A stretch of DNA of 64,000 bases, taken from positions 69,278,552-69,342,551 of the forward strand of contig NC_092524.1 in assembly GCF_037038585.1 (NCBI RefSeq). The letters are read 5' to 3'. How positions within the stretch are numbered: position 1 is the stretch's first letter; each line of letters opens with the position of its first letter. A program made the position numbers and the translations under genes. A model generated the notes under the pieces. That model made no database searches, had not been told where the DNA came from, and worked only from the letters and a program-made list of their open reading frames with translations. Of the stretch, positions 1 through 64,000 are shown one piece after another. The DNA comes from Patagioenas fasciata. Lineage: Eukaryota > Chordata > Aves > Columbiformes > Columbidae.

Positions 1-344
1 ACATTCTGAAGGTCAGGCTGGTAACCAAAATGCCACTTTGGATTGGCTGACAGGTGACATTAAGAAGAAAATTGTCATCTTTAACTGCGAGACTGTAGTC
101 TAAGGATGAGGAAAGAAGCAGATTTCTAATTATTGTGTTACTTAGAATTTAAATAATTCCAGTCTCAGAGATACTGATGAACTGGAGCGGGTTGTGCGGG
201 GGCTGTAAAGGTGGATGTGGCTGGAGCTGGTGGTGTGTGGGGGGATCAGAGGAGCTGGGTGTGCTCGGTCTGCAGAAAAGAGAGTGAAGATGATCCAACT
301 GCCTAATGAGGACTTACCGAGGAGCCAGAGCGCAGGAGGAATCC

Positions 345-925
345 CACTTGTCCAGTTCTAGTCCCCTCGGTTCAAGAGATATTAAAAAAATGGAGAGGGT
401 CTAGAGGAGGAACACCGAGATAACCCAGCTCTGGGTCCTCAGCACAGGACACACATGGACCTGCTGGAGAGGGGCCAGAGGAGCCACAGGAATGATCCGA
501 GGCTGGAACAGCTCTGCTGGGAGGACAGGCTGGGAGAGTTGGGGTGTTCAGCTGCAGAAGAGAAGCTCCGGGGAGACCTTATTGTGGCCTTTCTGTGCTT
601 AAAAGGGGCCGATAAGAAAGATGGGGACAGACTTTTGAACAGGGCCTGTTGTGATAGGACAAGGGGTGATGGTTTTAAACTAAATGAGGGAGATTCAGGC
701 CGGACATGAGGGAGAAATTGTTGGCCCTGAGGGTGGTGAGAGCCTGGCCCAGGTTGGCCAGAGAGGTGGTGGCTGAACCATCCCTGGAGACATCCCAGGC
801 CAGGCTGGACGGGGCTCTGAGCAACCTGAGCTGGTGAAGATGTCCCTGCTCATGGCAGGGGTGGCACTGGGGGAGCTGGGAAGGTCCCTTCAACCCAAAC
901 CCTTCTGTGATTCTATGATTAGAGT
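345..925 (+). mobile_element. CR1 LINE fragment, 5'-truncated
   Basis: This is the CR1 3' region in forward orientation: a block like GAGAGGGGCCAGAGGAGCCAC, then the conserved TGGTGAGAGCCTGGCCCAGG block, ending in TTCTGTGATTCTATGATT, the CR1 tail. It belongs to the same subfamily as the copies at 40.07 and 56.5 kb (GGCCGGACATGAGG, CATCCCAGGCCAGGCTGGA). The 5' limit is approximate. Confidence 0.85.
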
Positions 926-960
926 ACTGGAGAACTTGATGTGGAAAAAATGTGAAGGAT

Positions 961-1295
961 TTGGGTTTATTGAACCTCAAGAAGGGAAGACTCAGGAGGA
1001 TCTAATCCCAACCTTCCTAAAAGGTAGTTATAAAGAAGACAGAGGTACTTTCTTCTCAAGGGTGCACAGTGAGGTGGCAAGAGGCAATGCGCACAAGCTT
1101 AAAATCCATAAGAACAATCAAAGTTTGGAGTAGACTGACTAGAGAAGTGGTGGTATCTCCCTTACTGGAAGTACTTGAGACTGAGCTCAATGGGGCCCTG
1201 GGCAGTGTGATCCAAGGCCTTGCTTTAAGCAGAAAGATGGTCTCCAGAGGTCCCTTCCAACCTGGACTTTTCTACAATCCTATAGAAAAATTGTT
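961..1295 (+). mobile_element. Old, degenerate CR1 fragment
   Basis: This is weakly conserved CR1 3' sequence: AGGATCTAATCCCAACC...AAAGGTAGTTATAAAG...CAGAGG, then a relic of the acceptor-sized 3' block (AGAGAAGTGGTGGTATCTCC...GGTCCCTTCCAACC...TACAATCCTATAG). It is much more diverged than its upstream neighbour and so older. Confidence 0.55.
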
Positions 1296-1686
1296 CACGA
1301 GGAGAGTAGTTAAGCACCAGGGCAGGGCCAAGAGAGGCTGTAAGTTGGAGATGTTGAGAATTTGACGGAACAGCGCTGTGAGAAATGTGACCGACCAGAG
1401 CTCTTGGAGCAGAAAACTGGACCAGGAGACTTCATGGGTCCCTTCTGACATGAGTCTGTCTATGATTGTATCAAGGTGATGTTCTCCGTATCTGCTTCTT
1501 ATCCTCAATGTTTTCAATCCTGATTTTTTTTTCTATGACTTAAACTAGTGCATTACTAATGATTTCTACTTTTTTAATCACAAGCTGTTTAGTGATTATG
1601 GGCACAGCTGCCAGAATTGGCATCGTTTGTATAAACCGTATTGAACATTAATTGCTTTCTGAGCTGACATTCTTCATTGGAACTAG

Positions 1687-4600
1687 GGATGCTCTGAAGT
1701 ATCTTACTGAAGCTTTTCAGTCCATCAGTGAAGCAGAACTTGATGACACAATTGAAAATGTCATCGATGCTGTTGAAAAACAGCCTCGTAAGTAATCCAT
1801 TTATTTTTTCTAAGCTTACTAAGTTTATCTTGTGCTTATAATGTTATTTAGACAGAGTTACTAACAGTGTATACACTAAACTATCATTCTAGTTTACTGG
1901 GTTGATCAAGATAAATGTATTTGTTGATGTTTTGTTAAATACTGAAGTTTGTACAAAAAGTTGGCAGCCTGGTACCTCCTGATTGTTCTGAGAGTAGTGA
2001 AATTTTTCAATGCCGGTTACTAAAAGCACCTAGCTGAGTTTGTATGAGCATCTTTGCATCTGAAACTATCCCTTAAAATAAGAAAGTAAACAAAATAAAT
2101 AATGATAAATTAATTCACTTGTTATTTAGTAGTCCAGGTCCAGAAAAGGGTTCAAATCCATATATAAATGTGATCTAAAAGCACTAGGCCTTAGATGAGT
2201 TCAGGAAACCTTCCCAGCCTATCCTGTTTATGTTGAATTAAATCAAGGGTGGGCATGTGCTCGCTTTGTCGCTTTACTAGAGCACAGACTATGAAGTTCT
2301 GGCTTTGTGTTCTAGCTCTGGCCGCGGGATAACAGCTCACAGCTCATCAGCCAGGCAGGAAAGCAGAACTGGTCCTGATGTATCATAAAGCCTGATGGTT
2401 CAAATTAATGCATCCACATTTTTGAACAAATCTGAATCAGTGCAGAATCTCTAGGGCCAATGTAGCACGTGCCATCAGTGCACTCACCCACACTGGTCTT
2501 TGTCTAGGGTGGAATTTTGTGCTATAAATCCCATATTGTCCAGTTAGCATCTGTGAGTTGTTTGAGGTTTGGGATAGAGATGCGATTCAGCCCCTCTGGT
2601 CTCTCCTGTGGGTCCTGCTCACACCCTTAGTGCCCCTTTTGCTCTGACTTAGGAATTGTCATTTTAAGTCCCGTTTCCTGAACAGGGAACTCCAGGGCAG
2701 GATTTACCATGCTGGTTTCTGTTCCAGGGGCTCAGCAGTTTGGCTTGGAAACGCTGACCAAGCCCTTTGTGACTCTGCGTTCATCGATCTTCCCTTTACA
2801 TTCAGCAAAACAGTAGCGTTTAGAAATATTTTTTAATTTAAATGATCAGTTTATATCCATGAAGACAACAATGTGCCTATCTCCAAAATTATGTTGAACT
2901 GTTTGAATACTTATTTATGACAGCAATCTGTGTGATAATGTTCTGGAACAAAATTAACCTCCGGAATGTGAAAACTCAGATCTGACACATTTGTAGTATA
3001 TTTGGCAGCTTTGCATAAACTAAAATTGTCTTGTTCTCCATGTTTAGGGCATTAATGGTGGGCACAGTATGTGTGTGGGTTATTTTTTTGCTGGAGATTT
3101 ATCCTCCTGGTAAGAATATTAAGAAAACATTGTGTGTCATTAGCTCCCCGAAAATATGCTTATTTGTGTAATATATTCCTCTGAGAAGACTGAGCTATTT
3201 CCCGTAGAATATTTGAGACCTCCTCACTTTCTTACTTCCCGCTTTCCATCAGCTGCAGTTTTAATACTTTGGAATGTTCTTTTCAGTGTCATCGGACATG
3301 ATTGAACAACCCACAGTGGAAGCAGCGGTGCAGGAGTGCAGCCAGGCAGCAGAGGAAACCATGTACGGTGACATTATTGTTTTATTCCAGGTTTATGGGA
3401 GTTGGTGTTCATTCCCTTATTTCTTCCTGGGAAGTAAATGTCAGGCATTTTCTGCAGCAGTACACATTATTCATCAATGACTTGGATGAGGGAACAGAGT
3501 GACTGTCAGCAAGTTTGCTGGTGACACCAGGCTGGGAGGAGTGGTGACACTGGAAGCTGTGCTGCCATCAGAGACCTGGACAGGCTGGAGAGCTGGGCAG
3601 GGAAAAATTTAGTGAAATAGAACAAGGGCAAGTGTAGAGTCTGGAATCTGGGCAGGAACAACCCCAGCTTCCAGTGTAAGTTGGGGAATGACCTGTTAGA
3701 GAGCAGTGTAGGGGAAAGAGACCTGGGGGTCCCGGGGACAGCAGGGTGACCATGAGCCAGCACTGGGCCCTTGTGGCCAGGAAGGCCAATGGTACCTGGG
3801 GTGGGTTAGAAGGGGGTGGTCAGTAGGTCAGAGAGGTTCTCCTGCCCCTCTGCTCTGCCCTGGGGAGACCACACTTGGAATCTTGTGTCCAGTTGTGGCC
3901 CCTCAGCTCCAGAAGGACAGGGCACTGCTGGAGAGAGTCCAGCGCAGCCATCAAGATGCTGAAGGGAGTGGAGCATCTCCCGTGTGAGGAAAGGCTGAGG
4001 GAGCTGGGGCTCTGGAGCTGGAGAAGAGGAGACTGAGGGGGGACTCATTCATGGGGATCAATATGGAAAGGGGGAGTGTCAGGAGGATGGAGCCAGGCTC
4101 TTCTCGGTGACACCAATGATAGGACAAGGGGTAATGGGTTCAAATTGGAACACAGGAGGTTCCACTTAAATTTGAGAAGAAACTTGTTGGGGGTGAGGGT
4201 GTCAGAGCCTGGCCCAGGCTGCCCAGGGAGGTTGTGGAGTCTCCTTCTGTGCAGCCATTCAAACCTGCCTGGACACCTTCCTGTGGAACCTCAGCTGGGT
4301 GTTCCTGCTCCATGGGGGGATTGCACTGGATGAGCTTTCCAGGGCCCTTCCAACCCCTGACATTCTGGGATTCTGTGCTGTTGTCTTGCTGCTGCTGTCT
4401 CTGAAGGTTGGTAATGTTCCTTCTTAGGAAAATTGTTCTCGTGGATGGGCCTCCAGGGGATCCTAAATATAATGCTGACATTCTGGAATTAAAATGCTAT
4501 GGTTATGCGTTACGTGTGATACAGGTTGAATATTAACCAGTAAAATAAACCAGTGCAGGGAGAACTTGTTAATTCTGTTCATTTCTTTATTTCCTTTTCT

Positions 4601-7600
4601 CTAGTTCAAAATTATCTAAGGTTATTTTGCTGACTTTTATAAAATACTTATTTTCTGAAAGCACATGGAAAAGTTTTTCTCCGTGGTGCTTGTTTCTCCT
4701 TTTTTGTGTAGCGGAACTGCGATTGATTTTCACTCTCAGATAACAAAATGAAGAGCAATTACTGGAGTTTCTGAGAACTTTATTTGTGATTGTGATGAAT
4801 GCATTTCCTTTAGTGTTTGCCTTGTGTATTGACATCGTAATGCAAAGAGAGAAAATGAATGGTTTGCTGGGCGTGTCAATTAGACACTGTGATCCCACTG
4901 TTTCTCACTATGAAGGAAAGTTGTTCTTAACTTTTCTCCTTCTCGTTGGAACCTTTATGATGCAGATGGCTTGAGTGTGACTTTTCTTTGTGTCGCTTTA
5001 TATACTTAATGTATTTTTCACTCCAGAAGTGAAATATGTGTGCGCAGATTCTCAGCACAGAGTCCTCTTGAATTACGCTCCAGAAAGCTTGAAAGTTTGG
5101 TCTGAAATGCTCTGAAGCCCAAGACATCAGTGTCTAATCAGCAATGACGTTGTCGTGTGCTCGTGAGCCCTAGTGAAGGTTCATGGGGTAATTTTATCTG
5201 CTCTGATGGATTTGATCCAGGTGCACTAGGAGGGGAGTGAGAGGCATCAGAGGAGAGAGCCAAACCAGGAAATTAAACTAAATTAAATTAAACCTATTCA
5301 CTTTAACCATGCCAAGGCTGTTCTGTTGTCAGAAAAGACAGCAGAGGATGGTAAGGGGAGATGTATCCCTCTCATGTCCGAACAACCTTCTGAAGAGTGT
5401 CCTTTTTTGAATTATTAATAGAAGATGTGGTAGTATCCAACATGTAGAGTGTTGCAGGAGAAATGGTGATAACTCGGGGTGATAGCGAACAAAACAAACA
5501 TAATTAGATTCAGCATGTTTTCTTACTGTTTGTTTCATCCGCTTCCCATAACGTCGTACACATATTCTTATTTCAGAGAAAACGTTTTCAACATTATTGG
5601 AGCCTTCGATATTCCACGTTACGTTTATAATTCAGAAAGAAAGAAGTTTCTGCCGTAAGTCTTACATGCTTTAACTTTCAACCACTTCTTGTTTCAAGAA
5701 AAAAGTCCTCTATTTCTATATAGTTAAAAGGCTGTTTTCTGGTCTTTCCCACTTGGATCTGCTCATCTCAAACTTGAGTGAGAAAGTGAGACAATCATAT
5801 TTCTTAGTCCCTAAAGAGCCCGTCAGACTCTGTGATAAATGCCGGCTCGTGAATCAATGATCCATGGGGTGGTTCTTAGTCTGGTAGGATGCAGCAGAAA
5901 TGGGGACCTGTATCTGCAGCTCCCTGAAGCTCCAGAGGGTTTCTAAGAGCTGCCAAAGCTATAAAAGAAAAATTAGGAGCAACTGCTGATCCCGCCAGGT
6001 TGGAGAAGGGAAGAAGTAGTTGAAGGAATTGGTTGTAAATGCTTTGCTAGCTAAAGCTTTAACAGCAAGCAGCTCAGGCTGCTGAGCCAAGAGGAGCCCA
6101 TGCTTTTAAAAAGCTTGAACCCCATGCAGACAATCTGCTAACCAAGAGGAAGAAAATCCTCCTCTTCATGGCCACTTAAAACACATAACTGCTCTTTTCA
6201 AAACTGTTTTCAGCAGAATCCCATTCAGGTGGAAAGATAAATCTAAAGGATGTAAATCTAAATGGATGTAGCCTTCAAAATGCAGAGAGACAGGAGGAAT
6301 CTTCATTGAGTAAATAAATTATGCAGTAGTGTTTTAGCTTTTATAGCCTCCTACAACTTTTAGATCAATACGTCATTTTATATGTCTGGAATATACCTTT
6401 TTTAATCCTGATCATGTTCAACTTCTTGCAGTCTGTCCATGACCAACTTCCCTGTGCCCAATTTATTTGGAACTGCCAGAGATAAAGCGGAGCTGTTCCG
6501 TGAACGCTACTCCATCTTGCAACAGGTCAGAAGAAGTTTTGCTTTGTTTGATAAAATACACAAACAAAATGCTGGGTTTTATGTTCTCAGGTGTACAACA
6601 GTGCTGTGTGTTGAGGTGCTTTTGTGAGATATGGTTGAAGTACAATCTGAATAAAAATGAGATCTGTACTAAGGTTTAGCAGCTTCTCTGTCACCACACA
6701 GCATGATGGGTTTGTGTGTTTCTGCATTTTAGCATCGTGTTGTAAGAGGGGATTATGCATTTTTATGTGTGTCTTGCTCTTTTCCGTCCTATAGTCTGGC
6801 TCCACAGTATGTTTGATCAGTGTGCCATTGTATGTCATGCTTGTTGAGATAATGCAAACCCAAAGCTCCGGGAAGCTCTTGTTCAAGCCCTCCTTGAAGC
6901 TTTGAAGTTCATTGATGCTTTAGTTCATTTAATAATTTTCCAGTTTTCCAAAGGGTGAGAGCCAGCCACCCCTTGTCATCTCTTGGTGACACACATGTCT
7001 TGTCTTCTGTTGGAAGCATCTTCAGAACAGGGTTTCCCAACATGACGTGCTCTGTGTTGCCAGCAGCTGTGGGTCGTGGCTCCGGACTGGGCTGTGCTCA
7101 CAGCTACAGGGACTCAGCCCCTCGGCTCTCGCCGTCCGATTGTCCCTCAGAACAGGCTCACAACCCTCTTCTTCCCATCCTTCCCCTCGCTTGATCAGTT
7201 GGGATCCAGCCCCATTTCACCCCTGGCCTCTGTTGTGCATCCCGGGGGGAGCAGCGGTGGGACGGGGAGCCAGGCGACTCAGTAGTTGTTTTTCAGGTGT
7301 CTGCACTACCTGCAGCGGCAGATCCATGGTGATACAGGGAATTAGCTAATTAACACTTAAAGAAGTAAGGAGCTAACACTTAGAGAGCTAACCCTTAACA
7401 TCACAATTGCCTTGTTTAGCTTTGTGTAACTTATTGTGTGAGAAACAGGAGTTCACTGACGGCTTCACAGACCTTGCGAAGATAATAATGCTTGGTGCAT
7501 CCTTGGGTGAACCAGATAACAGAAACATGGGCACAGGATGGGAGATGAGCCAGTTCTAACCAACCCATCAGTCTGAGTCCCAGCCAACTCAGCACACCAG

Positions 7601-10600
7601 GCCAGAAGTAAAAGTGTACAGCAAAGGAGACCCCGGTTCACGATCACTGTGCAGGCGCAACCAGGAGGGGCTGGACGTGGAGACTATGGAAATTATTTCC
7701 TAGAACTCATTATAATAAGAACCACCTTCTCTGGGACAGGTTTTGAATATGTACGGGCATTCTTAGAACATTCATGAATATGTAACACTTTACAGCATTT
7801 AACCAAGCTCACAGCTACTGGAAATTCACATGTCTTAGGTGGAATTATTCCCCTGTGTGTCCAGTGCTGTAAATACATATCTTCTTTACAATCTCATAGG
7901 TTGTAAGGTCATTTCCGCACCTCAACATCACAGATCCTGCTCGGTGCTCCAGGTTCTGTGTGGCCCTGAGGTGTGAGCAAAGCTTTTTGTCTGTGCCAAT
8001 GTGATCCACTCGTCCTTTGGGCCGTGCGGTAATTACACACACAGCTAAGCAGTAACAACTCTCTGTCTACCAGCGGCTTTGCTGCCCCTCGGAGCACGTG
8101 TACTGCAATTCGGGAACATCTACCCTGCAAGAGCAGTTAACCATTAACTGAAGAAGCTTTAGTTCGTACAGTGACCAAGATTAGTGAAATCTGCTGGAAT
8201 TGGCGCACTCACACAAAACAGTTTCTGTGAACAGCAGCTGGAGGTATCACAGAATCACAGAGCGGTTGTGGTTGAAGGGACCTCTGTAGATCCCCCAGTC
8301 CAACCCCCCTGCTCACGCAGGGTCCCAGAGCAGATCACACAGGTGGGTCCAGGCAGGTTTGAATGTCTCAGAGAAGGAGACTCCACACCCGCTCTGGGCA
8401 GCCTGGGCCAGGCTCTGGCACCTCCCAGCAAAGAAGTTTCTGCTCATGTTCAGATGGAGCCTCCTGTGTTTCAGTCTGTGCCCGTTGCCCCTCACCCTGG
8501 CGCTGGGCACCACTGAACAGTCTGGACCATCCTCTGACACCCACCCTGAGATATTGATCCCACTGATCAGATCCCTCTCAGCTTCTCTTCCCAGCTGAAC
8601 AGCCCCAGCGCTCTGTCTTTCCTCGTAAGAAGGCAAAATAAGTGCAAATTTCTACAATGCATTTTGTTCATGCTCTCTGTGGTTTATGTGTTCATGTAGC
8701 TTGCTCCTGTTATTAAAAAATAAAGAAATAAGATTACTTTTAATAGGCCCTGCTCTGAAGAGGAACCTTCTGTTTTCCACATAGTCAGCATTTAACACAG
8801 TTCACCTTTCCTTGCTCACTCACTGCTTCCTTGCAGCTTGTCGGAAATAACTTATTTTAGAAGCATTACAGATACTTCCCTTTTTGGGCTTCGTTTTGTT
8901 GTCCGGTATTATCGAGTATCTATTTCTGAGAAGCGAATTCTTGTCAAAAGAACCGATGAAGCTTAACAAATTAAACATTGCTGGATAATATAGACTAAGA
9001 GAACTTTAAAAAGTGCTTTCATAGTGGTTGTCATAAACTGGCTTTTTGACAGTGCTCATTTATTTTAAACTGAATTACTTCAATTTTGGTCTCTGCAGAG
9101 GACTCACAGACATGAGCTGTTCACTCCTCCCGCAGTCGTTGCTCACCCTAATGACAGTACGAGCAAATTCCAGGTAAAAAAATCCGCTTTTACTTTGCTT
9201 GCAAAGGGAACTGTGCTTGCGTCACTCTTGAACGAAGCAGGAGTTCTCCAGTGCCATCTTAACCTTACATCCCATACGGGTAGTCAATGGAAATGAGTTC
9301 TTTTTGATCCTTTTCAGCTTGTGTGTCAAAAATGCAGTTATTTGGCGCAGATCAGCAGGATGACCAAGTCACTCAAAAGCTGGTGCAAAGTGCAAGAGAA
9401 ACGTGTCTTCGACATCAGCTGTTCAGCATATTGCACTTGGCCTCCCTCTGCACGGGGATATTTTCACTGCTTCTTTCTTTCATAAGAAATCACTAAATCC
9501 ACAAACCCACAACTGAATAAGCTCATAACTTTAGTATCTTCTGTTCCCATCTCAGCTTTCTCATATTATATACTCTCCCTATATTATATAGTTATTATAT
9601 ATTGTTGAAAAAAGCTGAATGCGTGTGTGTCGCTGAGTACCCAACAGCAGCTGTGTGGGTGCAGGCTGGTCCTGCTGAGGCTCCAGTTACTACAATTGAC
9701 ATTCTTAGGCAAGAGCAGGAATTGCCGCTTGTTCTTTTCAGTTTTAATCCACTCGTAAGCAAAATAATCAGAAGAAATATTTCCTTGCTAAGCAGTTCTT
9801 GATGCTAGCGGCCATTATTGGAAATCTTTTCCTAAATTGTGCTGTTCAGAAATGCGTCCCTGATGTTCATAATGAGCCTGAATTCTCTCCAGAGTTCGTT
9901 TGTGTATTTATGTAACCACAGGTGCTGTTGGTGCTTTGTCTTCGTTGCTGGAGAACGGATATATGGAGAGTTTGATTTAATTTTTATTTGATTTTTTGCC
10001 TTTGGTTACAGCTTAAAACAATAGAAACTCTATTGGGCAATACAACCAAAGTGGGAGAAGTGATTGTGCTTGGGATGATAACCCAGCTCAAGGAGGTAGG
10101 TTGCTTTTTATTGTGGGTATCTGGGTCACTATTCATTCTGTGTTATAATACATTAGAAAATGAGAAGGTTTAAATGTCTCACCGCTTTCTCCTGTCACAT
10201 GAGCCAGAGGCAGAACCCACATCAATGTCAGTGGTGCAAGATATGTTCCCTAAGAAGAGACTTTTCCACGAGCAGTTGATGCTGGTGTGTGAGGGAGAAT
10301 GCCTTTCTCTTCTCACTATGGAATTTTGTGGCGCTTTATGTCAGCAACCAGAACCACTGACATTTTTTTAGGCATTTCCCTTCTCAAAATGCTGGCGCTT
10401 CTATTTGGACTTCCTATGGATTTGGGCTGTGATTGCGGGGGAGGCTGCACCAGAATCCAAACTGCAGCAGCTCCAAGGGAAGGCGCTGAGATACACCTGC
10501 TATCAACTACAGAGTTTTCAGTTCTGCCAGTGTGTTCGGACCTTATGATGTTAAAAACGGCTCCATGATTTCTAAGTGCTGACTGATAGATGCTTCTGCT

Positions 10601-13600
10601 TGAAGCATTTACGTGTTTGGGTATATTTCACTTTATTAATCAATCGTGGTTTTTAGGGGAAGTTTTTCCTAGAAGACCCTACAGGAGTCGTCCAGCTAGA
10701 CCTTAGTAAAGCAATATCCTTTTTCTGTGATGAAGTCATTTCCTATGGGCCTGGAGAATGTGAAATTGAATAAGAGACCCATTCTGACCATTGGAAAATA
10801 TGTATTGAGAACTGCAGCTGTTTTCCCTTCTTTTCCAATGGGTTGCTGCAGCTCAGTGCCCTTTCACCTTTTGGCCAAGGTCGGTTTTCCCGTTTGGAGA
10901 AGCAGACGTGTCCCTGTTTGGGGGGTGTTTGCTTGGCTCTTAAGGCAGCCTCTGAATTTTCAGTAGCGTCCAAATGTATCACACCACCTGCAAAGCAAAC
11001 ATGGGCTAAAGAACTAGTTTAAGAAATATATATTTCTTAACCTTTCCGCACCAGTTCCACAGTGGTTTATACACTGAATCCTGCTTTGTTCTGGCAGAAG
11101 GTAAAGCAGACTATTTTTCTTACCTTGTAATAAGTTATTCTGTTAATGGGTGTTGCTGCAGTTACATGTTGATGAGGTTTGAGCATGAGTTTGGGACTGA
11201 GATTTTTGGCCATGAGTTTGATGAGTTTGGGACTGAGATTTTTGGCCATAAGCCTCCTGTTTTACACCCTGGGGTCTGTAGGCAGAGAACAGCTCACAGC
11301 AGAACTTGTGATTTTTAGTGGTGTCGCTGGGACGTGGGTATCTGTAGCAGTTTTGAGGACTGGCCTTAGTCAGCCTGGCTCCACCGCACGCGAGGAGACG
11401 TGACTAGATTAGGAAGACAGACTACAACAGCCCAACAGGATGATTTCACAGGCTGAAAATGCTGCTTTCTGTTGGCAGAGCTTTGGTCCTTCAGAGGCTT
11501 GGTGAGTCTTCTCATTAAGACCGTGGAAGGGCTTGTTTTAGCAAAACATGGGCATGTTTTAGCAAAATGACGGGCGTTTCAGTTTGTAGGTTATTACTCT
11601 GTGCAAAATACACTATCCTAGTGTATTTTCTTATAATATATTATAGATTTAAAATTTGTAAGATAAACTAAATAGTCAAGATCAAGAATGATAATGCAGA
11701 CAAGTATCACAGAGCAGTAGAATCACTTTGGTCAGAAAAGACTTTAAGACTATCAACCCCAACCATTAATAGTGTTGCTATCCAGCTGCTTGAAGGACGA
11801 TGCTTGATCTCAACAGAAAACAGGGCTTTTGTCTGGAAAGCTTTTAATACCATTCCACACAAAATTTAGGTTCAATGCTGGCACGTCCCCTCCGTACGAA
11901 ATTTTAGAGCCTCTATTATGCAGAATATTTAAACTGCTTTTAACTTCATGATGCCAAGGAGCATGTATATTCATTTATGTGAGCTTCAGCATAGGTGAAA
12001 CTACGACATTTGTCCACATTCAAGTCGGAATCAAAGAAATAAGTACAAGAAAGGAGCTGAACAGGGCCTTCATACTGATAGGATCCAGGGATTAAGCTTT
12101 GGGGTTGATTTTTTGTGCTGCTCTTCTGTTATTCTGAATACAGGGTAGTGAAAAAAAATCTATGAAAGTGGGTCCACGGGGCACGGAGGGGGCTCAGTTT
12201 TATCACTAAAAGTGATTCACCTTGAGAGCTGAATTCATTTCAGCTGCAGCGTCTCCAGAAAAGGTGCAGTTTGATGGACACTTCTAGGGCAGGGTGGCAA
12301 AAATCACTCCTGTTCCCCTACATTCTTATTGGGTTGAGAAGGTTCTTTGTGTGGCTGTGCAGCAAATCTATTCAAAGAAGTGACCAAGGTAAAAAACAAC
12401 AGTTGTTTTGTCGCTCAGCCTGTTTTTCAGCCATAGATCCCTGGTTTGGTTCGGTGCTGTTGCAAGGAGGGATGGGTGGACCGGCTGCCAACCGCCTGAC
12501 TAACGTCAGATGTTGGTAGAAATAACAAAAGGTTATTCTGTTGTTTAAAAATCCCTCAGGTTGGTACGAAGATGAAGTTTTTCATGTGAACGCTTTTGGA
12601 TTTCCGCCTACTGAGCCTTCTGCCACCACGAGGTATAAAACCGGCTTTCCGCAGCCTCGCTCTGTGTTTTGTTGTGGGTTTCTAAGCACGCACGTTATTA
12701 TTTTATCATTCTGTGACATTAAAGCATGCTGTTCTGCCCCTCTCCAAATGCTTCCAAATAAATACAGTTTTAAGGAAGCAATTCTGGGCCTTGCTGGTCT
12801 GCTTGGACCAGGACTAAAGCTCGTAGCATCAGCAAAACCCTTCCAAAGGCCCTTGGGTTCTGCATGTTAATAACAACTGAGATCGAAACCCTTCTCATTT
12901 GCAAAACCAGATAACTTTTACATGGGAATAAGAAATTCCTTGTTGCTCTAAGCATGGATTTGGGAAAGAACCCAGGATAAATGTTACCCTGAGACGAGCT
13001 GTTAAATTAGGGAAGGGCAGCGCCCCTGCTTTATATCTGAGCGACTGCTGTTTATTTGTTTCTCCATAAAGTTCCAGATGATTATTGATACCATCTGAGC
13101 CACTTCTCATAATAAAAATAATAATTAAAATGGCTCTAAGTGAGTCATAATTGAAACTACTAACGATTCGGGAAAGAAACAGAACTAACGTGAGTATTTT
13201 ACTGATGTAGAGCCTTCTATGGGAATGTGAACTTCTTTGGAGGGCCTTCTTCAGCTTCAGTGAAGGCTTCTGCAAAACTGAAGCAGCTGGAGGATGAAAA
13301 TGAAGATGCCATGTTTGTGTTTCTGTCTGACGTCTGGCTGGACCAAGCAGAAGTACTGGAAAAGCTGCACACGATGTTTTCGGGTAGGTCAGAGCCGCTT
13401 TGACTCCGAGCCTTGGGTTTTGAGGGTTTTTTCCCATTTTTCATAGTGCTTTGCAGCGCCGACGGGTGGAACAAGGCAGCGTGATGGCTGCGTGGCCTCC
13501 GGGGACACCGTGGTGAGAAAATTTCCTGCAGAAAACTTATCGCCTTTGTTGGAGAATGAGTTTTATGCTGGTTTAGCTCCGTGAACGCCTCGCGGTGGAG

Positions 13601-16600
13601 TGTGAACTGGCTGAAGGGAAGAACCAGAGAGTCGTGGTCAATGGGGCAGAGTCCAGTTGAGGCCTGGATCCAGTGCAGGGCCTCGGGGCAGTGCTGGGGC
13701 CGGTATTATTCAATATATTCAGCAATTATTTGGACGAGGGAATAGAGTGACTGTCAGCAAGTTTGCTGGTGACACCAAGATGGGAGGAGTGGTGACACTG
13801 GAAGCTGTGCTGCCATCCAGAGACCTGGACAGGCTGGAGAGTTGGGTGGGGAGAAATTTAATGAAATAGAACAAGGGCAAGTGTAGAGTCTTGAATCTGG
13901 GCAGGAACAACCCCAGGTTCCAGTTTAAGTTGGGGAATGAGCTATTAGAGAGCAGTGTAGGGGAAAGGGACCTGGGGGTCCAGGGGACAGCAGGGTGACC
14001 ATGAGCCAGCACTGGGCCCTTGTGGCCAGGAAGCCAATGGTACCTGGGGTGGGTTAGAAGGGGGTGGTCAGTAGGTCAGAGAGGTTCTCCTGCCCCTCTA
14101 CTCTGCCCTGGGGAGACCACACCTGGAATCTTGTGTCCAGTTGTGGCCCCTCAGTTCCAGAAGGACAGGGAACTGCTGCAGAGAGTCCAGCGCAGCCACC
14201 AAGATGCTGGAGGGAGTGGAGCATCTCCCGTGTGAGGAAAGGCTGAGGGAGCTGGGGCTCTGGAGCTGGAGAAGAGGAGACTGAGGGGGGACTCATTCAT
14301 GGGGATCAATATGGAAAGGGGCAGTGTCAGGAGGATGGAGCCAGGCTCTTCTCGGTGACAACCAATGGTAGGACAAGGGGCAGTGGGTTCAAACTGAAAC
14401 ACAGGAGGTTCCACTTAAATTTGAGAAGAAACTTGTTCCTGGTGAGGGTGTCAGAGCCTGGCCCAGGCTGCCCAGGGAGGTTGTGGAGTCTCCTTCTGTG
14501 CAGCCATTCAAACCCGCCTGGACACCTTCCTGTGGAACCTCAGCTGGGTGTTCCTGCTCCATGGGGGGATTGCACTGGATGAGCTTTACAGGGCCCTTCC
14601 AACCCCTGACATTTTGGTGCGGTCACCCTGTCCAGGCTGGGGACGCTGGACGGTGAACAACTGACCGTGGGTTTTGTGCCTTGTTTCAAAACTGTTCCTT
14701 TAAATGAGAAAAACAACAATTTTCAAGAGTCCTGTTATGACTGGATTGTGCACTTTTGATAAGTTTCCATTTTGAGAGCGCTAGAATAAACCCACCTGCT
14801 GCATTTTTGGTAGGATCCCGCCAATCCCAAACCCAAAGTGCAGTCTCACTCTAATCTTAGTGACAGCAATTTGCATTTGATGGTTGCTATCGTATTTCTT
14901 TTGGATCTTCCTCTAGCAGTTTAAAAAATTGGATTGTATTATATTCTTGCAAGCTGACACTTCCTTTTCATAAATCACTTAGGACTAATGTTGTTTTGGA
15001 CAGCAGCCATTCTACGCGCTGTGACAAGAATGTTTCCCTTGCTTGTCAAAGCTCTTCCTAGGCTTGGTTTATAAAACCTTCTCACTTCATCGGAGATCAG
15101 CTGTCCCTCGAATGCTTTCTTATTCTACCAACGAAAAATGCCAGTTATTCTTAAAGTATGAACTGTTCTTCCATGCTTTATTACATTAATAATATTGACA
15201 ACGTTTGGAGAGCAAGTATCTGCAAGATGGGTGAATTGTTGGTTCCTATTCCAGAGCAGTTTTGGAACAGTCCGTCCTGTCTGTCTCAGGTAGAATGGAA
15301 GTGCGAGAGCGGTGGCTGCTTTAAGAATTAACTGTAAAAGTTAAGATGCTACTCGCTTAAAGAAAATTGGCTGCAAATTGCCACCCTCGTGCAGAAGTTA
15401 TGAAACCGGTTCATTATCTCGATCCAAGTTGGTGAGATCCTTGAAGCAAACTGAGCTCGACCTAAGATTGCATGTGCTGGTTAATATAGGGACTTTGGTC
15501 AGTGAGGTTAATAAACCAAACTCAGCTGGCAACGATCGACTATTTTGAGACTGGTTTTTAACAGGCAAGTGATAAGCTTCATAATTATAGGCTAAAAATA
15601 ATAGTGGAATAGCAAGGAAAAATAAAACCACATTGATGAGCCGTTTCTCTGGTATAAACAATTCAGTCCTGTTTACCAAGTGGATTGAAAAATAGCGAAG
15701 TGAATCCAAGTCTGGTGCTGCACGGTAGGAAAATGGAGAGCGGCCTCAAAAGCCTGAGCAGATGTTTCTATTTGCCTCTTAGGGATGGGAATCGGTTTTG
15801 TTTCTCCACTCTTTGCTATAGAGCACGTGCCTCTGGGTGATCAGTGATGTTGTGAGACTCATCAGATCCTTACAATGCCCAGGAAATTCCAGTTACTGTT
15901 GCTTTATAATGGCCAAAGAGTGAATTAAGTGAAAGAGGTTAATAGTAATCCATTACTACCTACTCCCTATTTTTCTCTGTAAGGAAAGAGCGCGTTTTTA
16001 AATTGTATTATTTGTTATAATTGTATTTTGTGTAATTACGTGACTGGGCCAGTATTTAGTTGGATACACAGAAAAAATGTTGTTGGAACTGGGTGTGCAA
16101 ATAACAGTGACATCTGTACATCACCACCATCCTTTTTAAGCTAAAAAAAGCCTGTATCAAGCAAATAGTTCAGGTGTATTCATAGCAGCGGAGCTTGAAG
16201 TGCTGTTTCAGTTTTTGCCCTTTGTTTTATGGACAGGAGTGGGTGAATGGATGTTACACTCAATGATACACACTCACAGATGCTCTTATTTTCCCAGGTT
16301 ATTCCTCTGCGCCCCCAACCTGCTTTTTCTTTTGTGGAAATTTTTCATCTGCACCGTATGGCAAAAATCAAATTCAGTCACTGAAAGGTAGGGAGGTGTT
16401 TGTATAGTTGGACATGTGCACTAAATTAAAACCATGGCAAAACAAATCAAGAGGGCAGAAAAAAAACCCCTTATTTTCTAAGTGACACATTTTAATGTAT
16501 TGAAATATAGAGGTGATTCATATAATGTGTTTATTGTCTAACCAGGTGTTGTATCATTTTTATTCTGACTCCAGGTTCTTTGAAGGCTCTTGCAGATATT

Positions 16601-19600
16601 ATCTGTGAACATCCCAGCATTCACAAAAGGTACGCAGGGAAATGTGTTTATTTTGTGAAACCTTCGCTTTAATTACTTTAAGAAACTACCAGCTGCTACG
16701 TTTCCTCGTTATTGTGAGCCAGCTATGATCAGATAGCAAGGCCTGTGAGTTTGTTTTGGTAGCAGTGTAAGCTTTTGATTTTATCTCAAATACATCATGG
16801 AAGCTGCTGTTGAGCGAGCAAAGGTGAAACTGCCTCTCCCTGGAACATTTTCCACATGGATTAAACACCATTCCCCAAAAGTGCTATTTGGGGGAGCCCT
16901 TTCTTCCTGGAATTCCTGTTAAATCAGGAGGGTTCTACCCAAGCATCGCTGCTCTATAAACTCATGTTGAAGTCTTGAGGCTGCTGTTAGCACCCACGGG
17001 CTACCCAGCCAATGTTTCCATACTCCTGGGATCATTTTGTATAAAAGTGACGCGTTGACCTTTTTACAGCAGCCGATTTGTGTTTGTCCCTGGCCCTGAA
17101 GACCCTGGTCCTGGTTCTATTTTACCCAGGTCAGTTTGCTTCACTTTCTCAAATTTGGAACTTTGAGTTAAAGATGCTCTGTTGATACATCTATCCCTGT
17201 TTATTTTAGGCCTCCCCTGGCTGACAATATTACTGAGGAATTCAGACAGCTGGTGCCATTTTCAGTTTTCACCACAAATCCTTGCAGGTAATAGTACAAT
17301 TTCAAATATTTTCAAAAATTTAAAAGTTTGGTAAAATTCGTCTTGAATTTTTCAAATTATTAGATTTCCTCACCCGCATTAATTGTAACTTGTTTTAAAT
17401 ATATCAAGATGTAAATAAATTAGTGATGAAAGGAAGTATTGCTAAAAGTTTGACAGGGAGTGTAAGAATCCTGCTCAAAAGCATCGTTTTTTTTCTGAAT
17501 CTGGAGACAATTATGGGGTATTGGGTATTGGGAAAGTATTATTTTACTTGAAATGTGCTTTTTCATTTGCCATATTAGAGCTCACCTTTCTAATGCAGCT
17601 CCCTCTCTTTTGGTTTCATCTCAATTAATTTAACCTCATTAACGTTTCCCACTTAGGATTCAATATTGCACCCAAGAAATAATCATCTTCCGGGAAGATC
17701 TGGTAAACAAAATGTGCAGAAACTGCGTCCGCTTCCCGAGCAGCACCATGGACATTCCCAACCACGTGAGTCGTGCTCGGCGCCTCTTGCTGAGATCTGG
17801 TTCTTCCTCAGCACGTCTGTTTTTAGGATGCTCTGATCTGCATTCTCACGACACGTTGCTACAGTAACCGAGAGGGGTTGTAAGAAGGATCTATATATTT
17901 AGGATTATTACCTTCATTTACATCTTGAGAGTCAAACAACTGAAGCTGTGATGCTGATGGGTGGCACTGAGTCATTCTCACCGTCCCACCGCAGGTGCCC
18001 TTGAACGCGGAACTTGATAACGCCAGCGACGAACGTTGTACCGAGAAACATTGATTCCTAAAGGCAAAGCTTAATGTAAATTACTTTTTAAAAAATATTG
18101 AATCAATTGACCAGTGACATCTGCAGTAAAGCAACATGTCGCTTTTCCAAAAGATCTGCTGCTGCTCCTGCCTTCTCACTTCAGTTTTAATCCTGCTTTT
18201 GGTACATTGCCACAGCTCCCTGAGTGATGATTCCGGTTAATGAACGCACAGCAGGACTTGATGGGAGTTACTGATGTAATTGAACCAGAGCGATCCAGGC
18301 AGTACTGGCTCATTGCAGCGATGGATGGAGTCCATGTCTGTTTATTTTGTAGGGATCTTTCCAATTCATTTGACTCAGAAGCTTCTTTTAGCTCTTTATT
18401 CCTTTGCTCCGTCACGACAGCGCTCGGTTTCTTTGTGAACATAGAGAGGCCGTTGCAAACACCGGTACAGGTTGGTTTTGGGGTGGTTTGCACACATGTA
18501 TGTGTGTACAGCAAACTCTCACTCCCCTGTGCTCACACAGGGCTTGGAAAGGAAGGAATCATGAAGAAAATGTGGAATTGTGCATTACAATGCTTCCTGC
18601 ACATGAGAGTATCGGGTTGCTTTTGCATACTTTGCTTTTTATCCACCCATCACTAGTTTTTTAATTCAGCCATCAGTGTAAAACAATGAATGAGAGAGGG
18701 GAATTTCTTTACTAATATTACATTGAATTAATAGTGATTTCAGGCCTCGTACAGTATTGTTGGAATAACCGGGCTGATGCTCGGTACATCGTTTTCTTCC
18801 AACACCAGACCCTTTCACCAAGTTGGCTCTTTGGGGAAAACGGAGCCTAATGGCAGCCCCATGATTGACTGGGATAATAAAAGCTTTTGTGCGGCTTAAG
18901 AAGAGAGTTTAGGGACTTAAATACCCTGCAGGGACTTTGCCAGATGAAAAAGCAAGTGAAAGGGGGTGGCTGGTGTCTGGAGGAGGGCAACTCATAGAAC
19001 AGCCAAGGGCATCAAAATCATTTGGGAATCAAGTGATTTCCCCAGTTCATGGAAAAGACCGCATTTAAGTGTGGGTCTCATGGTTATCTGGTGTTTCGAG
19101 GAAAGCCCTGAGGGGAAAAACCCTACAAAATAGAAGTTATGATAGGGTTGGTACTTGCTGGGTTGGAGAACTCAGCACATTCTCTCTGCTGTGGAGAATC
19201 TGATCGATGAAATAGTTTTGACATCTTCAAATATTGGTTGATACGCTTTAGAAAGGAATTTGTGTATTAAAAAACCCCACAACACAACAAGCAAACCAGC
19301 AGCTGACTTGTGGGGGGAGCTGCTGCTTTAGTCTAGAAATTGTTAATCATCAGAGGGAGATACGCAGAAGGTTCAAAGCTTCTTTATTAACATTTGCATC
19401 GGCAGGAGTGAGTTTGCCTTGAGAAAATGGTTCCAACGAACTATTTACGTTTATCCCGCAGTTTGTAAAGACGATCTTGTCGCAGGCGCACCTGACGCCG
19501 CTGCCGCTGTACGTCAGCCCCGTGTACTGGGCCTACGACTACTCCCTGCGGGTCTACCCCGTGCCAGACGTGCTGGTCATCGCAGACAAACACGACCCCT

Positions 19601-20445
19601 TCACCGTCACCAACACCGACTGCCTGTGCATAAACCCTGTAAGATTTCCTCACGCTTTGTCAAAATAAGAAGTGGGTGCAGTCAGATCCAAGTGCGTCTC
19701 TTACTATTCCTACGGTATTTTTACTTACACAAGTGCGGTATATACGTTTTTCTTTACAGGGTTCATTTCCAAGGAGTGGATTTTCATTCAAGGTTTTTTA
19801 CCCGTCCAACAAGACTGTTGAAGACAGGTAAATATTTCAGTTTTTCATTTAATAGGAAGTATCTTTATTTGCTGCCTTTCTAATTATCAGGAGGAACACG
19901 AAAAATTGAGTGAATGTTCTAGCAGTTTAACGTTATTTATGTCATACTAAAGCAGTGGAAGAAATCCAAATGTCTAGAACTACAATAATAAATCTAGAAA
20001 TGAGTCAAGAGCAATGATGATGAGCATGATCCAAAAGTAAAAGGAAAGATGGACTATACTACATGATTTTCAATAACCGAGACCCAGTTGGGAAACAGTT
20101 TGTTTCTGGGGATGATGTTTGTTACAGAGATTAATTACACTTAGTAACAATTCATTTTGTGATCATTATCAAGCCCAAAACCCGCTTTCCTGCTTTGATT
20201 TCATGTATTTTAAATCCGTGCTTATTCATCTCACCTGTGGTCGTCCAATGACTGGAAAAAACTGATAATAGATTGACCCATGTAACCTTTACTTGAGTAT
20301 AGAAAATATATCATCAGATGCTTTAGCTCTTTAAATAGCTTCAAACATTATCTTTTATAAATCAAGAAATACTGCTGTGAAGTGTCTTTTAAAGAACTAA
20401 ATGTTGGTTTTGTTTGGTGCTTTCAGCAAGCTTCAGGGGCTCTGA
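1687..20445 (+). CDS. POLE2: DNA polymerase epsilon subunit 2 (5'-partial, 18 coding exons in window)
   Basis: This is the B subunit of replicative DNA polymerase epsilon, which supports leading-strand synthesis and ties the polymerase to the CMG helicase. Exons by homology and splice sites: 1687-1787, 3287-3362, 5577-5654, 6432-6525, 9099-9173, 10012-10095, 10657-10713, 11052-11100, 12560-12632, 13211-13383, 16298-16387, 16575-16629, 17070-17129, 17210-17287, 17657-17765, 19462-19638, 19760-19827, 20427-20445 (TGA). Together they encode 504 residues with every phase consistent. Human POLE2 is 527 residues, so about 23 residues from exon 1 lie upstream of the window. Recognisable segments are [14 protein letters not shown] in the N-terminal helical domain, [20 protein letters not shown], an OB-fold region around [20 protein letters not shown], and the inactive calcineurin-like phosphatase domain ([38 protein letters not shown]). 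It ends SKLQGL where human has SKLQGF. The acceptor of the first exon shown (aactag, 1681-1686) has a poor pyrimidine tract. No disabling change was seen. Confidence 0.96.
1788..3286 (+). other. POLE2 intron, no other feature seen
   Basis: This is AT-rich unique sequence between two POLE2 exons. I see no repeat tail, RNA gene or open frame that stands out. Confidence 0.7.
3463..4377 (+). mobile_element. CR1 LINE, 5'-truncated (FAGD subfamily)
   Basis: It starts within the reverse transcriptase region (HQ/NDLDEG then SKFAGDT) and runs through the ORF2 C-terminal region and 3' UTR to CATTCTGGGATTCTGTG. It lies about 100 bp downstream of a POLE2 exon, in the transcribed orientation. It is closely related to the copies at 13.6, 21.4, 30.1, 57.3 and 61.6 kb. 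At the catalytic FADD position the sequence reads F-A-G-D. Confidence 0.93.
4378..8245 (+). other. POLE2 intronic sequence flanking two exons
   Basis: Outside the exons at 5577-5654 and 6432-6525 I see AT-rich unique sequence and no RNA gene. Short open frames here are low-complexity or exon shadows. Confidence 0.6.
8246..8632 (-). mobile_element. CR1 LINE fragment (reverse)
   Basis: The tail is at the left (TATCACAGAATCACAGAG) and is followed by the reverse complement of the CR1 3' block (TCCCCCAGTCCAACCC, CTCTGGGCAGCCTGGGCCAGG). It ends near CTTCTCTTCCCAGCTGAACAGCCCC. It is an older subfamily than the FAGD copies. Confidence 0.9.
10714..11051 (+). other. POLE2: U12-type AT-AC intron of POLE2
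   Basis: The exon ends ...LSKA at 10713 and resumes QFHSGLY at 11052. The only junctions that preserve the frame and the protein give an intron beginning ATATCCTTTT and ending CCGCAC. This is the minor-spliceosome 5' splice-site consensus. A TTCTTAAC branch-site motif (11034-11041) puts the branch adenosine about 12 nt before the 3' end, as U12 introns require. The intron is 338 bp, against neighbouring GT-AG introns of several hundred to several thousand bases. Confidence 0.93.
11185..11249 (+). repeat. 36-bp tandem duplication
   Basis: ATGAGTTTGGGACTGAGATT and the nine bases after it occur at 11185-11213 and again at 11221-11249, with a period of 36 bp. It lies within a POLE2 intron and has no evident function. 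Confidence 0.8.
11706..11775 (-). mobile_element. Short relic of an old CR1 3' end (reverse)
   Basis: TATCACAGAGCAGTAGAATCACTTTGG...AAAAGACTTTAAGACTATCAACCCCAACCATTAA resembles the reverse-complemented 3' end of an old CR1 subfamily (ACAGAATCACTTTGGTTGG, AAGACC, ATCAAGTCCAACC). It is only about 70 bp and diverged. Confidence 0.5.
13595..14620 (+). mobile_element. CR1 LINE, longest forward copy in POLE2 (FAGD subfamily)
   Basis: It begins in the reverse transcriptase domain (reads [20 protein letters not shown], the CR1 motif after the YLDFSKAFD block). It continues through SKFAGDTK and the ORF2 C-terminus to the 3' UTR at AACCCCTGACATT. It lies in the POLE2 intron just after the 13211-13383 exon. 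The terminal octamer is poorly kept. Confidence 0.92.
14621..16297 (+). other. POLE2 intron, no other feature seen
   Basis: This is AT-rich unique sequence. A 103-residue minus-strand open frame with a hydrophobic stretch (15398-15709) has no recognisable homology and no supporting signals. Confidence 0.6.
17766..19461 (+). other. POLE2 intron, no other feature seen
   Basis: This is unique sequence with no repeat tail, and none of its open frames resembles a known family. Confidence 0.6.
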
Positions 20446-20544
20446 ATTTCTGCGAGACTGCAAAACTGGAGTGAGCCTTTGTAAAGCCAACCGCCGCGCT
20501 TGTTTTAGATGGCTCGATTTTATGATGTATTACAGACTGTTTAT

Positions 20545-20550
20545 AATAAA
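20545..20550 (+). promoter_or_regulatory. POLE2: POLE2 polyadenylation signal
   Basis: This is the first AATAAA after the POLE2 stop, 100 bp downstream, giving a short 3'UTR. It is followed by T/G-rich sequence. Cleavage near 20565-20580 is inferred. Confidence 0.65.
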
Positions 20551-20570
20551 TGTGAAAGCCAAAAATGGTG

Positions 20571-21409
20571 TATTTTGTATACAGACTTTTACGGGAAAGG
20601 TACTGTTGCTGGTTTAGATAACTAAAGTAGAGTCACGGTGAACATTAATTGGCAAAGCATAATAGAACACAACCGGAGGAACCAGATGTGTATATCAAAC
20701 AGGAAATATCATTTAAAAAAGAGGTTAAAGACAGGGAGAAGTTTGTCTTTCACTGTGCTGATAGCCAGTTATCCATGGAAATGTAGGCTGGGGTTTTTGT
20801 TTTGGGCAGGAAGGGTTTAGAAGAGATTTGTGAGGTGTTATTTGCTGCGGGTACTGTAACTTTGTGGACAGTATTGCACAATGAAATTAAGGGAAAAATT
20901 GCTCTAGTCACTTGTGGGCATGGAGAACAGGGGAGCAGGCTGGTGGTACCCAGAGGGCCCAGATCTGGTGTAGGATGGGGGATTCTCATTTTGGTTGTGT
21001 GTTTTGTTTTGTTTTTCACAGCCCTTCCCGTTGTGCCAGCACTGACATGACTGTGGCTCGGGGGTCACGACGACAGTGGGTGTGGGCTCAGGGGGGCCAC
21101 TGTGGGTGGACACTGGTACAAAAGGATCTAAAGCCAAACCGCAGGAGTGTGCTGGCACTTGAGAATGCGCTCCTGCCCCTCAGACAGGAGGGGAAGGCCA
21201 TGCCAGCTCCCAGATGTGGCCGGGGGGACAGCAGGAGCCTTGCAGAGGGGAGATGGTGGAGAACTGCTCCCCTGGAAGACAGAGGAGAGGGCTCAGAGAC
21301 AGCGTGAAAGGCTCAGCGAGGGCAGAATGGTGGGCACGCCAGTGGAGAGGACTGGGGACCTGAGGACACCACTGGGACACTTCCTGCCCTATTGGTGTCT
21401 CCATAACAG
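20571..21409. other. Intergenic spacer POLE2-DNAAF2
   Basis: There is no gene here. The right half (about 21100-21400) is more GC-rich and purine-biased but has no recognisable family. CR1 sequence starts near 21410. Confidence 0.6.
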
Positions 21410-22103
21410 CTTTCTGGGGCCAATACTGTAAAATATATTCATCGATGACGTGGATGAGGGAATAGAGTGACTGTCAGCAAGTTTGCTGGTGACACCAAGC
21501 TGGGAGGAGTGGGTGACACTGGAAGCTGTGCTGCCATCAGAGACCTGGACAGGCTGGGGAGCTGGGCGGGGAGAAATTTAGTGAAACAGAACAAGAGCAA
21601 GTGTAGAGTCTGGAATCTGGGCAGGAACAACCCCAGGTTCCAGTGTAAGTTGGGGAATGAGCTATTAGAGAGCAGTGTAGGGGAAAGGGAGCTGGGGGTC
21701 CTGGGGACAGCAGGGTGAGCATGAGCCAGCACTGGGCCCTTGTGGAGAAGAGGAGATGGAGGGGTGACCTCATTAATGTTTACAGATATATAAAGGGGGA
21801 GTGTCAGGAGGATGGAGCCAGGCTCTTCTCGGTGACAACCAATGATAGGACAAGGGGCAATGGGTTCAAACTGGAACACAGGAGGTTCCACTTAAATTTG
21901 AGAAGAAACTTGTTGGGGGTGAGGGTGTCAGAGCCTGGCCCAGGCTGCCCAGGGAGGTTGTGGAGTCTCCTTCTGTGCAGCCATTCAAACCCGCCTGGAC
22001 ACCTTCCTGTGGAACCTCAGCTGGGTGTTCCTGCTCCATGGGGGGGATTGCACTGGATGAGCTTTCCAGGTCCCTTCAACCCCTGATACTCTGTCATCCT
22101 GTG
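21410..22103 (+). mobile_element. CR1 LINE abutting the DNAAF2 promoter (FAGD subfamily)
   Basis: It starts near TGGGGCCAATACTGT (GPILxNIF...DD-like CR1 reverse transcriptase segment) and reads [11 protein letters not shown]. An internal deletion joins the GPLVE... region directly to AGAGGAGATGGAGGGGTGACC, so the length is reduced. It runs to CCCCTGATACTCTGTCATCCTGTG. Its 3' end lies about 15 bp from the duplicated DNAAF2 promoter module. Confidence 0.92.
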
Positions 22104-22117
22104 ACCGGAGGTCCGCC

Positions 22118-22217
22118 GCCGCCATCTTGTTTACTATCACCATAGCAACGACATCGGCCGGGCGGCAGCCGCCATCTTGTTTGGCGTCTCCACAGCAACG
22201 AGCGCGGCCGGGCCGGA
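22118..22217 (+). promoter_or_regulatory. DNAAF2: Tandemly duplicated 50-bp DNAAF2 promoter module (YY1-like + X-box-like)
   Basis: There are two ungapped copies, 22118-22167 and 22168-22217, each starting GCCGCCATCTTGTTT and ending near GGCCGGGC. Each has a YY1-type site (AAGATGGCGGC on the minus strand) and, at the same internal position, an RFX X-box-like site: ATCACCATAGCAAC at 22136-22149 and GTCTCCACAGCAAC at 22186-22199. The X-box consensus is GTNRCCNNRGYAAC, and each copy has one mismatch. RFX factors and FOXJ1 drive motile-cilia genes, which fits DNAAF2. The ATG follows 3 bp after the second copy. Confidence 0.8.
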
Positions 22218-22220
22218 GTC

Positions 22221-25200
22221 ATGGCGGGCCCGGGGCGCCTGGAGGAGCTGGAGCTCAGCGCCGAGGAGGCCGAGCGGCTCCAACGCGCCTTCCGCGACGA
22301 AAAGTTCCGTGCGCTGTTCGCCGAGTACGCGGCGGAGCTGACCGACCCGGAGCAGCGGCGGCTGTACGAGGAAGAGGTGGCGGCGCTGGAGCGGGAACGC
22401 GGTGTGGAGGTTCGCTTCGTCCATCCCACACCGGGCTACGTGCTCCGCACCAGCCAGGCCGGCTCCCGCCGCTGCTACCTCAACATCTGCAGCAACCCGC
22501 ACATCGGGGAGCCGCGGGCGCGCCCGGAGCCCGGCGGCCAGCGCTGGTCGCTGCCCTACAGCCTGGCGCCGGGCCGCGAAGAGCTGGGCCGCGGCGGCCA
22601 CCGCCGCATGGTCTACGACGTGGTTTTCCACCCGGCCGCTCTCCGCCTGGCCGCCCGCAGCGCCCGGTTCCGCCGCCTGCTCAGCGACACGGCGCTGGAG
22701 GCCGTGGAGCGGCACTGCTCCGTGCAGCTGGACCGCGCCAACGCCGCCGTGCTCCGCCGCGCCAAGTACAAGGGCGTCCCGCAAGCGCCCGTCATCCGCA
22801 CCCCGCTGCCCGGCGGCGCCCCCGCACCGCCCGCCGACCGGGATTCCCCACTGCCGCCCTTCCCGGCCCCTCCGCCTCCCGCCGCCCCCCCGCCCGCCGC
22901 CCGCGACTCCCCGCTGCCGCCCGCCGGCCCCACCACCCCGCGCTGGAGCATCCGCCACCGCTCGTACGTGGACCTGCAGGACTATCGCTGCTCCCGCGAC
23001 TCGGCGCCCAGCCCGGTGCCGCGGGAGCTGGTGGTGACGGTGGAGCTGCCGCTGCTGCGCTCCGCGGCGCAGGCCGAGCTGGAGATCCGCGGCCGGGAGC
23101 TGCGGCTCGACTCGCAGCGTCCCGCCTACCGCCTGCGCCTCCGCCTCCCGTACGACGTGGACGAGAGCGGCGGGCGCGCCGCCTTCAACAAGGCCCAGCG
23201 GCAGCTGCAGGTCACGCTGCCTGTGCTGCAGCGGCCCGGCCCGCGGGAACACACGGGAACGGGCGGGGAGCGGCCGGAGGAGCCCGGTGCTGAGGATCCC
23301 GCCGAGCCCGGGGCCGAGCCCGGGGCGGAGGGTCCGGCCAAGCCCGGTGCCGAGGATCCCGCCGAGCCCGGGGCCGAGCCCGGTGCCGAGGATCCCGCCG
23401 AGCCCGGGGCCGAGCCCGGTGCCGAGGATCCCGCCGAGCCCGGTGCCGAGGATCCCGCCGAGCCCGGGGCCGAGCCCGGTGACGAGGATCCCGCCGAGCC
23501 CGGGGCGGAGGGTCCAGCCGAGCCCGGGACAGGGGAACCCGTCGATCCCGGTGCGGACGGTCCGGCCGACCTCGGGTCGGCTCCTCCCCCGGTTCCCGCC
23601 GAGCCGCCCCCGCCCCGCTCCGGCGCCGCTTCCCCCGCTCCGAGCGCCAGCCCCGAGCCGGCCATGCCCAGCGGGGCCGCCCCTCCGTCCCCCCCCGAGA
23701 GCCCGGCCACAGGGGGCAGCCCTGGCGAGGTGACTGTTGCCTGGGGCTCCAGCAGCCCCGGGGCCGCCATGTGCCCCCCGTTCCAGTGCCGGCAGGACGA
23801 GGCGTCGCTCACCCTGCTCCTCCATGTGCCCGGCATCCAGCCCCACAGCCTCAGTGGGGACGTGGGCACCAACCACTACAGCCTGCGCTTCTCCACTGAC
23901 ACCGGCACCTTCACCCTGTTCCTACAGTTCCCTCCCGCCAACAGGCTGCTGTCCCCCGAGACCTGCGTGAGCGTGTCTGCCCACAACGCGGTCATCACGC
24001 TGGCCAAGGCCGCCGGCAGCGCCGGGCCCTGGGAGAAGTTCTGCTTTGGCCTCGACGCCTCCGCTCTGCAGGTAAACGGCTTGGAAATGGCTCCCTGGCT
24101 TGTGCTGCTCGGATCCCTGCGCGAGTGGTGGCTCAGGGAGGTGTCAGGTTATCGGTCTGAGTTTGGAAGGAGTTGGTAGTGATGGAAACCACTTCCCGAA
24201 GGGGAAGGTGAATGACCTGATTGGCGCTGGTCTCACAGGAGCATCACAGAGCTGACGCCTTCACCGTAGAATCATTTCAGTTGGAAGAGACCCTTAGGGT
24301 CATCGAGTCCAACCATAACCCGTCTCTAGCACTAGACCATGTCCCTAAGAACCTCGTCTAAACGCCTTTTAAACCCCTTCAGGGATGGTGACTCCACCAC
24401 TGCCCTGGGCAGCCTGTTCCAATCCTGACAATCCTTTCTGGGAAGAAATTGTTCCTGATATCCCATCTAAACCTTCCCTGGTGTAACTTGAGGCCATTTC
24501 ACTTGCTGCTTCTGCTCCAACCTCCTTTCAGGCAGCTGCAGAGAGCCAGAAGGTCTCTTAACAGCCTTTAGGACCATGTAAATCGCTCGTTCGCACGAAG
24601 AAGAGAGATGTTTCAAACACACCAGAGTACACACGTGTGTGCAGTGTCAGGGTGGCGTGTTGCTGTGGCTGCATTTGAGGACAGAATTCCCGCGTAGAGC
24701 TGGAGGAACACGCGTTAGTTCAGCCAGCACACAGCAGCTGTGCACTGCTGCCCGTTGCCGTTTTGCCAGGCTAGTTCTTCCTCTTTGTGCCGGCCTGAAC
24801 ATGATTCTAGTTGAGAGGATTTATTATTTTATGGGCCTTTGGGCAGCGATGTTCCCTGCGTGGCACATCTGAGAGCTGCCGGTGTCCCCGCAAAGGGACT
24901 GTCACCGAGGCACCCCGATGTTCGTTTAAGGGACAACAGGGTCCAAAACAACTTTTATTAAACCGGTGAGAAACAGGGTTTTAGCACTTCAAAAGTGACT
25001 TAAATACAGGTTCGGATATCAGTTGAGGGAAATTATGAAGGGGCAGCAACTAATACAACAGGCGGTCCACAGAGTGCATGCACATGGCTTCACCAAAACA
25101 ATGCCGGAGCCGTCCCTGAGTCCCGGAGGAGCCCACACTGCATGAACACGGTGTGGGGTTATTGTAAAGAGATACATGCACTTGTAGTGAGTACGGAACG

Positions 25201-28200
25201 TGTACGCTCGTGATTCCGCAAGGGTAAATTTATAATACACTCGCAATCCTGCAAGGGTTAATTTACTTACACGTGCAAATGTGCACGGAGCATTACACGT
25301 GCTTATGCGGAAGCACAGGAGGAAAACACACTCGCGATTGTGCGAGGAAATAATTTATACACGTGCTCGTGTTGAGCACGGAAAGTTACACGTGCAAATG
25401 TGCATGGAAAGTACACGTGCTTGTATTAAGCACGGAAAGTACGCGTGCAAATGTGCATGGAAAGTTACTCATGCTTGTATTAAACACGGAAAGTTACGCG
25501 TGCTTATGTGGAAGCACGGGAGGAAAATACACCCGCGATTATGTGAGGATTAATTGTACACGTGCTTGTATTAAGCACGGGAAGTTACACGTGCAATGTG
25601 CACGGAAAGGATAAATACACTGGCAATCCTGCCAGCAGTTTCACTCACAGCCGCGGCCCAAGGCAGCGGGGTCTCCATCCCGGGGGCTCTCGGCCGCACC
25701 GTCTCGCTCGTGCTCCCACAGACCCGGAGTCTCGACGAGAGTCCCGTTTTTAATGGCTGATCAGACCTGACTGTGGCCATTCCAGAAGCTTCTCTGCACC
25801 CCCACACCGGCTGTGGGTGCCCTGAAGCCTCCAAACATCCCCACACTGGTCACAGGTGCCCAGCGGCTCCTGGCACCTCGGCTCCCTTCTCCTAATGGCC
25901 CTGGCCAGGGGCTCTGGGGCCAAACCAAAGAAGCTGTCAGCCTCAAACAGAGAGAGAGGGAGATGTGCCTGCTCCTTCCATGATGAAGGAGGGAAGGGGA
26001 GAGAGGGGGGTTTGCATCCTGCCACAGGGACGCTCACCTTGTGGCGCTCTTGCTGTCAAGAAATACGCACATTTTGTGGAGAAATACATTTAAGCTCGGA
26101 GTTTCAAACAGCTTATCACGAGCAGGGATTAAGGCTGCACCATTTTTGCGTAACCTTCCAGCCCCGTGATTTTGAGTTTGTCTTTATTGTAGAATAAACC
26201 CCTTTGCAGAGTGGGTGACCATGGGAGCGCAAGCCCAGAAAACGGGCAGGCTCACAGTATTTCCGCGGCTTGGAGTGTCTTAATTACTCCATCCCCGCAA
26301 TTAGAAAACACTGCATGACTCTGAAAGATATTTAAGCAATTAGTGTATGTGCAGCTGAGTCGTCACGGTTTGTTTCCCATTGAGCAGGCTGCTCACCTTT
26401 CCTGTGATAGTTTTGGGTAAGTACCAAAGATGATGAATGTATTGAGAACCGCCTACATTGAACGGTTTCCAGGGTATTTCCTTCGCTTTTTCTGGATCGT
26501 GAGCCTGCAAGTCTCTGCGAATGGGACCACAAAATATTTGGCATTATTGTTAATTGGTACCGGTACCGATGTGACATCAAGTAACCCATTGTGCAAACTA
26601 CCGCCTGTTTTCTATATAGGTACAGAAGCATTTATCTGCTTTTCCTGATAGTCTGAATGGAATAGGAATCTCTTTCATCGTGCGCTGTGGTGTGTGTGTG
26701 CATTTGCTGCTTGTTTTATGGCTTGCAGGCCTAAATGCAGATTTTAACCATAGAATCATGGAATGTAGAATAGGAAACAACAGCTTTCTGTGGGAGGATA
26801 TAGCTGAAAATTCCGTTTGGGAACAGGAAATTCTGCTGCAGTGTCTTTCAAACTGTGATGGATGGACATTTCCACACACTTTGATCTCTGTAATGACTGA
26901 AAGTGTTTGGGATGTGCCTTCATTATGATGCTTGAGGGAACACCTTTTGATTGAAAGTTGTTACGGGCCATCTAGAAGTGAGAGTTTGGTTAATAGTACT
27001 GTTTGGTGAGTTAAAAACAATCTTTGAATGTGCTGAATTTATTCCATATTGCAAAATCTTGTGGGTGGGGTTGGAGGCTGAGGAGTGCACTGGGCATTAG
27101 TCACAGGCCTCCCAGCCATTCATTCGCATGCTTTTCTGTTCGCTGCGTTCACTCAGGGTGAAGTGAGAAAAATCAGTATTGAATTAGAGCTGCTGTTGCA
27201 TGCTGCCTTGTGTCCATTAACTGTTTGCTCGTGGTGCCTTCTCTTGATTTCTTCCACTTCCCTGCTGGTGTTTTCCCGCGTTGGGTCTCGTTCTGTACAT
27301 CAGAGCCACGCTTCCAGTTCTGAGCAAGAAGCAAGAAGCTCCACCTGAAGTGTTTTGGGAACGCACCCACCCTGTTTAATCACTCTGGGGAGCTGCAATG
27401 GTCCCGTTACCGCACCGGCCTCTTGTCTGCTTGGAAATGGGTCTGAAACAGGTATTGGCAGAAGAATGAGTCGCGCTTGTCCTTAGGACAGCATCCTCGA
27501 AGCACAGTTTCAAGGGCTGGTTTTGCTTTTGTCGAGTCAGATGCATTTGAATCCCTGTGCTGAGAGATGATCTATTTAGAGCTCAGTTTCCCTTGATGCT
27601 GAGCAGCCTGAATTCCCACCCCAGCAAGCGCTTATTTTCAGCGAGTCTCTCCAGCGCCGCTTTAACTGTGTCATCGCAAGGATCCCTTTGTCTGAGAGCT
27701 CTCGGTGTTGCTTTGATTTTACCGCTTTCCCATACAACACCCAGCTCTTTGCCGACTCTCAGCCCTAACTTATCAGCGGCTGCAGCCATCGCTTGCTTTC
27801 TCTATGAGTAGTTTTGCTCCTTGGCTAAACCGTGACGTGCACAGATTTGTTACGCTGAGAGAAACCCTATAAAAATAAAGATCCTATAACTTCAGACTCT
27901 GTGGGCCGGGGTCACATATTTCAAGGATTTTAAAATTGCCTTTTGTGGCCACACAACGGTGACTTTTCTGCCTCGAAGGACCAGCTGTGAGCCGCTCCAT
28001 TACTCAGTTCATCCACTAACGCCTGGGATGTTTCTCATTCCATTTGTTTAAATCCTGGAGCTCAGGCCCGGGAAACTCCTGCATCAAAGTGTTCCCCTTC
28101 GTTTGGAGACAACACAGCCTGGGGAGTCAATGATGAAAATAGAGCGTCTGAGAGCGAAATAATCATCAATAAAATCTGTAAGCCTGCCAGGCAAGGTTTC

Positions 28201-31200
28201 CAAGAACAGCTCGTCCCAGAGCGTCCTGGTTATGGCAGAGCTGGGAAACGGCTGAAATCACGGCTTTGTAAAGCGGCATCTTTTAGTGTTTGATCTCCTG
28301 GGGTTAAATGCTGGGTTCTTAACAGAAATAAACCCCGGGTTGCTGGTGGGTGTATCTGAACTGTGAGGCTTGGAGCCTCGTTGTGTGAAACGTTTGGGGG
28401 ATAATGAATTCTGCCGGCCGTTTGGGGTCATGCGTGCTCGTTTTCATGTGATTTAGAGGAAAAATTGGTTGGAGTAATGATTCCCTTTGGTATAGATCCA
28501 CACCCTTCCTGCCCTGCTCAGCGGACTGGATGACGTTCTTCGCTCTCCGGGGTTGTTGGGTTGCCCGTCCCTTTTGTATTATAACAAAACCCCACGTTCT
28601 GTCATGGAGAATATGAAGATTTAACAACATGAACCCTCCCAGAGAACAGCAGGGAGCAATGTTTGCTTTACTATGCATTGAGATGATGTCTTTATTAACA
28701 TTTACATTATACTAAACAGTATGGTTTGAGCTCAGCCTGAGTCGCGCTGTTTGTGAGGATGGCTTAACACAGGGAGTTTTAGTTGTCTTTACAACAGAGG
28801 GGCTGGCGGACTTTGTAATTAATCCCCTCATTCATTATCTCATGGAATATTTGGCGTGTATGTGCTGTCCGGTCTGTCTTGAGAAGGCAGGGTTATAATT
28901 TTCAATTTCCAAGCTACTATAAGGAGTTAATATCATAGTTAGGGGTCACTGTGCCAGAAACGAGGACCTTTGTGCTTTATCCTACAGCAGTTTATTTTTG
29001 GTCCCATTAATTCTGCGCTCAGGACTCTTGGCGAGTTTTTGGGAGGTCAGAAGAGGACGGAAAAGGAGAACAGAACAAACTTATTGTCTGATTTATTTTT
29101 TTTTGGAGTAATCTCTTTCCCAAACTACTTTAAGAACCATAATTAGTTTGCTTCCGCTATACAACAAACTGATTTCTGAATAGCCTTTAACTGGTAGATG
29201 CGTTATGGGAATAACGTACTTAAAAAACCAGTTATGTCAGGAAACATGATGAAGCTCATGAAAGCTTCTCTTGAGCTGTTTAATCTTTGCAGGCATGAAA
29301 ACCTTATAAAAGCCTTCACCCCCAGTACAGGCACAGTACAAATAACCCTGGATGGCAACTATGTGTAAAGTGATAGAGAACGAACTATTAATATTTGAGC
29401 ATCAAGGGCATCGTGTGGACAGGAACCAAAGTCATTCCTGCTAACGTTTGTGTTCATTTGCTCTCAGTTCAGTCACAGGGAAAAACCAATGTGGATCAAA
29501 CAGCAGATGACAGTATGTGTGGGGAAAAACAAATTTACGTCTAAGTTGCTAAGAGAGTATCATAAATACCAGAAAATAACCTGTTTGAACGGAAGGATTA
29601 TTTCCCAGGGTCACTGCAATCATCTGCAGATGCTTGTCCTTTGCTGCTCTTCCAAACCAGAGCAAACAGGCTTTAAAATAAATTCCTGAACGGTGTTTTT
29701 GCCAAGGTCTGTGCTTTGATAACATCTGCAGCCACATAAACGCCTTGGTGTCTACTCACGGTGAATGCAAAGGCTGAGCTACAGCGGCTGGCTGGGCAGG
29801 CTAATGATAATCATTATATTGATAACGAACAGCGCCGCTTGTGCGGTGCCGTGATTTATGGCAGCCCACGGGGTAGCGCGGTGCTGAAATTTTAAACGCT
29901 TGCTCGAAATGTAAGCGTGGAGCTCTGGGAATGCGGCGTTGGCGTGAAACCCGGTCCAGTTGGTTTGGAGTAATTAGTCAAAACGATGGGAACATCATGG
30001 CGAGCGGTTACTTTGTATCCTCCTGTAAAATATCCTCCGGTCGCTTCAGACAAAGCGATCTAAGGGTGCGATGTGCAATGTTTAGAACGAACAGAAAGTT
30101 TTCCATTACCTGTTGGCTTTTCAAGCATCTCCTCTCCCCATTCACAGAATCCCAGAATGTGAGGCGTTGAAGGGCCCTGTAAAGCTCATCCAGTGCAATC
30201 CCCCCATGGAGCAGGAACACCCAGCTGAGGTTCCACAGGAAGGTGTCCAGGCGGGTTTGAATGGCTGCACAGAAGGAGACTCCACAACCTCCCTGGGCAG
30301 CCTGGGCCAGGCTCTGACACCCTCACCAGGAACAAGTTTCTTCTCATATTTAAGTGGAACCTCCTGTGTTCCAGTTTGAACCCATTGCCCCTTGTCCTGT
30401 CACTGGTTGTCACCCAGAAGAGCCTGGCTCCATCCTCCTGACACTGCCCCTTTCCATATTGATCCCCATGAATGAGTCCCCCCTCAGTCTCCTCTTGTCC
30501 AGCTCCAGAGCCCCAGCTCCCTCAGCCTTTCCTCACACGGGAGATGCTCCACTCCCTTCAGCATCTTGGTGGCTGCGCTGGACTCTCTCCAGCAGTTCCC
30601 TGTCCTTCTGGAACTGAGGGGCCACAACTGGACACAATATTCCAGGTGTGGTCTCCCCAGGGCAGAGCAGAGGGGCAGGAGAACCTCTCTGACCTACTGA
30701 CCACCCCCTTCTAACCCACCCCAGGTACCATTGGCATCCTGGCCACAAGGGCCCAGTGCTGGCTCATGGTCACCCTGCTGTCCCCAGGACCCCCAGCTCC
30801 CTTTCCCCTACACTGCTCTCTAATAGGTCATTCCCCAACTTACACTGGAACCTGGGGTTGTTCCTGCCCAGATTCCAGACTCTACACTTGCCCTTGTTAT
30901 CTTTCACTAAATTTCTCCCCGCCCAGCTCTCCAGCCTGTCCAGGTCTCTGATGGCAGCACAGCTTCCAGTGTCACCACTCCTCCCAGCTTGGTGTCACCA
31001 GCAAACTTGCTGACAGTCACTCTATTCCCTCGTCCAAATAATTGCTGAATATATTGAATAATACCGGCCCCAGCACTGCCCCCTGAGGCCCTGCACTGGA
31101 TCCAGGCCTCAACTGGACTCTGCCCCATTGACCACAACTCTCTGGTTCTTCCCTTCAGCCAGTTCACACTCCACCTCACTACCCGGTCACCCAGACCGCA

Positions 31201-34200
31201 CTCCCTCAGTTGAGCTGTGAGGATGTTGTGCGACACTGTGTCAAATGCTTTACTGAAGTCAAGATAGACCACGTCCACCGCTCTGCCATCATCCATCCAC
31301 CTCGTTATGTCCGCATAAAAGGCGATGAGGTTGGTCAAGCACGACTTCCCCTTGGTGAAGTGATGTTGACTGCCCATAATGACCCTCTTATCCCTGATAT
31401 GCCTTGAGATGGCACCAAGGAGAAGCAGTTCCATCATTTTCCCAGGGAAAATTCCTGTCCTGTGGTTTCTTTAGTGGTTCTGCTGCTTATGAACACGAGC
31501 AGGGTCAGGGACCAACTTTGTCAAGAGCAGAAATGCGCAGCAAGAGAATCCTTTTGCAAAAGGCTTATGCTCTATGTAGACAAAATAATTTCAGCAGAAA
31601 AAGAATTGTTTTTCTCGTTTCATATGGGAAAAAGGAGGCAAAGAGACTTGTTCATAGTCTCACTAGTCCGGGAGAGAGTGTTAGAGGAAGATTGCTGGGC
31701 CCTAAAACTCATAGTGGTTCTTTTCCCAAGTGGATTTTGGGGATCCTGGAGGAGGAAAAACAGCAACACACGCTGCCCTCTTTTTTTCGTCTGCTTTTTC
31801 TTCTTTTTCTCCAATCACTTTTCATATGATGATTTCCAATTATTTAAACGGTGGAGAAATAGGACGCTCTTTTATTTTTCCCATACGGATTTTCCTTGTT
31901 TCGTTTTTAGGAGGGCGGTTCCATTCCGTCCCTCGCCGAGCGGCATCTGCCGTGCATGAGGCCACAGCCCCAGGGGCCCAAAATGTGCAGAGTTGCCTTT
32001 TCGCTTCTCAATCCACCAAACGTCAGCGAGAACTGAATTTTGCTTCTATTGGGATGGCAAGAGGGTAGAACCGGACCGAGAAATTCAGGAGTATGACTTG
32101 AAGGTTTGCAACTTCTCCCTGCTATGTCCCACTAAACAGTTAATTGTTAATCAGGAAAGGTCATGAACATAATAGTGCTCTAGGTTAGAGCATTTTTATT
32201 GTGCCAGCGTCTGTCCTTTCCCACAGCCTACAGTGGATGATTGAGGAAGAATACGAGGGCAGGGCAAGCTCTGTAATTCTTATGAAACGGCCCCTCCAGG
32301 ATATATTTTAGGACCTTTAATTACCTGCGACTGATTTAAATCTTTCAACCTGTAGCAACATGTTTCGCGGTGTTTGTGAACCGCTTACTAACGGCCTCGA
32401 AACACGTCCGGTCTTTAACCTGGACACCTCTCTGCTGCTTCCAGGGCGGGTTTACGCTTCTCTCAATGGATGTGACGTGGATATTGTCTTGTGAGCTTTG
32501 TAGCTTTTGCTTTACAAAGTCTGATCGTGAAGGCTGAGGGTTCAAAGATCCTGCGGTGACAGCGCAAGGAGACACTGAACTGTTGGTGCAAATCATTCCT
32601 CGGGGGGACTCAAAGTCTCTACATGAGTCACCTATCAAAAGAGAGAAAATCCATTTATCTATGTGTGATGCAGGTCTGTACTTTAAATTGAAGTCGGCTA
32701 AAATTGAGATATGAGTGGTGTGAAACTTCTGTTGCGAATCAGTGTCCCGGCTTTGCAGGGAGTTTGGTGCTCCCTGAAGTAAAGCACAAAAAGAACATAA
32801 CCCTCTCTTTCTCTTCTCCAGGAAAGACTGTTTGTCAGTGAAGAAAACGTTGATGGATTCCTAGGCAGGGTTTCCTGTCCTTCCTCTTGCTCCCAATCAG
32901 CGCTGGAGAGTCAGCCGTTAATTGAAGTGCTCGGTGTTGCTGAGGACAGAATGCAGATGAGGTTGCAGGTGAGGATCTCCCTGGCACTTGTATGAACTGA
33001 TTGATGTTCTCCAGCGAGATCGTATCAAATCCGACCAAAACGCCTTTGTTCCTGCTTTGTCTTGATACAGCAGGGAAAGCGGTGGAGTTGGGGGGTATTT
33101 GCACGTCTAAATGTCAGTTTTTAGAAACATAAGTTCACATTTGTCCCATTTAATGTGACCGTGGGATTGAAGCCTCCTGTATTTCGTTGGGAAGATGGAG
33201 AAGTGCGGTATGTTAAAGGTGCTGCTTCCTCCGTGCAGGAATACGGCATGGTACGGTATTAAAAGAGAAAAACAGACTAAATAACGACCTAGTGTCCCTC
33301 ATTCAGCCCCAAGTGCCTTCAGGTCAGAGCTGATGACCACGTGCTGCAAAACCATGGCAGATGTCATCAGAACAGAACCAGAATAAAGAACTGAAACGTC
33401 TCTGACCTTCAAATACTCAAAAGTTTGGCTCCATGTATGGTTAAATCGCACCGTCTGTTGCACAAACACTTCTCCAGGTCCAGAGCGAGCTGACCTGGAG
33501 GGATTTGGGGATTTTGGGTGCTGGGAGCAGGCATTGGAAAGGGATCCCAGGCCGGCTGTGTCCGCGGGCTGGCACAGGGTACAGTGACCTCCCTTTGCAA
33601 AATCGGAGATGGACAGATGGAGAAAGCAAAACGTTAGTTTTGTAAAGGGGATTTCTCGGTAGACGCTGCATTAGAAATTCATTTAAAAGTGTTCTTAAAG
33701 ATAGATAACACACCAGGACAATGAGGTTACTTCTGTGGCCCTACACTGAGACTGTACATACAGTAAATGTGTAGAGGGCTCCTTGGAAAGCAAGTTGAGG
33801 CAAAACAGCGACTTCTGCAACTGTGTTGGAGTTCACCCTAAAGATGCCAGCTCCAGCATTGCTTAACTCGTGTAGCTGGTGTGGATTGTACATAAAAATG
33901 TAAAATGTTGTTGTTGGAGAGCAAACGTGGATGTTCTGGTACCTGAGAAAGGGAGGCTGAGGTGTCTTAACTCGCACGTTCATGTGGGAGGATCTCCCAG
34001 TGCTGAGGGGGATGTACTGGTGTTTCTTTTGGTTCTGGCTGGAGGGAGCGGTGGTTTTGGGGTCAGAGGGGCTGGGGGTGTGAGGGCGACTCAGCCTTTG
34101 GATCCATGAATCCAGCCGAGATGCCCCCCCGATGCTGACCATCCATGCCAGGGACGCACGAGTTACCGGCTGGTTTTTGCTAAAACGAATGGTAAATTGG

Positions 34201-35128
34201 GAAATTGCTCTTTAGACAGCACCGGGTCTCACCGTTCATCCCGAGTCAAACCACAAGTCCTGCATTCACTCCCTTAGGCCGAGTGAAGAATGCAGCTCGC
34301 TCCCCAGCCACCCGTTTCGCACACGGCAGGGCGGTGATTTCCGTAACTGCGAGGTTCAAACGCATTCATTGCAAGGAGAGCTCAGATCCCTGGGCCGGTT
34401 TTGTTCCAGCAAACAGCCTGGGTGCGGTGACTCCGCTGTTAATCACGGCCGAGCTCGGCGCCGTTTCCTACGGCACAGGAAACCTCGGGAGCCAGGGGGG
34501 GTCAGGAAAACCTCAGCACGGCGCTGACTCGGCTTTCGGGGGTGGCTGTGGGAGGAACAGGCACCCTGTCCTGCCTTTCCAGCAGTTAGCGCGTCCAGCC
34601 CGTTCCAGCTGTAAAACAAAGCGTTTCTTTTCTCGACAGCCGCAGGAAGCAGCGTGCTCTGGACAGGGTGGAAAACAAGAAGAACTCAGCAGCTCAGGAG
34701 GGGATCTCGCTGGAGAGACAAACGGTGACAACCCGCAAGCAAACGCAGAAACAAACTGTCCGGCGGCTGATGCAGACAAAGGAGAGCGCGCTGCAGAAAC
34801 CAGCAGAACTTCCACATCTCCCACACCAGCTGAAACAATAGGAAAAGTGGGTTGTAGTTCACAGCATTGTTCGCAGCCTGAACCTTCTGACACCAGTTCA
34901 GCGCTTCCTGGAGAACGTGGGAGAAAGGAACCGGGTTTAGAAGGTGCTGCTGCAGAATCAGAACAGGCAGGAGGGGACGGGGATGGGGACGGGGATGGGG
35001 ACGGGGATGGGGACAGGGGGGTCCTGCGGGAGCTGAACCCACAGGACGGGAGCGTGAGGATCCTCGGGGACCACACCACGCGCTGCCCGCTCGCCTTCCA
35101 GAACCCTCTGCTCTATGAATTAGACTAG
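22221..35128 (+). CDS. DNAAF2: Dynein axonemal assembly factor 2 (kintoun), 3 exons
   Basis: This is a cytoplasmic HSP90 co-chaperone of the PIH family that preassembles axonemal dynein arms for motile cilia. Exons: 22221-24071, 32822-32968 and 34640-35128 (TAG), all phase 0, giving 828 residues against 837 in human. The PIH1 N-terminal domain covers about residues 10-190 ([31 protein letters not shown]). A first CS/p23-like domain is at about 266-336 ([20 protein letters not shown]). A Pro/Ala/Glu/Gly repeat is at about 353-437. A second CS-like domain is at about 515-617 ([34 protein letters not shown]). Exon 2 reads [14 protein letters not shown]...PLIEVLGV, as in human. The conserved C-terminus is [20 protein letters not shown] then NPLLYELD. 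Exon 1 is extremely GC-rich. The open frame running on to 24179 is intron read-through; the GTAAAC donor at 24072 ends the exon. Confidence 0.96.
23277..23530 (+). repeat. DNAAF2: In-frame minisatellite in DNAAF2 exon 1
   Basis: The repeat encodes shuffled units of GAEDPAEP and GAEP from 12-, 24- and 36-bp modules (GATCCCGCCGAGCCCGG, GGCCGAGCCCGGTGCCGAG). It makes an acidic, proline-rich linker of about 85 residues between the two CS-like domains. All units are multiples of 3, so copy-number change keeps the frame. It also yields a long spurious open frame on the opposite strand. Confidence 0.93.
24264..24585 (-). mobile_element. CR1 LINE fragment (reverse) in DNAAF2 intron 1
   Basis: It starts at the reverse-complemented tail (GTAGAATCATTTCAGTTGG), followed by TCATCGAGTCCAACC, the GACTCCACCACTGCCCTGGG block and CCAACCTCCTTTCAGG. 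It is of the subfamily also seen at 51.4, 52.7 and 63.4 kb, but older. Confidence 0.88.
24919..25740 (-). repeat. CACGTG-rich compound tandem array, possible old solo LTR
   Basis: From about 25200 to 25640, units of 25-30 bp alternate (ACACGTGCAAATGTGCAYGG and ACACGTGCTTGTATTAAGCA, joined by CGGAAAGTT). A longer AGGAAAAYACACYCGCGATT unit is embedded at least twice. At least six CACGTG palindromes occur. Read on the minus strand, the array is followed by a TATTTAAG box (about 25000), AATAAAAGTTGTTTTGG (about 24950-24965) and a CA end near 24919, with the matching TG on the plus strand. This layout (enhancer repeats, TATA, polyA signal) suggests a solo LTR. Family and outer boundary are not recognised. 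The plain-repeat call is firm; the LTR call is tentative. Confidence 0.5.
25741..30142 (+). other. DNAAF2 intron 1, mostly unique sequence
   Basis: I see no exon, RNA gene or clear repeat. About 25750-26040 is GC-richer and could continue the adjacent repeat. 26750-26770 has a CR1-tail-like AGAATCATGGAAT but no CR1 body. Confidence 0.55.
30143..31450 (-). mobile_element. CR1 LINE, longest copy in window (reverse, FAGD subfamily)
   Basis: The reverse-complemented tail is at 30143 (TCACAGAATCCCAGAATG). The body extends about 1.3 kb, to AGTTCCATCATTTTCCCAGG. A 176-residue uninterrupted minus-strand frame (30907-31437) is reverse transcriptase: [58 protein letters not shown]. It is 5'-truncated; ORF1 and the endonuclease are absent. 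It lies in DNAAF2 intron 1, antisense to the gene. Confidence 0.95.
31451..32821 (+). other. DNAAF2 intron 1, 3' part
   Basis: This is AT-rich unique sequence. Nothing was recognised up to the pyrimidine-rich acceptor CCCTCTCTTTCTCTTCTCCAG (32801-32821). Confidence 0.6.
32969..34639 (+). other. DNAAF2 intron 2
   Basis: This is unique sequence. The last 430 bp stay open in the exon 3 frame, but the acceptor TTTCTTTTCTCGACAG and the match to human place the exon start at 34640. Confidence 0.65.
34976..35017 (+). repeat. DNAAF2: GGGGAYGGG hexamer/12-mer repeat encoding (Gly-Asp)n
   Basis: GGGGATGGGGAC is repeated about 3.5 times in exon 3, giving a GDGDGD run just before the conserved DNAAF2 C-terminus. 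It is in frame, and the G-runs could form a G-quadruplex in the coding strand. Confidence 0.9.
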
Positions 35129-35866
35129 CTTGAGTTCTTTTAGGCTTTCCTTCTGTTGTTTGATACTCACTGCAACTTCAGGGCTAAGAGTAGAACACGG
35201 GTTCCCACCGAAATTTTTGTTTACAGAGTCCTTACGTTGTTAATAATTTTTGAAGTTAATAGCTCAGAGTTTTCTAATTCTATGTATAGGCTGAAATAGT
35301 TTTACTTACAAAGAAGATGCAGTTAAAGGTGAATCTGAGCACCTGGAGGAAAATGCATCGTTATCGTTTACATGAATTTCTTAGTCTCTTGCTACATGCC
35401 AGGGAGTTTTTGTATTTCTCCGTCTCCTAATGGCTCCCTGGGGAATTGCTGTTTAGTCCACCTAGAAATGAGCAGCATTCATCATTTTTCAAACCCTTCA
35501 TTTCGTGATAACTGCAGGATCAGACTCGCACTGATTTTTAGCAATCAAACGAAATTTCTAATTACATGGGGAAGTTGTGATTAGTCTCCCAGAAATAATC
35601 AGCATTTACACCGTGTGTTCCGTCCTAGCACATCCCCCCAGAACACGGCACCCAAACATACCCCAGTCTGGCAACCGAACAAATTCAATTGCACCATGGA
35701 AACATCCTCTCTTGTTACACAACTGCTGTAAGTAGTCAGAATTTGTAAAACGGACTCGCTTGATCCAGATTAAATGTACTTGTAAAAACCAGTTTCCCCC
35801 ATGAACTCGGATGTGCTCTTTGCTGGGTCATCTCTAAAGTGCGATAACCAAAGGAACACACCTAAT

Positions 35867-35872
35867 AATAAA
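35867..35872 (+). promoter_or_regulatory. DNAAF2: Candidate DNAAF2 polyadenylation signal
   Basis: AATAAA lies about 740 bp after the stop and is followed by T- and TG-rich sequence. It is the clearest forward signal before the convergent MGAT2 3' end. Confidence 0.5.
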
Positions 35873-35889
35873 CAGCTTTCGGTTCCCTT

Positions 35890-37410
35890 TCTGCTTTTGA
35901 ACTGACTTCTGTTTGCTTTTGAGTTGAAGAAGAGGAATGAGCTTTAGAACAGAGTTAAACGTGGCTGCTCTGGGGTTCCTCTTATGTTACTACGCTAAAC
36001 ACGGGGTGCGCAGCGTAAGCCGTAATTTTGGAAGTTCAGCTGCCAAAAGCATCTGCCCAACCCAGGAGGAGCACCAGGGGTTTTTGGGCTCTGCCGGGGG
36101 CTCCTCGTGGGCACGGACTTGGTGAAACTCGGCAAACAGAGCAAGTGGCAAAGCTGGGTCAGTTCAGGTACCCTGGGGAATGAACAGCATCTTATCGCAG
36201 TCAAAATAAACCTGCGTACGACTTGGAGTGCTTCACAAATCTCAGCTCTCTCTCACATTAATATTGAACTGATACATTCACAACCCATAAAGCAGGTGAC
36301 AAACAGAACCCTTGTAACGCACCCCCCCGTTCTTAAGCGTTGCAGCCAGAGTCCTCAGAGCACCCACCCCATTTTCTCTAATTAAAAGAATGCCTTTTTT
36401 TCCCCCCTCTCCAAATCTTAGCACAAACCCCACTTAATATTGCACATCTGTCATCTGAGCGCAGCGTTTTCTTTCTCTAACATACTTTGTTCTATGAAAA
36501 GCTTCTCATGCGTTACTGCTGCCAGTTATGTTTCAAAGTGACGTGCAACTAACGATGTTTGATGCTAATTAACGACTCCGCTCTCTCCCGTTTGCGGTTT
36601 CAGCTCCGGTTCAGCCCGTTCCCATACACAATATTTTTTTACCGGTCACTTTACACAGGTGGGGAATTTGAAAGCGAAACTTTTTTATTGGGATGCAAAC
36701 AAAAGAGGCGCAGTGTGGGTATTTCTTACTCTATTCTGCCCCCAATTAGCATCATTAAAAACGTAATGAAGTTAAACGCACACTAAGGGGTGATGGCAGG
36801 TGTTCAGTCCTCTGGATTAAAGACAAAATACACACCCTGTCCCCCCAGGTCCCGACTTTCTGAGCAACACAAGGTGACATCATCTTCACGTGAGAATCAA
36901 GAACTTCTCCAGTATTACAAAACAACAGAATTTTATTTCGGCAGAACTAAAAAAAAAATCGTATATATTTCTACATTGCAGTAAAAACAATGATTCTTTT
37001 TCTTTCCTTCATATCAACGCATCGCAACCAAACCAGGACACCGTTCTCAGGCTTGAGGTGACGCCGGGAGATGCCAGAGCTCGGGAGGGCTCGGTCCCCT
37101 CGCTCGCTCCTCACCACCCCGATGGGGGCAAAACCCCCCACCAGAAAAAATGCACTTAGACACCAGTTTTCTCCTCCTCCCGCTTCGTGCAGGGGCTGCG
37201 ACGCCGCTCCGAGCGCTCTGGCGGCAGCAAGGAACCCGTTTCCAGAACGTGGTTGCCGAACATGAAAGATGACTATTTCGGGACACCTTTTACGAGAATG
37301 TTTATTCATATTAAAGCAGAAACCAACTCATAAATGCTCTTTATACACGTGTGTGCCTGTAAAAGGCGGTACGGAACAACTCAAAAAGAAAAAAGGCTGC
37401 AGAGTGATCC
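35890..37410. other. DNAAF2-MGAT2 convergent intergenic region and MGAT2 3'UTR
   Basis: There is no gene here. Reverse-strand AATAAA candidates for MGAT2 are at 37301-37306 (about 105 bp after the stop) and 36932-36937. Which is used cannot be told from sequence. Confidence 0.55.
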
Positions 37411-38739
37411 TCACTGAAGTCTGCGGTAACTTTTACAGAGTTCGTGGTCCCTAATATCTCCCCAGCCTCCGTTTTTGACGTGAGGGGACAGGGGTGCCAT
37501 GGAGTACCTCTTACTGACACTCATGGTTTCGGGAAACAGGTACTGTTGGTTGCTGTTCAAGAGAGAGTCGATTTTGGCACTCTGGGTGGCCGGCCTGCAG
37601 GTTTTCTTGTGGTGCATGCCGCAGTCCCCCGTGTGAAAAACCCTGGGGATTTCGGGAACCAGCACTTTCCAGAACTTTGGAAGACAAGAGACAGTCAAGT
37701 GCTGCAGAGTCCAGTCCCAGTTGTAGTCATCGTAGGTGCAGAAGGCGTCCGTGCACTCGATGAGCTTCTGGTAGGTGTCTCTGTCGAAGGCCATGCCCAT
37801 GTTGTGCTCGGTGGACTTCCACGTCTTCATCTCCACCTTGTCGGCGCGGCCGGCGAAGCCGCCGCGGACCGGGCTGTAGGTGCCCAAGGACACGACCTGA
37901 CACTCGGGGCAGTCGCGCTCGCGCAGGGCCCAGAGCTTCTTGAGGACGTGGTAGAAGTCGGGCGCCAGGTAGTGATCCTCCTCCAGGAACAGGACGGGCC
38001 CCGCGTGCTCCCGCAGCGCCCGCACCCGCTCCCACACGAAGTGCAGCTTCCACCACCAGTGGTGCTTGGTCTGGGAGAAGCGGGCTTCGCGGTAGTGCCC
38101 GAACGAGTCGGGGAACTCGGCGTTGATGCAGCCCAGGCGCAGCGCGGCCGCCTTGCCCACGTCGCGGGGGCAGTCGCGGGGGTCGTGGCCCGGGAACTCG
38201 CGGGGATAGAGCTGGATGCTGAACGGGAAGAAGATCTGCAGCACCGGGCAGAAATCCACGGCGGCCGCCAGCCGGTTCAGCTCCTCGCTCCACAGGTCGT
38301 GGCTCAGCACCAGCAGCACGTTCTCCACTCCCGCCGCCCGCCGCAGCGACTCCAGCAGCAGCCGCAGGTGCTCGGCCCGGTCGTGCACTTGCACCACCAG
38401 CACCGCGTCGGCGGCGGGGCCGGAGCGCCCCGGGAAGCGCCCGGCGTTCCGCACCGGCTGGTCGAAGTTGAGGCGGTAAACGAGCGAGCGGTAACTCAGC
38501 GTCCCGTTCTCGGTGAGAACCGGCAGCGCCGGCGATGCGGCCGAGGCGTTCGCGGCGGGGCGGCGCGGTGGCGCTTCGCTGACCCGCGGCGGCTCCCCGG
38601 TGCTCCCGGGACCGCCCCGCTGCTGCTGCTGCTGCTGCCGCCTCCGCCCGCCGCCGCCGCTTCCCCACAACGCCAGCGCGCAAATCGCCAGCGCCAGCGC
38701 CAGCACCAACACCTTCCGCTTGTAGATCCGCAGCCGCAT
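37411..38739 (-). CDS. MGAT2: Alpha-1,6-mannosyl-glycoprotein 2-beta-N-acetylglucosaminyltransferase (GnT-II)
   Basis: This is a Golgi type II membrane enzyme that adds GlcNAc in beta-1,2 linkage to the alpha-1,6 mannose arm, converting hybrid to complex N-glycans. It has a single coding exon, 442 residues (human 447). I chose the ATG at 38739 because MRLRIYKRKVLVLALALAIC matches the human start MRFRIYKRKVL; the frame stays open upstream without another ATG. Features: a short cytosolic tail, a signal anchor at about residues 9-25, a Gly/Gln-rich stem with six Gln at about 35-40, NAS and NGT sequons, QTKHHWWWKLHFVWE near 221, the metal/nucleotide site EEDHYLAPDF near 250, TYDDYNWDWTLQ, and DCGMHHKKTC near 371. 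The C-terminus KNGGWGDIRDHELCKSYRRL is as in human. It is convergent with DNAAF2. Confidence 0.97.
   Translation of the reverse strand: MRLRIYKRKVLVLALALAICALALWGSGGGGRRRQQQQQQRGGPGSTGEPPRVSEAPPRRPAANASAASPALPVLTENGTLSYRSLVYRLNFDQPVRNAGRFPGRSGPAADAVLVVQVHDRAEHLRLLLESLRRAAGVENVLLVLSHDLWSEELNRLAAAVDFCPVLQIFFPFSIQLYPREFPGHDPRDCPRDVGKAAALRLGCINAEFPDSFGHYREARFSQTKHHWWWKLHFVWERVRALREHAGPVLFLEEDHYLAPDFYHVLKKLWALRERDCPECQVVSLGTYSPVRGGFAGRADKVEMKTWKSTEHNMGMAFDRDTYQKLIECTDAFCTYDDYNWDWTLQHLTVSCLPKFWKVLVPEIPRVFHTGDCGMHHKKTCRPATQSAKIDSLLNSNQQYLFPETMSVSKRYSMAPLSPHVKNGGWGDIRDHELCKSYRRLQ
38620..38637 (-). repeat. MGAT2: CAG trinucleotide run in MGAT2 coding sequence
   Basis: Six CTG triplets on the plus strand encode a Gln run in the stem region. 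I do not recall an equivalent in human MGAT2. Confidence 0.9.
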
Positions 38740-38853
38740 CCTTCCCGGCGGCGGCGGCCGCCGCTCCCGCCGCTCCCGCCGCCGCCGCCGCGACTGCGCC
38801 CACCGGCAGCGCGCGCGCCGCCGCCGCCCCACGCGCACACGTCACCGCACGCC

Positions 38854-38960
38854 ATTGGGCACCGCTGGCACCGCCCCCGCCGCTCGATTGGCTCTCACGG
38901 CCGTCACTCAGCGCCTCTTCCGCCGGGGGGGGGCCGGCAGGCGCTGCCGCCATTAGTGGG
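38854..38960 (-). promoter_or_regulatory. MGAT2: MGAT2 promoter with paired CCAAT boxes
   Basis: CCAAT on the coding (minus) strand occurs at 38854-38858 and 38887-38891, 33 bp apart and 115-150 bp before the ATG. The setting is TATA-less and GC-rich. This is a common NF-Y housekeeping arrangement. A GCCGCCATTAG element is near 38948. Confidence 0.6.
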
Positions 38961-39009
38961 GCGGCTGAGGAGAAACGGGAGCGGGTCCTCCAGCGTTCGC
39001 AGGAGCAAC

Positions 39010-39640
39010 GCGCGGTGAGCCCGAATAATCCCAGATTTGCGAGAGTAAAACCCCAAATCATCCCAGAAATGCGAGAATAAGAGAATAAAATAATCCCGGG
39101 GTTGGGAGAATCGCATGAAATCGTTCAAAATTTGAAAGAATGAGGTGATAAAATCGTTCTGGCACTGCAAGAAGATCGTAAAATAATTTGAGGAGTGCAA
39201 GAATGAGAAAATCATCCTAGATTTGCAAGAATAACAACTCGAGGATTGCAAGAACATGACGAGGGAAGAATTCTGGGTTCGCAACTCCAGATTTTAAAGA
39301 TCATTAAATCATTCTAGAGTGGCAAGAACAAGAAATCCATTCCGGGATTGCGGGAATAAGATGAATTAATTCTAGAACTACATTTGCAAGAGCAAAATTT
39401 ATTCTAGAATGGCAAGAATACAAGAAAACTAGAATTGCAAGAACAACATATTAAGGAAAAAAATCACTCTAGAATGGCAAGAATACAGGCAAATCATTCT
39501 AGAATAGCAAGAATAAGGTAATATAATTATAGAATTGCAGGAATAATAATTCAAGAATGTAAGACAATCATTCTAAAATGAGAATAATAATCTAAAATGG
39601 AATGATCATTCTAAAATTAGAATAACAATCTCTAACAATT
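39010..39640. repeat. Degenerate AT-rich minisatellite upstream of MGAT2
   Basis: There are about 15-20 diverged copies of a 30-40 bp unit around AATCATTCTAGAATKGCAAG followed by AATAA. Copies are clearest at 39300-39620 and more decayed towards 39010. It begins about 50 bp beyond the MGAT2 CpG-rich promoter. Confidence 0.8.
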
Positions 39641-39717
39641 CCACAACCCCAGATAATGGCAGGAATTACTCCTGTAATTGCACCCGGCCCCTCGGTGGGC
39701 ACAGACCGGCTGTGACA

Positions 39718-39780
39718 CGTGGTGACAACTGTGGTGACAACCATGGTGACAACTGTGGTGACAACCATGGTGACAACTGC
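39718..39780. repeat. 15-bp tandem repeat
   Basis: GTGGTGACAACTGTG and ATGGTGACAACCATG-type units alternate about four to five times. Confidence 0.85.
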
Positions 39781-40067
39781 GCCACAGCCTGGGGTTCCCA
39801 AGGGTCACCTGCCCACATCAATACTAATCCCTGTAATTTTAAGTCATTTTTGCCCCAAAATGCAGCTCATGCTCTGCAGAGCCAGACTTAACGTCACGCA
39901 GGGCTGTGGGTGTCCCTCCGATGGGGTGACAGCGTCCCCATGGCACACGGTGAGGGTCACACTGTGGTGACACAAAGCTCAGGAGAATCGGGGTGATTAA
40001 AGATTTCTCGGGCAGAGGATGAAGAGAAGGGCCTGGAGCTGGTTTGGACACATTTTTAGTGACAGTT

Positions 40068-40362
40068 CATAGAATCACAGAACAGTTTGGGTTGGAGGGA
40101 CCTTCCCAGCTCCCCCAGTGCCACCCCTGCCATGAGCAGGGACATCTTCACCAGCTCAGGTTGCTCAGAGCCCCGTCCAGCCTGGCCTGGGATGTCTCCA
40201 GGGATGGTTCAGCCACCACCTCTCTGCCCAACCTGGGCCAGGCTCTCACCACCCTCAGGGCCAACAATTCCTTCCTCATGTCCAGCCCGAATCTCCGCTC
40301 CTTTAGTTTAAAACCATCACCCCTTGTCCTATCGCAACAGGCCCTGCTCAAAAGCCTGTCCT
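40068..40362 (-). mobile_element. CR1 LINE fragment (reverse)
   Basis: The tail ATAGAATCACAGAACAGTTT is at the left, followed by CCCAGTGCCACCCCTGCCAT and the GGATGTCTCCAGGGATGG block. It ends near CAAAAGCCTGTCCTG. It is of the same subfamily as 345-925 and 56.5 kb. Confidence 0.92.
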
Positions 40363-42085
40363 GAAATGAGATACAAGTTTGTTTTGAGAACCAGTTGTTG
40401 GTTCCGTTTTCTTTCCCCAAAGCCCCGCACAGCACTCGGGTCACACACACTCCTGCGCTGGCAGCACCAGAAAAAAGCTCCAAAAACCAAACCCTGACTC
40501 GCTCACCGAGCACCTTGGGGCTGCCTGTGGGATGAACCCGCAACCAGAGCCCTTCCGCTCCCTCCAGACAGCACAGAGAGAGCTTGTTTGTGGGGACTGT
40601 TGCTCTCTTAATCTTCTACCCCACCTAAAAGGTATTTTTCCGAGTGAGTCACCTTCAGGCTGCTACAATCAGGGCGAGATCTCTCCCTGTACAGCAGCAG
40701 GAATGGTTTGAAACGTCCCCGGGTCAGCTCTGCAGATCCGTGTTCAGGCAAACAGCCACGCTTGGTTTCCTCCTTCGCAAGTTCTCTGTCGTTGGAAGAG
40801 CAACATCTAAGGAATGATTCATCCCAAACTTCCTGTAGTTGCTTAAAAGTTACTGTTTTACAAACACTGCATGAAAAGAACAGTCAGGTTATTTTGACAT
40901 TCACAAAGTTTTAATGACGCTCAGTGTTTCTGGAATAAAGGTTCCTCTGCCGCAGGAAAGGGCCCTTCAGCAGGCGTGTGTCAGGATTTACTTCTGCTGT
41001 GAACATCTGAGATTAATAAAGAGTTTCAGACTGATAATTTAAAACACGTGCTGGAATGTTGTGCGAAACCTGTGAGCCAAGTCTATTCTTCCAAAGCCTG
41101 TCAGGCTGCTCCTCCCACCGTGCGTCACATCTGGCTGTCACCCGAACCTCAGCCTGGATCAGTTCTGCACTCAGGAACTACAAAAGTCATTTTCCCATTG
41201 AAACTACATCTAATTGGCACAGCGGTGTGTTTTTCTATAACCCAAAGTGATGCACGATGTGTAGTTCACCCTTGGGCAGGCAATACCGCTTCAAAAGTAC
41301 CAGTGTAGCACGTTCCCTCCACGCCATCGCGTGCTCCAGGGCATGGGATGCCTGAAGACTTCTCAAGAGACTTTTGTTCCACTTCTCCAACCAAAATGAT
41401 TCTATCACACCCCGGCCACGGACCAGCTGACAAGACATGAAATGAGGGTGTGGATATGCTCAATATCGCGGTATCTTCCCCAGGAAAAAGGCCGGGAGCT
41501 AATCCGTAGAATGCACTGGATGAAAAACTCGTTTTCCAGAGAAAACACAATTCACGTGTACATAGAAAGGTTTCAAAATTTAATAATTCGACACACAGTG
41601 AACAATTCAGGAATCTTTAAAAGGTAAGAGTTAAGAAACAAAGTTTAGGTCATATATTTAGAAAAAAAGAAGACATTTCTTTTATAACAAAGAGATAAAA
41701 CCAAAAACATTTGCTCTGGTAAAAAACCAGCAGCGCTGGTCCCTGCTTGAAGTGAGAATGCGACAGCAGAACTGTTTCCAAAGCACCACCTGGAATTACA
41801 GGAGCAGTTCTGAACTGCACACACCGTAATTTCTTCTCCCAGCAGCCGACCCCGTTGTTCTACAGTAAACAAGTCAGAAGAGTCCAGTCCAGTGATAAAG
41901 TCAGCACGGTTGTTTGGTGCAGGCAGAGTTCAGAGCCCTGGGCAGGAGCGGGCAAAGCAGTTCGATGTACGCTCACCTTCCAAACCGCTTACGCCACGAA
42001 ACAAAACTGTCATGATATTCCAAACAAAGTCATGGTAATAGGAGAAAGAAAGCAAAATACATTCTAAAGAAGATTCATTCAAGCT
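40363..42085. other. MGAT2-LRR1 spacer
   Basis: This is unique AT-rich sequence. The ribosomal-protein gene RPL36AL, found here in human, was looked for on both strands and not seen. Confidence 0.65.
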
Positions 42086-42096
42086 AAGCAACACTT

Positions 42097-42102
42097 TTTA
42101 TT
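42097..42102 (-). promoter_or_regulatory. LRR1: LRR1 polyadenylation signal
   Basis: TTTATT on the plus strand is AATAAA on the coding strand, 160 bp after the LRR1 stop, with cleavage expected near 42080. Confidence 0.65.
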
Positions 42103-42261
42103 CCAACCAAAGAGAGATTTGGGTGGTGGAGGAACAGAGCGAGGCCACAGTGTCCCTCAGCGCAAGACTGACATTTGCTGTTGGCAGCACGAGTGGGTAA
42201 CACACAGAAAACGGTTTCAGGCTCCTCTGTGACCGGACAGAGCTTTTGTGGCCGTGAACAG

Positions 42262-45200
42262 TCACCCGTGACTCTGCAGGTACCTGTCGAGGAACTGGGA
42301 GTAGCAGTCCAGGGAGCAGAAGTAGCAGATGACGGGCGCTTCCGTACCTCCCATGTTATCCACCAGGACCACGGTGTGCGCGACGTGGTGCAGATTCATG
42401 GTCACCGTGATCTGAATGAAGCTGCTCAGGCAGGCGCTGCCGCACTGGCACGTTTTAGCCACTTCCAGATCCTCGCAGAGGTGAGAAGGAAGGAGATGAC
42501 AACCATAAGGGATTCTGTTGAACAAGAGGAGTGAGTGTGAATTCACTACAAAATTAACCGGTGTCGCTCAAACACAGTGACATGCCATATGCACCAGCTG
42601 GAAGAAAAAGCTTTTCTGAGATCACAGGCAAGAGAGACCTGAAATTTTGCCACTGGTTAGGAATTAAACACCACCTTCTAAGACAGTCACTAAAAACATG
42701 TGGTGATTTTACTGACCCCTAACTACCAAGGACCTCAACTCCAGAAGATACTGCAGCAAGAACCAGGTAGTTCACACAAATCATATCAGCCTGTATGACA
42801 GCAACAGAGAATTAGAGAATTAAAAAGAAGGTTAAGAATAATGAGACAACTGGGCACGTATCTGCTCTTCCCTCACATTAGCCAGAAGATCACTGTATTT
42901 CATTCTGGCCTGACAGCGTCTACAATTTACTGCTCACTCTCTAACGTGAAGAAGTGGTAGTGGTGTAAAAACACCGTATCCAGAGGAAGGAGATGCACCG
43001 AGCCTTTTTACAGTAGTGCTACCTCGCAGGAAATAAATTAAGGTTCTCCCACCATGTCAATAATGACATTCAGTGACAAGAACAAGAATTGCTGCTTCTT
43101 AAATTCGCAGCGGAGCGGCATTGTGTTTGGGGCACCAAATAAATCACTTCCCTGGAGCGCTTTGCGGAGCTAAGCGCCCAGTGTGGGTATCAGCGGTGCC
43201 TGGTGCTGCTCAGCTGCACGGAACAGGTCTCACTGACTCACATCCTGACTACACCTACATATCCCCAATTCCTTCTCCACACCATCATCCACACAGCCGA
43301 GATTCCTCTGGGTTTTTTTTCCACCACCTCGATTTTAGGACAGCCTTTTTTCCCCGTCAGATCAAGCGCAATCACAGCTCCTCTGGTACCTGCCCAGAAT
43401 GCTACTACAAAAATTGATTTCTAAACATTTGCTTTCACATCTTCCCTCCTGTTTTCTTCCTTTCTCGAGGTTTTCACAGCCTGTCATCACTCCTTTCTCA
43501 CTCTTTGTTAATTCTCACCTCCAGGATGTCAGACAGGATGTCTGTTGCCCACTTGTTAAACTTTTTCTTTTCCATTTAAGATAATCTGACTAATGTTGCC
43601 TCCTAATAATCACAGACCTGTGGGCACAGGGACTGTTTCCATCCCCCCCTTGTCTCACCGAGGCTCCTGGAGCAGAAAAAGCCTCTTCTGTTCTGTCTGA
43701 TGCAGATTTTTAAAGCCCACTACATGGGGCCAAGGGCTGGGTTAATCACCAGCTGTCCTTAAGTACTATGGCAATATAACTGAGCGCCAAAATCTCACAG
43801 CGTCGAGGGATTATATTCCCTAGAAAAATAAGTACGCCTTAATGTTTATATCAGAACCACTGCAATTTAGATAAAGTTGGGAAAGGAGGCATGTGGAGTT
43901 TAATTACTCCAATAAATCAGCAAGGTCAGAAGTGGAGCAGATTTGAAGCAAAACATCGAGCTCAGCTCATTTCCAGGGTGTGTCCTGCATACCTGCAGAC
44001 ACCTTTAGCACCAACTTCTGAGCGATTACCATGGATTTATGGGGCGCTCCCCACCCCCAAGGCAGGAATGGGCATAAAATGTCAATCAGGAACACTTCAA
44101 GTCTGTCCCTCACCCCCTTTCTGACTCTTTTCCATCTTCTTGCTCCCTTTCTACCCAGAAGTAGCAGCAACTGGTACCAGAAGGATCCCAGGCGTGGGGA
44201 AAGGGGAGAAAACAGGTAACAAACAGCAGCCTGGCAAAGTTGATGATCATTTTAAATGATCAATTTAAAATCACCTCAGAACTGGGCTTCTCTGCGTAAG
44301 ACAGAACGCTCTCACTCCAACATCAAAGGAAATTAAGAGCTGAAGGAAAACCCAAGGGAGGGAGAAGCCTGGAGTGGGTAACACCAACCCCAGCGTGATA
44401 TTCGCCCTCTGAGAAGCCACCTCGTGGTATTTTCTGACATTGCTGAGCTTGTGGAAGGTCCCACCTAAAGCAGAGGCAGACAGATCTGTGTCTAACTAGG
44501 AGCTGGGTGGCAGCAGGACACCTTCTGCCAACACACTAATCTCGCATATGAAGAGGTAGTGACAAGCTAATGGGTATTACATGCAGTTTAATGAACTTTA
44601 ATGGAAGCAAAAGGCAAAGGGCAACTCCTCAATACCAAGTGGTTCAGGGTAGGAGAACTGATTAACTTTTCCTACAGCTCGGCAAAAACATTCTGTTATG
44701 GTGTTCCTGTTTTGTGCACAAACAACATTTTGATCTATAGCTTTGCCTAAACGCTTCCAAGTCACCAGTTTCCTGCATTATCCTGTATAACAAAAGTATG
44801 ATTTTAGAAATGGAATGTAAAGCAACTTTAACCTTAGGGCTTTTAATAGCAATTACCACTGACAGGAAAAACCCAAACAGGTCAGGAAAGTTTAGACTGG
44901 AGAGGTTTGAAATGGAGCAGGTGCAGTGTGTACCCATGGGGCTGCTCTTACCTGTAATTGATGGTGGCTCTTGCAGCACATTCTAACAAAGTCAATGGTA
45001 TTTTCAGTTGTATGCTGGGAACAAGCGGGTTGGGCTGTTCAAAAGGATTCCCAAAGAGATCCAAGCTCTCCAGACAGAGTTTCCTAAAATCACTGGGCAG
45101 GAAAGGAAGTTTGTTTCGAGCTGCCGAGAGAAAGCGCAGATGATCTAACTGGCCAATCTTGAACGGCAACCTAATCAGCTCATTGTCGTCGAGCTTTAAA

Positions 45201-48200
45201 TTAATGAGTTGTCGCAGCTGGCAAAACTGAATTGGAAGCGCTTTGATTTTGTTTTGACTGAGGTCCAAGAACTGAAGAGATTCCTGAAGGGTGGAGCTGC
45301 ACAGAGCCCCACTGAACGACTCCAGGTGATTGTCGTGCAAAATCAGCTCCTGAAGACAGGTCAGGTCACCAATAGTGGCCGGCAGCTGCTTAATATGATT
45401 GTGACTTAGGTCGAGTTTTCGGAGTTTCTTCAAACAAAGCACCCGTGTGTCGATCCGAGCGAGTTTGCAGTACGAGGCTTGGAGGTGCTCGAGGGAGTAC
45501 GGGAAGTTTTTGGTGAGAGGATAGTCCCTTCTTGAAGTTATGATCATTTTGGTCTTGGGTTTCTCAACCTCCGAGGTCTTTGCCGGTACCAGAGCTGAGA
45601 GCGGGAGGGCTCCAATGTCGGTCCCCTGGTGAGCCAGTCTCACAGCTGAAAGGAAAGTCTTTAAATTGCTGGCATTTGCCTACAGGAAAACACAAATGCG
45701 GAATTAAAAGTACATTACTCTTGTGCTCATTGATACTGACACTTTTGGAACTATTTTGTATGTATATGAGGAGATGCAACTCAGCAGGGCAACGAAACGG
45801 GAAAGAACGTATTGATGTGCTGTTTGCAGTACTGAAGAGCAAACGGCGTGCGATGTGAATGAGAAGTTAGGAGCCCTCTGAACAATCCAGATCAAACAAA
45901 CCGCATCGCTTTGCTCAGAAAAGGAACAAAGCGCTGAATTCACAGCTGAGAATGAAGCACAGAAAAAAAAAAAGCCTGATGCACTGTGATCACCTGCAAC
46001 GCGATAAAGGGAGAGTTTATAAATACACACACGGGGAAATCGGAGATCTGAAACTTGAGGCGATTGTTTCTGAAGGTTACAAGGAAGGAAAAGGATGGAA
46101 GCTGAGGTTAAATTTAATACAAAGGTAGGTGGAAAGCGTCAAGGCAGGTTAAGTGAGTGCTTCTGCTCACACGCAGCTCTTTGGTCGTGCCAGCATCAAA
46201 CAGGAGGATAATTATTTGCAGTCCTGCAAACAACTAATTTTGTGTTAGGTGGGATACAACATAATGGCAATAAGGACAAAGAGTCAGATGAAAGGACTGT
46301 CAGATGACCTGTATTTTAAATAAAGGTCGGGAAAGCTGCGATACCTTTGTTGTACTGATATCATTAAGTTTTATGAATACCAGGGTGACCGACTGTTTCT
46401 CTTCTGAACACAGCAATGACCTTGGAGACTTCTGGATGCTGATGTCATATCAATAAAGGTCAAACATATTTGATTGCATCAGGAACCTGAAATGATCGTT
46501 CTCCTTAAGCATCCCATGCACATCTTTGTGATGCTCCATAACTACAGGCAGATTTCTCATGTTTCTGAGGGTAATAAATACCTAATTAAATTTGGAAGCA
46601 AGGAGAAAAAGTCCTCCCGATCTGTGAGGACCAAGTAAAATACATAACTACTTTAGAACTGAGTTACAGGCAGTATTTCTTTGATCTCAAAGCACGAGAT
46701 ACCTGATTCTTGTAGCCAAGAAAATAAGTTTAGGGGCTGTTCATGTGACTTCAAAATGAAAATACTTTGTGTTCTGGATCCTTGAGACAAACTTCCTCCA
46801 CAATCCCTTAGTAAAAGCAATGTAGTATCTGTAAACCCCGTTGCTGAGAAACCTTGAGTGTGTTGTGAAAAATACTAAGACACATCTAAGAAAAAACCAG
46901 CAAAGAATTAGTTGGAACTGTTCAGGACATAATTTTCTGCCCCAAGACTGAACTCTCAACCACAGAAAGAATGTCGGGAAAACAGGTTAATCTGCATTAA
47001 TGCCTTATAAATTCTGTTTCAGAACTAAATGAGCGATGACAAGGCAACCAGGGCTCACACGATTTCAGACCTTGTATGCAATGCAGCAGGCACGGGCTTG
47101 TTGCAGGAAAAGAAAAGTCCACAGTGACTTTATTATTTTTGCTGCAGGGCTGAATGCTCCAGACTGATGTTTCTCAACTTAATTTCTGCTGTGGCCGAAC
47201 GCAGCAAGTCACAGCGCCCGGTGGAGCACACACTGTGGGTAGCTGCATGCAATCGCTACATTCATACCTGGGAATTTCTCTTCTACAAAGCTTTTGTCCA
47301 TCCTTGAGAGTTAAGAAACCTTTCTGTAATGAAATTATTAAAGACGAGCAGAAGCACTACAGAAAAAATATCAATAAGCTCAAATTGGGTTTCCAGATTT
47401 GAAGCATTTAAGAGGAATATATATTATCACTGGCTTTTGAAGAATTTAGTGGATTTGTTCCTGGAGCCTTATGTTAAAAACACACAATGAGGATCAACTC
47501 TGGTCGTTATTTTAATTCCTCTTTCATTAGATTCGGTTGAGACTTTCTCTTCAGTCTAACAAGATCCTGGACTATCAACTCATACAGAAAACAAGCTGTA
47601 GTTTTTAACTAAATTACCACCCATACTGAATGTCTGCCACACAGTTTCCTTACAGGTCCTATCAAGGGTCTAAATTAGATCTTGTAGCACCAAGACACAG
47701 ACCTTTCTTCTCTAATTTGATACTACTTGTAGATCCTCTTACAACAGGTCTGCTGTTGTGCCTTTGTTCCAAGACAAACTATTTGACTTCTCATCCTTCT
47801 GCAGAAATGCTCAGAGTAAAGGATGTGAATATTTTGGATCTAAGATAATACATGTGAATTTTCCTTTTTACAAGACACAGAGCACATTTGCTTCTGACAA
47901 GAAGCAAGATACAGAGCACATTTGCTTCACCCCCCCCTGCCATAAGTGCTTTTTCTTTCTTGCTGGGTCACATTTGTTTTCTTTTCATTAAGCCACTGTT
48001 CTGAGCACAGATTAATTGCCCTTGTTTCTCAATTCCTCTTCTACAAGGCTACAAAAGATTAGTTGAACAGGCACAGAAAAAAAACAATCTACAAACTGAA
48101 CGCTGATGTGCGATGTTCTTTGGTGAGTTTAGCATTACTAAAAACACTTAATTAACAGCTTCCAAATATCATACGAATTCTAAATAAATACACTGGCGGG

Positions 48201-49214
48201 TCCTACCACCAGCTAAGCACTGAGATGGTGCCTGTGCTGCTGCTCCATACTGTGTGCTTCCAGCTTTGAAATCCACAGCGGGCACACAGCCTGTCCACTG
48301 AGACATGAATATCTTCTAGTTTTTATTAGAAAGACCATAAGGAATGAGCTGTTTAAACAGGAAGGTGTCCAGGCGGGTTTGAATGTCTGCAGAGAAGGAG
48401 ACTCCACAACCTCCCTGGGCAGCCTGGGCCAGGCTCTGCCACCCTCACCCCCAACAAGTTTCTTCTCATCTTTAAGTGGAACCTCCTGTGTTCCAGTTTG
48501 TATCCATAACTCACAGCCAAAGAGCAAGATGTTGCGTCAGAGAGATGAAAAAAAAGTCGTTGCTTTCTCAATAAAAGATGAAGAACTACGGAAAAAATGG
48601 ATTTTTACGCTCCTCTGGGAGTAGAAGGGAGACTCAGAACTCAGCCAAACTCACAAAAACAAGCGGGTTTCCGTGTTTTGCTGAGGACACACAGAGCCAA
48701 GCTCCTTCATGCTGCCTCCCGTGCCAAAGCTCCACCAGGTCAAACGAGGCTTAAGCCCAGACTTAGAGCGCGGATGAGCCGGACAGACCCCGAGCAGCCA
48801 GCCTGGGGACCCGATGGACACGGTGTCCCCTCCCTCACGCCCCCCGGACCCACCTTGCTGAGGCAGACATCCACGGCGGGCTCCCGCAGCCGCACGGTGG
48901 CCTTGCCCTCCTCCACGAACCGCGTGAAGAACCGCTCGATGTTCTCCTGCACCTACAAGACACGGCGGCCGCTCAGCACCCGCGGCGGGACGAGGGGATC
49001 CGGCTCCCCCAACCCCCCCCCGGGGAGTCCCCACCTTGTACCGAGCGCCGCTCCGGTCCCGCGCTGTGCACACCATGAGGTAAACGCCGCCGCCCCGCAC
49101 CCGCCCGGGCGGGCGGCCGAGCGACAGGAGGGCCCGGGTGGCGCGGCCGCGGCCCCGCAGCCCGCAGGTGGGCAGGAGCCGGCTGATCACCTCCACCTCA
49201 CACTGCAGCCGCAT
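42262..49214 (-). CDS. LRR1: Leucine-rich repeat protein 1 (CUL2 substrate receptor), 4 coding exons
   Basis: LRR1 (PPIL5) is the substrate receptor of a CUL2 ubiquitin ligase. In other vertebrates and worms this ligase ubiquitylates MCM7 to unload CMG helicase when replication terminates. Coding exons on the minus strand: 49214-49035, 48952-48854, 45679-44952, 42514-42262 (TGA), giving 419 residues (human 414). The N-terminal domain starts MRLQCEVEVISRLLP. Exon 2 is VQENIERFFTRFVEEGKATV onward. Exon 3 has an acceptor at TTTCCTGTAG giving ANASNLKTFLSAVRLAHQG, and carries LRRs such as LRKLDLSHNHIKQLPATIGD, LQFLDLSQNKIKALP, LINLKLDDNELIRLP and LRFLSAARNKLPFLP. The VHL/BC-box region spans the end of exon 3 and exon 4 (HTVVLVDNMGGTEAPVICYF). 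No defect was seen. Confidence 0.95.
42515..44951 (-). other. LRR1 intron 3
   Basis: Unique sequence with a GT donor (GTAAGA) and a TTGTTCAACAG acceptor. No RNA gene or repeat was recognised. Confidence 0.6.
45680..48354 (-). other. LRR1 intron 2, larger part
   Basis: AT-rich unique sequence. A short duplicated segment (CAGAGCACATTTGCTTC, near 47878 and 47915) is the only repeat noted. Confidence 0.6.
48355..48505 (-). mobile_element. Short CR1 fragment (reverse)
   Basis: AGGAAGGTGTCCAGGCGGGT through GGAACCTCCTGTGTTCCAGT is an internal piece of the CR1 3' region, missing both the tail and the 5' part. It is close in sequence to the FAGD copies. Confidence 0.88.
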
Positions 49215-49458
49215 CGCCGAACCGCGGCCCCGCTCCCGGGCGGCACCGCCCCGGGGCTTCGCGGCACCGCCCCCGGGGCTTCCCGCGCTCCCCGCGCACA
49301 GGCGCCCGATGAGATGCCTGGCTGACAGGATTCCGCCCGCCAGCCTCTGCTGCCGGAGAGTGGGTGTGGGGCCGCCACGGGGAAGCGATCGCAGGGCGGG
49401 AAGGGAGGGCGGCAGCACCGGCAGCCGCGGGCAGCCCGACAGACGGACCCGCAGCACC

Positions 49459-49473
49459 AGCGCCCCCTGGAGG
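49459..49473 (-). promoter_or_regulatory. CTCF-like site (minus orientation)
   Basis: AGCGCCCCCTGGAGG is the reverse complement of CCTCCAGGGGGCGCT, a good match to the CTCF core. It lies about 245 bp upstream of the LRR1 ATG and points away from the plus-strand cluster at 50.3 kb. Confidence 0.6.
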
Positions 49474-49485
49474 AGGTGGGTGCGC

Positions 49486-49702
49486 TCGGCGACACTCGGC
49501 CCCGCTCGGCCTCGCTCGGCAACACTCGGCTCCGCTCGGCCCCGCTTGGCAACACTCGGCACCGCTCGTCCCCCGCTCGACAACACTCGGCCCCGCTCGG
49601 CAACACTCGGCGCCGCTCGGCAACACTCGGCGCCGCTCGGCAACACTCGGCGCCGCTCGGCAACACTCGGCGCCGCTCGGCAACACTCGGCCCCGCTCGG
49701 CT
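49486..49702. repeat. 20-bp GC-rich tandem repeat upstream of LRR1
   Basis: About ten copies of CAACACTCGGCGCCGCTCGG and its CCCCGCTCGG variant occur, with the last four nearly identical. It lies 270-490 bp upstream of the LRR1 start, next to its CpG-rich promoter. Confidence 0.92.
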
Positions 49703-50300
49703 GCAAGGCTCGAAGTCGGCGGCGGTGTGAACACAGTAACACCATCAAAACGGAGGTCACAGGCGTTGAGAAACAAATTTTAGGTAAAAAGCCACGTTTG
49801 TTCATTGTGACCGTGCAGTTCCTATTTGCTTGATACAGATACCGGAGTCACCCTTTGTCGATTGCCTACTCTGATGACAGTGGCTCACACTTTGTAACTG
49901 ACAAGAGAATGTAGGGCCTTATGGAAAACTTGTTACCGAAATAACAGGGAAAAAATCAATAAAGGGAGAAAGAAAAAAAATAAAGCATTCATGACATCAA
50001 AGTGGGTTGGTAGAGGTAGGGCAGGTTGGGAATCTCCATTTGACAGCGACACTTCAGTATCTGGGAAGAGTCGCTTTAAGTGTGGATGCAGTAGAAATTG
50101 GAATAAAACCATTGACAGGTTTTCAGCGCATTAACCAGAATTAGGAGAAAAACAAACAAACAACAGTGAATCCTTTCAGTATTGGGTTTCCACGTTTATT
50201 TTTTTATTAGTCCAGGGCTTAGACTTTATAATATACTCTAATTTTTAAAACATCCACCACCCCACCACCCTCCTTCCCGGACTCGGAGCATGCGCACACA
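49703..50300. other. LRR1-7SL spacer
   Basis: AT-rich unique sequence between the two GC-rich blocks. No gene was seen. Confidence 0.6.
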
Positions 50301-50314
50301 GCACAGGTGCCAGC

Positions 50315-50545
50315 GGCCGCCAGCAGGGGGCGGTGCGCGCAGGGTCCCTGCTGCACTTAGCGAGGTGCTGTCAAGAGGTGGTGGCGCCCGGGTCCAGCAG
50401 GGGGCGGTGCGCGCAGGGTCCCTGTTGCATTTAGCGAGGTGCTGTCAGGAGGTGGTGGCGCCTGGGTCCAGCAGGGGGCGGTGCGCGCAGGGCCCGCGCT
50501 GCAGTGTGCGAGGCGTTTCCACCCGCGGCCAGCAGGAGGCGGTAG
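50315..50545 (+). promoter_or_regulatory. Tandem array with four CTCF-like sites
   Basis: CCAGCAGGGGGCGG occurs at 50320-50333, 50394-50407 and 50468-50481, exactly 74 bp apart. A variant, CCAGCAGGAGGCGG, is at 50529-50542. All four are in the same orientation and the first three continue TGCGC. The 74-bp unit also holds TTAGCGAGGTGCTGTCARGA. The motif matches the CTCF core consensus. Confidence 0.85.
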
Positions 50546-50612
50546 CGCGCTGGGGTGTTTTAGAGGCTCAGGAGGCAAAAGGCGGGCGCGGGAGCTGCCG
50601 GGGGCGCCAAAA

Positions 50613-50911
50613 GGAGCCCGCGTCTCTCTGTGTTGCCCAGGCTACGCTGCAGTGGCTATTCACAGGCGCGATCCCGCTACTGACCGGCACGGGAGCTTTG
50701 ACCTGCTCCGTCTCCGACCTGGGCCGGTTCACCCCTCCTTAGTCAACCTGGTGTCCCCCGGCTCCCCGGGACTCACCATATTGATGCCGGCCTTAGCGCG
50801 GACGCCCGCTCGGCATAGCGCACGGCAGCCCAGAACTCCTGGGCTCAAGCGATCCGGCGGGCTCAGCCTCCCGAGTAGCTGGGACTACAGGCACGCGCCA
50901 CCGCGCCCGGC
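50613..50911 (-). ncRNA. RN7SL: 7SL RNA (signal recognition particle RNA)
   Basis: The minus strand begins GCCGGGCGCGGTGGCGCGTG at 50911 and follows human 7SL almost throughout: TGTAGTCCCAGCTACTCGGG, GATCGCTTGAG, GTTCTGGGCTG, GTGCGCTATGCCGA, GGCATCAATATGGTGA, AAGGAGGGGTGAACCGGCCC, GACGGAGCAGGTCAAA, GGGATCGCGCCTGTGAATAG, CCTGGGCAACA. The length is about 299 nt, the same as human 7SL. A Pol III terminator (TTTT, plus-strand AAAA 50609-50612) follows immediately. Both the Alu-type domain and the S domain (SRP54/SRP19 binding) are present, so it is a complete gene and not an Alu. Human functional 7SL genes also map near RPS29 at 14q21.3, from memory. Confidence 0.95.
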
Positions 50912-50954
50912 GCTCAAACCCGCGGCCCCGCCGCCCCTAGTGCCGCCTCCCCGC

Positions 50955-50962
50955 TGACGTCA
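50955..50962. promoter_or_regulatory. CRE/ATF site in the 7SL-RPS29 divergent promoter
   Basis: TGACGTCA sits 44-51 bp upstream of the 7SL 5' end. Human 7SL needs an ATF/CRE element at about this distance for Pol III transcription. It is also about 100 bp upstream of the RPS29 start, so one palindromic site may serve both. Confidence 0.75.
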
Positions 50963-51059
50963 CCGCGCAGGGGGGGGGCCGCGGGCGCTGCGCGCAGGCG
51001 CGGCGCGGGGCAGGCCGGGAGGCGGCGCGGGGTTGATTAGCGCAGGCGCCGGCCGCCAT

Positions 51060-51068
51060 CTTTCCTCT
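51060..51068 (+). promoter_or_regulatory. RPS29: RPS29 5' TOP start site
   Basis: CTTTCCTCT is a 5' terminal oligopyrimidine tract typical of ribosomal protein mRNAs, preceded by GGCCGCCAT (YY1-like). It would give a 5'UTR of about 34 nt. Confidence 0.7.
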
Positions 51069-51093
51069 GTGAGCGGAGCGAGCAAGGAGCAGC

Positions 51094-51980
<887 letters not shown>

Positions 51981-52071
51981 GCACCGGCAGGATGAGGCTG
52001 TTCACCAGAAGCTCTCGGGCCTTTCCAGAACCTCCATGACACATCTGCAGCTTCGTGGCACAGCCCTACTT

Positions 52072-52077
52072 AATAAA
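52072..52077 (+). promoter_or_regulatory. RPS29: RPS29 polyadenylation signal
   Basis: AATAAA is followed about 20 bp later by the TGTGCACGTTTGCTCTTCTTG downstream element. Confidence 0.85.
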
Positions 52078-52099
52078 TAGCCTCCCTGCCCAACTGACG

Positions 52100-52660
52100 T
52101 GTGCACGTTTGCTCTTCTTGTTGATTTAAAAAATTCTGATGTTACACCATGTCTGTGGCACAGATCTGGGTGTCAGACTTTGTACCCCAGCCTTCCTTAG
52201 GAGGTCTAGTGCTTCAGGGGATGGGAAGCTGTGGGGAAAATTACAATTAATCCCAAAATCTGACAGGGTGAGGGCATCTGGAGGCCATGGCAGCCTTTGG
52301 ACAGGGCAGGTGTTTGCTGGGCAGGAGCTGTGTGTGATGTGCTGGGTAGTGTGAACTTTCTCCTTTGTGAGTAGAAATAAATTAATCTGGTGTTTTATGA
52401 GCTGCTTACAGGTTCTGGTTTGGTGGGACTGAAAAGAGTTGGGCAGGAGAAACACCAAGTGTGCCAAATATCTGGAGTTGGCTCTTTTAGTTTCCTCTAT
52501 AGGGTTTGAAAGTGTTGGGGTGCTAGCCAGGCTGGTTTTGGAGCATCTCTGCTGAAGTTTCGCTGCCCTGGATGAGATTCCTGAGCTTGTGAGTGTTTTG
52601 TTCATGTCTGTAGTGGCATATGGACTGATCCCTTCCAGCTGAGTGCTCTGTGCTCTGCTA
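52100..52660. other. Intergenic, nothing recognised
   Basis: Unique sequence downstream of RPS29. Confidence 0.55.
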
Positions 52661-52965
52661 TTAGGGGCTGGAGCACAAGTGTGATGGGAGCGGCTGAGGG
52701 ACCTGGGGGTTCAGCTGGAGAACAGGAGCTGAGGGGAGACAGGGACACAAAGAAATGGCCTCAAGTTGCGCCAGGGGAGGTTGAGGTTGGATGTGGGCAA
52801 CAATTTCTTCCCCCAAGGGCTGTGGGGCATTGGAACAGGCTGCCCAGGGCAGTGCTGGAGTCACCATCCCTGGAGGGTTGGACAGACGGACATGAGGTTC
52901 TCAGGACAGTGCTGGGGTGGGTTATGGTTGGACTCTTCCCAACCAAAGCGATTCTGTGATCTTTG
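52661..52965 (+). mobile_element. CR1 LINE fragment
   Basis: It starts GGGGCTGGAGCACAAGTGTG. It shares the GCGCCAGGGGAGGTTGAGG block with the RPS29-intron copy and ends CGATTCTGTGATC. It has lost an internal segment relative to that copy. Confidence 0.92.
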
Positions 52966-55190
52966 GCGAGTCGCTCACCGAAGCACAGTTGTACTTGCCT
53001 GTCATGGAGCCTCATGGTGACATAACCAGAGATGTGGATCCTGCGGCACGGGATCAGCACTGAGCTGCAGGATCGGATCCCTGATATCGCGGTTTTGGTC
53101 CTTCACTGAGCTCTAACGTGCTGCTGCAGTTGGTCAGCTGGCAACCGTGCTTTAGGAGTTACCTGATTTGATGAAATGTGGAAAAATAAGTGGTAAGTAA
53201 CACAAAACAAACGTGAAAATGTTATTTTTGTCCTGAGAGCTGCTGCTTCATTGCCAGGGGCTAAGCCCAGAGCTCTAACAGCTATGGGGAAGGAACAGCA
53301 CTAGATATGATCAATTAATATCTGAAACCTGATACAAAAATTAAAGTTTAACTCTGTGGGGCTGTCTTGCTCAGAGGATTTCCATCTTCCCTTTGCCTTG
53401 AGGCAACGACGTTGAACTGAGCAGATTTCTACAAGAGTTTCTCCATGCTGATAATACACAAATTCTCAAATCCCATGCAGACCGTTGTGCGTGAACGGCT
53501 GACCAGCTGTGACGTGCTGTGGCCTGGCAGGATGACAGCAAGTGGCTCCTTTTGCAGCTCCCGTGACCAAAAGCAGCCCTGTGTAGCACCCATGGCTACA
53601 GATTTGGGGTCACTTGGGGAGTTTGGCTGGTCCAGGTTTGGTGCTGGGCTGGGGAAGGGCCAGCTTTGCAGCTCTGAGTGAGAAATGGTTAAATCCCTGG
53701 TTCTGATCCGAAAACTTCAGAGTACGAGTGAGTTGCTGCACTAAATACATAATAATAAAAAGATGTAGTTCCTCTGGTGGTTGTTTTTGGGTGTTTTTTT
53801 TTCTCCCAGTTGCCACTGGTGTACGCAAGGCGGTGAGTCCTGTGGGGTGTGTTTGCTTGACTTTGTGACTCTGAAAAATCAGAAAACACTAATTGCTTTT
53901 CTAACCAATTACCGAATTTCTTACATCACCTGGGAACACTTGATTAAGCTGTTGCTGGAGCTTTACTGTCAAGGCTTTGCAAATGGCAGCACCATCGGAA
54001 TTATTTGGACACTTGGGCCTGCAAAGAGACATCCGAGTTGGGTAGGGATTTGTGAGTATTTGTCCTTTTTTTCCTGAAAAAAGCTTCTTTCTGATGATAA
54101 AATAGCTTTGGGGCGCTTTCTCTGCCCCGTGGATGCTGCTGCAGGGTGGTGCACTGTGTGTTATCAATGTGACGGATAACGATAACAATAAAAACCCCTC
54201 TGTACCAAACAGCCGGGGACAGCGATTGAAAAGCAGCTTCATACTTGAAAATAAAGTGAAAAGATGGTTTTGAGTGACTTCGTATGCATTAAAAACACCT
54301 GGATTGTCACCTTGTAATTTGGTAAATGCTTTAGATGTTCTTGCTGTCTTCCTATTCTATTGCTCCCATCTTTCTAGGGGGAAAGTGGTGGAGAGCAAAC
54401 TGTGATTCTTTTTTTACTGCCTTAACTAGGTATTTATTGCCCAATATACAATGAAGACTAGATGCCAAAACCTTGAATTTCCTGAGCTCACCATGAAAAT
54501 TGTTTTGTTTCTCCCTAAAGTTGATGGTTACAAACTCTGAAGGTGCACAGATGTGAAGCTTGAGCATATTTGGAAGCAAAATGATTTATAAAGAGCTGCT
54601 GATTCCCCTAAAGAACAGGTAAAATCAAAATACTCTTCACGGACTTTGCATTAATAGCGAACAACTAATGCGTGTTTTCCTGTAGGGAAATAATAGTGTC
54701 TATTTGGAGCCAAGTAAAAGATTGTGATGCTTTAACTTTCAAAGACATGAAACTCTAATTGCTCAAATAAAGTTTATAGGAGATTTGGACTGTTGGAAAA
54801 AAAATAACCAAACAAAACCCGTCACTAAATTGCATTGGATTACGCACCAAATAAAATTTGCAATTGTCAGTAGCTCCAGGAGGAATTTGCGAAGCTTCGG
54901 GTAAAACGCTGGCTTTTAAACTCATCCTCAGGCTGGAAAAATGAAGCTGTCTGGTGTATTGAGATGGGAAGAACGTGTAATTCCTTCAGGGCAGCTGTGG
55001 CAGGAGGGCTCTTGGGGGAGCCCGTGCCTCGAGGAGACCCTCCTGGTTCCAGCGCTGGGCTCTGGCATGCTAGAACCCGGTTTATTGCAGCAGGAGGCTG
55101 CTGGGAGCCATCCTCAGGCTCATGTCCTCCTTGTGGGGCCTGGCAGTGAGTGTCAGGCCCAGCAAGGTGGATCCTCATCCTCTAGGTCAG
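52966..55190. other. Intergenic, nothing recognised
   Basis: Unique, moderately AT-rich sequence. No coding potential or repeat tail was recognised. Confidence 0.55.
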
Positions 55191-55192
55191 GA

Positions 55193-55465
55193 TCTCTTTG
55201 GTGACAGTGACAGAACCCAGGGAATGGCAGAAGATGTGCCAGGCAGGGTCAGTGGGACATGAGGAAAAGGCTCTTCACCCAGAGGTGCTGGACACTGAAC
55301 AGGCTCCCAGGGAGGTGTCACGGCCCCAACCTGACAGTGTTCAAGAAGAGACTGGACAATGTCCTCAGACACACAGGGCGACCTGTGGGGTGTCCTGTGC
55401 AGGGACAGCAGTTGGACTCCATGATCCTGGTGGGTCCCTCCAACTCAGGACATTCTATGATTTGG
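55193..55465 (+). mobile_element. CR1 LINE fragment, older subfamily
   Basis: GTGACAGTGACAGAACCCAG, GACATGAGGAAAAGGCTCTT, CTCCCAGGGAGGTGTCACGG and GTTCAAGAAGAGACTGGACA lead to GACATTCTATGATTTGG. The organisation is of CR1 type but it is a different subfamily from the others here. Confidence 0.82.
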
Positions 55466-56498
55466 CTCCTCACCCTTCTGCAACCAGCTCCTCTGCAATG
55501 GGGTTCAGCTCCTGGAGCAGTTGTACCCCCAGTGAGGTCCAGAGCTTTCAGTGGGGCAGTTGGTGGCTTTTTAGCACCTTTTTTGACCCACTGTCCCTGT
55601 TCCCCACCCCTGGACGTGGTGACTCCTCACGTTTCTGCCCCTGGCTGGGGAGGCAGGAGGGATGGGACAGGACCCTGGTCAACAGACAGATCCTCAATGA
55701 CCACAACCAGATCAGACTGAGCTGTAAAACAGGGTCTCCACCAAAGCCGCTTGAGTTGATCTGCTGGCAGCAGTGGGACTGTGATCGGAGCCTCCCCTGA
55801 GCTCAGAAACATCCTGGGATGGAGCCTCCCCCGCTCCCTGGGGAGTGATTTTCTTCTGGATAGATCTGTGGGTGAGCCCGTGGTCCTCTGGACAAACAGT
55901 GATTTCTGCTGGGTACCCTGGAGGGAAAGAGGGAGTGTGTGCAGGCTGGGGATCATCATTCCTGTGTGGTTGGATGGAAGTAATATCCCCAACTGGCCTA
56001 TTGAACTTGCAGTTTATTAAATGTTGCTGGAGTGCTGAATAATTTTGAATAAGTCCCGTTTCTACTTGCTAAACAGTTCTGGCTAGGATAAAGTCTGTTT
56101 GGAGCTTATTGTCTGCCTAAACTGACTTTTGGGGTGTCTCTGTGGTGGCTCCTCAGCGGTGAAACTGGGAAAACGCTTTTTGTGCTGTGAGATGTGCTGG
56201 GACAGGAGCTTGTCCAGGGATGTGGATATTCCCAATGCAGACATTCCTGAGTTCCTGCAAGGATCAGGTTCCACCTGGGACAGCTTGGAGGCTGCTCCAG
56301 CACGTGCCAGCTGCAGGCGATGCTCAAGCAGAGTGTGCTGAGCTTAAACTGGGAGTTTTGGGGAGAAACAGGGTGTTTGGCTGTGGTTGGTTTGAACAGG
56401 ACTGGGGGGGAGGTGGCAGCTTTCTGAGCATCCTGGGCTCTCATGTCTGCCAGACATGGGTGAGGTGGCATGGGGGTCAACCAGGAGAGGGGTGTCTG
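55466..56498. other. Intergenic, nothing recognised
   Basis: GC-moderate sequence without a recognisable gene. Open frames lack homology. Confidence 0.5.
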
Positions 56499-56762
56499 GT
56501 CATAGAACGGTTTGTGTTGAAGGGGCCTTCCCAGCTCCCCCAGTGCCCCCCCTGCCATGAGCAGGGACATCTTCACCAGCTCAGGTTGCTCAGAGCCCCG
56601 TCCAGCCTGGCCTGGGATGTCTCCAGGGATGGTTCAGCCACCACCTCTCTGCCCAACCTGGGCCAGGCTCTCACCACCCTCAGGGACAACAATTTCTTCC
56701 TCATGTCCGGCCTGAATCTCCCTCCTTTAGTTTAAAACCACCACCCTTGTCCTGTCATAATG
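56499..56762 (-). mobile_element. CR1 LINE fragment (reverse)
   Basis: The tail TCATAGAACGGTTTGTG is at the left; the body is closely similar to 40068-40362 (CATGAGCAGGGACATCTTCA, GGATGTCTCCAGGGATGGTT) and ends at the TTGTCCTGTCATAATGG block. Confidence 0.92.
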
Positions 56763-57292
56763 GATCCAGGTGTGGGTCCGGTTACTGCCCACATGAAGAT
56801 GCTGTAGGCTTGTTCCTCTGTGACGTGACAGTGGGTCACCCCACGCCAGCTCCACAGGTCACCGGTGCTGGCACTTGGTGACGTTCTGCTGTAATACCAT
56901 CCTGGCTTTGTCTGGGAATCATCCTGGGGTGGGTTTTACCCCCACTGTCCATCCACCCACTCCGGGGTCTGCTCTGGGGAGATGTTTTGCAGCAGAGCAC
57001 AGATTTCCAGCTCCAAAAGGGTGGAGGTTTCTGCTGTCCCAGGCACTTGTGGCTTCGGCGTGCAGGGCTGAGCAATGTGTGCTTAAAACCCAGCGCAGCA
57101 GTCTGTGTCCGACTGCAGATGGCACAGTCTGTCCATGGTTTCACATCGTTCTGAGGGTTTGAGCAAGAAACCGTCCTGCAGCTGGTGCTGCCTGGGCTGC
57201 TGTGGCCTGAAATATGTGGTGTTTTTCCTTAGTAAGCCATAGCATGCGGGGAGTTTATGTTGTGGATGCGCTGTGCTTGCTTTGTTATATGA
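56763..57292. other. Intergenic, nothing recognised
   Basis: No recognisable gene or repeat. Confidence 0.5.
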
Positions 57293-57975
57293 AATGTAAC
57301 AAGGGCAAGTGTAGAGTGTTGCATTTGGGCAGGAACAACCCCAGGCTCCAGTATAAGTTGGGAAATGACCTATTAGAGAGCAGTGTAGGGGAAAGGGAGC
57401 TGGGGGTCCTGGGGACAGCAGGGTGAGCATGAGCCAGCACTGGGCCCTTGTGGCCAGGAAGCCAATGGGACCTGGGGTGGGTTAGAAGGGGGTGGTCAGT
57501 AGGTCAGAGAGGTTCTCCTGCCCCTCTGCTCTGCCCTGGGGAGACCACCCCTGGAATATTGTGTCCAGCTGTGGCCCCTCAGCTCCAGAAGGACAGGGAA
57601 CTGCTGGAGAGAGTCCAGCGCAGCCACCAAGATGCTGAAGGGAGTGGAGCATCTCCCGTGTGAGGAAAGGCTGAGGGAGCTGGGGCTCTGGAGCTGGAGA
57701 AGAGGAGACTGAGGGGGGACTCATTCATGGGGATCAATATGGAAAGGGGGAGTGTCAGGAGGATGGAGCCAGGCTCTTCTGGGTGACAACCAGTGACAGG
57801 ACAAGGGGCAATGGGTGCAAACTGGAACACAGGAGGTTCCACTGAAATTTGAGAAGAAACTTGTTGGGGGTGAGGGTGGCAGAGCCTGGCCCAGGCTGCC
57901 CAGGGAGGTTGTGGAGTCTCCTTCTGTGCAGCCATTCAAACCCGCCTGGACACCTTCCTGTGGAACCTCAGCTCC
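57293..57975 (+). mobile_element. CR1 LINE lacking its 3' tail
   Basis: It starts AACAAGGGCAAGTGTAGAGT and matches the FAGD-type copies to TGTGGAACCTCAGCT, where identity stops. The GGGTGTTCCTGCTCCATGGG segment and the octamer tail are missing, unusual for a target-primed insertion. Confidence 0.9.
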
Positions 57976-59648
57976 TGTTGGGGTGACCATGGTGGTGTCG
58001 CAGACGTGACCCAATTTCCAGTTCTTCCCTTTCCTTCTGGTGCGTGTATTGTTTTTTCTTTTTCTTTTAGTTTTTTTTCTCGGCTTCACTCTCATGCTCT
58101 GGTCCTGCTGTGCTGTCATTTTGCAGAGAAAGCTTAGAAACACACCCAAGCCAGGAAAATGCTGTTTATCCTTGGTCATGCCATCCCTGGCTTTCTCCAA
58201 CTTCATGCCGAGCTGCTCTGCTGCTTTATAACACCGCACAGAGCCGTCCCCATCCAGACCCGCACCATAAACACTCCTCGACTTGAGGGCATTTATTCAT
58301 AAATACATTTGGAAAAGTGTCACTTAATGTTGCTCAAAGCGATGCTGAATGCACAGATGATGCTTTCTGCATCGCTCCTGCGCCCACATCCAGCCGGCAC
58401 GGCAGATTTTGGTAAAACACGTGCGGTTTCTCCCCCTTGATTTTTGCAGGTGGCCAACACCAAGCAGGCTGGTTCCACTGTGACGCTCACACATCGTGGG
58501 CCTCTGGTTTTCAGTTTTGTTTGCTCTTTTGGCAAAACCATCCGCTAACCCTGCCCCATCCCGGTGCCCGAATGAGCCCCCCAGGCACAGGGATGCGGGA
58601 CCAGCCGCGTTTCTGCTCCGAGCATTTAATAACACAACAAGATGAGCAGCCGGGGAAGCCCATGCAGATGGGGTTTGGCGGGCTGGGTGCTGAGCACAAG
58701 TGCTTCTAAATAAACCATTTTCAAAGCCCGGCATTAGGCACCAGTGGCTCTCCAATCCGCGCCGCTTGTTAGGAGCGCGCTCGCCGCAGACAATGTTTAT
58801 TTATGGCGTGTAAAGTCTATTTCAATCAAATAATTTCCATAACTGAATATTTATGCCAACATCCACTGAATGCTCCTTGACTAAACTGAAAACTATTTAT
58901 TCCGTTGTAAATGTTTACTTGTTTAGTGTTAAAACTGCTTTAAACAAACTTAAAAATGAAACTGATGTCTTCCCCATTAGCAGGGTTTCCACTGTGTTCT
59001 AGACATCAGCTTGCTGAGCAATGTATAATATTTTATTATCATTTCAGCTCAAACAGCCTCTGTATATTTATACCCTGTAATGGCAGCGATGCTCAGAGTG
59101 CAAGTATTCTTTAATATCTTCATCTTATGAGGTCTGATCGGTTACAATGGCATTTTATTGCATCAAATGCTCAGTGTTAAATAATATTGTGCTGAGTAAA
59201 CTCCAGGTCGCTGCCTCATTGTTGATAGTGGAGTCCAGGAGACTCTTGCAATGAGGACAAGCCTGGGAGTGTGAGAGTTTGGGAGATGAGTTTATTGCGT
59301 TTGCAGCTTGTGAAGCAGATGATTTTATATACCTCAAAGGGAAATGTGAATGTATTCTGTGCATTGTCCCATGGGATGGGTGGCACCGGGGCTGGTGCGG
59401 GAGCTACAACCACCCTGGCACCTTGTGCCGCTAATCACACGGCGGCTGAAAATCGCTCAGAGGTGAAACATCACCCACCCTGTGCTCACGTGTGTATCTG
59501 CGTGAATCTTTGATTTTCCAGGTGAGCTCTTGCCAGGTTGAGAAACCCTTGTCAGGACCTGCTGGGGCTGTTTTGGGGTTCGCACTGTGTTGTTCCTCGC
59601 TTATTTTTGAGCAGTAGAGAAGGCTGATGGCACTGGGGTGGAAATTGG
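57976..59648. other. Intergenic with a candidate conserved block
   Basis: No gene. About 58770-59130 is an AT-rich, low-repeat stretch with FOX-like TGTTTAC/TGTTTAT and CDX/HOX-like TTTATGGC motifs, different in character from its surroundings. Confidence 0.4.
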
Positions 59649-59649
59649 G

Positions 59650-60525
59650 TCACAGAATCCCAGAATGGACTGGGTTGGAAAAGACCTCAGAGCTCATCCA
59701 GTCCAACCCTTGGTCCAACTCCAGCCCATTGACCAGATCACAGCACTAAGTGCCATGGCCAATCTCAGTTTAAAACCCTCCAGGGCCGGTGAGTCCAGCA
59801 CCTCCCTGGGCAGCCATTCCAATGCTGACCACTCTCTCTGCACAGAATTGCTTTCTCATCTCCAGCCTCAACTTCCCCTGGCAGAGTTGAAGCCCCTGCC
59901 CCCTTGTCCTATTGCTGACTGCCTGGGAGAAGAGCCCAATCCCCCCTGGCTAGAACTGCCCTTCAGGTCGTTCTAGAGAGTGCTGAGCTCACCTCTAAGC
60001 CTCCTCTGCTCCAGACTGAACAAGCCCAGCTCCCTCAGCCTCTCCCCATAGCTCTTGTGTTCCAGTCCCTTCCCCGGTCTTGTTGCTCTTCTCTGGACCC
60101 GCTCCAGCACTTCAATCTCTTTCCTGAGCTGAGGGGCCCAGAACTGAACACAATACTCCAGGTGTGGCCTCCCCAATGCAGAGCACAGGGGAAGGATCAC
60201 TGCCCTTGTCATGCTGACCACGCTGGTTTGGATACAGGACAGGACACCATTGGCCTTCTTGGCCACCTGGGCACACTGCTGGCTCATGTTGAGCTTCCTG
60301 TCCATGAGTCCCCCCAGGTCCCTTTCTGCCTGACTGCTCTCCAGCCACTCTGTGCCAGCCTGGAGCGCTGCAGGGGGTTGTTGTGGCCAAAGTGCAGGAC
60401 CCACCACTTGGCCTTGTTGAACTTCAGCCCATTGGAATTGACCCATTTTTCCAGTCCATCCAGATCCCTTTGCAGGGATCCCTTTGGGTCGGTTGCCTTT
60501 GCAGAGGAGTTGCAACCAGATCAGG
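59650..60525 (-). mobile_element. CR1 LINE (reverse), with ORF2 C-terminal frame
   Basis: The tail TCACAGAATCCCAGAATGG is at the left. A 180-residue minus-strand frame (59973-60515) matches the CR1 ORF2 C-terminus ([43 protein letters not shown]). It is a distinct, less-decayed subfamily from its neighbours. Confidence 0.93.
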
Positions 60526-61552
60526 GCTGCGATTTTGAAAGGAAAAAAAAAATAGGCTTGTTGGGTGGAGATGGTGGCTTAAAGTTAATATTTCATCAGA
60601 ATAAAGGCCGCACTGGCAGCGTGTGCTTGCGTTGGTGAATAAAACAACTCCAAAAAACGCTGGCATAGTGCATCCCCCAAGCCCTCTGCCCGGAGGGGCT
60701 CATGGGTGGGCTCTGCATGGGGAGATCGGGGCCAAAACATGGGGGTTTTGGATGCGATCTGGCAAAGAGCGCGGCTGAAGCGCTGCCTGGAGTCATAGCT
60801 CCGTGCTTTGCTGACCCAGCTCGGTCTCCTCGCTCCTCTCCGTCCTCCTCCTCCCACACCCACAGGAACGCTGCGGAGTTGGGATTTCACGCAGAAAACG
60901 TGAGAATTTTAACCAGGGTTTCACATATGTCCTAGAAATCCCCTCCTAACCAAGCACCTGGGATCTTAACGTGCCTGCAGTGCCTTCTGATGGCTTAATT
61001 ACTTTTTGCTTCTCCTGCAATGATGGGAGAAGCGGTTCCTTTGCTCAGAACAGCGGACGAAACCCAGTGGCCAGTCCCTGCTGGGGGCTCAGCTTTGCTC
61101 ACCACCACTTTTTGTTCACCTGATTTTCTTGGCGATCTAGGAACACAAATATATACAGTATATAGTTTATCACCTCTTTCACTGCCTATACCCTGGGTAA
61201 GCACTATATACAAACCCTGGCAAATAAATGGTCTGTGGCTTAGAAGAGCAGAAAATCCTCTGGAGTTATGCCCCGAGTTTATGGCGTCTTGTCTGCAGCA
61301 CCGATGTGCTCACAGTAAAACTCAGTTATGTTTCCCCTGCTGTTTCCTTGTGTTTGATGTCAGATGTCATGGTGGCTGGTGACACAAAATCGATGCCCAG
61401 GTGCTGGTCCCGGGGCTGTAGCTCAGTGATTTGGGCTCTGATGGCTCATCCTTCTTAAGACTTTCCTGGGATAAAGTGGGTCCAGGGAGTCTGGATATTC
61501 TAAGGCAAAAAAGAAATATTTACTGAGTCATTCAGAGCTCGCAATGAGTTTT
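60526..61552. other. Intergenic, nothing recognised
   Basis: A tRNA-like string near 61412 lacks a B box; otherwise unique sequence. Confidence 0.5.
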
Positions 61553-62281
61553 GATAGGAACAACCCCAGGTTCCAGTATAAGTTGGGGAATGATCCATTA
61601 GAGAGCAGTATAGGGGAAAGGGACCTGGGGGTCCTGGGGACAGCAGGGTGAGCATGAGCCAGCACTGGGCCCTTGTGGCCAGGAAGCCAATGGGACCTGG
61701 GGTGGGTTAGAAGGGGGTGGTCAGTAGGTCAGAGAGGTTCTCCTGCCCCTCTGCTCTGCCCTGGGGAGACCACACCTGGAATATTGTGTGCAGTTGTGGC
61801 CCCTCAGCTCCAGAAGGACAGGGAACTGCTGGAGAGAGTCCAGCGCAGCCACCAAGATGCTGGAGGGAGTGGAGCATCTCCCGTGTGAGGAAAGGCTGAG
61901 GGAGCTGGGGCTCTGGAGCTGGACAAGAGGAGACTGAGGGGGGACTCATTCATGGGGATCAATATGGAAAGGGGCAGTGTCAGGAGGATGGAGCCAGGCT
62001 CTTCTGAGTGACAACCAATGGTAGGACAAGGGGCAATGGATACAAACTGGAACACAGGAGGTTCCACTTAAATTTGAGAAGAAACTTGTTCCTGGTGAGG
62101 GTGGCAGAGCCTGGCCCAGGCTGCCCAGGGAGGTTGTGGAGTCTCCTTCTCTGCAGCCATTCAAACCCGCCTGGACACCTTCCTGTGGAACCTCAGCTGG
62201 GTGTTCCTGCTCCATGGGGGGATTGCACTGGATGAGCTTTCCAGGGCCCTTCCAGTCCCTAGCATTCTATGATTCTATGAT
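61553..62281 (+). mobile_element. CR1 LINE, 5'-truncated, young-looking
   Basis: It starts AGGAACAACCCCAGGTTCCA and runs without large gaps to CTAGCATTCTATGATTCTATGA, with two complete octamer tails. It is very similar to the copies at 13.6 and 57.3 kb. Confidence 0.94.
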
Positions 62282-63424
62282 ATGGGACATTTCTGTGTCT
62301 TCGAGGTTGTGCTTGAACGATCATGAGGGGATGCTGACGTTCACCGTGAAGTTATTGTTAATGTTTCATCTGATACGAGCACATTTAGTAGCGGGAACAT
62401 TCTAGGATCACCCACATCCAGAAATATACCCGTCTCTTTGAGCTGGTGGTCGGGTTTGAAGCCCACGTTGGACGATTAGTATAAACACGTGGTTTAAGAT
62501 TCAGCCTTCGCTTCCAAAACTCAATTATCCCTCTGCAGTGGGAGGGTAACCGCTGAAACACCAGCTAAAATGGGGTGGTGAGGGGCACAGTAAACTTTCC
62601 TCTCTTTTGATTACTGGGTGTAAAGCCATATTCAACAGCAGGGATGAACAGAGTAAAGCACATTCATATATTATCTGAGAGCTGAACGGGCAGTGTTATA
62701 ATATATAAATCAGCATGCTGCAGGCTGGATTTTCCAGGGGAGAAGTGTGATTTTCCATTGCTGGAGGGGATGGGGAGTGGGGTGAGGTGCTGCAGCCATC
62801 GGCGATGAACGGATCCCAAATGGACCTTGTTTCCCGCAGCGCTTGCAGGGTCTGGTCCCCGTGCAACGGCCATGGTGCCAATTACAGGAGCTAATGAAGA
62901 GAGGGGAGTTGGGCACCGCTTGCTTTCATTCCCCAAATGCCAGAGCTCCCGAAGCATGTTCTGGCATTTGAAACAAATGACTGCAGAGGAGTCTTGTCGG
63001 CACAGGGTTTGACGCGGCTCACAAAGTCCCATCTGCGCTGCCAGGCGGCTGCTCCCGTGTGTCCCTTCTGCAAAAAACACCAGGATTTGTTTTCAGCAGA
63101 CTCGGGATGTGGGGTCCTCGTGGGGATGGTGTGAAAATGGACCATCACTCACACAAACCTTAAGGCACTTTCTGCTGGGTCACTTGTCCCCAGCGAGAGG
63201 CTCCGACTTTGCTCTCATATGGTGGTTAAACCCCTGGTGTTTCTCCAAAGCCAAACTGAAATGTGGCTGCCAGATGGGTTTGCAATGTTTTTCATTTCAG
63301 CTGTCCAGACGTAGCCCTCTCCAGAGGAACCTCAGCAGACTTTTCCTCTGGCTGTGCCTTTTGCCAGTGCTGGAAAGACTTCCCCTCTCTGGAGGACATC
63401 TGGAAGATGCAATGACTTTTGGTC
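62282..63424. other. Intergenic, nothing recognised
   Basis: Unique sequence, no recognisable gene. Confidence 0.5.
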
Positions 63425-63695
63425 TCTTCTCTCAAGTAACAAGTGATAGGATGAGGGGAAACAGCATCGAGTTGCACCAGGGGAGGTTTAGATTGGATAT
63501 TAGGAAATGTTTGTTCATGGAAAGGGCTGTGGGGCATTGGAACAGGCTGCCCAGGGCAGTGCTGGAGTCACCATCCCCGGAGGGTTGGACAGACGGACAT
63601 GAGGTTCTCAGGACATGGGGCAGTGCCAGGGGTGGGTTAACGGCTGGACTCAATGATCTTGAGGTCTCTTCCAAGCAGAATGATTCCATGATTCT
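63425..63695 (+). mobile_element. CR1 LINE fragment
   Basis: It begins CTCAAGTAACAAGTGATAGG, has TTGCACCAGGGGAGGTTTAG, and ends ATGATTCCATGATTCTTTG. It is of the subfamily also at 24.3, 51.4 and 52.7 kb. Confidence 0.92.
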
Positions 63696-64000
63696 TTGCT
63701 GGTGCTTTGGGTTCTTTCTACCTGCAGACACTTGCTCCAGCATTGTGGTCCAGGTGCTGCAGGGGAACCTCCCATCTCCATTTACCTTCAGGTCCCTCTG
63801 GGACACGTTGCCCTTCACTGTTCTCCAGCACAGTGACTGCAACCGGGCGATAAACCAGATCGCTGGATGAATATGGGCTTAAAAACTGAAATCAGCACTT
63901 TGCTCTGTCTCCCATCTGCCTTGGGATATTTTGGGGTCAGCCCCTATCTTCAACCCATATCCCCCATCCATCCCTGCCCCACAACTTGCCTGTGGTCCCT
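63696..64000. other. Intergenic, nothing recognised
   Basis: Unique sequence to the window end. Confidence 0.5.

Follow-up and report, generated by a model that had tools for sequence, protein, structure and literature searches.

A U12-type AT-AC intron in POLE2 of Patagioenas fasciata, as indicated by its splice signals and snRNA pairing

Introduction

U12-type introns, the substrates of the minor spliceosome, have the 5' splice site consensus [A/G]TATCCTTTT and the branch-site consensus TTCCTTAAC, and they are without a distinct polypyrimidine tract. Human POLE2 presumably belongs to the published lists of genes with U12 introns (U12DB, MIDB and IAOD).

In mouse, Pole2 was listed in PMC7312986 as one of the genes whose U12 introns are affected when Zrsr1/2 are mutated. 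A passage of PMC3584512 names 11-13 nt as the optimum distance from branch site to intron end for U12-type introns, and counts DNA replication and repair among their enriched host classes. Phase 0 is disfavoured among U12-type introns, according to a passage of PMC7367187. Depletion of CENATAC led to more retention or to the use of alternative major splice sites in 92% of A-type minor introns (PMC8280824), and blocking of minor-spliceosome RNAs led to exon skipping around minor introns (PMC8034651). Here, we describe an AT-AC intron of POLE2 in a 64-kb stretch of the Patagioenas fasciata genome (the window) and compare it with these systems.

Results

The POLE2 gene and its neighbourhood

A tblastn search with a human POLE2 sequence placed the exons on the + strand, over approximately 1.7-19.8 kb of the window; reading of the sequence itself located the short last exon. 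As shown in Table 1, the first exon lies just upstream of the window. The joined exons 2-19 encode 504 residues, which matched human DNA polymerase epsilon subunit 2 (PDB 5vbn_A, residues 24-526) at full length over 503 columns with 0 gaps and an E value of 5.1e-302. A script alignment of the product with this human query sequence gave 423 identical residues out of 503. The AT-AC intron is intron 8 of the 18 coding introns. Seventeen introns lie wholly within the window, and 16 of them are GT-AG and one is AT-AC. The 504-residue product was also searched against the genome (1.45 Gb, 359 contigs). All 14 genome matches (18 candidates scored; the count is a lower bound) belonged to this gene, and no retrocopy showing the spliced join was seen among them.

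Table 1. Features of POLE2, of intron 8 and of the surrounding DNA (window coordinates unless another contig or locus is named)
Feature	Position	Strand	Description
POLE2 gene, exons 2-19 and stop codon	1687..20445	+	Exon table; product aligned to 5vbn_A
POLE2 exon 1	L004, 9104-9171, just upstream of the window		GT donor; encodes MEPERLRRRLSSAFRLRGLLLRA before DALKYLT
POLE2 exon 8	10657-10713	+	57 nt, last codon complete (phase 0); 19 residues
POLE2 intron 8	10714..11051	+	338 nt, AT-AC, phase 0, almost certainly U12-type
5' splice site ATATCCTTTT	10714..10723	+	8/8 to the U12 consensus at +3 to +10
Branch-site sequence TTTCTTAAC	11033..11041	+	8/9 to TTCCTTAAC; presumed branch A 11040 (or 11039)
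3' splice site CAC (intron end CCGCAC)	11049..11051	+	CAG immediately after, 11052-11054
POLE2 exon 9	11052-11100	+	49 nt; 16 residues and the first base of the next codon
PIH1 and PIH1_CS (DNAAF2-like) frame	22212-24176	+	Pfam; neighbour of POLE2
Tandem repeat	23280-23528	+	Units of 36, 60 and 96 nt, within the DNAAF2-like frame; encodes PAEPGAE-type repeats
Reverse-transcriptase fragment	30910-31467	-	Weak RVT_1 match, 28.6 bits, under the 29.6 cut-off
Open frame	34199-35125	+	309 residues; no Pfam match at E 0.001
MGAT2	37414-38748	-	Pfam; neighbour of POLE2
Leucine-rich repeats (LRR1-like)	44951-45676	-	Pfam; neighbour of POLE2
Minisatellite	49483-49701		GC-rich, 10/20-nt, about 10 copies of a 20-nt unit; open in several frames
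Metazoa_SRP (7SL) RNA match	50612-50911	-	259 bits, model positions 1-299/299, full length
Weaker U6atac match (L014)	G000:C1:203046000-203046109	-	57.8 bits, against 126.8 for L013

The order of the DNAAF2-like, MGAT2 and LRR1-like frames next to POLE2 fits that of the human POLE2 neighbourhood. The 7SL match lies about 5 kb away from the LRR1-like frame and is likely a 7SL gene; human RN7SL genes are located in the corresponding neighbourhood. The reverse-transcriptase fragment resembles a CR1-type element, in keeping with a bird genome. The remaining side features of the window are listed in Table 1.

The exon junction is fixed by the protein to within one base

Exons 8 and 9 joined encode 35 residues that align without a gap to human POLE2 (5vbn_A 193-227); the two other matches of the same search were designed repeat proteins, matched weakly and repeat by repeat. 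The sequence-only reading had placed the intron at 10714-11051, with ATATCCTTTT at its start, CCGCAC at its end and the branch site near the latter, and these coordinates and letters are correct. It had further held that frame and homology force this intron. When the junction was slid from -4 to +4, the POLE2 protein was unchanged only at 0 and -1; homology thus leaves two adjacent junctions to choose from and does not force the intron entirely, as the slide of -1 turns GCA into GCC, both Ala, with AA-CA ends. AT-AC was preferred over AA-CA because AT-AC ends and the consensus belong to a known intron class.

All junctions with GT, GC or AT donors starting at 10661-11000 and exon starts up to 11097 were scanned. 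Forty-nine of them preserved the frame and were free of stops: 18 AT-AC, 15 AT-AG, 9 GC-AG and 7 GT-AG. The AT-AC junction 10714-11051 had the top score of the 49 against human POLE2, with 251, while the best GT-AG and GC-AG pairs scored 232 and 230, respectively. Skipping of exon 9 (49 nt) or of exons 8 and 9 (106 nt) shifts the frame, and the first in-frame stop upon retention of intron 8 is at 10771..10773 on the + strand.

With one of the seven GT-AG or nine GC-AG pairs, the major spliceosome could remove the intron and leave a somewhat altered protein at the join. In the best GT-AG pair, 10735-11054, ISFFCDE is added to the protein and one Q is missing; judged by eye, the CAG at 11052-11054 could plausibly serve as a major-type acceptor. 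The sequence-only reading had expected a GT-AG gene model to misplace exon 9 or to drop its 16 residues; the loss of these residues is one possible error, and such a model need not make it. However, the donor at 10735 agrees with the major consensus at only 5/9 positions. A fair major-type donor, AAGGTCGGT at 10880 (7/9), is found inside intron 8, but it lies downstream of the in-frame stop at 10771. GTAAAG at 10706 reaches 4/9, and with the acceptor at 11054 it shifts the frame into a stop. A GT-AG or GC-AG reading would also make the U12 signals described below a coincidence. The junction scores, the weak donors and the pairing with U11 and U12 led us to reject both readings of intron 8, and we regard an intron of this kind as extremely unlikely.

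Intron 8 carries the signals of a U12-type intron

ATATCCTTTT stands at the very junction that the protein fixes to within one base. At positions +3 to +10, the other 16 introns agree with the U12 consensus at 0-4 of the eight positions, compared with all eight in intron 8. The branch-site sequence TTTCTTAAC, within which TTCTTAAC sits at 11034-11041, departs from the consensus by a single change, which forms a G-U pair with U12. The intron's last base follows the presumed branch A at 11040, the second A, by 11 nt, within the distance of about 11-13 nt of U12-type introns. In the region between branch site and intron end, 8 of the 10 nt are pyrimidines, a point against a class that has no distinct tract, but this stretch is short. 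The termini, AT-AC, are one of the two pairs, with GT-AG, found in the class. The other introns reach up to 7/9 at the branch site, in one case 14 nt before the intron end, and the branch site by itself therefore separates intron 8 from them weakly. Intron 8 is in phase 0, which was counted against the U12 reading.

The motifs by themselves are not rare in 64 kb; they are rare at the homology-fixed place. The decamer ATATCCTT was found once in the window (1.25 expected), RTATCCTT once (2.90 expected), and the branch site, when one mismatch was allowed, 47 times (63.7 expected). At the homology-fixed junction, the decamer appeared in 0 of 200,000 Markov draws, and the branch site (at most one mismatch, A 9-14 nt from the end) appeared at its fixed place in 0.10% of 100,000 Markov draws. 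Among 200 random windows, one strand each, 1.5% contained the decamer with branch site and AC, and 13% contained the looser combination of [AG]TATCCTT with branch site and AC.

CAG directly adjoins CAC at the end of intron 8, and the same minor intron might possess an additional 3' site three bases downstream (CAC|CAG), the use of which, as an AT-AG intron, would yield some mRNAs minus one glutamine. This would be compatible with the U12-type AT-AC reading. The AT-AG junction 10714-11054 keeps the frame and ranked third of the 49, and one AG-ended pairing also passed the scan for the 5' site and branch site. However, AT-AG combinations appear disfavoured, according to a passage of PMC3584512, and the human POLE2 chain contains the Q. 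We consider the use of this second site improbable.

Intron 8 pairs with the U11 and U12 of the same genome

The genome carries matches to minor-spliceosome RNAs. One U11, one U12 and two U6atac matches over the Rfam cut-offs were found, and these copy numbers are lower bounds as the best candidates were scored. One U6atac match (L013) reached 126.8 bits. The much weaker one (L014) is likely a diverged copy. The 5' end of U11 is AAAAAGGGC, and positions +4 to +11 of intron 8 pair with U11 nt 8-1. In this fixed register, intron 8 had 8/8 pairs (seven Watson-Crick and one G-U) and the other 16 introns had 0-4/8. U12 carries GUAAGGAAAA at nt 18, and the branch site, omitting one A, pairs with nt 18-25. 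Here, intron 8 again had 8/8 pairs and the other introns 0-7/8, a score of 0 being given without a candidate A 8-20 nt from the intron end. The duplex energy with U11 in a free register did not single out intron 8 among the 17 introns: it had -6.1 kcal/mol, with seven of the 16 others lower and one equal. The fixed register follows the established pairing, and it was chosen after this energy result and hence not blindly. U6atac (L013) contains AAGGA near its 5' end, the segment predicted to base-pair with TCCTT in the 5' splice site.

An AT-AC intron may also be of the U2 type and be removed by the major spliceosome. Such introns exist, and 85 of these or related subtypes were examined in PMC8280824. 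However, the class is defined by the 5' site and the branch site and not by the termini, in the wording of PMC3584512. That class would show a major-type 5' site and lack a U12-type branch site, and in intron 8 both sites are U12-type, with 8/8 pairing to each of U11 and U12. In chicken, AT-AC introns make up 18% of U12-type introns and 0.01% of U2-type introns (PMC7367187, Table 2). The U2-type assignment was rejected on account of both sites, and it has hardly any probability in our view.

Discussion

The intron at 10714-11051 is almost certainly a U12-type AT-AC intron, the eighth of 18 in POLE2, and very probably orthologous to the U12 intron of mouse Pole2. The sequence-only reading had proposed a U12-type AT-AC intron in POLE2, and it is supported by the agreement of the signals, the short distance from branch site to intron end, the pairing with U11 and U12 of this genome and the mouse listing. 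In minor splicing, a U11/U12 di-snRNP would bind intron 8, U11 by pairing at the 5' site and U12 by pairing at the branch site, and U6atac would then replace U11. Removal of intron 8 through a lariat would join SKA to QFH, and splicing in this species is expected, from the sequence, to depend on the minor spliceosome. If splicing failed, the 20th codon of the retained intron would be a stop in frame with exon 8, and therefore full-length POLE2 would not be made.

A term search found POLE2 absent from the main text of PMC8280824 and PMC8034651. In a search on POLE2 and minor splicing, PMC5538549 and PMC6787000 used the terms in unrelated places, and no literature was found under DNA polymerase epsilon together with minor introns. 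Because AT-AN minor introns are an inefficient subtype needing CENATAC, as stated in PMC8280824, intron 8 could conceivably be a rate-limiting valve on POLE2, which would tie the supply of polymerase epsilon to the activity of the minor spliceosome and CENATAC and contribute to the phenotypes that minor-spliceosome disease shows in replication and growth; this is a speculation that we think unlikely to hold. The result is of value for annotation, as gene finders restricted to GT-AG will misplace the junction of intron 8. It is also a further example of a connection already known, that of DNA replication genes with minor splicing.

Intron 8, the only U12-type AT-AC intron among the 17 POLE2 introns examined, is real, ordinary and of an already known kind, and its gene is already listed with a U12 intron in mouse. 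It shares its host gene with the mouse Pole2 U12 intron of PMC7312986, the main text of which gives neither intron number nor termini; the two introns are very probably orthologous in position. With the vertebrate U12-type AT-AC class, as described in passages of PMC3584512 and PMC7367187, intron 8 has the 5' site, the branch site, the 11-nt distance and the AT-AC termini in common. Nothing essential differs from that description, and phase 0, in which intron 8 lies, is under-represented in the class (PMC7367187).
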